Source: Chlorobiota bacterium (GTDB lineage: Bacteria; Bacteroidota; Ignavibacteria; Tepidaquicellales; OLB5). Taken from it: a stretch of 51,044 bases of DNA. The notes under the pieces were generated by a model. The model saw only the letters and a program-made list of their open reading frames with translations, was not told where the DNA came from and searched no databases. Location of the stretch: positions 1-51,044 of the forward strand of contig JAKEEM010000070.1 of NCBI GenBank assembly GCA_022616535.1. Direction: 5' to 3'. The first letter of the stretch is position 1; each line of letters starts with the position of its first letter. Below, one piece after another: positions 1-51,044 of the stretch. The position numbers and the translations under genes are program-made.

Positions 1-108
1 CTGAATTAAGCAAAGATTTTGACTTCATTAATTTTTTTATTCTCAATTATCGTGATTATTTTTTCTCAAATAGTTCACCCTTTTGAAAACCGAGCACTAC
101 CATAAAGA

Positions 109-135
109 GTAGGGACGCATATATGCGTCCCCTAC
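109..135. repeat. Dispersed palindrome, GTAGGGACGCAT family
   Basis: The arm GTAGGGACGCAT is followed after two bases by ATGCGTCCCCTAC, a near-perfect inverted repeat with one extra C in the right arm. It lies in noncoding DNA. Two relatives in this window, starting GTAGAGACACAT (49012-49039) and GTAGAGGCGACTC (40778-40805), lie inside coding sequence. The rest of positions 1-180 is AT-rich, and I see no gene in it. Confidence 0.7.
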
Positions 136-180
136 ATGATATTAAATGTTATTAGGAAGGTGCTTTTATTTAACCAGTCC

Positions 181-234
181 TCCAGAGGCGGGTATCCCGC
201 CTGTTCCGGGCAGGCAAAGTAACTTCGTTACTTT
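181..234 (-). terminator. 3' trailer with stop-codon hairpin after the first T9SS gene
   Basis: Read on the minus strand, the stop codon TAA lies inside a hairpin, AAAGTAACGAAGTTACTTT (216-234). A GC-rich inverted repeat, CCTGCCCGGAACAGG, and then CCCGCCTCTGGAGG follow. The same order of elements follows the T9SS genes ending at 40995 and 48827, so this is a shared 3' module. It probably acts as a transcription end or RNA-stabilising structure, which is an inference. Confidence 0.55.
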
Positions 235-1157
235 ATCAATATCATTTTATTTGTCTGCACGAAATCACCGGCAATTAAGCGGTAGAAATACGCGCCGCTC
301 GGCAGGTCGCCCGCATTGAAATCATATTTGTATTTGCCGGGCCTTAATTGTTCGTTAATCAGTGTTCTGACTTCCTGTCCAATTGAGTTATAAAGCACAA
401 GCGTTACGCTTGAAGTTTTTGCAATATCAAATTCAATATTGGTTACCGGGTTAAACGGGTTAGGATAGTTTTGCTTCAGTGCAAACCTGCTCGGAATTTC
501 ACTGCTGATTGGCTCGATGCCGATAGCGCTGTGGTTGCCTATGAATAAATTATCAATATTACACCACAAACCGTCTACAGACACATTCATATTGTATCTA
601 AATCCAATACAAATTGTTTGCCCCGAATAGGTACTTAAAACAAATTTATGCTGAGTCCATACATTATTATTAAGAGGCACCCCCGCGGAGTCATTGCTTT
701 TTATGGTTGCAAGTTTTGTTATAACCGCTCCGGGGTCCTGGTCAAAACAAACATATACTTGCATGCTGTCAAGATAAGGTGAAAATAACGAATCGCTTCC
801 TATCAGCATCCACCATATTACGCTGTCTCCTACAGCTGCGGTAAAGGTTTGTGTGAACACCCAATCATCATTTATAAAATTTCCTCCATTTCCCGCATAC
901 CATGGTATTTCAAGTGATTTAGTTCCTATTGCCCGTACTCTGGTATTACCGCCAAAATCAACAGATGTGTCTCGTACAGCCCATTTAATAAGTGGATTAT
1001 TGCCATCGACATCAATCTTCAACCAGTTTTGAGGTATGCTGTCATTATTTGGCGGCACGAAATTCTCAAAGTCTGATTCGAAAATTATTCGCTGGGAATA
1101 AGATGTTAAAGGGATTAAAATTAAGGTAAATAAAACCGTAAAAAATATTTTTTTCAT
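228..1157 (-). CDS. Secreted choice-of-anchor-J-like protein with T9SS sorting domain
   Basis: A 309-residue exported protein. Residues 1-21 form a signal peptide (MKKIFFTVLFTLILIPLTSYS). Residues of about 24-210 look like a choice-of-anchor J / cleaved-adhesin beta-sandwich: an early FESDFEN, then W-rich strands, GTKSLEIP and a late DNLFIG. Residues of about 225-309 form the type A T9SS tail, with QNYPNPFNP near the start and KMILIK at the end. It should be exported by Sec, then moved across the outer membrane by the type IX system and attached to the surface. A GGAGGG ribosome site stands just before the ATG. The ligand is unknown. Confidence is high for the T9SS tail and moderate for the anchor-J fold. 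Confidence 0.8.
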   Translation of the reverse strand: MKKIFFTVLFTLILIPLTSYSQRIIFESDFENFVPPNNDSIPQNWLKIDVDGNNPLIKWAVRDTSVDFGGNTRVRAIGTKSLEIPWYAGNGGNFINDDWVFTQTFTAAVGDSVIWWMLIGSDSLFSPYLDSMQVYVCFDQDPGAVITKLATIKSNDSAGVPLNNNVWTQHKFVLSTYSGQTICIGFRYNMNVSVDGLWCNIDNLFIGNHSAIGIEPISSEIPSRFALKQNYPNPFNPVTNIEFDIAKTSSVTLVLYNSIGQEVRTLINEQLRPGKYKYDFNAGDLPSGAYFYRLIAGDFVQTNKMILIK

Positions 1158-1206
1158 ATACCCTCCGTTAAGTTAATTTAATAAATATAACAATTTTCTT
1201 TAAATA

Positions 1207-1236
1207 AAAAAAGCTATCACAGTTAAGTGATAGCTT
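1207..1236 (-). terminator. Rho-independent terminator
   Basis: On the minus strand AGCTATCAC, a 5-nt loop and GTGATAGCT are followed by a run of T. It lies just after the end of the broken gene 1258-2808 and upstream of the gene starting at 1157, so it separates the two units. Confidence 0.8.
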
Positions 1237-1257
1237 TTCAGTTAAATAATTAATTCC

Positions 1258-2808
1258 CTATTTAATAAGTAACATACGTTCAACTTTAAAATAATCTCCA
1301 GAACTTAACTTATAGAAATATACACCGCTAGGTAAGTTTTGAGCATTGAATTCTACAGTATGAATTCCCTTATCTTTAAATTCATTGTCGATTAAGGTTG
1401 CAATTTCTTGACCAAGCATATTATAAACCTTAATTGTTACAAAGTTACTCTTTGAAATAGAGAATGTGATTTGAGTAGAAGGATTAAAAGGATTTGGGCT
1501 ATTTGAGAGGTTGAATTTGGAATCATGGTTTGGAATATCGAACTCACATCCGTTAGCATTTTTTGTTACATAAATTATAGGGTTGCTTACAGCTGAACAC
1601 CATGCTGAAAAATTGTTAGAACCAATTGTTGTAAGTCCCATATAATCATTAAACTCAATCAAACTATTCAAAGTAAAGGCCCCTGCAGACACACCGTTGA
1701 TCCAGTTTAAACCAGCATTGGATGAGAAGAAACTTCTAACGTCTACAAAATTTCCAGATTTTTCATAAACCACGATATTTAACCAATTGCAGGGATCCAC
1801 GGTAATTACAGGGAAATAAAATTGATTATCAAATTCTGTATTTACTTTTATTTCACTTGACCAGTTGGCACCATTGTTGGTTGAGTAAATTAGTTTTACA
1901 TCTCAAAGTGTGCTGCTTGCGGACTGTTTTTCGCTATAGGTAACATATATAGGGAAAGAAATTTCCCCGCCTTCTCCAGAGGGCAAATTATTGTTAATTG
2001 CTATTCTTGGGTGACTGTTAACTTTAAAATTTTGGGGAAGTATCGAATCTTCTATTCCAAATACATTGGCTATTATTTTAACGGATGATAAACTCCAAGA
2101 TGAACCGGCATCGAATGATGTTGCATATTGCAGTTGTGTAGTTTCGTAAGGATCATAACTATTCTTGTATGAACAAACTATGTGAATAGAGCCATTAGAG
2201 GATGCGGCTATATCCGGAGACATGCAAAATCCATCACCACGTAAGAATGGAATTGTTATTGGTGTACTCCAGGAGTTACCCCCATCCGTGCTTTTAGATG
2301 AGTAAATAGCAGTGCTATAAGGCTCTGACAGTGTTATAAAATTCACCCATGCACAGTATATGTTTCCATTATTATCAGTTGCAGCACCAACCTTATCTAC
2401 AAAATTCTGCCCCTGCATTGATGGATTGGTAATATCAATTACGTTTGACCATGTTTGACCGAAATTTGAAGAACGTTTGCAACTGATATATCTGTTTCCA
2501 GAACCATCAAATTTAATAAAGATTAAAACAAAGTTGTTGAATTTATCAATTGCAACCGCAGGGTCAACATAACGTTCTGACGTGCCAAGTGTAATATTAG
2601 GATTTATCCAGTTTGTCCCTTGATTGGTTGAATATCTAACTCTTAATTGATTACTCAATATGTTTTCATTATTAGAAAATAATAGCATATAATTACCCCT
2701 GCTTGTTATGATTGGCTCAGTGCCGTTCATTATGGTTGTTTGTGAAAATGATGAAATTGTAATTAATGTAATTAATACAGTAATTATTAAAGTTTTTATT
2801 GTTTTCAT
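1258..2808 (-). pseudogene. BNR/sialidase-like T9SS protein split by an in-frame TGA
   Basis: Two open stretches, 2808-1903 (301 codons) and 1800-1258, are in the same frame, and the 34 codons between them are open. Only one TGA (1903-1905) interrupts a protein of about 516 residues. The N-terminus is a signal peptide (ending SSFSQ). The middle has repeated BNR-type motifs such as YSTNQGTNW, SSNFGQTWS and STDGGNSWS, as in exo-alpha-sialidase-like beta-propellers. The sequence after the stop continues the pattern with IYSTNNGANWS, and the C-terminus is a T9SS tail (SPNPFNPSTQI to MLLIK). CGA (Arg) to TGA is the simplest change. Upstream residues alone would give a protein with no sorting tail, which could not be surface-anchored. 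It could be a real nonsense mutation or a sequence error. Confidence 0.8.
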
Positions 2809-2921
2809 TTTATACTCCTGTTTGTATTAGTTTAGGGCTATTGTCTCATAGAGAAATAGGTTATCGGGGGAGAATGGTTAAGTACTAAAATATCTTTGTA
2901 AAACATAAATTCACATAAGTC

Positions 2922-3152
2922 TTATAAAAAAAATTCCTCTAGAAATATGTTCGGTTTTACATTAAGTATTTTAAGCAATTTAATGAATTTGATTAACGTA
3001 ATATTTCTTTTTCCTTTTTCAATTAAGTAAATATAGTTGCTATGCACTCGAAGACTTTCTGCTAACTGTTCTTGTGTTAGGTTGCATTTTAATCGCAGTT
3101 TTTTAATTTTACCGCCGATTGATTCTACAAGGTTTTTATCTTTATCTTTCAT
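2922..3152 (-). CDS. XRE-family helix-turn-helix regulator
   Basis: A 76-residue protein made almost only of a Cro/C1-type HTH domain. IKKLRLKCNLTQEQLAESL forms the first helices, HSNYIYLIEKGKRNI the recognition helix and turn, and LIKFIKLLKILNV the closing helices. It has no ligand domain, as in small autonomous XRE repressors or the antitoxin half of toxin-antitoxin pairs; no toxin partner is adjacent. A TATATTTG box ends only about 5 nt before the ATG on the minus strand, so the transcript may be leaderless (inference). It is divergent from hldD, with a direct-repeat element between them that it could bind. Confidence 0.85.
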   Translation of the reverse strand: MKDKDKNLVESIGGKIKKLRLKCNLTQEQLAESLRVHSNYIYLIEKGKRNITLIKFIKLLKILNVKPNIFLEEFFL

Positions 3153-3179
3153 ATTACAAATATATTTTTTTAATAGCTT

Positions 3180-3207
3180 GGGTTTATCATACTATAGTGT
3201 GGGTTTA
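3180..3207. promoter_or_regulatory. Candidate operator: GGGTTTA direct repeats around ACTATAGT
   Basis: GGGTTTA occurs at 3180-3186 and 3201-3207, 21 bp apart (two helical turns). The perfect 8-bp palindrome ACTATAGT (3191-3198) lies between them. The element sits just upstream of the XRE gene start, where an autoregulatory site would be expected. Binding is inferred. Confidence 0.35.
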
Positions 3208-3266
3208 ATATAAAAATTATTTAGCCATTCTTATAATAAGATTAATCTTATTTTGATATTATTAAA

Positions 3267-3297
3267 TTGAATTAGAGCTATATAAATCATAAATTTG
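3267..3297 (+). promoter_or_regulatory. Bacteroidota-type promoter for hldD
   Basis: TTGA (3267-3270), a 19-nt spacer and TAAATTTG (3290-3297) match the Bacteroidota -33/-7 pattern, with a perfect TANNTTTG. The predicted start is near 3303, about 20 nt before the hldD ATG. Confidence 0.55.
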
Positions 3298-3323
3298 TAA
3301 TCTATTCTAATTAATTTACTTCA

Positions 3324-4310
3324 ATGAAAATTATCACAGGCGGGGCGGGATTTATAGGAAGCGCGATTTGCTGGCGGCTGAACACACTTGGCATTAATGA
3401 TATATTGATTGTAGACACGGATATGGAGGGAACTAAGAAGCAAAACGTTGATTCGCTTGAATATGCGGACTTCATTGATAAAGATACGTTTTTGAAACAA
3501 ATCATTAAGGGAGCTATTAATTACAAGGTCGATAGTATTTATCACATGGGCGCATGCAGCTCAACTACCGAGGATGATATGGAGTTCTTGAAGGAGAATA
3601 ATGTTGAATACTCCAAACACCTCGCGGGCTGGTGCTTAAAGAACGATGTGAAATACATTTACGCCTCAAGCGGGGCAACTTACGGGGCGGGCGAACAAGC
3701 ATTCGACGACGATGTTGAGCTGTTCCCAAGGCTTAAGCCGCTCAATAAATACGGATTATCAAAACATATGTTTGACCTGTGGGTGGTTGAAAATAACCTG
3801 CATGAAAAATTCGTCGGCTTAAAATATTTTAACGTCTTTGGTCCCAACGAAAACCACAAAGGCGATATGCGAAGTATGGTTAATAAAGCATACGGACAAA
3901 TTATGCAGAACGGAAAGCTTAAGCTGTTTAAGTCACTAAAACGTGATTATAAGGATGGTGAGCAGAAACGGGATTTTATTTACGTTAAAGATGCCGTTGA
4001 TATGACTTTGTACTTTGACCCGCTGACCGCAGCAGGCAAAGACCTGACAGGAATTTACAATATCGGCTCTGGAACGGCATCGACCTGGCTTGAGCTTGCA
4101 GGCGCAATATTCACCGCGCTTGATAAAGTGCCAATGATAGAATTTATCGATATGCCTGAAAATATTAAAAACCAATACCAGTATTACAGCAAAGCAAATA
4201 TTTCCAAATTGCGTGAGGCAGGGTACAGCAAGTCGTGTATGAACTTAAAGGATTCCGTTAAAGATTATGTGCAGAATTATTTGATGAAGGACAAATACCT
4301 TACGGTTTAA
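3324..4310 (+). CDS. hldD: ADP-L-glycero-D-manno-heptose 6-epimerase
   Basis: A 328-residue short-chain dehydrogenase/epimerase. The N-terminal NAD(P)-binding loop is GGAGFIG (residues 6-12). HMGACSSTTE (about 74-83) is the HldD/RfaD signature, and the catalytic Tyr-Lys pair lies in YGLSK (143-147). FNVFGPNE and HKGDMRS further match RfaD. It converts ADP-D-glycero-D-manno-heptose to the L-glycero form, the last step in making the inner-core LPS heptose donor. This implies a Gram-negative outer membrane with heptose-containing LPS. The neighbouring glycosyltransferase at 4792-5529 may also act on envelope glycans, but the two are not in one operon. Confidence 0.92.
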   Translation: MKIITGGAGFIGSAICWRLNTLGINDILIVDTDMEGTKKQNVDSLEYADFIDKDTFLKQIIKGAINYKVDSIYHMGACSSTTEDDMEFLKENNVEYSKHLAGWCLKNDVKYIYASSGATYGAGEQAFDDDVELFPRLKPLNKYGLSKHMFDLWVVENNLHEKFVGLKYFNVFGPNENHKGDMRSMVNKAYGQIMQNGKLKLFKSLKRDYKDGEQKRDFIYVKDAVDMTLYFDPLTAAGKDLTGIYNIGSGTASTWLELAGAIFTALDKVPMIEFIDMPENIKNQYQYYSKANISKLREAGYSKSCMNLKDSVKDYVQNYLMKDKYLTV

Positions 4311-4313
4311 TGA

Positions 4314-4781
4314 CAAATGTCAAAGCTCAAATGCCTAATTAATGTCAAATGCCAAAGCCCAAATGTCAGAAGGAAATTATTAAAGTCTAATGCCAATTGA
4401 TAATAAAAAATACGACTTGGAAGAAAGAACGGCTAAATTTGGAGAAGATGTAATTGTTTTCGTTAAGTCAATTAAAGTTAATGAAGTCAATAGGCCCTTG
4501 ATAAGCCAGAGTGTGCGTTCCGCTACAAGTATTGGAGCAAATTATGTCGAAGCTGATGGTGGTGTTTCAAAAAAGGATTTCAGAAATAAAATAGGAATTT
4601 GCAAAAAGGAGGCAAAAGAAACAAAGCATTGGCTTAGAATGATGTCCAAAGCAAACCCCGAAAAGGTAGAAGAATGCAGAAAACTTTGGAAAGAAACTCA
4701 CGAATTAGTCCTTATCTTTTCTAAAATTTACAACAACAGTAAGGAGTAATAGTTTTTTTGTCATTTGAGCTTTGACATTTG
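4314..4781. mobile_element. Inverted-repeat-bounded four-helix-bundle (IVS-type) element
   Basis: A 20-bp sequence starting CAAATGTCAAAG (4314-4333) recurs perfectly as its reverse complement at 4762-4781. A third, imperfect direct copy lies at 4346-4365 (two changed bases). The repeats enclose only the four-helix-bundle gene 4390-4749. The known 23S rRNA intervening sequences carry the same kind of ORF inside a stem, so this may be a stand-alone relative. No transposase is present, and mobility is inferred from form only. Confidence 0.5.
4390..4749 (+). CDS. Four-helix-bundle protein (S23/IVS, Avd-like family)
   Basis: A 119-residue helical protein of the four-helix-bundle family first seen in 23S rRNA intervening sequences. 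Family landmarks are YDLEERTAKFGEDVI at the start, SQSVRSATSIGANYVEA in the second helix, KDFRNKIGICKKEAKETKHW in the third, and a C-terminal amphipathic helix. The family includes Avd, the accessory protein of diversity-generating retroelements, but no reverse transcriptase or variable repeat is present here. The molecular role of stand-alone members is not established; nucleic-acid binding is suspected because of the basic surface. An AGAAGG site lies upstream of the ATG. It is set inside a perfect inverted repeat, so it behaves as a separate cassette between hldD and the glycosyltransferase. Confidence 0.85.
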   Translation: MPIDNKKYDLEERTAKFGEDVIVFVKSIKVNEVNRPLISQSVRSATSIGANYVEADGGVSKKDFRNKIGICKKEAKETKHWLRMMSKANPEKVEECRKLWKETHELVLIFSKIYNNSKE

Positions 4782-4791
4782 AAATTATGTT

Positions 4792-5529
4792 TCATCTTAC
4801 TGCTTCCCATACTTTTGAAACGGACTTATTCTTAAACAAAACAGAGAGCGAGTTTCTAGTCCAGTCCCCAAAGACCCTGCGGTAGCCGAATTTCCTGTAT
4901 CTTCGGGGTGATTCATAAACGGTTAAACCGCCTAAAAACTTTATCCTTCCGAGCTTTCCGATTCTCCGGTATAAATCGTAATCTTCGCCTGCAGCAAGCG
5001 ATTCATTGTATCCGTTAACTTTCCAAAATATTTCCATTCTTACCATATGACACTCGCCCCTGCCCATACCCATTCTAAGAAAATTCAGAATCCTGACATA
5101 ATTATTATAAAACCCGTGGAAAATTTTATCCGAGAACCTCACTTCGTCGGGGAAGACGTGGATTCTGCAGGCAAGTGCAAGGTTTTGAGTGTTTTCAAAT
5201 TCGGTTAGGGTCGTTTCAAAAAATTTTTCAATTTCCTTTATAAGAGTATCTGCATTAAAAAAATAATAAAACGTTCCGTTTGCAGATTTGGCTCCGGCAT
5301 TTCTGCCCCTGGGTATGTTTTGCGGTTCGTTTGGATTTGCCTCAACCAGCTTATCAACGGTTGTATCGAGCAATCGGAGTGTTGAGTCACTGCTTCCGCC
5401 GTCGGAAATAATGACTTCGAGCTTAAATTTTTTCTTTATTTCGGGTGTGAACTGGCTTAGAGTCTGCTTAATCAGCTTTTCCTCATTTAAGGTTGGTATT
5501 ATTACGCTTATGAGAGTATTTTCACCCAC
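4792..5529 (-). CDS. Family 2 glycosyltransferase
   Basis: A 245-residue GT-A glycosyltransferase. SVIIPTLNEE (about 8-17) is the nucleotide-sugar binding start of GT2, IISDGGSSDST (about 40-50) follows, and FFNADT (about 89-94) replaces the usual DxD loop with NAD. AAGEDYDLYRR (about 180-190) is the ED acceptor/base motif. It would transfer a sugar from a nucleotide donor to a lipid, polysaccharide or protein at the membrane. The acceptor cannot be read from sequence. There is no transmembrane segment, so it is likely cytosolic or peripheral. It is transcribed in the same direction as rpmB but a terminator separates them. Confidence 0.82.
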   Translation of the reverse strand: MGENTLISVIIPTLNEEKLIKQTLSQFTPEIKKKFKLEVIISDGGSSDSTLRLLDTTVDKLVEANPNEPQNIPRGRNAGAKSANGTFYYFFNADTLIKEIEKFFETTLTEFENTQNLALACRIHVFPDEVRFSDKIFHGFYNNYVRILNFLRMGMGRGECHMVRMEIFWKVNGYNESLAAGEDYDLYRRIGKLGRIKFLGGLTVYESPRRYRKFGYRRVFGDWTRNSLSVLFKNKSVSKVWEAVR

Positions 5530-5567
5530 TGCTTAACAATAAATTAATATATGCTTATAAAAAATAA

Positions 5568-5600
5568 GAGGAGTGCAAAAAAACGATTTTTACACTCCTT
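5568..5600 (-). terminator. Rho-independent terminator after rpmB
   Basis: On the minus strand AGGAGTG...CACTCCT forms a stem extended by an AAAA/TTTT pairing, followed by CTTATTTTTT. It lies just after the rpmB stop. Confidence 0.75.
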
Positions 5601-5623
5601 AAAAATTCATCCTACAGATAAAA

Positions 5624-5851
5624 TCAGCCTGCTTTATTGAGCTCGGCTGCCATTTTTGCGTAGCCTTTTTTCTTTAACGTTCTTAGCGCTCTTGTGGAAA
5701 TCCTTAAAGTAACAAATTTATTCTGCTCCTCAATCCAAATTCTCTTTTTCCTCAGGTTAGGGAGCTGCTTTGTTTTGGTTCTGTTATGCGCGTGCGAAAC
5801 GTTGTTTCCTGTGAGCGGTTTCTTTCCTGTAAGCTGGCAGACTCTGGACAT
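5624..5851 (-). CDS. rpmB: 50S ribosomal protein bL28
   Basis: A 75-residue basic protein with the bL28 pattern: an N-terminal CQLTGKKPLTGNNVSHAHN, then KTKQLPNLRKKRIW and VTLRISTRALRTLKKKG. It is part of the large ribosomal subunit. One Cys is kept (residue 5), but the four-Cys zinc form is absent, so this is the C-minus type. It follows the small zinc-ribbon gene at 5885-6085 by 33 nt and is probably co-transcribed with it. Confidence 0.95.
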   Translation of the reverse strand: MSRVCQLTGKKPLTGNNVSHAHNRTKTKQLPNLRKKRIWIEEQNKFVTLRISTRALRTLKKKGYAKMAAELNKAG

Positions 5852-5884
5852 TGTCTTTCTCTCTAAATAATAACTTTAAATAGA

Positions 5885-6085
5885 TTATACTTCAGCCAAA
5901 CAGTTACTGCAAAGATTAGCGTTTCTTTCCAAGAATTTAAACGTATTTTTTTGCGTCTTAACGGAGTTAACTACCTTTGCGTGAAGTAATTTTCCCGGTT
6001 TATTGCACTTGGGACACATAAAATCCGCTGCGTTCTTTTTGGCTAATTTGGCAGCCTTATCTGCAAATGTTTGCTGTTTTGACAT
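5885..6085 (-). CDS. Small zinc-ribbon protein upstream of rpmB
   Basis: A 66-residue basic protein with two CxxC pairs, CPKC (24-27) and CSNC (58-61), forming a likely four-Cys zinc ribbon. Between them is KTQKNTFKFLERNANL. It sits directly before rpmB with no terminator between. In Bacteroidia the rpmB cluster usually carries rpmG (bL33) and a small DUF4295 gene. The motif FKFLER resembles the end of DUF4295 proteins, and the CxxC pairs resemble the zinc form of bL33, but neither match is firm. I do not recognise the family. A ribosome-linked role is inferred from context. Confidence 0.7.
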   Translation of the reverse strand: MSKQQTFADKAAKLAKKNAADFMCPKCNKPGKLLHAKVVNSVKTQKNTFKFLERNANLCSNCLAEV

Positions 6086-6123
6086 TTTTTAACCTGATTG
6101 AAGCAAAAATAGGTGAAAATTAC

Positions 6124-7134
6124 TTAAAAATAAAGTCCGTACCAGATACCTGAAGGAGAGACCCTTACGGCAGGAGCGGGGAAGTGATAGAAGTTCAGGA
6201 TTTTCTTAAGTTTCTTCAAAAAATCGGAATCTCCCGGAAGCTTTCTGATATCCCAGTCAAATGACAAAAACCATTCGGTATAAGCATACGTGCTTCCGGT
6301 TCTGTGACTTGCGTTCTTAACGCTCATACCGAGTGCAAGGGCTAAAAAGTTCGGGTATAGCTTTGCTTTTGTAACGGATTTAGGAAGAACGATTTCGGGA
6401 TTTACGCTTAGCCAGAACGTCATATTTGTGTAATCATCCAGCAAATCATCGGCATTTTCAGCTTTCTTCTTTATCCACTCGGGCTTAAAGCTCCACTTGA
6501 AGTTTACATTTTCCAAAAACGGGGCCTCTCTTTGAATAAATGGATAAACCGCTCCGAAGATGTTTGTGCCCATATCTCCCCAGTCAAACCCCCAATTTGG
6601 CGCAAAACCGTCATTGATTTCAATATAAGTTTCATAGACAATGGATGTGATTGCGCCGTAAAGCAGAGCTTTTTTGGGATTAACACCCGCCCACTCATAA
6701 GCAATTGCACTTGCTTCTGTGAAGAAATTTGCGGTGTAAATATGCGAAATCTTGTCCATATTCCTCGCATAATACCCGTCCTGCGCAAACTTGAAGTAGT
6801 CACGCTGGTCCTTCCACCAGGTATTGGAGTAATAGATATGCATTGAGGTTAAAATTCCTGCGCCAGCAACGCCAAGAATTGTCATTCTTAAAGGGTCGAC
6901 TTTATACTTTTTTATTGTTTCTTTCTTTCGTTCTTTTGAAACTGATGAATCGGACGGAAAAAATTTTAAATTATATTTTGAGCTTTTTGTTGTTTCCAGG
7001 ATTGAAAAATTACTTTTCTCTTTAAGCTTAAGTTTAGGATATACGGAAAGAAAGTTTTTATTTTCTGCAAAGGACGAGGAGTTTAAAACCAATAGAACAA
7101 AAACAAATATTATTAGCAGAGATTTAATTTTCAT
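6124..7134 (-). CDS. DUF2279-like exported/envelope protein (second copy)
   Basis: A 336-residue protein with a signal peptide (residues 1-23, ending SSSFA). The middle matches the YfiM/DUF2279 pattern: MDKISHIYTANFF, then a hydrophobic segment, EINDGFAPNWGFDWGDMGTN and IFGAVYP. The C-terminal part has alternating beta-type strands ending in an aromatic residue (YGLYF), which suggests an outer-membrane barrel or associated domain. It abuts the paralogue 7135-8103 with no spacer (TAA then ATG), so the two are translationally linked. The function of DUF2279 is unknown. The N-terminal 90 residues are lysine- and serine-rich and not shared with the paralogue. Confidence 0.7.
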   Translation of the reverse strand: MKIKSLLIIFVFVLLVLNSSSFAENKNFLSVYPKLKLKEKSNFSILETTKSSKYNLKFFPSDSSVSKERKKETIKKYKVDPLRMTILGVAGAGILTSMHIYYSNTWWKDQRDYFKFAQDGYYARNMDKISHIYTANFFTEASAIAYEWAGVNPKKALLYGAITSIVYETYIEINDGFAPNWGFDWGDMGTNIFGAVYPFIQREAPFLENVNFKWSFKPEWIKKKAENADDLLDDYTNMTFWLSVNPEIVLPKSVTKAKLYPNFLALALGMSVKNASHRTGSTYAYTEWFLSFDWDIRKLPGDSDFLKKLKKILNFYHFPAPAVRVSPSGIWYGLYF

Positions 7135-8103
7135 TTAAAAGTTAACTGAATAGTGAACACCATCTTTATTAATTTTTAGTGTTGGAAGAGGGAGGAACCT
7201 GAAATGGTTAATAACGTCTTTAAACCAATTCATAAATTTTGAGTTTCCGGGAATTATTTTTCTCCAGTCCAAATCGAGCCCGATGTAATAATCGGCATAT
7301 CTGGTATCAAGTTTTGTGTAATCATTAACTCCGTAGCCAAGGGCAATGTTCAAATACTCGGGCCAGATTTTTTTAGCTGATTTAGGCATTATGTCGTGAA
7401 CACTTATTGAAAGCCAGTTTGTCTGCCCGTTATAATCGTCAAGGAAAGCCCCGTTTTTACCGCCGCTTCTAAGGTCTTCGGAAGGGCAATAGCTCCATTT
7501 AACGTTAAAGCTTCCAAGCGGCTTCCAGTAATATTGCCCGACAGGGTATAATGCGCCGAGGACATTGAAAAGCTGGTCTCCCGGGCTGAACCCCCAATCG
7601 GTTGCAAAGCCGTCCTCGATTTCAATATCGGTCATGTAAGCAATACTGAACGCTGCGCCAATCCACACCGAAGCGGTTGGACTGAATCCAGCCCATTCAA
7701 ACGCTCCTCTGTATAACGCCTGAATAAAAGCACCGTCGAAAAAATGACCGATTTTATCGGCAGACATTGCGTAATTCCAGTCATTTTGAAAATGGAATTT
7801 CCCTCTCTGACCGCTCCACCAAGCATTTTTTTGGTAGTTGTGCAGCCATACAAACGCTCCCGCTGTAGCCCCAGTGATTGCGCCGAATTTAATGTAATTA
7901 ATTTTGTATTGAGCCTTCGGCAGACCGCTTGTAGTTTTTGGCTTTAGCTTTAGCTTTGATGCTGAGCTCAGTGTATCATTTGTGATTGAAATTAGGGATG
8001 AATCCCCCGGTGAAGTTTGGGAATTAATATTAAAAGTGAGAGCAAGTACTGATAAAATAACCAGTTTTATAAAAAGGGGTGATATTTCACGTTTTAAGCC
8101 CAT
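7135..8103 (-). CDS. DUF2279-like exported/envelope protein (first copy)
   Basis: About 322 residues from the ATG at 8103; a GTG two codons upstream is also possible. It has an N-terminal hydrophobic export signal. The DUF2279 core reads SADKIGHFFDGAFIQ, then EIEDGFATDWGFSPGDQLFN and VLGALYP, closely parallel to the downstream gene. Other shared features are NAWW/NTWW followed by QR, LDDY near residue 220, SWLSI-type strands, and a C-terminal aromatic end (YSVNF). The pair looks like a tandem duplication in which the cores have stayed similar and the N-terminal linkers have diverged. The role is unknown; an outer-membrane location is inferred. Confidence 0.7.
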   Translation of the reverse strand: MGLKREISPLFIKLVILSVLALTFNINSQTSPGDSSLISITNDTLSSASKLKLKPKTTSGLPKAQYKINYIKFGAITGATAGAFVWLHNYQKNAWWSGQRGKFHFQNDWNYAMSADKIGHFFDGAFIQALYRGAFEWAGFSPTASVWIGAAFSIAYMTDIEIEDGFATDWGFSPGDQLFNVLGALYPVGQYYWKPLGSFNVKWSYCPSEDLRSGGKNGAFLDDYNGQTNWLSISVHDIMPKSAKKIWPEYLNIALGYGVNDYTKLDTRYADYYIGLDLDWRKIIPGNSKFMNWFKDVINHFRFLPLPTLKINKDGVHYSVNF

Positions 8104-8137
8104 CTGCACAATTTTAATCTATTTTTTTGGCTTATTC

Positions 8138-8169
8138 AATACTCTTAAATCCGATATGGATTGAGTATT
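8138..8169. other. Hairpin in the DUF2279-def intergenic region
   Basis: AATACTC (8138-8144) pairs with GAGTATT (8163-8169), with an inner AATCC/GGATT pairing. It is followed on the plus strand by TTTTGC and T-rich sequence. The 260-bp gap between the divergent genes also holds two palindromic repeats. No gene was seen in it. Confidence 0.35.
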
Positions 8170-8217
8170 TTTGCTTATTTTTTGATTTTCTAAAATGGTG
8201 ATAGCGGGTATTTTGAG

Positions 8218-8237
8218 CAAGGGGTTGCAACCCCTTG
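8218..8237. repeat. 20-bp perfect palindrome CAAGGGGTTGCAACCCCTTG
   Basis: A perfect palindrome in the intergenic region upstream of def. It is GC-rich against AT-rich surroundings, as expected of a dispersed REP-like element. Confidence 0.65.
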
Positions 8238-8317
8238 TCATTCTTGTCATTAGATAATGCCAAAAATAATGTGCCTGAATTATAAAATTGATTTTACAAT
8301 GAATTAAAAATATTTTT

Positions 8318-8338
8318 GCCTGCCTGCAGCAGGCAGGT
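8318..8338. repeat. Palindrome CCTGCCTGCAGCAGGCAGG
   Basis: A REP-like inverted repeat 25 bp before the def start. The same element with a one-base centre change is at 41011-41029, and a diverged form lies at 200-214. Confidence 0.7.
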
Positions 8339-8362
8339 CCAATATCAGCCAATTAAAGATTT

Positions 8363-8962
8363 TTGACTAACTTGAAAACTCTGCCAATTTATACGTATGG
8401 ATTCGATGTTTTACGCAAAAAAACAAAGCGTATCACAAAAGTTGATGACCATTTAATTGAGCTCATCGGGAGCATGTTTAATACAATGCACAAGGCTCAT
8501 GGTATCGGTCTTGCTTCGCCGCAGGTGGGTAAAGACATTGCGCTCACGGTAATTGACTTATCGCGTGCTGATGAAGACAAGAAAATCAAATTTGAGCCGT
8601 TAACGCTGATTAACCCTGTAATTAAAGATTATCACGGTGAGGCGGTCATGGAAGAAGGATGTTTAAGCATTCCGCTGGTAAGGGCTGAAGTAACTCGCCC
8701 TGAAACAGTATATCTTGAGTATCAGGATTTAGACCTTAATAAGCAGTATGTAGAGATAAACGGGCTGTTGGCGCGAGTTGTGCAGCATGAAGTGGATCAC
8801 CTGAACGGAATTCTTTTTATCGACCATCTGGATAAAGACCAGAAGAAAAAGCTTAAGGCGGAGCTGAATAAAATCAAAAAAGGCGATATAACAACAGATT
8901 ACCTGCTTGCGGAAATTCCGAAGCAGAAGCAAAAAGTCTCATCAAAAAAGTCCAGACATTGA
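8363..8962 (+). CDS. def: Peptide deformylase
   Basis: A 199-residue metallohydrolase that removes the formyl group from new proteins. All three motifs are present: GIGLASPQ (47-54), EGCLS (98-102) and HEVDH (142-146). Cys100, His142 and His146 bind the metal, and Glu143 is the catalytic residue. The start is TTG at 8363; another TTG three codons on is possible, since no ATG lies before motif 1 at a suitable place. The C-terminus has a lysine-rich tail. The stop TGA overlaps the fmt start in TTGA, so def and fmt form a coupled pair that runs the formyl-methionine cycle. Confidence 0.95.
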   Translation: MTNLKTLPIYTYGFDVLRKKTKRITKVDDHLIELIGSMFNTMHKAHGIGLASPQVGKDIALTVIDLSRADEDKKIKFEPLTLINPVIKDYHGEAVMEEGCLSIPLVRAEVTRPETVYLEYQDLDLNKQYVEINGLLARVVQHEVDHLNGILFIDHLDKDQKKKLKAELNKIKKGDITTDYLLAEIPKQKQKVSSKKSRH

Positions 8963-9879
8963 ACATAGTTTTTATGGGTACTCCTGAGTTTGCCGTTGCG
9001 TCGCTCAGGATACTGTTTAAGTCAAAACATAAAATTTCAGCAGTAGTTACTGTTCCCGATAAACCAAAGGGCAGGGGTTTGAAAGTAGCCCCGAGCCCGG
9101 TTAAGAAATTTTCGCTTGAAAATAACCTTGCGATTCTCCAGCCGGAAAAACTTAAAGATGAAAAGTTTGCTGGAGAGATTAAATCATTGAATCCCGATTT
9201 AATTGTTGTAGTTGCATTTAGAATCCTGCCGAAGGAAGTCTACACAATTCCGTCTTACGGTTCGATAAATCTGCACGCGTCTCTTTTGCCGAAATACAGG
9301 GGAGCGGCACCGATTAACCGGGCAATTATCAACGGTGAAAAGGAAACCGGCGTAACGACATTCTTTCTTAGGGATAAAGTCGATACAGGCAATATAATTA
9401 TGCAGAATTACTGTGAAATCTCCGAAGAGGACGATGCAGGCTCTCTGCATGATAAGTTAATGGAATTAGGCGCGCTGACGGTTTATTCAACGGTGAATTT
9501 AATCGAGCAGTCAGGGGGCAATCCTCCCGTTCAAAATCAGGATGATACTCAGGCAACTCCCGCCCCGAAAATATTTAAGAACGACTGCAAGATTAACTGG
9601 AACAAGCCGGCTGAGAAAGTTTACAATTTTATCAGGGGACTTTCGCCGAATCCGGGGGCATATGTGGTTTATAAGGATAAAATGATTAAAATTTACAAGT
9701 CTAAGAAAATAAACGAAGTTTCAGGGGGCAAGCACGGCGCATTGAATGTTATTGATGACAAAATATTTGTTTCATGCTCTGATGCAATGATTGAGGTTTT
9801 GGAGCTTCAGCTCGAGGGCAAAAAAAGGATGTCAGCAGCAGAATTTTTACGTGGGAGCAAGGGCTTTTTCGATAATTAA
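8959..9879 (+). CDS. fmt: Methionyl-tRNA formyltransferase
   Basis: A 306-residue cytosolic enzyme that formylates initiator Met-tRNA with 10-formyl-tetrahydrofolate. The N-terminus is MNIVFMGTPEFAVASL. The hallmark SLLPKYRGAAPINRAI (about residues 109-124) contains the active-site region, followed by DKVDTGNI. The C-terminal part (about 210-306) is the tRNA-binding OB-like domain. The start codon is TTG, overlapping the def stop by four bases, which implies translational coupling. Confidence 0.95.
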   Translation: MNIVFMGTPEFAVASLRILFKSKHKISAVVTVPDKPKGRGLKVAPSPVKKFSLENNLAILQPEKLKDEKFAGEIKSLNPDLIVVVAFRILPKEVYTIPSYGSINLHASLLPKYRGAAPINRAIINGEKETGVTTFFLRDKVDTGNIIMQNYCEISEEDDAGSLHDKLMELGALTVYSTVNLIEQSGGNPPVQNQDDTQATPAPKIFKNDCKINWNKPAEKVYNFIRGLSPNPGAYVVYKDKMIKIYKSKKINEVSGGKHGALNVIDDKIFVSCSDAMIEVLELQLEGKKRMSAAEFLRGSKGFFDN

Positions 9880-9897
9880 TAAAAGCTAAAATTATGA

Positions 9898-9928
9898 TTT
9901 GATTTTTTATTTTTTTGCATTATATTGA
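9898..9928 (+). promoter_or_regulatory. Promoter for the T9SS gene at 9951
   Basis: TTTG (9898-9901), a 19-nt spacer and TATATTGA (9921-9928) fit the Bacteroidota -33/-7 pattern with small deviation in the last bases. Confidence 0.45.
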
Positions 9929-9950
9929 GATTAACTCATAATTAGATGTT

Positions 9951-12101
9951 ATGAAAAAAAGCTCTCTTCTTTTTGCCCTTCTTGCTTTATCAAATTTAAA
10001 TGTATTATCTCAAGGTTTAAATGATGTGTACTCATCAGGAGGATTTGTATTTGCTGTTGGTACGGGAGGAATTATTCTAAAATCATCAAACGCTGGAAAT
10101 ACATACACGCGCCAAACAGTGGGTAATACAAACTTATATTCTGTCCACGGTGTAAATAACAAGGTTTGGAGTGTGGGAGATAATGGTGTATTCAATTTTA
10201 GTGCCGATTACGGTTCTATTTGGAGTAGCAGTAATATAACAAGCTCAGACTTAAAATCAGTTTTTTTTGTCGACTCACTAACAGGGTTTATAGCAGGTAA
10301 AAACGGAGTAATACTAAAAAGCACCAACGGGGGCAATAACTGGCTAAATTTAACGTCTGGAACCAGCAGTGAGCTGTACAAAGTCAAATTCATTAATTCA
10401 AGCATAGGCTTTGTATGCGGTGCAAACGGAACTATGCTTAAAACTACAGATGGGGGAGCCTCATGGATTCAGATTGCAATACCTGTCAGCACAAATATAA
10501 ATTCATTTGATGTGCTTAATGAATGGATTATTGCAGGGACTGATAATTCGACCATAATTACCTCAACTAATGCTGGGCAGAGCTGGGCTTTGAGAGATTT
10601 TAAGATATATTCTCGTCCTAAAGTCAATTGTATAAACATAACCGCTCAGAATTCATTTCTGGTTACTTTCGAAAGCGGCTCGATTTGGTATAGCACAAAC
10701 AGAGGGAGCTCTTTCAATTACTCTCGCTCACCGTTTCTGGATGAATTAAACTCAGTATCGATAAATTCATCAAGTGCGTATGCAGTTAGTAAAAAACATA
10801 TTATAGTCATCAGGTCGCTTGATAATGGTGTAAATTGGCAGCTGCATCCGAATGCAACATATTCAATTAACTTTCAGGATGTTTTGCCTTTTCAGGGTGC
10901 AAGCTTTAACAAGATTTTCGATATCAATTATCAAAAAAGAAGTGTTGTATATGCATGCCAGCGGAATAAACTTTACAGAAGTCTGAATACCGGTTTGAAC
11001 TGGAGCCAGATATCGACCTTGCCTTTTAATTATGCGTGCCAGCAGCTATTGGTTTCCATGAAAGATTCAGCTAAAATGATTGTAGTTTTAAATAAACAAT
11101 CCATAGATACAGGAATTGTTTACAGGACATCTAACTATGGTTTAAATTGGAGTAAGGTTTACCAAGGCAGTTGGGACTATATAGGGAATTTGATTACACA
11201 GGACCAGCAGCATCCTGAGACGGTTTATTTAGGTGCTAATGATTCTGTTATGAAGTCAACGGATTTCGGGTTGACCTGGATAAAGATAGCTAACTACCCA
11301 TTCAATGATTTCTGCGACATAGCAGTGCATACTTCAAATTCAGAAGTTCTATATGTTTCAACAAACGGCTTTCCGGCTAGGATGCACAAATCAACAAACG
11401 GAGGTTACAATTGGTTTATGATTGATTTTGTTGCGTACACCAATTTCTCGGAAATGCCGGCAATAGCGGTAAGTAATTTAAATCCTAATATAGTTTTTCA
11501 TGCTCAACTTGGCGGGGGTGCTTTACAGACAGGACTTTAAAGGTCGTATTCTCAGGGCAGCACATGGCTTTTTAATCAATTTGCCGGGTTTAGCTGGTCT
11601 GTTGATATAGCCAAAGATGACCCTAATATTTTTGCATACGGAAATGTAAGCTTATCACCCGTATACCTGTCAACAAACGGAGGTGTAAACTTTGTAGGAA
11701 CGCCAAATGTCTGGGCGGAATCGATATTTTATTATGACAGGGCTAATTTATTTATAACGAATGGCAGCGAAGTGAGTAAGATGGTGGTTACTTACAATAT
11801 GCCGATTGGTATTCGTCCTATTTCATCAAATGTCCCTGTTAAGTTCAATCTTTCACAAAATTATCCAAACCCTTTTAATCCTGCAGCAAATATCAAGTTT
11901 GATATTCCTAAATCCGCATTTATTAAGTTAGTTATTTACGATGTTATCGGAAGGGAAGTATCTGTTTTGGTAAATGAACAATTGAGTGCGGGCAGTTATA
12001 AAGCTGACTGGGATGCATCGAATTATCCAAGCGGGGTATATTTTTATAAGTTACAGGCAGGTGATTACAGAGAAACTAAAAAAATGGTGCTGGTAAAGTA
12101 G
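9951..12101 (+). pseudogene. Ycf48/BNR-like T9SS protein split by an in-frame TAA
   Basis: The frame from the ATG at 9951 is open to TAA (11538-11540), and the same frame is then open through 77 codons into the T9SS tail ending at 12101. The intact protein would have about 716 residues. It has a signal peptide (ending NLNVLSQ), many beta-propeller repeats (ILKSSNAGNTY, ILKSTNGGNNW, MLKTTDGGASW), and a sorting tail QNYPNPFNP to KKMVLVK. Around the stop the +1 frame reads VLYR, which suits the repeated (L/V)YR(S/T) pattern better than frame 0. A pair of compensating one-base indels is therefore as likely as a single nonsense change. Without the tail the product could not be sorted by T9SS. Confidence 0.78.
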
Positions 12102-12103
12102 TT

Positions 12104-13537
12104 TCACTTCATTTCAATAATCTTTTCAATAAGCCACTCCCTTGAAATAGTGTGCCGGTTTTCGTCAAGCTTTTTCATCAGCATTTTTATTTCCTGTTTT
12201 TGCTTTTTGTCAAGACGCGTAAGCTTTTTAACGTAATTCAAAAAAAGCATAAATCTATCGTAGTGAATCGAAAGCACATCCTTATGCCTTACCAGATAGT
12301 GTTTTGCCGCATCAATAGCTGCTTCTAAGGACTCGAATTCGCCCAGCTCATAGTAAACTTTAATCAGCGTTTCCCTGGACTTTAAATAAAAGTATGTGTA
12401 TTTATAGCCGACATTGTTTATTCTGCCGATTGCTTCCTTGTACTTTTTGGCTGCAAATGCCATCGAAGCAGAAGCCAGATTTATTGTGTCCCTCTTGACT
12501 TCGCTTGCAATATTGCTCTTATACTTATCAAAAAAGTAATTTACCCACCGGATTTGTTTCATATTCAGCCCGCAGATAATCACACTCAGAAAATCAGTAT
12601 ACTGAATGTTTTTATTCTTCTCGTAAAATCCGATCTTCTCGAAATTAGTGTGTATTTTGTAGAGGTCATTCAGGAATCTTTCATCACCCAGAGCCATTTT
12701 GTTAATGCAGTAGTTAGCAAGTGAGTAATATACCTGCTCAATCTCATCTTCGCTTAATTTTTGCAAGTTTTGAAATACATGCTTCTCCAAATCATGGAAA
12801 TGCCTTACTTTATCGGGCTTTAAAATCATCATAAGTATCTTGTATTCGGAATAAATAATCGGATGAAATTTCTCGATTTTTTGTATGTTGTTTTCAATGT
12901 AATTAATTATGTGGTCAATTCCCCAGTAGCTTTTATATATGCTCACTCCGGATAATATTTTTCTGCTGAGGAGTGCATTTAATACCTTTAGTTTTGTAAC
13001 TATAAATAAATAATCCGCGCTTTCGGACATTTCCAAATAGCTCTTATCGAGGTCAAGGTCAAGGTCTTCTCCGTGATAATTGAGCAGAATCTCCTTGTGT
13101 GTTAAATCGTTAAAGTAGTATTCGGTGTTCTTATTGAAGTCGCGTTTGCTTAAATCCGATATTTCCTTTGACGCCATTTCAAATGATTTTAGGATATTTC
13201 TTTCCCTCAATGACTCAAGCAGTATTATTTTTTCACGCGTGGAGCTTTTATCCGTTTTAATTAAAATTAAAAATTCTTCCAGTAATGCCGTGAAATTGCT
13301 GATTAAAGTCCTGACGTTCTGGTCTTTGGTCTTCTCTCCAGGGAAAATTTCCTCTGCAATTTTTTCGTTTGGTATAACGTTAGCATCGAACTCTGAATAA
13401 TGAGCACTTATCAGGTCATACAGCTGAAGAATTTTTCTGCTTTTATTATGGAAAGGGGAGCCCAATAACTCGCCAAATCTCTTAAATTCCAAGGGTGTAA
13501 TACCCTTCAACATCTCGGTAAGCTTAGATTCTCTCAT
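12104..13537 (-). CDS. Large helical protein of unknown function
   Basis: A 477-residue, leucine- and lysine-rich protein with no signal peptide or membrane segment. Nearly all of it is predicted helical from composition. FKRFGELLGSPFHNKSRK near the N-terminus and repeated Y-x-L-A-N / ASASMAFAAKKYKEAI stretches suggest a TPR-like or other helical-repeat solenoid. I do not recognise a named family. It is convergent with the broken T9SS gene, with only 2 bp between them, so no separate terminator is present. Confidence 0.7.
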   Translation of the reverse strand: MRESKLTEMLKGITPLEFKRFGELLGSPFHNKSRKILQLYDLISAHYSEFDANVIPNEKIAEEIFPGEKTKDQNVRTLISNFTALLEEFLILIKTDKSSTREKIILLESLRERNILKSFEMASKEISDLSKRDFNKNTEYYFNDLTHKEILLNYHGEDLDLDLDKSYLEMSESADYLFIVTKLKVLNALLSRKILSGVSIYKSYWGIDHIINYIENNIQKIEKFHPIIYSEYKILMMILKPDKVRHFHDLEKHVFQNLQKLSEDEIEQVYYSLANYCINKMALGDERFLNDLYKIHTNFEKIGFYEKNKNIQYTDFLSVIICGLNMKQIRWVNYFFDKYKSNIASEVKRDTINLASASMAFAAKKYKEAIGRINNVGYKYTYFYLKSRETLIKVYYELGEFESLEAAIDAAKHYLVRHKDVLSIHYDRFMLFLNYVKKLTRLDKKQKQEIKMLMKKLDENRHTISREWLIEKIIEMK

Positions 13538-13687
13538 TATTTGAAGGGAAAATTTATCAGTTTTAATTTAACAAACGTGCTTTTCTGTCATAACATAATT
13601 CTTAAAATTTATTAAAAAACTGCAATTTTTTTTATTTATTTTCATATAAATATTTAAAAACACATTTAACAAATCTATAAAAAAATC

Positions 13688-13719
13688 TTTGCCTATCTTT
13701 ATAACGTATGTTATCTTTA
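13688..13719 (+). promoter_or_regulatory. Promoter of the 13.7-kb noncoding unit
   Basis: TTTG (13688-13691), a 20-nt spacer and TATCTTTA (13712-13719), followed by CATTGAA. This is almost the same arrangement as at 39316-39347 (TTTG, 20 nt, TATTTTTA, CATTGAA), so the two support each other. The predicted start is near 13726. Confidence 0.55.
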
Positions 13720-13725
13720 CATTGA

Positions 13726-13960
13726 ATCAGAATGTAAGCAAGCGGGGGATAACTAAATAGCGGCAAAAATTGTTATCGGAGGTAAAAAGAGTGCAGCAAC
13801 TTCTGTTTTGATAAACTATTTCTCTTTCGAAGGGCGAGAGACGTAGTTATAATCACGCAGTTAGAGTTGCTGCACTTCGATTTTAAAGCCTTATACTTAG
13901 AAGATACATATTTTTTCTCCTGTTTCATAGGGATAGTTTATCAAAACTATCCCTTTTTTA
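13726..13960 (+). ncRNA. Candidate structured noncoding RNA or leader attenuator
   Basis: About 235 nt with a promoter before and a terminator after, and no convincing ORF. Three pairings are visible: GATAAC/GTTATC (13748-13753 with 13772-13777); GTGCAGCAACT/AGTTGCTGCAC (13791-13801 with 13865-13875), an 11-bp perfect stem; and TTTTGATAAACTAT (13806-13819), the exact complement of 13933-13946. The last pairing would use the 5' arm and loop of the terminator, so it excludes termination, and it crosses the 11-bp stem as a pseudoknot. I do not recognise a known RNA family. It could be an sRNA or a cis attenuator for the TrmB-like gene downstream. Confidence 0.5.
13929..13959 (+). terminator. Rho-independent terminator of the noncoding unit
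   Basis: AGGGATAGTTT (13929-13939), loop ATCA, AAACTATCCCT (13944-13954), then TTTTT. This is an 11-bp perfect stem and one of the clearest terminators in the window. Confidence 0.8.
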
Positions 13961-14009
13961 TTTATAAGTCAATATTTTAAAAAATGACATTTTCAGCTAT
14001 TATAGTAGC

Positions 14010-14061
14010 TTGACATAGTAAAATCAATATATTATATTGCAGTAGCTTTAAACTACTGCAA
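14010..14061 (+). promoter_or_regulatory. Consensus-like promoter overlapped by a palindromic operator
   Basis: TTGACA (14010-14015), a 17-nt spacer and TATATT (14033-14038) resemble a classic sigma-70 promoter. The palindrome TTGCAGTAG-N7-CTACTGCAA (14037-14061) runs from the end of the -10 box across the start site to 2 nt before the TTG start of the TrmB-like gene. This is an ideal position for autorepression; the binder is inferred. Confidence 0.5.
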
Positions 14062-14063
14062 TA

Positions 14064-14891
14064 TTGAACGGTGATATTTTAATAGAGAGGTTAAAATCCC
14101 TTGGTTTTAAAGAATATGAATCCAAGGTTCTTCTTGTATTATTAACAGGCACCCCTATGAGCGCTTCAGAAATTGCAAAAGAGGCAAATATTATCAGAAA
14201 TTCAATTTATGACATTCTTAAATCCTTTGTTGAAAAGGGATATTGCAATGAAATTGAGACAAACACCATATTAAATTACCAAATAATAGACCCTTCCGTA
14301 ATTTTGGATAAAATTTCAAGGGATTACAGGGAATCCTTTAATAAGAGGCTCGAAAACCTTAACGAGACCTTCGGTGAACTTCAGGAAATTTATAAAAAAG
14401 AATCCTCAAAAGTCGAGGCACCTGATAAAAATATACATTTAATCAGGGGTTTTAACAAGCATAGAGTTGCCAAACTGATTGAACTTGTTAATAATTCGAA
14501 ATCCGAAATACTAGGAATGTACAGTCCCCGAAGAGTTATAGTGGAAGAGCTTAGCCAGGATGCAAAAAAATTTTTGAAAAGCGGAGGAACAATAAAGTCA
14601 ATTTACCAGCTGAGCGATGATAAAGCAGTTAATTCAGAGCTTCTTAAGGCTTGTGAAATATTTGTAAAAGGCGGCGAGGAGGTCAGGCTTTCAGAGTTTA
14701 AGCTTACCAATACGTTCGTTTTTGATAAAGAAACCGTTTTTTTTAATCTTTCCGATGATAAGACCGTTCCTAAGCATAAACAAGCGGATTTAATCATTAA
14801 AAACAGCGAATTTGCTTTGCATATAAGGGATTTGTTTATGCACTATTGGGTGCAGTCATTAACTATTGAAGAATACAGGAAAAAAGGCTGA
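14064..14891 (+). CDS. TrmB-family transcriptional regulator
   Basis: A 275-residue regulator. Residues of about 5-75 form a winged HTH of the TrmB type: LKSLGFKEYESKVLLVLL, SASEIAKEANIIRNSIYDIL and KGYCNEI. Residues of about 85-130 form a helical, probably coiled-coil linker. Residues of about 135-275 are a PLD-like/TrmB C-terminal sensor-like fold. TrmB proteins often bind sugars or other small ligands, but the ligand here is unknown. The start is a TTG with no Shine-Dalgarno site. The palindrome just upstream suggests it controls its own promoter. Two tiny hydrophobic ORFs follow. Confidence 0.8.
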   Translation: MNGDILIERLKSLGFKEYESKVLLVLLTGTPMSASEIAKEANIIRNSIYDILKSFVEKGYCNEIETNTILNYQIIDPSVILDKISRDYRESFNKRLENLNETFGELQEIYKKESSKVEAPDKNIHLIRGFNKHRVAKLIELVNNSKSEILGMYSPRRVIVEELSQDAKKFLKSGGTIKSIYQLSDDKAVNSELLKACEIFVKGGEEVRLSEFKLTNTFVFDKETVFFNLSDDKTVPKHKQADLIIKNSEFALHIRDLFMHYWVQSLTIEEYRKKG

Positions 14892-14898
14892 TAAAAAT

Positions 14899-14979
14899 AT
14901 GGAGTATAAAATAAAATTTTCAATAACAGGGATTGTAAGCTTATTTTTCATTTTTTTGCTTTTATTGCTAATTATCTAA
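14899..14979 (+). CDS. Tiny hydrophobic ORF 1 (26 residues)
   Basis: Starts ATG 7 bp after the TrmB-like gene stop and encodes MEYKIKF, then a hydrophobic run ending FFIFLLLLLII. The form is a charged start plus one membrane helix, as in small membrane peptides or type I toxins. No Shine-Dalgarno site is visible, and T-rich DNA can produce such ORFs by chance, so confidence is low. It resembles the next tiny ORF. Confidence 0.3.
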   Translation: MEYKIKFSITGIVSLFFIFLLLLLII

Positions 14980-15015
14980 TAAGTTTATAATCAATATAAC
15001 CAAATCACGTTAGTT

Positions 15016-15090
15016 ATGAACCTAAAAAAGGTTGTGAGCTTTCAGCTAATTATTATTGTGTTAATTTTATTTATACTGTTAATTTTATAA
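15016..15090 (+). CDS. Tiny hydrophobic ORF 2 (24 residues)
   Basis: Encodes MNLKKVVSFQ followed by a hydrophobic helix ending FILLIL. Both tiny ORFs have the pattern basic residues, (I/V)VS(L/F), then a leucine/isoleucine-rich stretch to the stop. Their DNA shares GG(A)TTGTRAGCTT at the same place, which hints at duplication. Expression is unproven. Confidence 0.3.
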   Translation: MNLKKVVSFQLIIIVLILFILLIL

Positions 15091-15166
15091 AATCATATTA
15101 AATTAGGATATTGGGTGCGTTGTAGTTTAGAAAAGCATCCGGCAAACTAATTCATTGAGGTTAATT

Positions 15167-17065
15167 ATGAATGAAAAATTTTATACAAAATTTACACGCA
15201 TCATAATGACTGCGGTATTATTTGTAGTTCATGCGAACCTCATCGCTCAATCGGGCTGGTATCCCCTTCAATCAGGCACTTCGACTGTGCTTAATTCTGT
15301 GTACTTTCTTAACGATAACACCGGCTTTATGGCCGGAAGCGGAATAATTCTTAAAACCACAAACGGGGGAATAAACTGGCTTGTAATTAATGACCAATTC
15401 GGCGGAACTTCGATTCAGTTTATAAATGAAAATACAGGGTATGTGTGCGACGGAACTGTTTATAAAACAACCGACCGCGGAGTCAGCTGGGTGAATTTCA
15501 ATTTAACAGGTTTAAAATCTCTTTACTTTATAAATGAAAACACGGGTTTTGCTGTTGGAAGAAACAGCCAGATTCTGAGAACATATAACGGAGGCGGTTT
15601 ATGGGAGCCGCTTTTTGTATCTTTGTTTAACAGTAATTTTAATTCGGTTAAGTTTATTAATTCCCAGACTGGTTTTGTTGGTGGCGGCAGAATGTTCGAG
15701 CCTTATTTCGGTGTAATATATAAGACTACTAATGAAGGTTCGACATGGATTCTGATAAATTCCGAAGCTACAAACATTGAATTCAGAAGTATAGATTTTC
15801 CAACTCCTTCAGTGGGTTTTGCTGTTGGGGGCGATATGTATGCGTCTTCGGGGGTTATTTATAAAACTATCAATGTGGGTGAAACTTGGGTTCAGCAAGG
15901 CACTGTTTACAGAGATTTAAATGCTGTTAATTTTGCTACTCCGCTGATTGGATACAGTGTCGGTGAAGGTGGTATGATTTTAAAGACTATTGATGGCAGT
16001 GTCGTTTGGAACACGCAGATGTCCAATACAACGCTTGATATAAATTCGGTGCATTTCGTCGGCGAGAACTTAGGGTATATAGCAGGTGCATCAGGGACTG
16101 TTCAAAAAACAATTAACGGGGGCGTAAGCGGTCCTCCTTTTGCTGTTGCAGGAAAAATTTTATACCAAAGCGGGACACCGGTTTCATCAGGATACGTAAA
16201 AGCTTTGAAGTATAACAGTGCGCTTGATAAAGTTGAAGTTCTTGATTCAGCAGCCATACAGCCCAACGGTGACTATCTCCTGCCGCGCATCCCACAGGAC
16301 AGCGTGGATATAATGGCTTTCCCGGACGATGAAGATAATCTTGTTCCAGTTTTTGTTCCGACATACCACGCAGCCGGTAATTCAGGCACTATCTACTGGA
16401 CACAATCGAGAACATTGTACGTTAACAATAATATTTTTAACATAGATGTGAGGGTGTTTTCTGTATTCGGGCCTGCTGGAACAGGCGAAATAAGCGGAGG
16501 TGTATACTCGGCTCCCCCCGGTATCTCGGGCTTAAAAGACGCTTTTGTTTACGCAATGATTGGAAATGACTTTAAGGGATTCGGTGCCTCAGGCACAGGG
16601 GGGCCGTATGACGTTAATAATCTGCCTCAGGGCAGTTACCGGCTTATTTGCGATAGAATGGGATACAGAAGCGCAGAAAGATATGAAATTCTCGGTTTTA
16701 CTAATCTTGATTCAATTAATTTTTATTTGACTAATATCAATGTAATCGGAATCGAGCCTGTTGGAACGAAAATTCCTTCTTCGTATAAACTGGAACAGAA
16801 TTATCCCAACCCTTTCAACCCGGTTACTAACATTATAATTGATATTCCCGTTTCGGCTCTGGTTAAGCTTATTGTCTATGATATGCTTGGGCGTCAAATT
16901 GAAATTCTTCTTAACCAGCAGCTAAGCTCTGGCAGCTATAAATTCAGCTGGGATGCCTCCAAATATTCAAGCGGAATTTATTTTTACAGAGTCATTGCCG
17001 AAGATTTTTCTTTAAGCCAAGGAAAGCTTTTTACCGATACAAAAAAGATGATACTTGTTAAATGA
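15167..17065 (+). CDS. Ycf48-like beta-propeller T9SS surface protein
   Basis: 632 residues from the ATG at 15167; the frame is open four codons further upstream to a TTG, but ATG after GAGG is the better start. It has a signal peptide to about residue 28 (ending LIAQ). Residues of about 30-325 carry seven or so repeats of the type GIILKTTNGGINW and VYKTTDRGVSW, as in Ycf48/BNR propellers. Residues of about 330-410 resemble a carboxypeptidase-regulatory/beta-sandwich domain, followed by a second similar part. The final 85 residues form the T9SS tail (QNYPNPFNPVTNI to KKMILVK). It is probably a surface-attached binding protein. A terminator follows at 17104. Confidence 0.82.
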   Translation: MNEKFYTKFTRIIMTAVLFVVHANLIAQSGWYPLQSGTSTVLNSVYFLNDNTGFMAGSGIILKTTNGGINWLVINDQFGGTSIQFINENTGYVCDGTVYKTTDRGVSWVNFNLTGLKSLYFINENTGFAVGRNSQILRTYNGGGLWEPLFVSLFNSNFNSVKFINSQTGFVGGGRMFEPYFGVIYKTTNEGSTWILINSEATNIEFRSIDFPTPSVGFAVGGDMYASSGVIYKTINVGETWVQQGTVYRDLNAVNFATPLIGYSVGEGGMILKTIDGSVVWNTQMSNTTLDINSVHFVGENLGYIAGASGTVQKTINGGVSGPPFAVAGKILYQSGTPVSSGYVKALKYNSALDKVEVLDSAAIQPNGDYLLPRIPQDSVDIMAFPDDEDNLVPVFVPTYHAAGNSGTIYWTQSRTLYVNNNIFNIDVRVFSVFGPAGTGEISGGVYSAPPGISGLKDAFVYAMIGNDFKGFGASGTGGPYDVNNLPQGSYRLICDRMGYRSAERYEILGFTNLDSINFYLTNINVIGIEPVGTKIPSSYKLEQNYPNPFNPVTNIIIDIPVSALVKLIVYDMLGRQIEILLNQQLSSGSYKFSWDASKYSSGIYFYRVIAEDFSLSQGKLFTDTKKMILVK

Positions 17066-17103
17066 TGACGTAAACGTATAAACTTTTTTTCTCCTCCTTT
17101 TGG

Positions 17104-17150
17104 AAAGGCTAGCATCCACTTTACCTCCGTTGGATGATAGCCTTTTGTTT
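17104..17150 (+). terminator. Terminator hairpin AAAGGCTAGCATCCA
   Basis: AAAGGCTAGCATCCA pairs with TGGATGATAGCCTTT, followed by TGTTTTTT. It closes the T9SS gene ending at 17065. A similar hairpin lies at 18249-18286. Confidence 0.75.
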
Positions 17151-17281
17151 TTTCTTCCTTGTGACATTTGTGTCATACTTTTCAAAAGCTAATCTAAACT
17201 TATTTCCAATTATTCAAATAATATTTTGGCACAAAATTTGAGCTCATTGTTTATAAAATCTGTATTAAAAAGGAGTGGTTT

Positions 17282-18109
17282 ATGAAAAAAATGGAAAAAA
17301 TTTCGATTCTGAATCTAAGTGTGATATTTACTTTATTAATTCTCACCTTTTCTGTTAAATCGCAGGACGGAATAGTTGATAATTCGAAGTTTGTCAGCCA
17401 ATCTATACCGGATAACATGACAGCGGGCGAAACATATAAAATTATTGTTACTTTCGAAAATACAGGGACAACAAACTGGAAACCGGATGAATATATGCTT
17501 AAAATTATGGGAGAAATTGAAGCCGGGTCGATGAATACGTGGGGTCATCCAGAGGTGAACTTGGCTCAGGTTGTTGAAGCAGGAAATACGGTCTCCTTTG
17601 AACTTAAAATAACTGCCCCGCTCGCAGAGGGTACTTATGCATTCCGCTGCCAAATGATGCACGGCAATTATTTATTCGGGCAGACAAATAAAAAGACAGA
17701 AGTGATAGTGAACCCGGTAACCGGATTAACCGATGCAGTTAACAGCGCAGCGTTTGTTGAGCAAACAGTGCCTCGGATAATGATTAGCGGCTTTGAATAC
17801 AAAGTAATGATTACAATGACGAATTCCGGTAAAACAACATGGACTCCCGGAAAACATAAACTGGTTTATCTTGACCCTTCCGGTAATGCTTTTTCAAACA
17901 ATTTGTGGGGAGTTTCAACGGTTGAGATTACTGAAAATATTGCTCCGGGAGCTACAAAGGTGTTTAACTTTGATGTTAAGGCGCAGGAAAAAGAAGGGAG
18001 CTATAAGTTTCAATGGAGAATGTATTCAAGCGAAGGAGGCTTCTTCGGTGACGCTTCAAAAGTTGTAAGTATAATTGTTAAACCAAAGGATTTTGAAAGA
18101 AAAAGATAA
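17282..18109 (+). CDS. Secreted protein with two NBR1-Ig-like domains
   Basis: A 275-residue exported protein. Its signal peptide ends near residue 27 (SVKSQ). Residues of about 35-145 and 155-270 are two copies of an NBR1-type immunoglobulin-like domain: each begins FV.Q..P..M..G..Y, has TFENTGTTNWKP or TMTNSGKTTWTP, and ends in an FxW/FxC strand. These are beta-sandwich adhesion or spacer modules. There is no T9SS tail and no lipobox, so the protein is probably periplasmic or released. AAGGAG lies 6 nt before the ATG. It is flanked by its own terminators. Confidence 0.82.
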   Translation: MKKMEKISILNLSVIFTLLILTFSVKSQDGIVDNSKFVSQSIPDNMTAGETYKIIVTFENTGTTNWKPDEYMLKIMGEIEAGSMNTWGHPEVNLAQVVEAGNTVSFELKITAPLAEGTYAFRCQMMHGNYLFGQTNKKTEVIVNPVTGLTDAVNSAAFVEQTVPRIMISGFEYKVMITMTNSGKTTWTPGKHKLVYLDPSGNAFSNNLWGVSTVEITENIAPGATKVFNFDVKAQEKEGSYKFQWRMYSSEGGFFGDASKVVSIIVKPKDFERKR

Positions 18110-18157
18110 GTAACTGCTACACCATCCTTCCCCCTTTGGTTAGAGTTACTTATTAAA

Positions 18158-18182
18158 AAGGCAGGTATTAAAACCTGCCTTA
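18158..18182 (+). terminator. Hairpin AAGGCAGGT/ACCTGCCTT
   Basis: A 9-bp perfect stem with a 6-nt loop, 49 bp after the NBR1-Ig gene stop. It has a short AT-rich tail but no long T-run. The 345-bp gap 18110-18454 otherwise holds only this and the next hairpin. Confidence 0.55.
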
Positions 18183-18248
18183 ATAATTCCTTAGAATTAA
18201 AAGTATAAAATTGGCGGCCAGTTGCCGTAAATTGCTAATGGCTGCCGC

Positions 18249-18290
18249 AAGGCTGGCATTCTCCGCCTCCGAGGAATGTCAGCCTTTTGT
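18249..18290 (+). terminator. Terminator-like hairpin AAGGCTGGCATTC
   Basis: AAGGCTGGCATTC pairs with GAATGTCAGCCTT, then TTGTTTT. Stem edge, loop (CCTCC) and tail match the hairpin at 17104-17150, so both may be one repeated element used as a terminator. Confidence 0.6.
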
Positions 18291-18454
18291 TTTAGGAGCA
18301 AAAAAGAAATTTTATTATGCTTGACTTTTAAAAGCAATTGATATAAGTTAGGATTATATAATAATTTAAAATTCTCACCTTCATTTTTTTAGATTTATTT
18401 CTTTAGCGGGGGCTTAGATTCAAGAAGTATTTCAAAAATGTAATATAAAAATGT

Positions 18455-19534
18455 ATGCCCGTTAAAGCTGGAAGTATTGAGCTTTATTTTGGTCCAACCG
18501 AGCTTAGCCAGCCGGATGACCTTGAAGCAGTTATTATCGATTTTATAAACGGGGCAAACGACATTCTGCACATTGCGGTTCAGGAGCTTGATAACGAGAA
18601 CATTGCACGCGCAGTTATTAATACGCGTCAAAGAGGTGTCACGGTTGTTCTCGTTATGGAGTTTGATTACCTTACGGCGGACGAACCGCCTTCAGACCCA
18701 TGGCAGCCGTTCAGCGGGGATTCCGGAAACGAGCCGAACAGGCGGATTTACAATGCTATGCTTCGGGCCGGGGTAGACGTGCGGACCGATATCAATCCAA
18801 AGATTTTTCATCAGAAATTTATTGTTCGTGACCCCGGAGGTCCGAAAGCTGCTTTACTGACGGGTTCAGCAAACTTTACGGTTACCGATACGCATAAAAA
18901 CCTGAACCATGTAGTTATCATACACGGCAAAAAAGCTGCTGAAGTTTACGAGGTTGAGTTTACCGAACTTGAAACCGGCAACTTCGGGCAGTTCCGCTCA
19001 AGATTTTATCCCGCCCCGAAGGAAATGTCGGTCTCAGGCATACGGATTAGGATACTTTTTGCTCCTGACCATTCGCCCGAGATGGAAATAATGAAACAGA
19101 TGCTTAAGGCAAAATCACAAATTGATTTTGCGATTTTCACTTTTTCTCAGTCATCAGGAATTGACGATACAATGGTGACATTGCAGAAAAGCGGAATTAA
19201 AATCCGGGGGATATTTGATAAAGGGCAGGGCAACCAGCAGTGGGCAAGCACCAGAATACTTCAGTCCAATAAAATCAAAGTCTATCTTGCGGAAAAAGAC
19301 CCGAAGCTAAGGAAGCTTCATCATAAGCTTATGGTAATAGATAAAAATACAATTATTGCGGGCAGTTTTAATTATACCGACCCTGCAAATGCACTTAATG
19401 ACGAAAATATAATTGTAATCGGGGATACAGAAGAAACTGACCAAACAGCAATTGCAAATCAGAGAATACTTGCTTCCCACGCGAATGATATGATTGCAAA
19501 AATGATTAACGACTTCGGTGTTGAGGTTGTATAA
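18455..19534 (+). CDS. Phospholipase D-superfamily protein (two HKD motifs)
   Basis: A 359-residue protein without a signal peptide or membrane helix. It has both catalytic HxKxxxxD motifs: HQKFIVRD (His119, Lys121, Asp126) followed by GSANFT, and HHKLMVID (His289, Lys291, Asp296) followed by GSFNYT. Each half makes one side of the PLD active site. The superfamily includes phosphatidyltransferases, phospholipases and nucleases. The lack of membrane anchors makes a cardiolipin synthase less likely and a nuclease or cytosolic phosphodiesterase possible. A GIY-YIG-like gene and an unknown gene follow in the same direction. Confidence 0.85.
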   Translation: MPVKAGSIELYFGPTELSQPDDLEAVIIDFINGANDILHIAVQELDNENIARAVINTRQRGVTVVLVMEFDYLTADEPPSDPWQPFSGDSGNEPNRRIYNAMLRAGVDVRTDINPKIFHQKFIVRDPGGPKAALLTGSANFTVTDTHKNLNHVVIIHGKKAAEVYEVEFTELETGNFGQFRSRFYPAPKEMSVSGIRIRILFAPDHSPEMEIMKQMLKAKSQIDFAIFTFSQSSGIDDTMVTLQKSGIKIRGIFDKGQGNQQWASTRILQSNKIKVYLAEKDPKLRKLHHKLMVIDKNTIIAGSFNYTDPANALNDENIIVIGDTEETDQTAIANQRILASHANDMIAKMINDFGVEVV

Positions 19535-19545
19535 TAGCGGCTGTG

Positions 19546-19583
19546 AGTTAAAAGTTAACACAAAAACGAGTTAACTTTTAACT
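19546..19583. repeat. 14-bp perfect inverted repeat between the PLD and GIY-YIG-like genes
   Basis: AGTTAAAAGTTAAC (19546-19559) and its exact reverse complement (19570-19583), separated by 10 nt. It lies 11 nt after the PLD gene and before the GGGAGG ribosome site at 19598. There is no T-run on the plus strand, so a terminator role is uncertain. Confidence 0.55.
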
Positions 19584-19608
19584 TTCAACTACATTTGGGA
19601 GGCAGAAA

Positions 19609-19911
19609 ATGGGGTTCGAAAAATGGGGATATTCTTTCGAAGGCGCTTACACGGACTGCAACCTGCTTGAAGAGCTTTCAGGAGTTTATTTAATTTGGTG
19701 TAATTACACCGGTGAATGGACCGTGCTTGATCTTGGTGAAGCCGATAATATCCGTGAAAAAGTATGCAATCATGAAAGACGTAATGAATGGCTTAAACAC
19801 TGTCCAGGTTCTGTATATTTCTCAGCTAAGTATATGCCGGATTCATTGCATGAAGAGCGGCTAAAGGTCGAAAAGGATATAAGGAAACAGGCAAATCCTC
19901 CTTTAGGATAA
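19609..19911 (+). CDS. Small GIY-YIG-like protein
   Basis: A 100-residue protein resembling compact GIY-YIG-superfamily members: SGVYLIW stands for the GIY strand, LDLGEADNIREKVCNHERR for the YIG/helix part, SVYFSAKYM follows, and LHEERLKVEKDIRKQANPPLG supplies the late Glu and the typical C-terminal NPP-x-G. The known family includes small nucleases and inactive relatives. The canonical catalytic Tyr/Arg arrangement is not fully preserved, so activity is unsure. A good GGGAGG ribosome site lies 5 nt before the ATG. It lies between the PLD gene and an unknown gene. Confidence 0.6.
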   Translation: MGFEKWGYSFEGAYTDCNLLEELSGVYLIWCNYTGEWTVLDLGEADNIREKVCNHERRNEWLKHCPGSVYFSAKYMPDSLHEERLKVEKDIRKQANPPLG

Positions 19912-19930
19912 TTATTTTGTTTAATCAATA

Positions 19931-20458
19931 TTGACCGAAAAACTCATTAAGTACACTCAGCTTTTGGACCAATGGCTTAAGTATTACGGATTTGAGGAGC
20001 TGACCGTAAATCCAGAAGCCGGTGCAGATAAAGTTTACAAGCGAAGCAGAGTTGAGGCAGCCAAGTTCGGCAAGGTTGATTTTTATATTGCGGTAAAGCA
20101 TATTCCAAATGCTTCAAGCGAGCGTGTGCGGGAGTACAGCTCAAAAATGCACTCCCTTGCAATGAGGCACCGGATAGGTCCCCCGCTCGGATTCGGGGCT
20201 ATGCTTCAGGTCTTTCCGCTTATTATTACCGAAAATATTACAGCGGAGCCTGCTAATTTTATTAAATCATCCTATTGCCCCAAACATTTTGGTGCTGCAG
20301 AGTTTCCTTCGGTTGTCGTTTTAAATACGGGCTACGTTTATTATTGCACATCGACTCCCTTATGGGGCTATGCTTATTATGGCGGTTTCCGCAGGGACTC
20401 TTATAATTTCTTTTCACCAAAAGCGTGGGAGGAGCTCAGTAAAAAACAGTCCGGATAA
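19931..20458 (+). CDS. Unknown 175-residue protein after the GIY-YIG-like gene
   Basis: Starts with TTG 19 nt after the previous stop. It is soluble, with an amphipathic start and a central VKHIPNASSERVREYSSKM helix. The C-terminal half is aromatic and beta-rich (FPSVVVLNTGYVYYCTSTP, WGYAYYGGF). No domain is recognised. The stop is followed by the promoter box for yqeY, so it is the last gene of the PLD/GIY-YIG-like group. The three genes may act together, but that rests on position only. Confidence 0.6.
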   Translation: MTEKLIKYTQLLDQWLKYYGFEELTVNPEAGADKVYKRSRVEAAKFGKVDFYIAVKHIPNASSERVREYSSKMHSLAMRHRIGPPLGFGAMLQVFPLIITENITAEPANFIKSSYCPKHFGAAEFPSVVVLNTGYVYYCTSTPLWGYAYYGGFRRDSYNFFSPKAWEELSKKQSG

Positions 20459-20522
20459 ACTTTCAGATAATCAGATTCAATTGCGAAGGCGCTTTTACAT
20501 TTTATCTTCAGGTGATTGTGGT

Positions 20523-20530
20523 TATCTTTG
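20523..20530 (+). promoter_or_regulatory. -7 box TATCTTTG before yqeY
   Basis: A perfect TANNTTTG 23 nt before the yqeY ATG. The -33 element is weak (T-rich at about 20501). It suggests yqeY-TPR-rmuC start their own transcript. Confidence 0.45.
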
Positions 20531-20552
20531 CTATTTAAGAAAGGAAATCCCA

Positions 20553-20966
20553 ATGCTGATTGAGACAATACGAAAAGATATGCGGGACGCAAAAAAATCG
20601 AGGGAAACTCTGAAAGTGAACCTGCTTTCGACTCTTTATGCTGAGATATTCACCCAGTCGAAAAGCGGAAAGGAAATGACTGAAGAAGATGAGCTTAAGA
20701 TTATAAGGAAGTTCATTAAAAATATAGACGAAACAGTGGCGCTGGATATAAATGAAGACACCAGAAACAAATTAACTGATGAAAAAAAGCTTCTCGTAGC
20801 TTATCTGCCGCAGCAGTTATCCAAAGATGAGATTGAAAAAATTGTTTCAGAGCAGGTTTCAGAAGGAAAAACAATTAAAGATATAATGCCCTTTTTTAAG
20901 GAGAATTACTCCGGTCGCTATGACGGCAAAACAGTCAGCGAAATTATTAAAGCTAAAACAGGATGA
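20553..20966 (+). CDS. GatB/YqeY domain protein
   Basis: 137 residues from the ATG at 20553, chosen because AAAGGAAA precedes it and the family begins here (MLIETIRKDMRDAKKSRE). The frame is open further upstream, but that part overlaps the previous gene. LRN-type helices lead to the C-terminal YqeY domain (EIEKIVSEQVSEGKTIKDI, GRYDGKTVSEIIK). YqeY resembles the tRNA-binding tail of GatB and is thought to bind tRNA or act with amidotransferases, but its role is not settled. Its stop overlaps the TPR gene start (ATGA). Confidence 0.88.
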   Translation: MLIETIRKDMRDAKKSRETLKVNLLSTLYAEIFTQSKSGKEMTEEDELKIIRKFIKNIDETVALDINEDTRNKLTDEKKLLVAYLPQQLSKDEIEKIVSEQVSEGKTIKDIMPFFKENYSGRYDGKTVSEIIKAKTG

Positions 20967-21808
20967 AAAAAGCTTCAATATTTTTATTCCTACACATAAG
21001 CATTTTCAATTTTCTACTCGCTCAAGACGTTCAGGAATCGGAAATATTATTTACACAGGGAGAGAAGCTTTTCACTGAGGGTAAATTTACTGACGCCTAT
21101 TTTAATTTTACCAAATATATCCAGTACAATCCCGACAGCGTAAAGGGGTATATTTCAAGAGGAAACACTGCGATATTTTTAAATAAAATTAAGGACGCTG
21201 AAACGGATTTTAAAAAAGCGATTGAGCTTGAACCAAATAATTACAAAGCTTATTCGGGGCTTGGAACGGCATATGTTTATATGCAAAATGATTCCGAAGC
21301 TCTGAAAAGTTACACAAAAGCACTTGAACTCAATCCAAATGATGTCGTTACACTGAACTCGCTTTCGGTGATATACCATGCCGGAGGGAAAACGAGTGAG
21401 GCAATGAATTACCTGAACAAAGCCATAGAAATTAAGCCGGATTACGCCGATAGTTATAAAAACCGGGGGTCGGTCTACTTATTAACGGGGGATTCATTAA
21501 AGGCGCTTGAGGACTTAAATAAAGCGGTAGAGCTTGCTCCGAACCGTGCGGACATTTACAATACACGCGGGGCAATTTACCGCGAAATGGAGAGGTATGA
21601 TGAAGCGATTGCTGATTTTAACAAATCGCTTGAGCTTGACCCGAACAATGCGGAGGCGTATTGCCGCAGGGGTGTTGCTTATCTGTACAAAAATGACTAT
21701 TCTAAAGCAATAAATGATATGGAAACGGGTATAAAACTGCAGCCGTCGATGGAGCCGTTAATCAGCAAGTATCTGGAAGAAGCAAAACAGAGGAAGGAAG
21801 GAAAGTAA
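20963..21808 (+). CDS. Secreted TPR-repeat protein
   Basis: 281 residues with a signal peptide (ending FLLAQ, about residue 20) and six or seven tetratricopeptide repeats from about residue 25 to 270. They appear as the periodic pattern AYxxxGxxYxxxxxxxxAxxxxxKAIELxPN. It should form a periplasmic or surface protein-binding solenoid. It overlaps yqeY by ATGA and rmuC by TAATG, so the three genes are co-translated. No partner can be named. Confidence 0.85.
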   Translation: MKKASIFLFLHISIFNFLLAQDVQESEILFTQGEKLFTEGKFTDAYFNFTKYIQYNPDSVKGYISRGNTAIFLNKIKDAETDFKKAIELEPNNYKAYSGLGTAYVYMQNDSEALKSYTKALELNPNDVVTLNSLSVIYHAGGKTSEAMNYLNKAIEIKPDYADSYKNRGSVYLLTGDSLKALEDLNKAVELAPNRADIYNTRGAIYREMERYDEAIADFNKSLELDPNNAEAYCRRGVAYLYKNDYSKAINDMETGIKLQPSMEPLISKYLEEAKQRKEGK

Positions 21809-23019
21809 TGGAACTAATTTTTTTAATAATAGGCATAGCGGTAGGAGTTTTTCTGGGCTTTTTTATTGGGATAAGCAAGTATAAACATATCAATTCCAAG
21901 CTTGAGGAAAGAAACCTTATCCTTGAAGAGAGGGTAGAAGGACAGAAGCTGGAAACCGAGAGATTGCAGGAGAAATTTTCGATTGAGTTTGAAAATCTTG
22001 CAAATAAGATTCTTGACGAAAAAAGCAGGAAGTTTACCGAGCAGAATAGGGAGAATCTTGATACGATTTTAAATCCCCTAAAAGAAAAAATTTCGGAATT
22101 TGAAAAAAAGGTGAGCGATGTATATGTGAGCGAAACAAAGGAGCGTGCAGCTCTTGCCGAACAGCTGAGGAGTCTTCACGAGCTGAATAAGCAGATGACT
22201 GAAGAAGCAAATAATCTTACCAGAGCATTAAAGGGGGATACAAAAACCCAGGGGGCGTGGGGTGAGTTTATTCTGGAGAGTATTCTTGAGAAATCCGGTC
22301 TTGGAAAGGGAAGAGAATACCTGTTTCAGGAAACATTTAAAAATGAAGAGGGTTCTAACCGCAGACCTGATGTAATTGTAAATCTCCCCGAAGGCAAAAA
22401 CATTATTATTGACTCCAAAGTATCGCTGAAATCATACGAATCTTATATCTCGTCGGATAATGAGGATGAGAGAAGAAAGTGCCTTAGCGACCATGTTGCT
22501 TCAGTGAGACGGCATTTGAAAGGGCTAGACCTTAAAGATTACCATAATCTCTACAGCCTTCAGAGTTTGGATTTTGTTTTAATGTTTATCCCTGTTGAGC
22601 CCGCATTTGCGCTTGCGGTACAAAACGACCAGTCACTGTTTTATGACGCGTTCGAAAAAAATATTGTTATTGTAAGTCCCTCAACTTTGCTTGCAACTCT
22701 CAGAACCATTGCGAGCATCTGGAAGCAGGAGAACCAAAACAGAAACGCTATTGATATCGCAAGGAAAAGCGGCGAGCTTTATGATAAGCTCTCGGCATTT
22801 GTTGATGATTTAATTAAAATAGGGCAGAGAATGGATGATGCGAAGAAAACTTATGAAGAAGCTATGAATAAGCTTACCGAAGGCAGAGGAAATATAATTA
22901 GCAGGGCGGAGAACCTCAGGCAAATGGGAGCAAAGTCATCCAAATCAATTGACCAGCGCATAGTTGAAAAAGCATCAGATGATGATGACGAGCAGTTAAA
23001 ATTGATTCAGAACAGCTAA
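21808..23019 (+). CDS. rmuC: RmuC-family DNA recombination protein
   Basis: 403 residues. An N-terminal membrane segment (residues 4-24) is followed by a long coiled coil (about 30-140) and the conserved RmuC domain: TQGAWGEFILESILEKSGL (about 149-167), RRPDVIVNLPEGKNIIIDSKVSL and LDFVLMFIPVEPAF. RmuC is predicted to carry a restriction-endonuclease-like core and limits DNA inversions and rearrangements in E. coli. The DSK motif (IIDSKVSL) fits that core. It starts at the TAATG overlap with the TPR gene. Confidence 0.9.
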   Translation: MELIFLIIGIAVGVFLGFFIGISKYKHINSKLEERNLILEERVEGQKLETERLQEKFSIEFENLANKILDEKSRKFTEQNRENLDTILNPLKEKISEFEKKVSDVYVSETKERAALAEQLRSLHELNKQMTEEANNLTRALKGDTKTQGAWGEFILESILEKSGLGKGREYLFQETFKNEEGSNRRPDVIVNLPEGKNIIIDSKVSLKSYESYISSDNEDERRKCLSDHVASVRRHLKGLDLKDYHNLYSLQSLDFVLMFIPVEPAFALAVQNDQSLFYDAFEKNIVIVSPSTLLATLRTIASIWKQENQNRNAIDIARKSGELYDKLSAFVDDLIKIGQRMDDAKKTYEEAMNKLTEGRGNIISRAENLRQMGAKSSKSIDQRIVEKASDDDDEQLKLIQNS

Positions 23020-24239
23020 AAATTACTAATATCCCTTCCGAAGACGAAGGTTTTGAACCAGTCGAACAGAACGAGCACTTTGTTTTTTAAGCTCACAAGC
23101 TTGGTGATGTAAACGCTTCTCCAAAACAGCCATGCTGCAAAACCGCTGCCTTTATACTGCCTTATGTTTGCGAGGGCTTTATGGCTGCCGATATAGGCAA
23201 GCATACCTAAATCCTTATACCTGAATGGCTTTACATTTTTCCCTTTGATAATCTTATTCAGTGATTTACCGAGATACTTTCCCTGTCTTTGCGCAGTCTG
23301 CGCTGTCGCAGGATACGGCTCCTCGGGTATTTCAGAGCAGTCACCCAATCCATAAATATTACTCGTGTCTTTTACTTTTAGATACCGGTCAACAATTATT
23401 TTGTTGTGTTCGTTTTTTGGCAAATCACAGTTCTTGATTAAATCTGTTGCAGTGTTGCCCGTTGCCCATACGAGCAGTCCGTATTTAAAATGCGAGCCGT
23501 CGTTAACGTAAATCTCATTTTTGGTTATTCGTGTTATGTATGAGTTGGTCTTAACGTTAATCCTCTGCCTTTTGAAAATTTTCATCGTGTACTGGCTCAG
23601 TTTTTCATCGAAAGTGTTAAGCAGCTTATCACCCGCTTCAATTAATATTACTTCGATATAGTTATCAAGTCCCTTATAATTTTTCCTTACATCTTCTTCG
23701 ATGAAATCGTGCAGCTCGGCGGCAAATTCAACCCCTGTGGGTCCCCCTCCGCAGACAACGAACCGTAAAAAACTTCTCCGCTCTTCTTCACTTATGTTAG
23801 GCAGCGAGGCATTTTCAAAGCAATCGATAACCTTAATCCTGATTTTTCTCGCATCAGCCGCTTCGCGTAAAAAGTATGCATATTCTTTAACGCCTTCGAT
23901 ATTAAATGTATTTGTAACCTCACCAACTGAGATAACAAGCGTATCATACTCAAGCTCGAAAGTTTTCTTCGTATCTGAGTCTTCGCAGTGGATTTCGTTT
24001 ATTGAAGATACGATTCTGTTGCAATACGCCTGAATATAGTGAGCTTTTTTAATGTTTCTGATGGGCTCGATAATGCTTCTGAATTCAATTGTGCCAACGG
24101 TTGTGCTTGGCAAAAGGCAGGTGAAAAGGAAATGGTTTCTGGGACTTACGATTTTAACATCGAATAGATTGTAATTAATCTCCTTCAAACAGCTGAATGC
24201 ACCAAAACCGCTGCCGAGGACAACGAGCTTTTTCTTCAT
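23016..24239 (-). CDS. Type II NADH dehydrogenase (NDH-2)
   Basis: 407 residues. VVLGSGFGAFSCL (about 5-17) is the FAD-binding Rossmann motif, VVCGGGPTGVEFAAEL (about 162-177) the NADH-binding one, and IYGLGDCSEIP the flavin-contact motif. The C-terminal region (about 350-407) has amphipathic aromatic helices that bind the membrane. It passes electrons from NADH to quinone without pumping protons. The form resembles eukaryote/alternative NDH-2 enzymes. It is convergent with rmuC (4-bp overlap) and divergent from yjbQ. Confidence 0.88.
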   Translation of the reverse strand: MKKKLVVLGSGFGAFSCLKEINYNLFDVKIVSPRNHFLFTCLLPSTTVGTIEFRSIIEPIRNIKKAHYIQAYCNRIVSSINEIHCEDSDTKKTFELEYDTLVISVGEVTNTFNIEGVKEYAYFLREAADARKIRIKVIDCFENASLPNISEEERRSFLRFVVCGGGPTGVEFAAELHDFIEEDVRKNYKGLDNYIEVILIEAGDKLLNTFDEKLSQYTMKIFKRQRINVKTNSYITRITKNEIYVNDGSHFKYGLLVWATGNTATDLIKNCDLPKNEHNKIIVDRYLKVKDTSNIYGLGDCSEIPEEPYPATAQTAQRQGKYLGKSLNKIIKGKNVKPFRYKDLGMLAYIGSHKALANIRQYKGSGFAAWLFWRSVYITKLVSLKNKVLVLFDWFKTFVFGRDISNF

Positions 24240-24310
24240 TTACTCAAAGTTAACTATTGTAAATTTTATATTTAATAGATTAATTTATTCTGATATATTG
24301 CATTAAAAAA

Positions 24311-24730
24311 ATGAAATCATACCGCAAAGAGCTGTGGTTTAACACAAGCAGAAGAAGGGAGTATATAAATATAACGCATCTTGTAGAAGAATGTGTCAGG
24401 GAAAGCGGTGTTCAGGAGGGCATTGTTTTATGCAACGCTATGCATATAACCGCAAGCGTATTTATTAACGATGATGAAGGGGGACTCCATAGCGACTTCG
24501 AGAAATGGCTCGAAGGGCTTGCTCCCGAAAAGCCGTATGACGAGTACAGGCATAATGATACGGGAGAGGATAACGCCGATGCACATCTGAAAAGAACTGT
24601 TATGGGCAGAGAAGCAGTAGTAGCAATAACAAAAGGAAGGCTGGATTTCGGTCCATGGGAGGAGATATTTTACGGTGAATTTGACGGAAAAAGAAAAAAA
24701 AGGGTTTTGGTTAAAATAATAGGGGAGTAG
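24311..24730 (+). CDS. yjbQ: YjbQ family protein (UPF0047)
   Basis: 139 residues with the YjbQ pattern: a small beta-barrel with [15 protein letters not shown], then a conserved [17 protein letters not shown] motif holding His residues that fit metal/phosphate binding, and [13 protein letters not shown] near the end. The family has been linked to weak thiamine-phosphate synthase activity, but its true reaction is not firmly known. The thiamine operon at 42-48 kb has its own thiE, so this is probably not needed for coupling. Confidence 0.88.
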
Positions 24731-24731
24731 C

Positions 24732-26849
24732 TTATCTTCTTGCTTTATATACCGCTTCTTCGAAGGAAATTGTAAATTCCACTCCTTTATCAGGCGAGCT
24801 TTTAATTTCAACAGTGCCGTTCATTTGCTTTGAAAGCAGTGTAACAAGCTGGATGCCGAGGGTATCTGATTCAGTAATATTGATTCCCTTAGGCAGTCCG
24901 ATTCCGTCATCTTTGACTCTCAAAACAAACCTGTTGTTTCCCTGATTTAATAATGAAATATCAATAACTCCTTTCCTGTCGTTTGGAAAGGCATATTTAA
25001 TTGAATTTAAGACTAGTTCGTTAATTATAAGTCCGCAAGGAATAGCGGTATCGATATTCAGGGATAAATCTGATATGTTTATTTTTATCTCTACGTTTTT
25101 AAGCCTGAAGCCGTAGGAATTCCAGAAGTTATCGGTTAGATTTTTTACGTAATCATAAAAGTTAATTTTCTCGTAATCCTTTGTCGTATGCAGCTTGCTG
25201 TGGACAATAGCCATCGAATGAATTCTGCTTTCGGTTTCCTTCAGAATCTCAAGCATTTTGGGGTCGTTAATATAGTGCGACTGGAGCTTCACCAAAGACG
25301 ACATTATCTGAAGGTTATTTTTAACCCTGTGATGAACTTCCTGAAGCAAAACGTCCTTTTCCCTAAGAGATTTGGTAATCGTTCCGTATAAAATTGCATT
25401 TTCAATTGCAATTGCTATTTGTGACGAAACGGTCGAGAGTATCTCAAGCTGCGTCATAGTGAATGCATTCTCTTTTTGGTAATCCTGAAGCGTGATAACT
25501 CCTATGACCTTATCCCCCGTCATTATGGGAGATGAAAGAATAGATTTTGCTTTCCTGTTGTGTCTTGCTATCCCCAATGATTCAAAAAACTCGTTAATGG
25601 CGGAATTCAAAAGCAGCGGTCTTTTGGAATTAATTACATATTCAGTTAAGCCGTTTGAAAATTTTCTCCCCTCGTTATTTTCCATTTCACCTTCAATTGA
25701 ATAGTAGGGAAAAGTGATATAATCTTTCTCATCGTTGTAAAGGGCAATGTAAAGGTTATCAATATTAAACAGCCTGCCTAGCATATCGCTTATATCGTTT
25801 ATAGTTTTGTTAGGCTCAGCCAGTTTGCTTAAGGACTGCCCGATGCGGTTCAGGGCAGAAAGCTCGTTGTTTCTTTTAATCAGCTCGTCTTCGGCGAGTT
25901 TTTTCTCGGTTATATCGGTAACAAAGCCTTCGGTCGCAATGAGCTGGCCGTCATCTGAATAAACGCCGCGTCCCTGCTCCCAAACCCACTTGATATCTCC
26001 GTCTGCGCATTTGATTCTGTATGTTATCTGGTATGGCTTTTTTTCCTTTAGCGATTCGGTTACGGTTTTTCTGGCGGACTCCTTATCCTCCTCGTATACA
26101 ATCAAACCGTAATAAAGCCTTCCGTTTTGAAGTAATTCCTTAGTGCTGTAACCGGTCAGGTCAAACACTCCTTCGCTTATGTACTGAATCGACCAGCTGT
26201 CGGATTTTTTAATAACACGGTAAACATATCCCGGCAGGTTGCTGATTAATGTAGATAAAAAGCGCTGGCTTTCAGTAAAATCACGCTCCTGTTTTTTCCT
26301 GATATCAGTTTCAACAGCAGACGAAACCAGTGCAGAAACAGTTGTTGCGAAATCTATTTCTTCTCGTCTCCATTTTCTGGGTGAGGTCTCGTGGCATATT
26401 ATTCCGATGGTTTTGCCCCTGTAATGTATTGGTACATCCATCATGGAATAAATACCTCTTGGCAAAAGGTAATTTTTAGCAAATTCCGCAGTTTGCGGGT
26501 CATTTTGTGCATCATCTGCAGCTATGCACAACTGATTTTCTATTGATTTAAAATAATTAGGGTAATCCTTAACACTGATAGTTATTTCACTCGTATATTC
26601 ATCCAGCTTTTTAATGTATGAATAATCGCAGTAAACATATTGTCTATCTTCCGTATAAAACCAGATTGAGACTCTTTCTGAATCAAGTGTATGGGCTGCC
26701 TGCCGAATAACGGTTCTTAGAAACTCATTCAGGTTGTTTTTATCCAGAGTTTTCAACTCACTTAAAGCAGTATGAGAGCGGCTGAAAAAATTATCTTCGC
26801 AAGGATCTGAGTATAAAGCTGTTTTGTAATTTTCTTTAATTATGTCCAA
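24732..26849 (-). CDS. GAF-PAS-GAF sensor histidine kinase (HisKA_2 type)
   Basis: 705 residues, no transmembrane segment, so probably cytosolic. The N-terminal GAF domain covers about 25-195, PAS with PAC about 195-320 (ends in TEGFVTDITEKK), and a second GAF about 335-490. The phosphoacceptor domain is of the HisKA_2 class (EVHHRVKNNLQIMSSL, about 505-520). HATPase_c covers about 600-705, with NELVLNSIKYAF (N box), DDGIGLP and LGIQLVTLLSKQ. It senses an intracellular signal by GAF/PAS. No response regulator is adjacent, so the partner is elsewhere. It is convergent with yjbQ, separated by 1 bp. Confidence 0.9.
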   Translation of the reverse strand: MDIIKENYKTALYSDPCEDNFFSRSHTALSELKTLDKNNLNEFLRTVIRQAAHTLDSERVSIWFYTEDRQYVYCDYSYIKKLDEYTSEITISVKDYPNYFKSIENQLCIAADDAQNDPQTAEFAKNYLLPRGIYSMMDVPIHYRGKTIGIICHETSPRKWRREEIDFATTVSALVSSAVETDIRKKQERDFTESQRFLSTLISNLPGYVYRVIKKSDSWSIQYISEGVFDLTGYSTKELLQNGRLYYGLIVYEEDKESARKTVTESLKEKKPYQITYRIKCADGDIKWVWEQGRGVYSDDGQLIATEGFVTDITEKKLAEDELIKRNNELSALNRIGQSLSKLAEPNKTINDISDMLGRLFNIDNLYIALYNDEKDYITFPYYSIEGEMENNEGRKFSNGLTEYVINSKRPLLLNSAINEFFESLGIARHNRKAKSILSSPIMTGDKVIGVITLQDYQKENAFTMTQLEILSTVSSQIAIAIENAILYGTITKSLREKDVLLQEVHHRVKNNLQIMSSLVKLQSHYINDPKMLEILKETESRIHSMAIVHSKLHTTKDYEKINFYDYVKNLTDNFWNSYGFRLKNVEIKINISDLSLNIDTAIPCGLIINELVLNSIKYAFPNDRKGVIDISLLNQGNNRFVLRVKDDGIGLPKGINITESDTLGIQLVTLLSKQMNGTVEIKSSPDKGVEFTISFEEAVYKARR

Positions 26850-26876
26850 ATTTACTTTCTAATATTGGGACAAAAA

Positions 26877-26916
26877 AAGAGAGTGTCCCAATTAAATAAC
26901 ACTCTCTCTCAATTTT
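26877..26916 (-). terminator. Rho-independent terminator after the 26931 T9SS gene
   Basis: On the minus strand GAGAGTGT...ACACTCTC followed by TTTTTTT. It separates the T9SS gene from the kinase gene downstream. Confidence 0.8.
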
Positions 26917-26930
26917 TTACTGCCTTGCGT

Positions 26931-27857
26931 TTATTTTGTCAGTATCATTTTTTTTGTTTCAACGAAGCTGCCGGCACTTAACATGTAGAAGTAAACACCG
27001 CTGCTAAATCCTGAAGCATCCCAGTTTACAATATATGTCCCCGTATTTTGAGATTTATTTACAATTTCATCAACTTCCCGGCCTGTCATATCGTAAACTT
27101 TCAATGTTACCTGAGTATTTTCGAGTATGGTATACTCAATAGTTGTAACCGGGTTAAACGGATTGGGATAGTTTTGTCCGAGTACATAAGTTTTCGGTGC
27201 CCCAAGCTCTTTTTCGTTAAATCCTATCGGACTCAAATCTGCAATTAAATCAATTACTCCGTCTGCACTGTAATTAAGTGCATCTGCGTCTTCCTCGCTT
27301 AACATATTGGAAATTTCCAGTATGGTTACCCTTAGCTTGAATAAATACATCCCCAAAATCGCTAAGAGTCTGCGGTCCTGTTCCAGCTGGCTTCGGGCAA
27401 ATTCCAACCTGCTATTAAGAATATTTCCTTGGCTCGAGCTTAAACTTAAATCGGCAATAAGGTCTATAACGCCGTCCTGAATGTTTTCAATGCTTTCGGC
27501 AGCTGTTGGGGCAGCTGTTTTGAAACTGAAGTATTGGGAAGGGACACTTGACCCGTAGTAAATATGAGAAAATACTCTCCAAAAATATCTTGTATCCGGC
27601 TGAGTTTGTTCGGCAGGAATAGTGTAAGTCGATGTAAACGAATCACAGGTATCAATCTGCTTGTTATTACCTGCAGTGTCGGTTGTTATTTCTATAATGT
27701 AGCAATCAATACCGGCAACGTCCAGCCAGTCGAGTATAACGGGTTCAATAACAACGGAAGTTCCTTTAGGCGGCTCTACAAGGATTGGAGAGTCCAGAGA
27801 AAATGCCCCGGATGAAATAAACAACAAAAGAAAACAAAACTGTAGTATTTTTTTCAT
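26931..27857 (-). CDS. Secreted Fn3-like T9SS protein with a duplicated 11-residue motif
   Basis: 308 residues. Signal peptide 1-20, then a fibronectin-III-like domain (about 25-115: PKGTSVVIEPVILDWLDVAG, RYFWRVFSH). Residues of about 120-210 are a helical segment in which DGVIDLIADLS occurs twice, at 128-138 and 199-209, enclosing a charged helical stretch. The last 90 residues are the T9SS tail (QNYPNPFNPVTTIEY to KKMILTK). The Fn3 part may bind sugars or protein. The repeated motif has no known name and could be an intramolecular helical hairpin. Own terminator follows. Confidence 0.82.
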   Translation of the reverse strand: MKKILQFCFLLLFISSGAFSLDSPILVEPPKGTSVVIEPVILDWLDVAGIDCYIIEITTDTAGNNKQIDTCDSFTSTYTIPAEQTQPDTRYFWRVFSHIYYGSSVPSQYFSFKTAAPTAAESIENIQDGVIDLIADLSLSSSQGNILNSRLEFARSQLEQDRRLLAILGMYLFKLRVTILEISNMLSEEDADALNYSADGVIDLIADLSPIGFNEKELGAPKTYVLGQNYPNPFNPVTTIEYTILENTQVTLKVYDMTGREVDEIVNKSQNTGTYIVNWDASGFSSGVYFYMLSAGSFVETKKMILTK

Positions 27858-27968
27858 GCTGATTTCCTTTAAGTTTATTCCCCACTTAGTTTAAATATAA
27901 TTAATAATCACATAAAGTCAAATATATTTCGTTATTTATTCATCACCCAAAAACGTGATTTTTAATCA

Positions 27969-28241
27969 TTATTTTTCAGGAACATAGCCGTCTGGCATTC
28001 TGTAATTATCTGTAAAAAAATACTCCTCCGCCTTTTGTTCAAACACCTGGTCTGCCATTGGACTTGTAAGGTCAAGGCGATATTCGTTTACGACCATTTT
28101 AAAGTATTCCAGAAATTCCAGCCATGCCTGCTTAGAGACGTTTTCGTAAATTTTTTTTCCAAGCTCATTTGGCATCGGGGGAGCGTCAAGCCCTGGCAGC
28201 TCAGCCCCGAGCTTTATACACTTTACAAGTCTTTCAGCCAT
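27969..28241 (-). CDS. Fe(2+)-trafficking protein, YggX-like
   Basis: 90 residues matching the YggX/oxidative-damage-protection family: VKCIKLGAELPGLDAPPMP, then GKKIYENVSKQAWLEFLEY and a C-terminal Y-F-F-x-D-x-Y...PDGYVPE. One conserved Cys is present near the start (residue 8). It helps iron handling and protects iron-sulfur enzymes from oxidative damage. It is a single-gene unit divergent from the M61 peptidase gene. Confidence 0.88.
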   Translation of the reverse strand: MAERLVKCIKLGAELPGLDAPPMPNELGKKIYENVSKQAWLEFLEYFKMVVNEYRLDLTSPMADQVFEQKAEEYFFTDNYRMPDGYVPEK

Positions 28242-28360
28242 CCTATTTGATATTCCGTTGCTTAATTTTTATACTTTGGATAATATGGCAAATATTGATT
28301 CAATTTAATATGTAAAAAGAATAATACTAATAATTTGGTAAATTTTTAACAACTTTGTGT

Positions 28361-30166
28361 ATGAAATTGTTTTTAATAAATTTATTAATAACTTTATCGG
28401 CGGGATTAATTTTTAATATGACAAATGCCCAAAATGTTTCGGTTAATTATTCACTGGCAATGCCCAAACCTTCCACCCATTATTTTGAAGTTGAAATATT
28501 TTTTGATGGATTTGCCAAAGAAGATAAATCCATTGATTTAACTCTCCCTGTCTGGCGCCCGGGCAGGTATTTGATTTTTGATTTTGCCTCCGGTGTTCAG
28601 GATTTTGAAGTATATAGCGGTTCATCCAATCCATTGAAATGGTTTAAAACCGATAAATCGACCTGGAGGGTTGAAACAAATTCAAGCACCAAAATTTCTG
28701 TTAAATATAAAGTTTTTGCAAATGAGTTTTCCCTGCGCACAAGGGGACTTGACGATAACCATGGATTTGTAAACGGAACATCTGTGTTTATGTATTCAGA
28801 AAAATACAGGAAAAATCCTTTAACTTTGAAGGTAATGCCGTATAATGGCTGGCATGTTACAACAGGACTTGATAATACTGAAGATAACCTTAATGAATTT
28901 ACCGCGCCTGATTATGACTATCTTGCGGATTGCCCTTTAGAAATCGGCACTCAAACTGACTTTGATTTTGATGTTGAGGGCAGGAAGCATATCATAAGTA
29001 TTTATGGTGAAGCTAAATATGACAGGCAAAGGTTAATTGATGATTTTACAAAAATTATTAAAAAAAATTACGATTTCTGGGGAAATGTGCCTTACGAAAA
29101 ATATGTATTTATTATTCACATAAATCCGCATACAGGCGGGGGTACGGAGCATATTAATTCGACTGTGCTCGCAATAAGGCCACAGTCTTTCGAAACAGAG
29201 GCCGGATATGCTGGCATTCTTCGTTTAGTCTCGCATGAGTTTTTCCATACGTGGAATGTTAAACAGCTCAAGCCAAAAGGACTGACACCATACGACTATT
29301 CAAAAGAAAACTACACATCGGAGCTTTGGATAGCCGAAGGGGGTACCTCTTATTATGACGGTTTAATGCTCGTTAGGACTGGACAGATGAAGGCGGAGGA
29401 TTTTTATAAAGAAGTAGCCCGCGGGGTTGAAGACGAACGCCGGCGTCCGGGCAATCGCATACAGTCCGTAGCTGAATCAAGCTTTGACGCATGGGTTAAG
29501 TTTTGGAAACGCACACCCAATGCATATAACTCAGAATCCGACTACTATGGCAAGGGCTCATACGTATGCCTTGTGCTTGATTTGGAAATACGCAATGCCT
29601 CAAAAAACAGGCATTCGCTTGATGATGTTTTCAAAGCTATGTATGAGCGGTTCCCCTTGGACGTTAAGGGATATACAAATGAGGATTTTCAAAAAACCAG
29701 TGAGGAGTTTGCAGGCGTGAGCTTGCAGCAGTTTTTTGATGACTATGTATATGGCACTAAGCCAATTGAGTGGGAAAAGTATTTAAGCTATGCAGGGCTT
29801 AAGCTTAAATCCGATGACAGCACCGTTGTTCCTGTCGTGGGCATAAAAGCTTCAAGACAAGGCGGCAAAATCATTATTGATGAAATTATTACAAGCTCCT
29901 CGGCTGAAAATGCGGGACTTATGTCAGGCGATGAAATAATTGCTTATGACGGCTCGCGTTTAAGCTATGAAGATATGGAAAAACGAATAAAAGTGCTTAA
30001 AGCAGGTGATAAAGTCAAATTAACGATATTCAGAGCCGATAACCTTAAGGAATTTACATTAATTCTTGAGGAAAAAAAGCTCGCGAATTATTACCTTTGG
30101 AAAACAGAAAATCCGAATGCATTGCAGAAAGAGATTTACGAGGACTGGCTCGAAGTGAGATGGTGA
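28361..30166 (+). CDS. M61-family aminopeptidase with PDZ domain
   Basis: 601 residues from the ATG at 28361; the frame is open two codons upstream to a TTG. It has a signal peptide (ending NAQ). N-terminal beta-rich domain, then the zinc site HEFFHTWNVK (about residues 295-304), with the third ligand Glu in WIAEGGTSYYDG. A PDZ domain follows near the C-terminus (about 490-585: SSAENAGLMSGDEIIAYDG). Enzymes of this group are glycyl aminopeptidases or related envelope peptidases. It is exported and probably periplasmic or surface exposed. Confidence 0.88.
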   Translation: MKLFLINLLITLSAGLIFNMTNAQNVSVNYSLAMPKPSTHYFEVEIFFDGFAKEDKSIDLTLPVWRPGRYLIFDFASGVQDFEVYSGSSNPLKWFKTDKSTWRVETNSSTKISVKYKVFANEFSLRTRGLDDNHGFVNGTSVFMYSEKYRKNPLTLKVMPYNGWHVTTGLDNTEDNLNEFTAPDYDYLADCPLEIGTQTDFDFDVEGRKHIISIYGEAKYDRQRLIDDFTKIIKKNYDFWGNVPYEKYVFIIHINPHTGGGTEHINSTVLAIRPQSFETEAGYAGILRLVSHEFFHTWNVKQLKPKGLTPYDYSKENYTSELWIAEGGTSYYDGLMLVRTGQMKAEDFYKEVARGVEDERRRPGNRIQSVAESSFDAWVKFWKRTPNAYNSESDYYGKGSYVCLVLDLEIRNASKNRHSLDDVFKAMYERFPLDVKGYTNEDFQKTSEEFAGVSLQQFFDDYVYGTKPIEWEKYLSYAGLKLKSDDSTVVPVVGIKASRQGGKIIIDEIITSSSAENAGLMSGDEIIAYDGSRLSYEDMEKRIKVLKAGDKVKLTIFRADNLKEFTLILEEKKLANYYLWKTENPNALQKEIYEDWLEVRW

Positions 30167-30247
30167 AATAATGAGACGCTGAAATAGTTACTTAACCCCC
30201 ATTGTTGGTGTTGTCACAATGAAAAACATCTCTCTAGGGCGGTATTT

Positions 30248-30508
30248 TCACATTTGTTTACCCAAACCCATTGATTTTAATTGCTCAAAATCGATGTTGC
30301 CTGAACAGCACTCAGCCAGAACACCGTCTATTACCACGCTTGGCAGTCTTTTAATACCAAATGATTTACTTCTGTTCAGTGCATTGGGGCTCTGGTTAAC
30401 GTTCAGCACTTCAATGTCACAGCATGAGCACGCAAGCTCTTTTATTTTCTGAACCTGTTCATCACAAACGGGGCACCCGGCTGTAAATATTTCAATTTTT
30501 CTTTTCAT
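30248..30508 (-). CDS. CPVC thioredoxin-like protein in a mer-type operon
   Basis: 86 residues forming a minimal thioredoxin/glutaredoxin fold with an active-site-like CPVC (12-15), a second pair CSCC (about 27-30), and the cis-Pro loop RLPSVVIDG. Cys67 and Cys68 lie in a late ECCSG. Such small proteins accompany MerR regulators in mercury or related metal-resistance loci. It overlaps the merR-like gene by 17 nt and is co-transcribed with it. MerA, MerT and MerP are absent here, so function in mercury handling is uncertain; it may bind thiophilic metals. Confidence 0.75.
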   Translation of the reverse strand: MKRKIEIFTAGCPVCDEQVQKIKELACSCCDIEVLNVNQSPNALNRSKSFGIKRLPSVVIDGVLAECCSGNIDFEQLKSMGLGKQM

Positions 30509-30896
30509 AAATTACTACTTTATTATTTCTTATTGATTTAATTATCGAACAATTTTGTATTTCCCCAGACTTCGGGCAGCTCTTAATCAAAGTATTCAAT
30601 TTCAATGCCAGCTCTTTATAAAATTCTAATTTTTGCTGAACTTCATTTAGCTTAGCGGATGTTAATTCGTATAAATCTTCGCAGCTTTCAAAATTCAAAA
30701 TGCTTTTGATTTCTTTTAATGTAAAGCCAAGCTGCTTTGCTTTTTTTATGTAATTGATTGTATCAACGTCATCTCTTGTATAGTTTCTGTATCCGGATTC
30801 CTTAGTTTTGGGCTTGGGAATAAGCTTTAAGGATTCGTAGTATCTTATTGTTTCTGTGTTTAAATTTGTTAATTTTGCCAGCTGCCCTATTGTCAT
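30492..30896 (-). CDS. MerR-family metal-sensing regulator
   Basis: 134 residues. N-terminal winged HTH (MTIGQLAKLTNLNTETIRYY), the KESGYRNYTRDDV stretch and a long dimerisation helix. Three cysteines lie at the places used by MerR for Hg(II): one before the helix (SCEDLYEL, about 82) and two in the C-terminal loop (SCPKSGEIQNCS). This indicates a soft-metal sensor such as Hg(II). It activates from its own overlong-spacer promoter, which here controls itself and the CPVC protein. Confidence 0.85.
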   Translation of the reverse strand: MTIGQLAKLTNLNTETIRYYESLKLIPKPKTKESGYRNYTRDDVDTINYIKKAKQLGFTLKEIKSILNFESCEDLYELTSAKLNEVQQKLEFYKELALKLNTLIKSCPKSGEIQNCSIIKSIRNNKVVIYEKKN

Positions 30897-30903
30897 AATA
30901 CAA

Positions 30904-30934
30904 ATATAATATCTGTAGTATACTTTAGAGTCAA
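30904..30934 (-). promoter_or_regulatory. MerR-type promoter/operator with 19-bp spacer
   Basis: On the minus strand: TTGACT (-35, 30934-30929), 19 bp, TTATAT (-10, 30909-30904). The dyad CTnnAGTATACTnnAG (30913-30928) sits in the spacer, as MerR-family operators do. The long spacer explains metal-dependent activation by DNA untwisting, known for MerR. Confidence 0.65.
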
Positions 30935-30984
30935 GGGTAAAAATTTATTCACATTGTAATAAAAAATCAGGATGTAAAAGTCAA

Positions 30985-31015
30985 GAGGATTTAAACGAAA
31001 AATCGCTAAATCCTC
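30985..31015. terminator. Hairpin GAGGATTTA/TAAATCCTC in the gap upstream of merR-like
   Basis: A 9-bp perfect stem in the 234-bp gap between the lipoprotein and merR-like genes. There is no strong T-run on the minus strand after it. It could end the transcript from the lipoprotein gene or be a repeat. The rest of the gap shows no gene. Confidence 0.4.
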
Positions 31016-31130
31016 AATTTCAAAACAACCCACTACCTATTATTTGGTAGGGGTGAAATAGAAAGTTAGTGAAATGGTGAAATGGGGGATAAAACTCTGC
31101 GGCTTTGCGACTTTGCGATAAAACGCTTTT

Positions 31131-31496
31131 TTATTCCAGATTTTCTTTATTGGTTCCGGTCCAGTTAACCAGCCCTTTGCGAACCTGTTCCGAAAGCTGG
31201 GACCAGTTAAAACGTATTGGATTGTACTCATCACCGAATAAAACGATTTGCTGAAAAGGTTCGTTTGAGCGGATATCAATAGTTACTGTGTAGCGTTCCA
31301 TTTTCGGGTCGATTCCCAAATCGTCCTGAAGCTTTACGAAGATATCGTCATCATAGGCGTCGGCAAGAATACGGAAGTATTTGGATTTTTTTAAATCCTT
31401 GGTGTTTGTGGAAATTTTTGTCCCAGAGCAGGAAATAAATGAAATTACAAAACTTGATGATAAAAATAAAAGGATAATTTTTAAATGTGTTTTCAA
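31131..31496 (-). CDS. Small lipoprotein of unknown function
   Basis: 121 residues. Signal sequence with a lipobox-type end at FISC (Cys at about residue 23), so lipidated and anchored in a membrane. The mature part has alternating charged/beta segments (YTVTIDIRSNEPFQQIVLFG). No domain is recognised. It follows moxR by 127 nt containing repeats. Confidence 0.7.
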   Translation of the reverse strand: MKTHLKIILLFLSSSFVISFISCSGTKISTNTKDLKKSKYFRILADAYDDDIFVKLQDDLGIDPKMERYTVTIDIRSNEPFQQIVLFGDEYNPIRFNWSQLSEQVRKGLVNWTGTNKENLE

Positions 31497-31517
31497 AATA
31501 TTAGCTCTTTTATAATA

Positions 31518-31536
31518 GCCCCATCTTTAGAGGGGG
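31518..31536. repeat. Partial CCCC...GGGGG palindrome
   Basis: GCCCCATCTTTAGAGGGGGT is a decayed relative of the perfect palindromes at 32604-32622 and 32680-32699. Confidence 0.45.
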
Positions 31537-31597
31537 TTTGATTCTTGAAAATTTTGGCTCCTGCGGTAATTAAATAATTCTCTTCGCAAATCAGTCT

Positions 31598-31620
31598 GGA
31601 TTCCCGCCTTTGCGGAATGA
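31598..31620. repeat. Repeat GGATTCCCGCCTTTGCGGAATGAC
   Basis: An inverted-repeat element (GATTCCCGC/GCGGAAT) between moxR and the lipoprotein gene, of the widespread dispersed palindromic type; it lies just after the moxR stop. Confidence 0.5.
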
Positions 31621-31623
31621 CGA

Positions 31624-32667
31624 CTATTCATTAATTAGTTTCTCAATTATATCGATAGTTTTAATACCGTCTGCTTCGGCGTTGAAATTGGTTAACAGCC
31701 GGTGCCTCAGCACAGGTTTTGAGACTTTCTTTATATCGTCAATTTCCGGTGAGTATCTTCCGCTCAATATTGCATTTGTTTTTGCCCCTAAAATCAGATA
31801 CTGCGAAGCCCTTGGTCCAGCACCCCAGCTCAGCCAGTCCTTAATATACTTGGGCGCATTTGGATTAGCCGGGCGGGTTTTATTTACTGTGGATACAGTA
31901 TAATCGATAACATTATCTGCAACGGGCACGCGCCTTACTAAATCCTGCAATAAAATGATTTCCTCTTTTTTTAGCGTAATATTCAGCTGAGGGGTATACA
32001 TGCTTGTCGTATATTTAATGATGTCCATTTCCTCGCTTGCGCTGGGGTAATCGAGCCAAACGTTAAACATAAACCTGTCGAGCTGTGCCTCCGGTAAGGG
32101 ATAGGTTCCCTCATGCTCAATGGGATTCTGTGTTGCAAGGACAAAAAACGGCTCATCAAGTGTATATGTTGTGCCTGCGGCGGTGACTTTATGCTCCTGC
32201 ATTGCTTCAAGCAGGGCTGACTGTGTTTTAGGAGGTGTTCGGTTGACTTCATCGGCAAGAATCATATTTGCAAAAACCGGTCCCCTTACAAACTTGAATG
32301 CTTTTGAGCCGGTCGATAAATCTTCTTCAATTATTTCAGTGCCGATTATGTCCGATGGCATTAAATCGGGAGTAAATTGTATTCGGCTGAACTTTAGCTC
32401 AAGCACGTCCGCCAGAGTCTTCACAAGCAGCGTTTTTGCCAGTCCCGGCACCCCTACAAGCAGACAGTGTCCGCGAGAAAGAATTGCAATAATAATCTGG
32501 TCAATGATTGCTTCCTGCCCGACAATTACTTTTGCGACTTCCTTTTTAAGTTCATTAAACTTTTGGTTAAGGTATTTTACAAGCTCAACGTCATTTTGTG
32601 ATTCCCCCTTGGAAAAGGGGGGTTCACCGTTCACTGGGACTTTACTTTGAGTTTTTGTTTTTTCCAT
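31624..32667 (-). CDS. MoxR-family AAA+ ATPase
   Basis: 347 residues. Walker A GVPGLAKT (about 67-74), Walker B ILADEVNR (about 130-137), sensor ATQNPIEHEGTYPLPEAQLDRF. MoxR proteins are chaperone-like ATPases that usually work with a DUF58/VWA protein. No such partner is adjacent; the upstream genes are M16 peptidases. The first 25 residues (VNGEPPFSKGESQND) are encoded partly by an inserted palindrome and look dispensable, so the original start may have been at about 32580. Confidence 0.9.
   Translation of the reverse strand: MEKTKTQSKVPVNGEPPFSKGESQNDVELVKYLNQKFNELKKEVAKVIVGQEAIIDQIIIAILSRGHCLLVGVPGLAKTLLVKTLADVLELKFSRIQFTPDLMPSDIIGTEIIEEDLSTGSKAFKFVRGPVFANMILADEVNRTPPKTQSALLEAMQEHKVTAAGTTYTLDEPFFVLATQNPIEHEGTYPLPEAQLDRFMFNVWLDYPSASEEMDIIKYTTSMYTPQLNITLKKEEIILLQDLVRRVPVADNVIDYTVSTVNKTRPANPNAPKYIKDWLSWGAGPRASQYLILGAKTNAILSGRYSPEIDDIKKVSKPVLRHRLLTNFNAEADGIKTIDIIEKLINE
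32604..32622. repeat. Palindrome CCCCCTT...GGGGGG inside moxR N-terminus
   Basis: CCCCCTTGGAAAAGGGGGG read in the gene gives PPFSKG. Paired with the copy at 32680-32699, which encodes PPLEKG at the end of the preceding gene. Confidence 0.75.
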
Positions 32668-32674
32668 TAATTAA

Positions 32675-34138
32675 TTATTCCCCCTTTTCTAAAGGGGGGT
32701 CTAAAACTTTATCATCTGCATCAAAAACCTCCACGTCGCCGAATTTCTTCAGCTTATCCTTAATTGCATCTGCATCTCCTGACGCAACGATAAATAAGTT
32801 ATCCGGGCGAATATATTTCTTTGCTGCTTTCAATATGTCCTGCTTTGTCAGGCTGTTAATTGTGCTGATGTATTTGCTATAATAATCCTTCGGCAGATTA
32901 TATAGTTTCAGGTTAATCACTCTTGAAGCAACCGCATTTGCAGTTTCAAGCTGCAAAGGAAATACTCCGGTCAAATAGTTTTTCACAGTCTCAAGCTCAT
33001 CATCTGAAACCTCTTCCGATATAATTTTCTTCAATTCCCCTATAATCAGCGTGATTGAAGTGTCCGTAACCTCATTTCTTACATCAGCATCCACGGAAAA
33101 ATCACCGGGGTATATCCTCGGGTTAAAATTGCTTCTTGCTCCGTATGTGAATCCGTGCTTTTCCCTCAAATTATAGTTAATTCTTGAGCCGAAATACCCC
33201 CCAAGAAGGGTATTCATTACTGTTACTGCAATAAAGTCGGGATTGTTCCGTGAAATGCCGATATGCCCAATCCTCAGGCTTGACTGCACCGCTCCCGGTT
33301 TATTGACAATGTAAACAGAGCTTGGCTTAGTGTCGTCTATCAGGTATAGTTTTATATCGCGATTTTCTGATGAGCTTTTATTCCAATTTGAGAATTGAGT
33401 GTTAACAAAGTTAATCGCTTCTTCCTTTGTTATATCACCTACGAAAGCGAGTATGAGGTTTTCAGGCCCGTAATGATTATTGTAAAAGCTTTCAAAATCA
33501 GCTTTGGATAAAATCTTAACGCTTTCTTCGGTGCCTTCCGAAGGGTAAGCATATGGGTGCTGGTCGAAAAGAACCTTATAGAATTTTTTTTCGCTTAAAT
33601 TGCCGGCGTCGTCTTTTGACTGAAGTATTGAGGAAATCCTCTGCTCCTTTACCCTTGCAATTTCATCTTCTACAAAGGTAGGATTGAGCACAACGTCTGC
33701 CAAAATGCCGATTCCCTTATCAAGGTGTTTTTTTAATAACGAAAGCGATACATAACTTCCGTCCCAGTCGCTTCCGCTGTTGATTGAGCCGCCGAGAAAA
33801 TCGATTTCTTCGGCAATTTGTGTTGCACTTCTATTTTTTGTTCCTTTTGTAAGCAGCTCAGCTGTGAGCGATGCCAGCCCGAATTTGCCACCATCGTAAT
33901 ACGAACCCGCATCCTTAAATACGAGTCTAACAGAAACCGCCGGGATTTTACTGTTCTCTATTACAAGAACGTTTATTCCGTTTGGAAGAGTCGTGTCGAA
34001 GTAATCGGGAAATAGAACGTCTTTCGGGGGACCCGGTTTAGGGGGTTTGGTCCTGTCAAGCTTTTCATCCTGTGCAACTAAAGTATTTGCCATAATTATT
34101 ATTAAAACTAAGCATATTATTTGTTTTATGAAATTCAT
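32675..34138 (-). CDS. M16-family peptidase, non-catalytic partner
   Basis: 487 residues with a signal peptide (ending NTLVAQ). It has the two-half M16 fold, but the zinc site HxxEH is absent: the matching region reads GLASLTAELLTKGT. It carries GGYFGSRINYNLREKHGFTYG, the R/Y substrate-contact region of the inactive half. In M16B peptidases an inactive subunit pairs with a catalytic one, here probably the neighbouring upstream gene. Its start overlaps the previous stop by ATGA. The C-terminal PPLEKGE is repeat-derived. Confidence 0.87.
   Translation of the reverse strand: MNFIKQIICLVLIIIMANTLVAQDEKLDRTKPPKPGPPKDVLFPDYFDTTLPNGINVLVIENSKIPAVSVRLVFKDAGSYYDGGKFGLASLTAELLTKGTKNRSATQIAEEIDFLGGSINSGSDWDGSYVSLSLLKKHLDKGIGILADVVLNPTFVEDEIARVKEQRISSILQSKDDAGNLSEKKFYKVLFDQHPYAYPSEGTEESVKILSKADFESFYNNHYGPENLILAFVGDITKEEAINFVNTQFSNWNKSSSENRDIKLYLIDDTKPSSVYIVNKPGAVQSSLRIGHIGISRNNPDFIAVTVMNTLLGGYFGSRINYNLREKHGFTYGARSNFNPRIYPGDFSVDADVRNEVTDTSITLIIGELKKIISEEVSDDELETVKNYLTGVFPLQLETANAVASRVINLKLYNLPKDYYSKYISTINSLTKQDILKAAKKYIRPDNLFIVASGDADAIKDKLKKFGDVEVFDADDKVLDPPLEKGE
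32680..32699. repeat. Palindrome CCCCCTTTTCTAAAGGGGGG at the M16 gene end
   Basis: A 20-bp palindrome lying in the last codons of the M16 gene 32675-34138, where it supplies PPLEKG. Both copies are 58 bp apart and span the M16/moxR boundary. Confidence 0.8.
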
Positions 34139-35442
34139 TTGCTTGTATTTGCAGATTTGCCTTCGGCAGGCAGATAGTTAAGTACTACCCTGTTTGAGTT
34201 GTTTAAGAATTTGATGGCTGATTCCTGGATACCGTTTAATGTTACATAATGGTAATTTTCAATATTTGTGTTGATAAGTTCAGGGTTATTATAAAACGTT
34301 TTATAATGCGAAAGAATGTCGGCTTTCGATAAATTAGTCTGCAATCTGTATGTATTTCTTGTTTCAACTTTGTTTTTTATTTTTTCAAGCTCTTTTTCGG
34401 TAAGTTTTCCGGCTTTCACTTCGTCAATAATTCTGTCTATTTCCTTTTGAACGGTTTGAATTTTTACGCCCGGCATTAAAATAGCGTAAATATAAAATAC
34501 CCCTGCAAATTCCTTTGCGTCGACCCAGCATCCAATTTCTGCGGCAAGCTGTTTTTTGTAAACGATTTCATTATAAAAGCGTGAGCTTTCACCAGTCGAC
34601 AGTATATCGCTTAATATGTCAAACTCGTAAAACTCCCTGCTGTTTTCCTCTGGAACCCTGTATGCAATAAAAATTCCCGGCAGCTGAATATTATCTAAAA
34701 TATTTTCTGTAACTTCTGCCGTTAAAACAACCTCTTGGAATTTTTTTCTTTGCCCGTTTAAGCTCTGGGGTATAGAGCCGAAATATTTTTCGGTAAGTTT
34801 AAAAGTACTGTCAAATTCTATATCTCCAACAATTGTTAAAACTGCATTATTTGGGACATAATGCTGCTCATAGAAAGCTTTAATATCAGCTAGGCTAGCT
34901 TTTTCAATGTCTTTTATATCGCCGATTGTATCCCACCTGTAGCCGCTTTTTTTAAACAGCCGGGAAGCCATTTCAATGCTAACTGTGCCGTAGGGTCGAT
35001 TATCAAAGTTCTGCTTTTTTTCCTCAATTACAACTTCCTTTTGTTTAAGCAGACTTTCCTCCGGTATGCCGAAACCAAGCATCCTGTCTGATTCAAGCCA
35101 CAGGGCAAACTCAAGCTGATGCGAAGGAGCCAAAAGATAGTAGCAGGTCTTATCCTCGGTAGTGTAGGCGTTATTTTCGCATCCATGCGACTGCGCCAGG
35201 CGGTCGTAATCGCCAGGTTGAATATTTTTCGAACCGCCGAACATTAAATGCTCGAATAAATGAGCATAACCTCTCTTATCCGGGTCCTCATCTTTTGAGC
35301 CCACATGGTAGCAAAGGTTAACTGCAACCGATGGCACTGAGCTGTCTTTTGATAAAATGACTTTCAAGCCGTTGCTTAGCTCGTACTCTTTAAATTTAAT
35401 CTTGCTGTTTTTTGTAAGACTTGCGGAAGAAATATTGTGCAT
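34135..35442 (-). CDS. M16-family peptidase, catalytic, without signal peptide
   Basis: 435 residues. Zinc motif HLFEHLMF (HxxEH, about residues 64-68), distal Glu in the E-x6-E region and ENNAYTTEDKTCYY. It starts MHNISSASLTKNSKIKF, with no export signal, unlike its two neighbours, which have one. It may therefore act in the cytosol, or a longer start exists in another form. It lies 4 nt after the upstream M16 gene and overlaps the downstream one by ATGA. Confidence 0.88.
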   Translation of the reverse strand: MHNISSASLTKNSKIKFKEYELSNGLKVILSKDSSVPSVAVNLCYHVGSKDEDPDKRGYAHLFEHLMFGGSKNIQPGDYDRLAQSHGCENNAYTTEDKTCYYLLAPSHQLEFALWLESDRMLGFGIPEESLLKQKEVVIEEKKQNFDNRPYGTVSIEMASRLFKKSGYRWDTIGDIKDIEKASLADIKAFYEQHYVPNNAVLTIVGDIEFDSTFKLTEKYFGSIPQSLNGQRKKFQEVVLTAEVTENILDNIQLPGIFIAYRVPEENSREFYEFDILSDILSTGESSRFYNEIVYKKQLAAEIGCWVDAKEFAGVFYIYAILMPGVKIQTVQKEIDRIIDEVKAGKLTEKELEKIKNKVETRNTYRLQTNLSKADILSHYKTFYNNPELINTNIENYHYVTLNGIQESAIKFLNNSNRVVLNYLPAEGKSANTSK

Positions 35443-35446
35443 TAAA

Positions 35447-36784
35447 TCAATTAACCTTATTTTCTTTTTTGGGCAGGTAGTAAAGTATAACCCTGTTGTC
35501 TGGATTGAGGTATTTCTTCGCGGTATTGATTATATCTTCCCCGGTAACATTCAAATAATAATCAATTGCCGTATTAATAAGCTCAGTTTTTTTAAAATAA
35601 GTCCAGAAGTGAGCAAGCAAATCGGCTTTTCTCATCGTAGTCTGAAGGTTAGTTAAAAAATCATTCTCAATAGAATTCTTAACTTTCTCAAGCTCTTTAT
35701 CAAGTACCTCCTCGCTCATTAATTTATTTACTTGCAAAGTAATTTCCTTATCAATTTCATCAGGGTTCGAGTTTTTAAATCCTGTGGCAGAAATTATCAA
35801 CATCCCTCCGAGCTCGTTATCCCAAACAAATGAATTTATCTGTTTAGCTATTTTCTTTTCGTAAACAATGCCCTTATAAAGTCTTGAGCTTTTGCCGTCT
35901 GTTAAAATCATCGAAATAACTTCAAGCGCGTAGATATCCTTGTTTGCAGCACCGGGTATTTTATACCCAAAATATACTGCGGGAAGCTGTACATTATCAT
36001 AGATTACATCTTTTATTTCGCCCTGATTAAATATAATTTCTTTATATGTTTTTTTCTTTGCGTTTGAGGATTTTAAACCTCCGAAATATTTTATTACCAG
36101 CTCTTTGGCTTCATCATAATTTATATCACCGGAAACAACAAGAACCGCATTATCGGGAGAATAGTATTTTTTGTAAAACTCCTGAGCATAGGATAAATCC
36201 GCACCGTTTAAATCTTCCATACTGCCTATGGGTATCCATTCATATGTCTGGTTTTTAAAGGCTCTCTTCATCAGCTCGCCCCAGCGTGAACCGTAGGGAG
36301 CGTTATCGTATCTCTGGCGTTTTTCCTCTTTTACAACTTCCCTCTGGTTATCGAAATTTTCCTTATTGACTTTTAGAGTCGACATCCTGTCGGATTCAAG
36401 CCACAAAAGAAGCTCAAGCTGGTTCGAAGGGGCGGTTTCAAAATAATTTGTTCTGTCCTGATTTGTAGTGCCGTTTAAAGTTCCCCCGGCTTTTTGGATG
36501 TATTCAAAATGCTGTGCTTTGCCAACATTTTCCGAGCCCTGAAACATCATGTGTTCAAATAAATGTGCAAATCCGGTTCGGTTTGAATCTTCGTCTTTTG
36601 CTCCAACATGATACCATAGATTAACACTGACGATTGGGTTTGTACCATCTTTATGAAGTATTACGTGAAGCCCGTTATCGAGGTCAAATTCTTCAAATTC
36701 AACTTTTGACTGGGCCTCAAAGCTTTTAGCTGAGATAAACATTAAAATTATCGTTATTGTTATTAGATATTTTAGGCGCGGCAT
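35447..36784 (-). CDS. M16-family peptidase, catalytic, exported
   Basis: About 445 residues from the ATG at 36784 (MPRLKYLI), chosen because a signal peptide begins there; ten codons upstream another ATG is open but adds no signal. Zinc motif HLFEHMMF, and NGTTNQDRTNYFETAPSNQLE as in processing-protease-like M16 enzymes. It is the first gene of a unit M16-M16-M16-moxR. It probably degrades peptides in the periplasm. Confidence 0.88.
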   Translation of the reverse strand: MPRLKYLITITIILMFISAKSFEAQSKVEFEEFDLDNGLHVILHKDGTNPIVSVNLWYHVGAKDEDSNRTGFAHLFEHMMFQGSENVGKAQHFEYIQKAGGTLNGTTNQDRTNYFETAPSNQLELLLWLESDRMSTLKVNKENFDNQREVVKEEKRQRYDNAPYGSRWGELMKRAFKNQTYEWIPIGSMEDLNGADLSYAQEFYKKYYSPDNAVLVVSGDINYDEAKELVIKYFGGLKSSNAKKKTYKEIIFNQGEIKDVIYDNVQLPAVYFGYKIPGAANKDIYALEVISMILTDGKSSRLYKGIVYEKKIAKQINSFVWDNELGGMLIISATGFKNSNPDEIDKEITLQVNKLMSEEVLDKELEKVKNSIENDFLTNLQTTMRKADLLAHFWTYFKKTELINTAIDYYLNVTGEDIINTAKKYLNPDNRVILYYLPKKENKVN

Positions 36785-36905
36785 ATGATTATAAAACAAG
36801 CAAGATAACAAAGCGGTTTCTAATAAAAAAGTTAGATTTAGCTCCTAATGGTATAAATATAAGCATAGATAAATTAATAATTTATAATAATATTTGTTGA
36901 TGTAA

Positions 36906-37481
36906 ATGAGACAGGAACTTCTCTACATTTCAAATCTTATTAGTCTATCCAGATTTTTACTTCTCGGAGTGACTGTTTACTTTCTGCTGGCTTATAATTA
37001 TTTAATGGGGGGGGTTTTTATAATACTGATTTGGGTTTCAGATTTGCTTGACGGCTATTTTGCAAGAGCCAGAAATGAAATAAGTGAGCTTGGAAAAAAA
37101 ATTGACCCGATTGCCGACAAAGCATCGGTGATAACAATTGTAATAGTTCTTTTGGTCCAGGAATTGGTTCCGTTATGGTTTGTAATTATCACCGTTTTGC
37201 GTGATGCGATTATCCTCACAGGGGGGTTATATTTAAGTAGCAAGAAGAACATAGTGTTACAATCTAACTTAGTAGGGAAAATAGCAGTCTTCGTAATAGG
37301 GCTCACCTTATTTTTTTATATTTTTGGCGTTGCGGCGTCAAAAAATCAAATCGGAAACTTTTTTCTCTATCATAGTGAATTTACGGAACTTTTAATACAG
37401 GTAATGCTATTTTTATCTATAGTTATGATAATATTATCTTTAACTTCATATTTAAGACGATTCCTGCAAAATATTAAATAA
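36906..37481 (+). CDS. CDP-alcohol phosphatidyltransferase, PgsA-like
   Basis: 191-residue integral membrane enzyme with the CDP-alcohol phosphatidyltransferase signature D-x2-DG-x2-AR-x8-G-x3-D-x3-D in SDLLDGYFARAR...GKKIDPIAD (about residues 42-70). About five or six hydrophobic helices. It most likely makes phosphatidylglycerophosphate for phospholipids, as PgsA; other CDP-alcohol acceptors cannot be excluded. It is followed by the HU gene. Confidence 0.85.
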   Translation: MRQELLYISNLISLSRFLLLGVTVYFLLAYNYLMGGVFIILIWVSDLLDGYFARARNEISELGKKIDPIADKASVITIVIVLLVQELVPLWFVIITVLRDAIILTGGLYLSSKKNIVLQSNLVGKIAVFVIGLTLFFYIFGVAASKNQIGNFFLYHSEFTELLIQVMLFLSIVMIILSLTSYLRRFLQNIK

Positions 37482-37510
37482 ATTAATAAAATTTACTTTT
37501 TGGAGGGTAA

Positions 37511-37846
37511 ATGGAGACAATGGCTGAAAAAAAACTCAGAGTAAGAACATTAACTAAAAAAGACATTGAGCTAAAGCTTGCCAAGAAGTTCGACGGAAAG
37601 AAAATCACCGAAAAAGGCGCAGTGGATGCTTTGTTTGACGGCATTCGTGAGCTCTTAATGACCGCAAACCCGGATTTAAGGATTGAAATCAGGGATTTCG
37701 GTGTTTTTGAGGTAAAAACAACAAAGCCGAAACCGAAGGCAAGAAATCTCAAAACCGGTGAATTCGTATTCGTTCCCGCAAGAAAGAAAATGCACTTTAA
37801 GCCGGGCAAGCTGCTCAAGGAATTTTTAAAAAAACCTTTAGATTAA
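37511..37846 (+). CDS. HU/IHF-family DNA-binding protein
   Basis: 111 residues. N-terminal LTKKDIELKLAKKFDGKKI and the beta-arm region with RDFGVFEVKTTKPKPKARN, then GEFVFVPARKKMHFKPGKLLKEFL. It is longer than HU by a basic N-terminal leader. It bends DNA and organises the nucleoid. GGAGGG lies 5 nt upstream of the ATG. A terminator overlaps its 3' end. Confidence 0.9.
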   Translation: METMAEKKLRVRTLTKKDIELKLAKKFDGKKITEKGAVDALFDGIRELLMTANPDLRIEIRDFGVFEVKTTKPKPKARNLKTGEFVFVPARKKMHFKPGKLLKEFLKKPLD

Positions 37847-37874
37847 ATTTATATCTTAATACAAAGGTTTTTTT
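37828..37874 (+). terminator. Rho-independent terminator at the HU gene end
   Basis: AAAAAAACCTTT at the last codons pairs with AAAGGTTTTTTT (37863-37874), overlapping the stop codon. Confidence 0.75.
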
Positions 37875-37945
37875 AAGAAAAAGCAATTATAAAATAGGTA
37901 TTATTGCTGCTTTCTTCTTGTCCTAAATATTACGGATAAACAACG

Positions 37946-38380
37946 ATGGGTAAAATTCTTGCGATTGACTACGGGTCTGTTAGGATTGGAATTGCAGTAA
38001 GCGGCGGGAGCGGTTCGATTGCTTTCGGAAAACAAGCCCTTTCCAATGATAATAAGGCAATCGGTAAAATTAAAAAACTGGTTTCCGGCGAGGGAATATC
38101 ACAAATAATTCTCGGATACCCTTTAAATCTTAAAGGCGAAAAAACTCATCAAACCTTAGAGGTTGAATCTTTTGAGGAAAAGCTTAAATCCGGTTTTTCT
38201 TCAGATGATTTTAAGCACGTTATTATAACGCGCTGGGATGAACGCTTTACGTCCAAGATGGCGGCGGACTCGATGATTGAATCAGGAATGAAAAAGAAAA
38301 AGAGGCGGGATAAATCAAACATTGACATAATTTCGGCGGCAATACTTTTACAAAGTTATCTTGACAGTAAAAGGAAATAA
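37946..38380 (+). CDS. ruvX: Holliday junction resolvase-like RuvX (YqgF)
   Basis: 144 residues with an RNase-H-like fold. KILAIDYGSVRIGIAVS opens the YqgF family (catalytic Asp7), GYPLNLKGEKT and a late WDERFTSKMA, then DIISAAILLQSYLDS. It is thought to process 16S rRNA precursor ends and to act at DNA junctions. It is near-cotranscribed with the AlbA_2 gene that follows. Confidence 0.9.
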   Translation: MGKILAIDYGSVRIGIAVSGGSGSIAFGKQALSNDNKAIGKIKKLVSGEGISQIILGYPLNLKGEKTHQTLEVESFEEKLKSGFSSDDFKHVIITRWDERFTSKMAADSMIESGMKKKKRRDKSNIDIISAAILLQSYLDSKRK

Positions 38381-38403
38381 TTGTTATATTTATAAGTTAC
38401 AGG

Positions 38404-39072
38404 ATGCTTAAAAATCTTCAGACACATATGACCTTATTTGAATTAAGCGAAGTCATAGAAAACGGCGAAACCCAGCTGGTTGAGTTCAAGCGAAAGTTTA
38501 CCGAACCCGAGAAAATTGCAAAGGAAATGATTGCTTTTGCCAACACTAAGGGCGGGAAAATACTTTTTGGTATCGATGATGATAAGAAAGTTGTTGGAGT
38601 TGAAAGCGAAAAAGGTGAGATTGAGTATATTGACCTTGACGCAAAGTTCTACTGCGAGCCCGAGCTGAAATATTCAGTCGATATTTTGCATATTTACAGA
38701 AAAGATGTTGTCATTGCCGATATTCCCGAAAGCAGGAGGAAGCCGCATCGGCTAATTGAAAACGGAAAAGAAGATGACGATTTAAATAAAGTTTATATCA
38801 GAGTTAAAGATAAATCCGTTTTAGCATCGAAGGAAACCATAAGGGTGCTGAGGAAACTAAACCCCGATTCGCCGCCCCAGATTATAAACCTCGGTGAAAA
38901 AGAAAAAGCTCTCCTTGATTACCTTAACAAACATGAAATCACGCATAAAGAGTTTAAAGAGCTTCTTAATATTTCCAACCGCAGGGCAAGCCGTATACTT
39001 GTAAACCTTGTCAGAGCTGATTTAATCCGTCTTCACAACCTGGAAAATGAAGATTACTATACACTGAATTAA
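38404..39072 (+). CDS. AlbA_2/Schlafen-type DNA-binding protein with winged-helix tail
   Basis: 222 residues. Residues of about 15-130 match the AlbA_2 (Schlafen-type ATP/DNA-binding) domain: GETQLVEFKRKFTEPEKIAKEMIAFANTKGGKILFGIDDD. Residues of about 155-222 form a winged helix (HEITHKEFKELLNISNRRASRILVNL). It probably acts as a regulator. It lies 23 nt after ruvX. Confidence 0.82.
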   Translation: MLKNLQTHMTLFELSEVIENGETQLVEFKRKFTEPEKIAKEMIAFANTKGGKILFGIDDDKKVVGVESEKGEIEYIDLDAKFYCEPELKYSVDILHIYRKDVVIADIPESRRKPHRLIENGKEDDDLNKVYIRVKDKSVLASKETIRVLRKLNPDSPPQIINLGEKEKALLDYLNKHEITHKEFKELLNISNRRASRILVNLVRADLIRLHNLENEDYYTLN

Positions 39073-39315
39073 TTTCCCCCACAGCAGTTACAAATCATAA
39101 TTTAAGTTGATGTTTATCATAGCTAATGCTTAGTGTTTTTGGCTATTTTTGGGTAAGTCAAAATGCGGGGAATTGTGAAAAAAAATCTTCCTGATTTAAC
39201 ATTTTGAGATTAATGTCCGATAGAATTTTTGGAAATTTTACATTATTCTTTAAAAAGTATGGTTTCGAATACAGCAAAGTCCTTCAAACAGACTTAACAA
39301 ACAACAAAAAAAATC

Positions 39316-39347
39316 TTTGAATCATAAGATACATTCCCTTATTTTTA
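39316..39347 (+). promoter_or_regulatory. Promoter for the T9SS gene at 39368
   Basis: TTTG (39316-39319), 20 nt, TATTTTTA (39340-39347). AAAAGGAGG (39353-39361) then precedes the ATG at 39368. The 295-bp gap 39073-39367 otherwise shows no gene. Confidence 0.5.
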
Positions 39348-39367
39348 CATTGAAAAGGAGGTCTATT

Positions 39368-40995
39368 ATGAAAAACAATAGAATCCTTCAATCCATCATT
39401 CTACTTATACTCATTTTATTTACTGCATTCAATTTTTACGGGAATAAACCAAATGAATCAAACACTGATTTAATACTGCACGCCCAAAAATTAGATGCAA
39501 ATACAATCAGCACGTGGTTTAGAAATAACGGAATGTTTAACACGAGTCCCGGATTTGAATGGCCAAAAGGCTCAGGAAAGTATGTACGCCATGGATCAGG
39601 AATCTGGATTGCAGCAAGAGTTGGCAGTGATACTTTAGTATCAATTGCTGATTATGGCTCTGAGTTTTTACCAGGCTATACTGACGGCAATGGTATTCCT
39701 CATGGTGAGAATGAGCCTTTTTACAGGATTTACAAGCTTAATTTGGGAGTAAACGACAGCGGCAGAGCGCACTGGCCTAATATACTGCTTGGAAATTCCA
39801 ATCAGGGTGCTCCTGTTTATTTCGATAACTCTTCCAATAGTTGGAAACCGCTTGACTTTGGTCATCAGACTTTATTTCATAGATATACTGACTCTTACCC
39901 GCAGTCACACACTCTTAATAATGGGTCTACACCTCCGCTAAAAGCAGACGTAATGCAAACGGATTTTTCAATTAATATTCAGGGCGGTCTCGATCTTGCA
40001 ATAATTTCTCAATTTACAATTATAAACAAAAGTTCTAGTACGTGGAATAAAGCCTTCATTACATTCTGGACGGACGATGACATTGGCTTCTCAAGTGCTG
40101 ATAAAGTTGGCTGTGATACTTCACTTAACTTAGGATATACTTATAATACCATTAATAACGATACCACATATGGAGTTCCGCCGGCAGTTGGTTTTCTGAT
40201 GCTTAGGGGTGCATTAAGATTCACCGGAAATAACAGTGACACCGTTTTTATTTGCAGAAATAAAACACGAGTACCTTTAGTTGGATATGAGGATTTATTA
40301 ATGAGCGTCTTTAACTGGATTGCCAACAGTAATCACCCCATAAACGGAAATCCTGCCAGTTTCAGAGAATCTTACAGATACATGTCAGGTCCGGAGAAAC
40401 GGTCAACCGATAATTCATCCCTCAGGTTATGTAACCAAATACATGTTTTCTGGTGATCCTTTAACAAATACGGGGTGGATTCAGACTGATCAGGGTGACC
40501 AAAGATTTATTCTTTCAACAGGTCCCGTTGATATAGCGCCGGGGATACACAGATAGTTGTAATAGCTCAGGTTGTAAACAGAGGGCATAACGTATTTTCG
40601 ACGATTTATTTATTAAAGCAGCTCTGCGGGGTTGTAAAAAATTATTATAATACATGCTACACCTCTCCGCCTATTGGAATCGAACCGACTTCAACCGAAG
40701 TGCCATCGGAGTACAAGCTGTATCAAAATTATCCAAATCCGTTTAATCCCGTGGCAAAGATTCGTTTTGAGTTGCCTGTAGAGGCGACTCGCCGAGTCGC
40801 CCTTATAGTGTTTGATGTTACAGGCAGGGAGATTGAAACATTGGTTAATGAAGAACTAAATCCGGGGGTATACGAAATCCAATGGGATGCGGCGAATTAT
40901 CCGAGCGGGTATATTATTACAGAATGTCAGCAGGGGATCCGTCAGTGGACGGACAAGTTTATTCGGAAACGAAGAAGATGGTTTTGATAAAGTAA
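39368..40995 (+). pseudogene. T9SS surface protein broken by three frameshifts
   Basis: Start ATG 39368 after AAGGAGG. Frame 1 reads to 40384-40390, then the continuation is in the next frame (MSG then RRNGQPIIHPSGYVTKYMF), i.e. one extra base or two missing near 40391. A second shift near 40541-40544 (one G missing) leads to GDTQIVVIAQVV. A third near 40907-40909 (one G missing in the G-run) leads to VYYYRMSAGDP and the proper end TKKMVLIK, TAA at 40995. Repaired it would be about 540 residues with a signal peptide and T9SS tail. The middle frame fits a conserved family of surface proteins with APGDTQ...VIA. Real decay or assembly error cannot be separated here. Confidence 0.8.
40778..40805. 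repeat. Palindrome GGCGACTCG-C-CGAGTCGCC in a T9SS tail
   Basis: A 19-bp perfect palindrome (40783-40801) with flanks starting GTAGA. It encodes VEATRRVAL, in the loop before strand ...FDVTGRE. It is at the same codon position and phase as the different palindrome 49012-49039. Confidence 0.8.
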
Positions 40996-41058
40996 CATAA
41001 GTTACTTTTGCCTGCCTGCTGCAGGCAGGAAACCTGCCCTATGGAGGGTTGGTAAAGT
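40985..41058 (+). terminator. Shared 3' trailer after the broken T9SS gene
   Basis: The stop overlaps the hairpin AAAGTAACATAAGTTACTTT (40990-41009), followed by CCTGCCTGCTGCAGGCAGG (41011-41029) and then a GGAGGG-containing segment. Same element order as at 181-234. Confidence 0.55.
41011..41029. repeat. Palindrome CCTGCCTGCTGCAGGCAGG
   Basis: Second copy of the element at 8318-8338; here it is part of the 3' trailer of a T9SS gene. Confidence 0.7.
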
Positions 41059-41063
41059 AAGTA

Positions 41064-41858
41064 TTATGCAATCACTGCCGAAACTAAAACCGCCGCTATG
41101 ACAAGCATAGCCATTAAAATCGTATAATAAACGGAAAATATTCCCGTTTCAAAAATTGTAATTATCCAGTTTTGTTTGTATACTCTTTTAAATGCAATCA
41201 GTAAATATATGAAGGGAATCAAGAAAACGGATATAAACGTAATGTCATCATCTATTAAGCTCAGGAAAGTGTCAATTGTTATGCAAAACAAAACGAAAGT
41301 GAAAAAGTGCAGCGAGAAAACAAGATGTTCTACGTAAAATCTTTTGTGCTCAACAATCTTTAGCGGCAGCGAAAACAGAAAAACCATTATTATCACATAA
41401 ATCGGAAGCTTGTCGTTCAGCTCTGAATTAAAGCTTGCCTTAAATGTTTCCTCCTGAATGTCTTTGCTTACCCTGATTTCCGAAACCCAGTCAGCAAATA
41501 CATTATCTGTACCTGATTTATCAAGCTCCATTTCCGAGTACTGGTCAGATACTACCTGCGTGGAAATCAAAAAAGTTACAAGACTCATGCATAAGTAAAG
41601 CTTTATCGGACTAATATAGCTCGCCATCCTGCCGTTAATGTATTCTCTTGTTAAATAGCCGGGTCTTGTGAGAACATACTTAACCGAGCTGAAAAACTTT
41701 GAATCCCAGTTAAAAAATTCATTGAAGAAATGAGTAAAAAAAGCTTTTAACGAGCGGTCTGAAGTATCAATTTTTTTCTGCCCGCAGCTTGGGCAGTAAT
41801 TTTCATAAAGCACCGCCACGCAGTTTAAACAGTTTTGTATGGTATTACTCTCATTCAT
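41064..41858 (-). CDS. DUF3667 membrane protein
   Basis: About 264 residues from the ATG at 41858 (MNESNTIQNCLNC); a longer start exists 19 codons upstream but overlaps arfB more. N-terminal zinc ribbon CLNC...CPSCGQKK (about 9-30), then KAFFTHFFNEFFNWDSKFF and TRPGYLTREYINGRMASYISPIKLYLCMSLVTF, the DUF3667 signature, and about four membrane helices in the C-terminal half. Function unknown. It is the last gene of the thiamine transcription unit and overlaps arfB slightly. Confidence 0.85.
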   Translation of the reverse strand: MNESNTIQNCLNCVAVLYENYCPSCGQKKIDTSDRSLKAFFTHFFNEFFNWDSKFFSSVKYVLTRPGYLTREYINGRMASYISPIKLYLCMSLVTFLISTQVVSDQYSEMELDKSGTDNVFADWVSEIRVSKDIQEETFKASFNSELNDKLPIYVIIMVFLFSLPLKIVEHKRFYVEHLVFSLHFFTFVLFCITIDTFLSLIDDDITFISVFLIPFIYLLIAFKRVYKQNWIITIFETGIFSVYYTILMAMLVIAAVLVSAVIA

Positions 41859-42270
41859 CAAAGAAATCTTTTCTGGCTCTCTCTCTTTTCTTTTCAGACT
41901 TTTTTTTCTTCTCACGCAAAATCTCCTCCTTTGTAGACATGCTTTTAACCGTCCGAATTCTCACTTTATCCCTCTTTAAAGCATTGTTTATCATTTTTAC
42001 AAATTTTTCATTCACTTTTTTCTTATTGCCAAGCTGTGTGCGTTCTGTCTGCGACCTTACCCTGATATTTCCCTCTTTATCAATTTTATTATGGAGCTTC
42101 TTCTTAAACAGCCCTTTCATTGAGCTATCAAGCGTCATAGAGCGGTCTATATTAAAAACAAGTTCCACTTTTGTTTCAACCTTATTAACGTTCTGTCCCC
42201 CTTTGCCTCCGCTTCTGGAAAAGTTATAAGTCACTTCCTTTAATATTTTATTTAAGTCTATATTGCTCAT
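41851..42270 (-). CDS. arfB: Alternative ribosome-rescue factor ArfB
   Basis: 139 residues. SRSGGKGGQNVNKVETKVELVF holds the GGQ peptidyl-tRNA hydrolysis motif (about 22-26), and the lysine/arginine-rich tail (KKKKSEKKRERARKDFF) binds the mRNA channel, as in YaeJ/ArfB. It frees stalled ribosomes. It is transcribed with the thiamine genes. Confidence 0.9.
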   Translation of the reverse strand: MSNIDLNKILKEVTYNFSRSGGKGGQNVNKVETKVELVFNIDRSMTLDSSMKGLFKKKLHNKIDKEGNIRVRSQTERTQLGNKKKVNEKFVKMINNALKRDKVRIRTVKSMSTKEEILREKKKKSEKKRERARKDFFDE

Positions 42271-42283
42271 TGCTCTCCATTGC

Positions 42284-43075
42284 TCATTGTTCTACCGGTG
42301 AATATCCTTTCCCGATTTTAACCGAGTTTTTTAGTGATTTTAAAACGTAATTTTTTGCTTCAGCTATTGATTTATCAAGTGATTTGCCCGATGCTAAATT
42401 TGATGCAATTGCTGCTGAAAGCGTGCACCCGATACCGTGAGTGTTTTTTGTCTTTACAAAATTAGCATAAAACAAATGAAATTTCTTCCCGTCAAAAAGC
42501 ACATCGGTTCCAAGCGGCAGGCCAATGGATTTTTTCAGATGCCCGCCTTTGATTAAAACATTCTGCGCGCCAAGCTCACCTATTACTATCGCTGCAGTTT
42601 CCAAATCATCAATGGAATTTATTTTTATGCCTGTAAGGACTTCCGCCTCATTAATATTGGGTGTTACAAAATAGACAATTGGAAGAAGCTTACTTTTAAG
42701 TGATTTTATTCCGGCTTTATCTAACAGCGGAAAACCGTTTTTCGAAACAATTACTGGGTCAACAACCAGTTTAATATTTTTTTTACTATTAAAATGCTTA
42801 ACAACCGTATTAATCACTTTATCGGACGATAACATTCCGGTTTTAACAGCTTTAATTTCAAAATCATCGAACACGCTTTTTAGCTGTGCATCAATTATAT
42901 TATGAGGTAATTCATATGATTTTTGAACACCCCTTGTGTTTTGAGCTGTAATTGCAGTAATGACCGATAATCCGTAAACTCCGTGATTTTTAAATGTCTT
43001 TAAATCGGATTGAATCCCCGCCCCTGCGCCTGAATCAGAACCTGCAATGGTAAGAACACAAATTCTTCTACTCAT
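42284..43075 (-). CDS. thiD: HMP kinase / HMP-P kinase
   Basis: About 263 residues from the ATG at 43075 (MSRRICVLTIAGSDSGAGAG); another ATG is 3 codons upstream, and both overlap thiE. It carries IAGSDSGAGAGIQ and, near the C-terminus, THGIGCTLSAAIA (the catalytic GxGC of the ribokinase-like fold). It phosphorylates the pyrimidine twice to HMP diphosphate for ThiE. Confidence 0.93.
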   Translation of the reverse strand: MSRRICVLTIAGSDSGAGAGIQSDLKTFKNHGVYGLSVITAITAQNTRGVQKSYELPHNIIDAQLKSVFDDFEIKAVKTGMLSSDKVINTVVKHFNSKKNIKLVVDPVIVSKNGFPLLDKAGIKSLKSKLLPIVYFVTPNINEAEVLTGIKINSIDDLETAAIVIGELGAQNVLIKGGHLKKSIGLPLGTDVLFDGKKFHLFYANFVKTKNTHGIGCTLSAAIASNLASGKSLDKSIAEAKNYVLKSLKNSVKIGKGYSPVEQ

Positions 43076-43691
43076 AGATTGCATTCCTCAATTTCTTAAC
43101 AGCTTTAACCGGGCTAGTTGACTTAACTACCGCACCGATAACCGCTGCGCCATGCACTCCCGTGCAGATAACATCTTTTATATTTACTTGATTTATTCCC
43201 CCTATGGCAAGAACGGGAATCTTAACTTTCTTCACAACCCGCTTAAGATAATTTATGCCTTTTGGCTTTGCTTTTTTAAGCTTGGATTCAGTCGGATAAA
43301 TATGCCCGAACCCAATATAATCAGCGCCTTCTTTTTCTCGTTTAATCGCTTCTTTCAATGAGTGTGCCGTTCCCCCGATAATTTTATTTTTACCAAGTAA
43401 CTTTCTTGTGTCCTTAATTGAAATGTCTTGCTTTCCCAGATGAACTCCGTCAGCTTTTGAAATTAATGCTATGTCTACTCTGTCATTAATGATAAATAAC
43501 ACCTTGTGTTTGCTGCAAAGCTTTTTAATTTTTATGGCTGTTTCAATCAGCTCACCTGTCGGAAGCGATTTATCCCTCAGCTGAATTACATCAGCCCCGC
43601 CTTTAATTGCCATTTTTGTAATTTCGTAATGAGAGTATTTTTTCTGAACTGAAGTATCAGTAATCACACAAAGTCTTCCGATTTTTTTCAT
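43068..43691 (-). CDS. thiE: Thiamine-phosphate synthase
   Basis: 207-residue TIM barrel with the full ThiE set: VIQLRDK, FIINDRVDIAL (Asp of NDR binds Mg), GVHLGKQD, GGTAHS, YIGFGHIYPTESK and AIGGIN. It joins HMP diphosphate and thiazole phosphate into thiamine phosphate. It is directly downstream of the TenI-like gene, with adjoining start and stop. Confidence 0.9.
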   Translation of the reverse strand: MKKIGRLCVITDTSVQKKYSHYEITKMAIKGGADVIQLRDKSLPTGELIETAIKIKKLCSKHKVLFIINDRVDIALISKADGVHLGKQDISIKDTRKLLGKNKIIGGTAHSLKEAIKREKEGADYIGFGHIYPTESKLKKAKPKGINYLKRVVKKVKIPVLAIGGINQVNIKDVICTGVHGAAVIGAVVKSTSPVKAVKKLRNAIYE

Positions 43692-44332
43692 TATAAGCTT
43701 CCAATTGCTGTTTTGAACTCTTTAATCGTCCCAGCTATATTTTTTGATTTCAATATTGCTCTGATTACAGCGACACCGTAAGCACCCGCTTGTATACATT
43801 TTTTCGCTCTCTGGGGATTTATTCCTCCCACAGCGTAAACGGGAATGGACACTGACTGACAGACATTTTTTAATTTTTCCAAGCCCTGGAGCGGACCATA
43901 TTTGATTTTTGAGGGAGTTTTAAATACAGGACCGAATATTAAGTAATCATAACCGTCTTTTTCAACCCTAATTGCCTGATTAAGTGAATGAATACTTTTA
44001 CCAACGATTAAATTATAATAGTTCCCCACTTTCGTGGGGACAAGCTTTTTAGCGTGCTTTGCATGAATTCCTTTTTCGGGCGAGTGTACACCATAAGCAC
44101 CGGATAATAGTGCAATATCAAGTCTGTTATTAATAATTAATTTTATTCCTCTAATTTTTTTAATTTTTCGTGCTAAGGCAAGGAGTTCTTTTGAAGTTAA
44201 ATCTTTCTCTCTAAGCTGAACTGCTTTTACACCGCTTCGGGCTGATTTTTTGATTACATTAATTAAGCTTTTGCCTATGCATAGTTTCCTGTCCGTAATT
44301 AACATTAAACGGAAAGGGAGGTTATTTTTCAT
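43691..44332 (-). CDS. ThiE paralogue resembling thiazole tautomerase TenI
   Basis: 213 residues with a ThiE-like barrel but degenerate pyrophosphate/Mg motifs: INNRLDIAL instead of INDR, and HSPEKGI instead of HLGQxD. It keeps [15 protein letters not shown] and AVGGIN. TenI of B. subtilis has the same losses and isomerises the thiazole tautomer made by ThiG. It is placed directly after thiG, which fits. The name is an inference from the motif pattern. Confidence 0.7.
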
Positions 44333-45107
44333 GAGTGCCGATTAGTCCTTCAACGGGACTCGATGCCTTTGCATATAGTCTTTTGGGAATCCTTCCTGAC
44401 TCATACGCAAGCCTGCCTGCCTCAACGGCAAGCTTCATCGCCTTTGCCATTTGAACAGGATGTTCAGCGCCCGCTATTGCTGAGTTCATCAAAACTCCGT
44501 CAACGCCAAGCTCCATAGCAAAAGCCGCGTCCGATGCCGTGCCGACGCCTGCATCGACGATTAAGGGAATATCAACCATATCGCGGATGATTTGAATGTT
44601 GTAGGGATTCCTGATTCCCATGCCTGAGCCAATCGGAGCGCCGAGAGGCATTACTGCGGCACAGCCCATATCGGCAAGTTTTTTACAGGTAATGGGGTCG
44701 TCGTTGCAGTAGGGAAGCACTATAAACCCGTCCTTCAATAACTGTTCCGATGCCTTCAAAAGCTCGGGAACGTCCGGGAACAATGTTTCATCATCACCGA
44801 TGACTTCGACTTTAACCCAGTTAGTGTTTAAAGCTTCGCGCGCAAGCTGCGCTGTTAATACCGCATCCCTTGCAGTAAAACATCCTGCTGTGTTTGGAAG
44901 CAGCCAGTATTTGTTCCTGTTGATGAGATTTAAAATGCTTTCCTGCCCGTTGTCTGAGTTCAGATTCAGCCGCCTGATTGATAGGGTAATCATTTCCGCC
45001 TCGCTTGCTTCAATCGCTTCGAGCATAGTTTGAGGGTTGGGATAGCGTGACGTTCCAACTATTAATCTCGAACTGAATTCCTTATTTGCTATTGTTAGTT
45101 TATTCAT
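44322..45107 (-). CDS. thiG: Thiazole synthase ThiG
   Basis: 261 residues. [26 protein letters not shown], the [27 protein letters not shown] and [18 protein letters not shown] segments are ThiG-specific. It condenses dehydroglycine, DXP and ThiS thiocarboxylate into the thiazole. It overlaps the tenI-like gene by 11 nt and is separated from thiS by a REP-like pair. Confidence 0.94.
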
Positions 45108-45128
45108 ATTCTTCTTGGGTTTGCAATC

Positions 45129-45182
45129 AGGGCTAAAGCCCTTAATATTTTTTAATTTTTTTCCACGGCCTGAATGTCGTGG
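45129..45182. repeat. REP-like pair of palindromes between thiS and thiG
   Basis: AGGGCTAAAGCCCT (45129-45142) and CCACGGCCTGAATGTCGTGG (45163-45182), two hairpins joined by an AT-rich linker. This pattern is that of dispersed REP-like elements. It fills the 113-bp gap inside the thiamine operon. Confidence 0.65.
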
Positions 45183-45220
45183 CTAACACAAAGCTTTTAA
45201 AACTGCAACCTGAAATCAAG

Positions 45221-45427
45221 TTACCCTCCTTGAACGGCATGCACAATTTCAACGCTGTCCGATTCATTGATTGCGGTTTCTTCCCATTTCTGTTTCGGCA
45301 CGATTGTTTCATTCAAAGCAACAGCAATACCCTTGGGTTCCTTGCCGTTTAAATATTGAACGATTATATCGCTTAAATTTATTTTCTTATATAATGCTTT
45401 TTCTTCGCCGTTTAAATATATTTTCAT
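45221..45427 (-). CDS. thiS: Sulfur carrier ThiS
   Basis: 68 residues with a ubiquitin-like fold ending in GG (VEIVHAVQGG). The last Gly is thiocarboxylated to give sulfur to the thiazole. The activating enzyme ThiF is not in this window, so it must be encoded elsewhere or replaced by MoeB. It overlaps thiO by 4 bp. Confidence 0.92.
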   Translation of the reverse strand: MKIYLNGEEKALYKKINLSDIIVQYLNGKEPKGIAVALNETIVPKQKWEETAINESDSVEIVHAVQGG

Positions 45428-46551
45428 GACACTGTCTCCTTATGAAATCTTGAAATGTTAAATCTTGCAAGTGTTTCGGATTTATTACCGCTTATAATCC
45501 ACTCAGCAAGCTCATAAGCCGTAACTGGAGTAAGCAAAATCCCGTTTCTGTAATGACCTGTTGCAAAATAAAGTCCTTCGATATCGGAATCGCCGATTAT
45601 CGGCTCGTGGTCACGGCTTCCGGGCCTTAGCCCCACGTCAATTGACTGTATCTTCAAATCATAAATCGATGGCACCGCTTCCCATGCCCTTTCGAGAATA
45701 CGGAATATTTCACCGGCAGTCGGCTTCTCATCAAATCCCATCTCCTCAACGCTTGCACCGACGATTAACCGCCCGTCTTTTTTGGGAACAAGGTATGCAT
45801 CTGGCGCTCGGACAGCATGCGTGACTTTGCACGTATCATCCATAATTAAAGATATAGCCTGCCCCTTAACGGGACGAACAGGCGGCTGTGCTTCTTCGGG
45901 TATCCCTTCAATCATCTTGGACCAGCTTCCAGCGCAAACGATAATCTTATCTGCTTCAATATCTATTCCGTGTATATGCACTCCGATTGCTTTGCCGTTT
46001 TTGATGTTAATGCGCTCAACCAAATGGTCTTCATATAGCTTCCCGCCTGCATTGATAAACGCTGTCCTTAAAGTTTCGAGTAGTTTCCTGTTGTCAATCT
46101 GCCCGTCTTCGGGCATCCACACCGCAAATGTGCATTTTGGTGAAAGATACGGCTCGATTTCACGCGCCTCGCTGCCTGTGAGCCACTGAACAGGCAGGCC
46201 AATTTTTTCCCTGAAGTCAAACAATCTTCTTATTCTTTCGGAATCGTCCCTGTCGAATGCGGGCATTATCGCTCCGCATTTATCATACTCTGCTTTAATG
46301 CATGAATCATTATAAAGCTCTTCAAGAAATCTCGGATACATTTCAAGACTCTTGCGGCAAAGATAAAACAGCTCAATGTCTTCGAATCCCATTTCCGCCT
46401 GCGGTGCAAGCATTCCCGCAGCAGCCCAGCTTGAGCTTTTGCCGGCTTTGGAGCGTTCCAGTATTTCAACATCAGCGCCGCGCCTCACAAGCTGCCAGCC
46501 GAGTGATAGCCCGATTATCCCGCCGCCTATGATTATGGTTTTATCTGCCAT
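45424..46551 (-). CDS. thiO: Glycine oxidase ThiO
   Basis: 375-residue FAD enzyme. TIIIGGGIIGLSLGWQLVRRG (start, GGGIIG) and the late GLRPGSRDHEPIIG plus GHYRNGILLTP are typical of ThiO. It makes dehydroglycine by an oxygen-dependent route, in place of the anaerobic tyrosine lyase ThiH. This suggests oxygen is available to the organism. Confidence 0.9.
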   Translation of the reverse strand: MADKTIIIGGGIIGLSLGWQLVRRGADVEILERSKAGKSSSWAAAGMLAPQAEMGFEDIELFYLCRKSLEMYPRFLEELYNDSCIKAEYDKCGAIMPAFDRDDSERIRRLFDFREKIGLPVQWLTGSEAREIEPYLSPKCTFAVWMPEDGQIDNRKLLETLRTAFINAGGKLYEDHLVERINIKNGKAIGVHIHGIDIEADKIIVCAGSWSKMIEGIPEEAQPPVRPVKGQAISLIMDDTCKVTHAVRAPDAYLVPKKDGRLIVGASVEEMGFDEKPTAGEIFRILERAWEAVPSIYDLKIQSIDVGLRPGSRDHEPIIGDSDIEGLYFATGHYRNGILLTPVTAYELAEWIISGNKSETLARFNISRFHKETVS

Positions 46552-46552
46552 T

Positions 46553-48490
<1,938 letters not shown>

Positions 48491-48540
48491 TTATTAATTG
48501 ATTTTTATTGTAATAATTAATTCATTCAGGGGTAAAAGAA

Positions 48541-48598
48541 AAAGCCGCTTACCCTTTTTACCCTCCACGTAGGATGATAATACAGGATAAACGGCTTT
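48541..48598 (-). terminator. Riboswitch-controlled terminator before thiC
   Basis: On the minus strand AAAGCCGTTTA pairs with TAAGCGGCTTT (one G-U), then TTCTTTT. CCTACG in the loop (48566-48571) can pair with CGTAGG at the aptamer 3' side, giving an alternative antiterminator form. Confidence 0.7.
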
Positions 48599-48603
48599 AT
48601 TCT

Positions 48604-48701
48604 GTTTTCCTACGCCGGCATTACCCGGATCAGGTTTCCGTCCGCCAGCCGGCGGACAAGGGTATAATTCTCAGCCTCCCCTACAAGGAAGCACCCCTGA
48701 A
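48604..48701 (-). promoter_or_regulatory. TPP riboswitch (THI element) of the thi operon
   Basis: On the minus strand: GGGGTGC, then GGCTGAGA, ATACCC, AAACCTGATCCGGGTAATGCCGGCGTAGGAA. These are the conserved TPP aptamer blocks. The P3a arm between ATACCC and AACCTGATC is a long GC-rich hairpin, GTCCGCCGGCTGGCGGAC. TPP binding should allow the downstream terminator to form and stop thiC-operon transcription. Confidence 0.92.
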
Positions 48702-48787
48702 CACAAATATAACGAATTTATTCTAAAATTTAAAACTAAATCGAGGTTATAATAATTCCACCTTTTAGCTTAGATGCAGTAATTATT

Positions 48788-48835
48788 TAATTAACCCTCC
48801 AAAGGCGGGTTTCTAAAGTAATTCCTTCACTTTAT
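48788..48835 (-). terminator. Shared 3' trailer after the 48827 T9SS gene
   Basis: AAAGTGAAGGAATTACTTT (stop codon included), then CCCGCCTTTGGAGGGTT. Same order as in the trailers at 181-234 and 40985-41058, without the middle palindrome. Confidence 0.5.
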
Positions 48836-50263
48836 CAACACCATTTTCTTTGTATTGGTATAAAATGTTAACTGCCCACTATTAACTATTAATTGATAAT
48901 AATAAACTCCGCTTGGATAATTTGCCGCATTCCACCCAACTTCATATGTGCCTGGATTTAACTGTTCATTAACAAGCGTTTCAATTTCCCTGCCTGTAAT
49001 ATTGTAAATACGTAGAGACACATTGCTATGTGTCTCTACAGGAATTTGAAATCTTATTTTTGTAATCGGATTAAATGGGTTTGGATAATTTTGCTCAAGC
49101 TTAAATTCAATTGGGATTTCGCCCCCGTTTGATATTCCCAGCGGCGGCTGGGGAATTGTATACCAAATTCTTCCCCCGCTTGCACCGCACCATGCTTTTT
49201 TATTCGAATAAATATGCAGGCAATCGAACCAGTTAACGCTTTGCTCGTCTATAGTCCAGTTGTTTCCTCCGTCGCTTGTATACATTATTGCACCGCTTCC
49301 GGGTGTTCCGTGCACAGCCCAGCCGATTCCATTTGATAAAAACTTTACATCATTTATCTGGTTCATCCCGCCTTGTGAAATCGGGTTATTCTGGAAGAAC
49401 CAGTTGGCCCCTCCGTTTGTTGTCTTGTAAACATTGTTGCGTTCAAGATTTGCGGCTCCCAGCCAGCCCGTCTGGTTATTGATAAACTGGATTGCGAGAA
49501 TTGCAATATGACCGTTTCCGCTTGGCGGAACGTTGGAGTAGAGATTTGAAAAGTTAGTCCCGCCGTTTGTTGTGTAAAGCAGTACATCGTAACCGCAGAG
49601 CCAGCCTGTAGATGCGTTGAACCAATATTGGTCGTTGAGCTCTTGCGCCCCAGCAACAGTCGGTGAAATCTCCGCCCAGTTAACACCTCCGTTTGTTGTT
49701 TTGCAAATAAAAGGTATATAGGGAAAGTTTTTGCTGCCCGCCGCATATCCCGTATTTTCATCAATGAAGAAAACGCTCCTTAAAATTCCCGCAACAGGAG
49801 GGGGGATTTGTCTTGTCCAGTTAGCGCCGCCGTTTGTTGTTTTACGTATCTGTAACGCTCCTCCGACGCACCACCCGGTATTCGTGTTTATGAAATGAAC
49901 CCCGTTAAAACCGGTTGTGAAAGTCGTATCGTTAAATGAAATTGTTTCCCAGTTAAATCCGCTGTTAGTTGTTCTCAAAGCTCCCATAAACAAATGGCTT
50001 GCCCATCCGGTAAGCGAATCTATAAAGAATACCTCTGCAATTTGATATGATATCGGCGTTTGGACAAACTGCCATGTGAAGAGGTTATTGCTGTAAGTGT
50101 TTGAATTACCTATATTATCATAATTATCATAGGTGCCGTTTGCACCGGGATTTACAAATGACCAGTAATCGCTCCGGCTGTCATAAACCGGGTTATTTTG
50201 GCTAAAGGTATAAATATTATAATATAAACTGAAAATAATTATAGATATTATTGCTCTGTTCAT
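48827..50263 (-). CDS. Ycf48-like beta-propeller T9SS protein
   Basis: 478 residues. Signal peptide 1-22; then six or seven repeats such as ALRTTNSGFNW, IRKTTNGGANW, ICKTTNGGVNW, VYKTTNGGANW, typical of Ycf48/BNR propellers, and a T9SS tail (QNYPNPFNPITKI to KKMVLIK). Its tail has a palindrome-encoded insert (VETHSNVSL). Many repeats are nearly identical (KTTNGG-NW), a sign of recent internal duplication. It is surface anchored; the ligand is unknown. The gene ends in the shared 3' trailer. Confidence 0.85.
   Translation of the reverse strand: MNRAIISIIIFSLYYNIYTFSQNNPVYDSRSDYWSFVNPGANGTYDNYDNIGNSNTYSNNLFTWQFVQTPISYQIAEVFFIDSLTGWASHLFMGALRTTNSGFNWETISFNDTTFTTGFNGVHFINTNTGWCVGGALQIRKTTNGGANWTRQIPPPVAGILRSVFFIDENTGYAAGSKNFPYIPFICKTTNGGVNWAEISPTVAGAQELNDQYWFNASTGWLCGYDVLLYTTNGGTNFSNLYSNVPPSGNGHIAILAIQFINNQTGWLGAANLERNNVYKTTNGGANWFFQNNPISQGGMNQINDVKFLSNGIGWAVHGTPGSGAIMYTSDGGNNWTIDEQSVNWFDCLHIYSNKKAWCGASGGRIWYTIPQPPLGISNGGEIPIEFKLEQNYPNPFNPITKIRFQIPVETHSNVSLRIYNITGREIETLVNEQLNPGTYEVGWNAANYPSGVYYYQLIVNSGQLTFYTNTKKMVLIK
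49012..49039. repeat. 28-bp palindrome GTAGAGACACAT in a T9SS tail
   Basis: GTAGAGACACAT-TGCT-ATGTGTCTCTAC, 12-bp perfect arms. It encodes VETHSNVSL in the 48827 gene. It is at the same codon place as 40778-40805, and its form recalls 109-135. Confidence 0.85.
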
Positions 50264-50309
50264 TGTATTTTTTTTATTTTAGCTTGTTTAAATATATGCA
50301 AAATATCAA

Positions 50310-51044
50310 ATGGAAAAAAGAACAATTTTAGTTTTTGTAATTGCCTTTTCAATTTCCGCCTCAAGCTTAGGGCAGGAATATTATTTTTACCATTTTAACG
50401 AAAAAATGATTATTAAGCCCTACAAAGGGTATATTTCTGTAAAGTTTGAGGAAAATACAGCGCAGAATGATATCAACAATGTTTACAATTCATTAACGTC
50501 ATACAGCGATAAAAGAATTGATTTCACAACTCGGCTTGATAACGGAAGTTCGTCCCCGGTTTTATTGCTTAAAATTAAGAAGGAAGTTTCAACTGACCAT
50601 TTGAATCTGCTTAAAAGCAATCTTGCTGCAGACAGGCGTGTAAAAAGTGTTGGGATGTGCTTTACTTACAACGATAAAGTTCTGCATTTTACTACCGATG
50701 AGATTATTGTTAAGTTTAAGAAAAATGTTACGGGATTTGATATACAAAGTTTAAACCGCTTGTATAAAACAAATATAATTGAGCAAATCAGTTCTTTTGA
50801 AAATACTTACCTTTTATCAGTCGACTCCAACAGTACCGATAATGTTTTTGAAGTTTCCTCCAAGTACTCAATAACCCAGCTTGTTGAATTCGCACAGCCG
50901 AATTTCATAAGATTAGGGATGCTTCTTGATGCAGAATTTGAGTCAGTTCCTCCTTATATGCCTAACGATACGATGATTCCGAATATGTGGCATATCAGGA
51001 ATACAGGCAATAATATTCCCGACAGCATACAGGGTATTCCCGGC
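50310..51044 (+). CDS. Subtilisin-like (S8) peptidase, N-terminal part
   Basis: Open from ATG 50310 to the window end (245 codons, partial). Residues 1-21 are a signal peptide. Residues of about 25-205 look like a fervidolysin/subtilase-type propeptide with two alpha-beta repeats (ISVKFEENT, EIIVKFKKNVTGFD). Residues of about 215-245 hold PNDTMIPNMWHIRNTG, the entry to the S8 catalytic domain (PND...QWxLxNTG). The catalytic Asp/His/Ser lie beyond the window. It may carry a T9SS tail, which cannot be seen. Confidence 0.72.
   Translation, partial: MEKRTILVFVIAFSISASSLGQEYYFYHFNEKMIIKPYKGYISVKFEENTAQNDINNVYNSLTSYSDKRIDFTTRLDNGSSSPVLLLKIKKEVSTDHLNLLKSNLAADRRVKSVGMCFTYNDKVLHFTTDEIIVKFKKNVTGFDIQSLNRLYKTNIIEQISSFENTYLLSVDSNSTDNVFEVSSKYSITQLVEFAQPNFIRLGMLLDAEFESVPPYMPNDTMIPNMWHIRNTGNNIPDSIQGIPG

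Follow-up and report, generated by a model that had tools for sequence, protein, structure and literature searches.

A putative stand-alone gene for a structured small RNA in one family of the Ignavibacteria

The window (the whole 51,044-nucleotide stretch of DNA analyzed) contains, at 13725-13960 of the forward strand, what is probably a stand-alone gene encoding a structured small RNA that most likely acts in trans. Its functional part would be a 94-nt rod (13786-13879), with an ordinary intrinsic terminator behind it. The locus combines covarying structure and a lack of coding potential with a promoter and terminator of its own, the promoter not being evident in three homologous loci (G004, G009, and G013), and it apparently represents a real, narrowly distributed, and undescribed RNA family. 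An earlier note on this DNA had proposed a non-coding unit that carries an unrecognized structured RNA with a built-in switch; the first part of that proposal is upheld by conservation, covariation, and the absence of a counterpart in Rfam, while the switch is not.

When 99 related genomes were searched at the DNA level, the 94-nt core turned up in members of the same family, at 72–80% identity; a core alignment from 11 genomes was used to build a covariance model, R1. R1 matches 12 of 15 family genomes, all Ignavibacteria, with exactly one copy in each (E 8e-17 to 2e-25), and scores 90.9 bits at the window locus (E 1.2e-20). The three family genomes without a match are G012 (75% complete), G014 (64% complete), and G007 (97% complete). 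Outside the family, R1 matches none of 29 sister-family genomes and nothing in the remaining sampled genomes of the order, the class (245 sampled), or the phylum (395 sampled) under strict filters, which could miss weak relatives. Among 84,980 species scanned with a DNA pattern, only 10 MAGs were retrieved, all Ignavibacteria or Chlorobi by title, and the core has no match on plasmids or on viral contigs.

All members share the same rod fold of five helices (P1–P5) with small internal loops. The 5' strand of P1 (13790-13801) pairs with 13865-13876, so that the stem of 11 bp previously placed at 13791-13801/13865-13875 is present and in fact comprises 12 bp; across the 12 genomes, eight of these 12 pairs have changed on both sides. 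The 5' strands of P2, P3, and P4 (13803-13806, 13809-13812, and 13814-13820; span 13803-13820) pair with the 3' strands of P4, P3, and P2 (13843-13848, 13852-13855, and 13857-13860; span 13843-13860), and P3 and P4 covary, reading AACTA/TAGTT in the window and AATTGT/ACAATT and GGTTG/CAACC in relatives. The rod is capped by the P5 hairpin, UCUUUCG-AAGGG-CGAGAGA (13823-13841; arms 13823-13829/13835-13841), whose apical AAGGG pentaloop (13830-13834) is invariant across members.

Changes on both sides occur in 13 of the 33 base pairs, as compared to a mean of 3.4 in shuffled controls, none of 500 of which reached this number. As the shuffle control ignores relatedness, two other controls are more telling: sliding the pairing partners leaves 1–5 pairs with changes on both sides, versus 13 in the true pairing, and eight pairs still qualify once the most divergent sequence is dropped. 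P1 has been swapped almost completely in G002, which has GGUAUGGA/UCCAUGCC instead of AGCGCAGC/GCUGCGCU. Every one of the 12 members has a core folding z-score between -3.6 and -7.3, with better folding for the RNA strand than for the complementary one. Of the stems on whose conservation the earlier note had made its reading depend, those of the rod are conserved and covary across 12 genomes. We propose that the RNA acts in trans as a regulatory or protein-binding small RNA, in which the AAGGG loop and conserved internal loops would offer a site where a protein or another RNA docks, and P1 would serve as a clamp that tolerates sequence change. Being conserved, present in a single copy, and invariant in its loop, this RNA offers a concrete way into RNA regulation in the Ignavibacteria.

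The features that delimit the unit are likewise recognizable in relatives. The putative promoter (13688-13719, forward strand) is composed of TCTTTGCC, a spacer of about 20 nt, and TATCTTTA, with TTTG at 13688-13691 and TATCTTTA at 13712-13719; as judged by sequence, it resembles the Bacteroidota promoter consensus of TTTG (-33) and TAnnTTTG (-7) (PMC7366714). The same arrangement, TCTTTGnC...TATgcTATTTTTAC, lies upstream of the RNA in most relatives, and transcription would be expected to start near 13725. A terminator scan places an intrinsic terminator with an 11-bp stem, a loop of 4, and a T-tract at 13929-13954 on the same strand. Both a promoter and a terminator flank the RNA in most relatives, and a terminator-like hairpin is found 3' of the core in every relative examined, the hairpins being unrelated in sequence. 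The full unit of the window folds far more strongly than its shuffles (MFE -73.6 kcal/mol, z -6.5).

Between this promoter and terminator there is no convincing reading frame; the sequence and the terminator scan thus bear out the description of an ORF-poor unit enclosed by a promoter and a strong terminator. Short frames do occur on both strands, as would be expected if the locus were a gene for a small protein, and a minus-strand frame is open in most homologues. However, this frame is shifted in the window copy by a 1-nt indel, no reading frame in the core is common to all 12 homologues, and the core shows compensatory changes, making a small protein gene extremely improbable.

The proposed switch was based on an observation that is correct in itself. 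TTTTGATAAACTAT (13806-13819) and 13933-13946 in the terminator are exact reverse complements, as the earlier note had it; the full match covers 15 nt (13805-13819 with 13933-13947), and dinucleotide shuffling of the upstream part produced not even 13 nt of complementarity in 5000 trials. This match and the adjoining gene for a TrmB-like regulator would suit an attenuator or riboswitch, in which release of 13806-13819 by a ligand or protein would let that strand pair with the terminator, giving read-through into the regulator gene. Known attenuators and riboswitches with intrinsic terminators likewise have a structured RNA 5' of a terminator and a regulator gene; they differ in that, here, the alternative pairing is not conserved, the terminators vary freely, and the downstream gene has a promoter of its own. 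The conserved, mutually exclusive pairing of terminator and antiterminator that defines such elements is missing, as the 15-nt match is unique to this genome and the terminator is complementary to the core over at most 4–6 nt in ten relatives. Moreover, the supposed antiterminator lies within the 5' strands of the covarying P2–P4, and forcing it to pair with the terminator yields -52.7 versus -73.6 kcal/mol, a cost of about 21 kcal/mol. From the order of transcription, P1–P5 would be complete before the terminator is made. The window's genus is represented by one sampled genome, so a species-specific effect of the complementarity is conceivable; nevertheless, we consider an attenuator or riboswitch very unlikely. 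A striking complementarity to a terminator in one genome need not mean a switch.

The neighboring gene also argues for an independent RNA. It was correctly recognized as encoding a TrmB-like regulator (14064-14891, forward strand; PF01978, E 1.5e-15), and has orthologues in the family. It is preceded on the same strand (14010-14061) by a separate promoter, TTGACA-17-TATATT (14010-14038), and by TTGCAGTAGCTTTAAACTACTGCAA (14037-14061), a near-perfect palindrome flanked by the -10 box and the TTG start; in the relatives inspected, both elements are found 3' of the RNA terminator and thus outside the RNA gene. A controlled gene that shares the unit and lacks its own promoter, as an attenuator or riboswitch would have, is therefore not seen. 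In 12 of the 15 family genomes the palindrome is present as a single copy, beside the TrmB start, which suggests autoregulation. It is a likely auto-operator of the TrmB-like gene, and the mRNA of this gene is possibly leaderless or has a very short leader.

The RNA adjoins a TrmB orthologue in 11 of 12 genomes. The exception, G002, has the RNA without a TrmB relative; a short-chain-dehydrogenase-like gene (its identity judged by eye) comes next instead. Conversely, G007 contains a TrmB orthologue with no RNA match beside it. Because the TrmB-like gene has its own promoter and palindrome, the two genes are separable, and the terminator complementarity is not conserved, this is the arrangement of an RNA gene and not of a leader; the RNA gene is independent of the TrmB gene. 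The synteny could nonetheless reflect a functional link. For instance, the RNA might be a cis-acting or partner RNA of the regulator, titrating it or being bound by it. The adjacency in 11 genomes favors such a role, whereas the occurrence of each gene without the other in G007 and G002 and the position of the palindrome, at the TrmB start and not at the RNA promoter, speak against it. TrmB proteins, furthermore, are DNA-binding. Overall, we regard a TrmB partner RNA as quite improbable.

Comparison to known RNAs is consistent with the RNA family having gone unrecognized in the earlier note. No Rfam 15 family reaches its gathering cut-off in the window, and at relaxed thresholds the matches to the window region and to the loci of seven relatives do not rise above chance level, none of them being at the core; for example, the match to BTnc060 in the window scores 16 bits against a cut-off of 229. 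The small SRP RNA (RF00169) was considered for this locus and ruled out, as the genome's SRP RNA is encoded elsewhere, at G000:C3:18497-18594 (68.9 bits); it was also found in 12 further family genomes.

A lineage-specific, divergent 6S RNA, acting as a decoy of RNA polymerase, deserves closer consideration. The 6S and 6S-Flavo models have no match in the window or the relatives' loci at E up to 10, and nothing above their cut-offs in 39 relatives, so that the 6S RNA of these organisms is either missing or unrecognized. The RNA in question is rod-shaped and single-copy, as are 6S RNA (RF00013) and 6S-Flavo (RF01685), and the full unit of the window adopts a rod shape interrupted by a wide bubble. 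However, the flanks that form this bubble are not conserved, and the core, unlike known 6S RNAs, has only small internal loops and lacks the hallmark large central bubble between two long stems in all 12 members. At 94 nt it compares to model lengths of 187 (RF00013) and 108 (RF01685). The lack of a match to the 6S models at the locus and of a detectable core in the sister family further weakens the case, and we consider a divergent 6S RNA unlikely. An initial form of this idea, based on the bubbled rod and on short resemblances to E. coli 6S, was dropped, given the unconserved flanks and the missing model match. A lone 6S-Flavo match was observed in another family genome, G006 (L023 574-678, G006:C76; 50.7 bits, cut-off 85); this could be a stray Bacteroidota contig in the MAG or a divergent 6S RNA.

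A search with the Hfq model detected no Hfq in the 15 family genomes and was positive in five control genomes. The RNA is thus seemingly Hfq-independent, and would more likely act in a protein- or structure-dependent mode than by classic Hfq-type seed pairing. With neither Hfq nor a clear 6S RNA detected in the host, there is a small chance that the RNA belongs to an undescribed protein-binding class, possibly a lineage-specific stand-in for a housekeeping regulator such as 6S.

The closest parallels are in distribution and genomic setting. Chlorobi-1 (RF01696) and Bacteroidales-1 (RF01693) are lineage-specific structured RNA candidates from comparative genomics (PMC2864571); like the present RNA, they are intergenic, covarying, restricted to one lineage each, and of unknown function, but neither matches it in sequence or structure, and the RNA described here is confined to one family of Ignavibacteria. 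Intergenic small RNAs of Bacteroides, such as GibS (PMC7366714), similarly are stand-alone, have promoters of the TTTG/TAnnTTTG type, and occur in hosts without detectable Hfq; we found no homology to them, and the present RNA is much more structured than several of them. Among the papers searched, none treats Ignavibacteria together with 6S RNA, or together with both small RNA and non-coding RNA.

The sequences on either side of the core are more variable. Upstream of it, most relatives have a second, also conserved hairpin with GGCGTCAACGGAGGTAA in the loop (L009, L010, L011, L013, L016, L032; L076:2904-2922). Alignment and search identify a degenerate counterpart of this optional domain at 13741-13785 of the window (forward strand), of which only GATAAC...GTTATC and CGGAGGTAA remain. 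A gene for a secreted protein lies between hairpin and core in G004; in G013, the hairpin, followed by a terminator-like hairpin, is on a different contig and probably separated from the core; and in G002 it is absent. These cases place the hairpin outside the conserved core, and we rejected the 5' GGAGGTAA hairpin as a part of the RNA; the GGCGTCAACGGAGGTAA hairpin is possibly an independent small RNA.

On the 3' side, the core is followed by a conserved single-stranded tail, GCCCTCT, in eight genomes and then, in seven, by AACCTAGCTATTT or a similar sequence. Pairing of this tail with the AAGGGC loop is conceivable. The corresponding pseudoknot, which would join the AAGGG(CG) loop to the (C)GCCCTC tail and is possible in eight genomes, was rejected as part of the core; the tail is absent from G002, G004, and G013, and the pairing is weak in the window.

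In G004, G009, and G013, the core lies directly 3' of the stop codon of a gene for a type IX-secreted protein, with no obvious promoter of the usual type. There, the secreted-protein gene separates the core from the usual promoter region, as seen directly in G004 and as contig ends imply for G009 and G013. The RNA may in these genomes be produced from a less clear promoter of its own, or it may be the 3' end of the secreted-protein mRNA. This position, together with the T-run that often follows just 3' of the core, raises the alternative that the core belongs to upstream mRNAs for secreted proteins, as a processing or terminal element, either a 3'UTR-derived RNA or an extended terminator. Yet the window, G001, G002, and G011 have an upstream promoter with no gene between it and the core, every relative has a second, separate terminator further downstream, and a terminator would not need invariant loops. 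A terminal mRNA element accordingly has a low though appreciable probability, and a stand-alone RNA gene is the reading we prefer. Elsewhere in the window, two ORFs in the same frame (9951-11540 and 11772-12101), the second carrying the C-terminal domain of type IX secretion (Por_Secre_tail), have the appearance of a single secreted-protein gene broken by a stop or frameshift near 11540.
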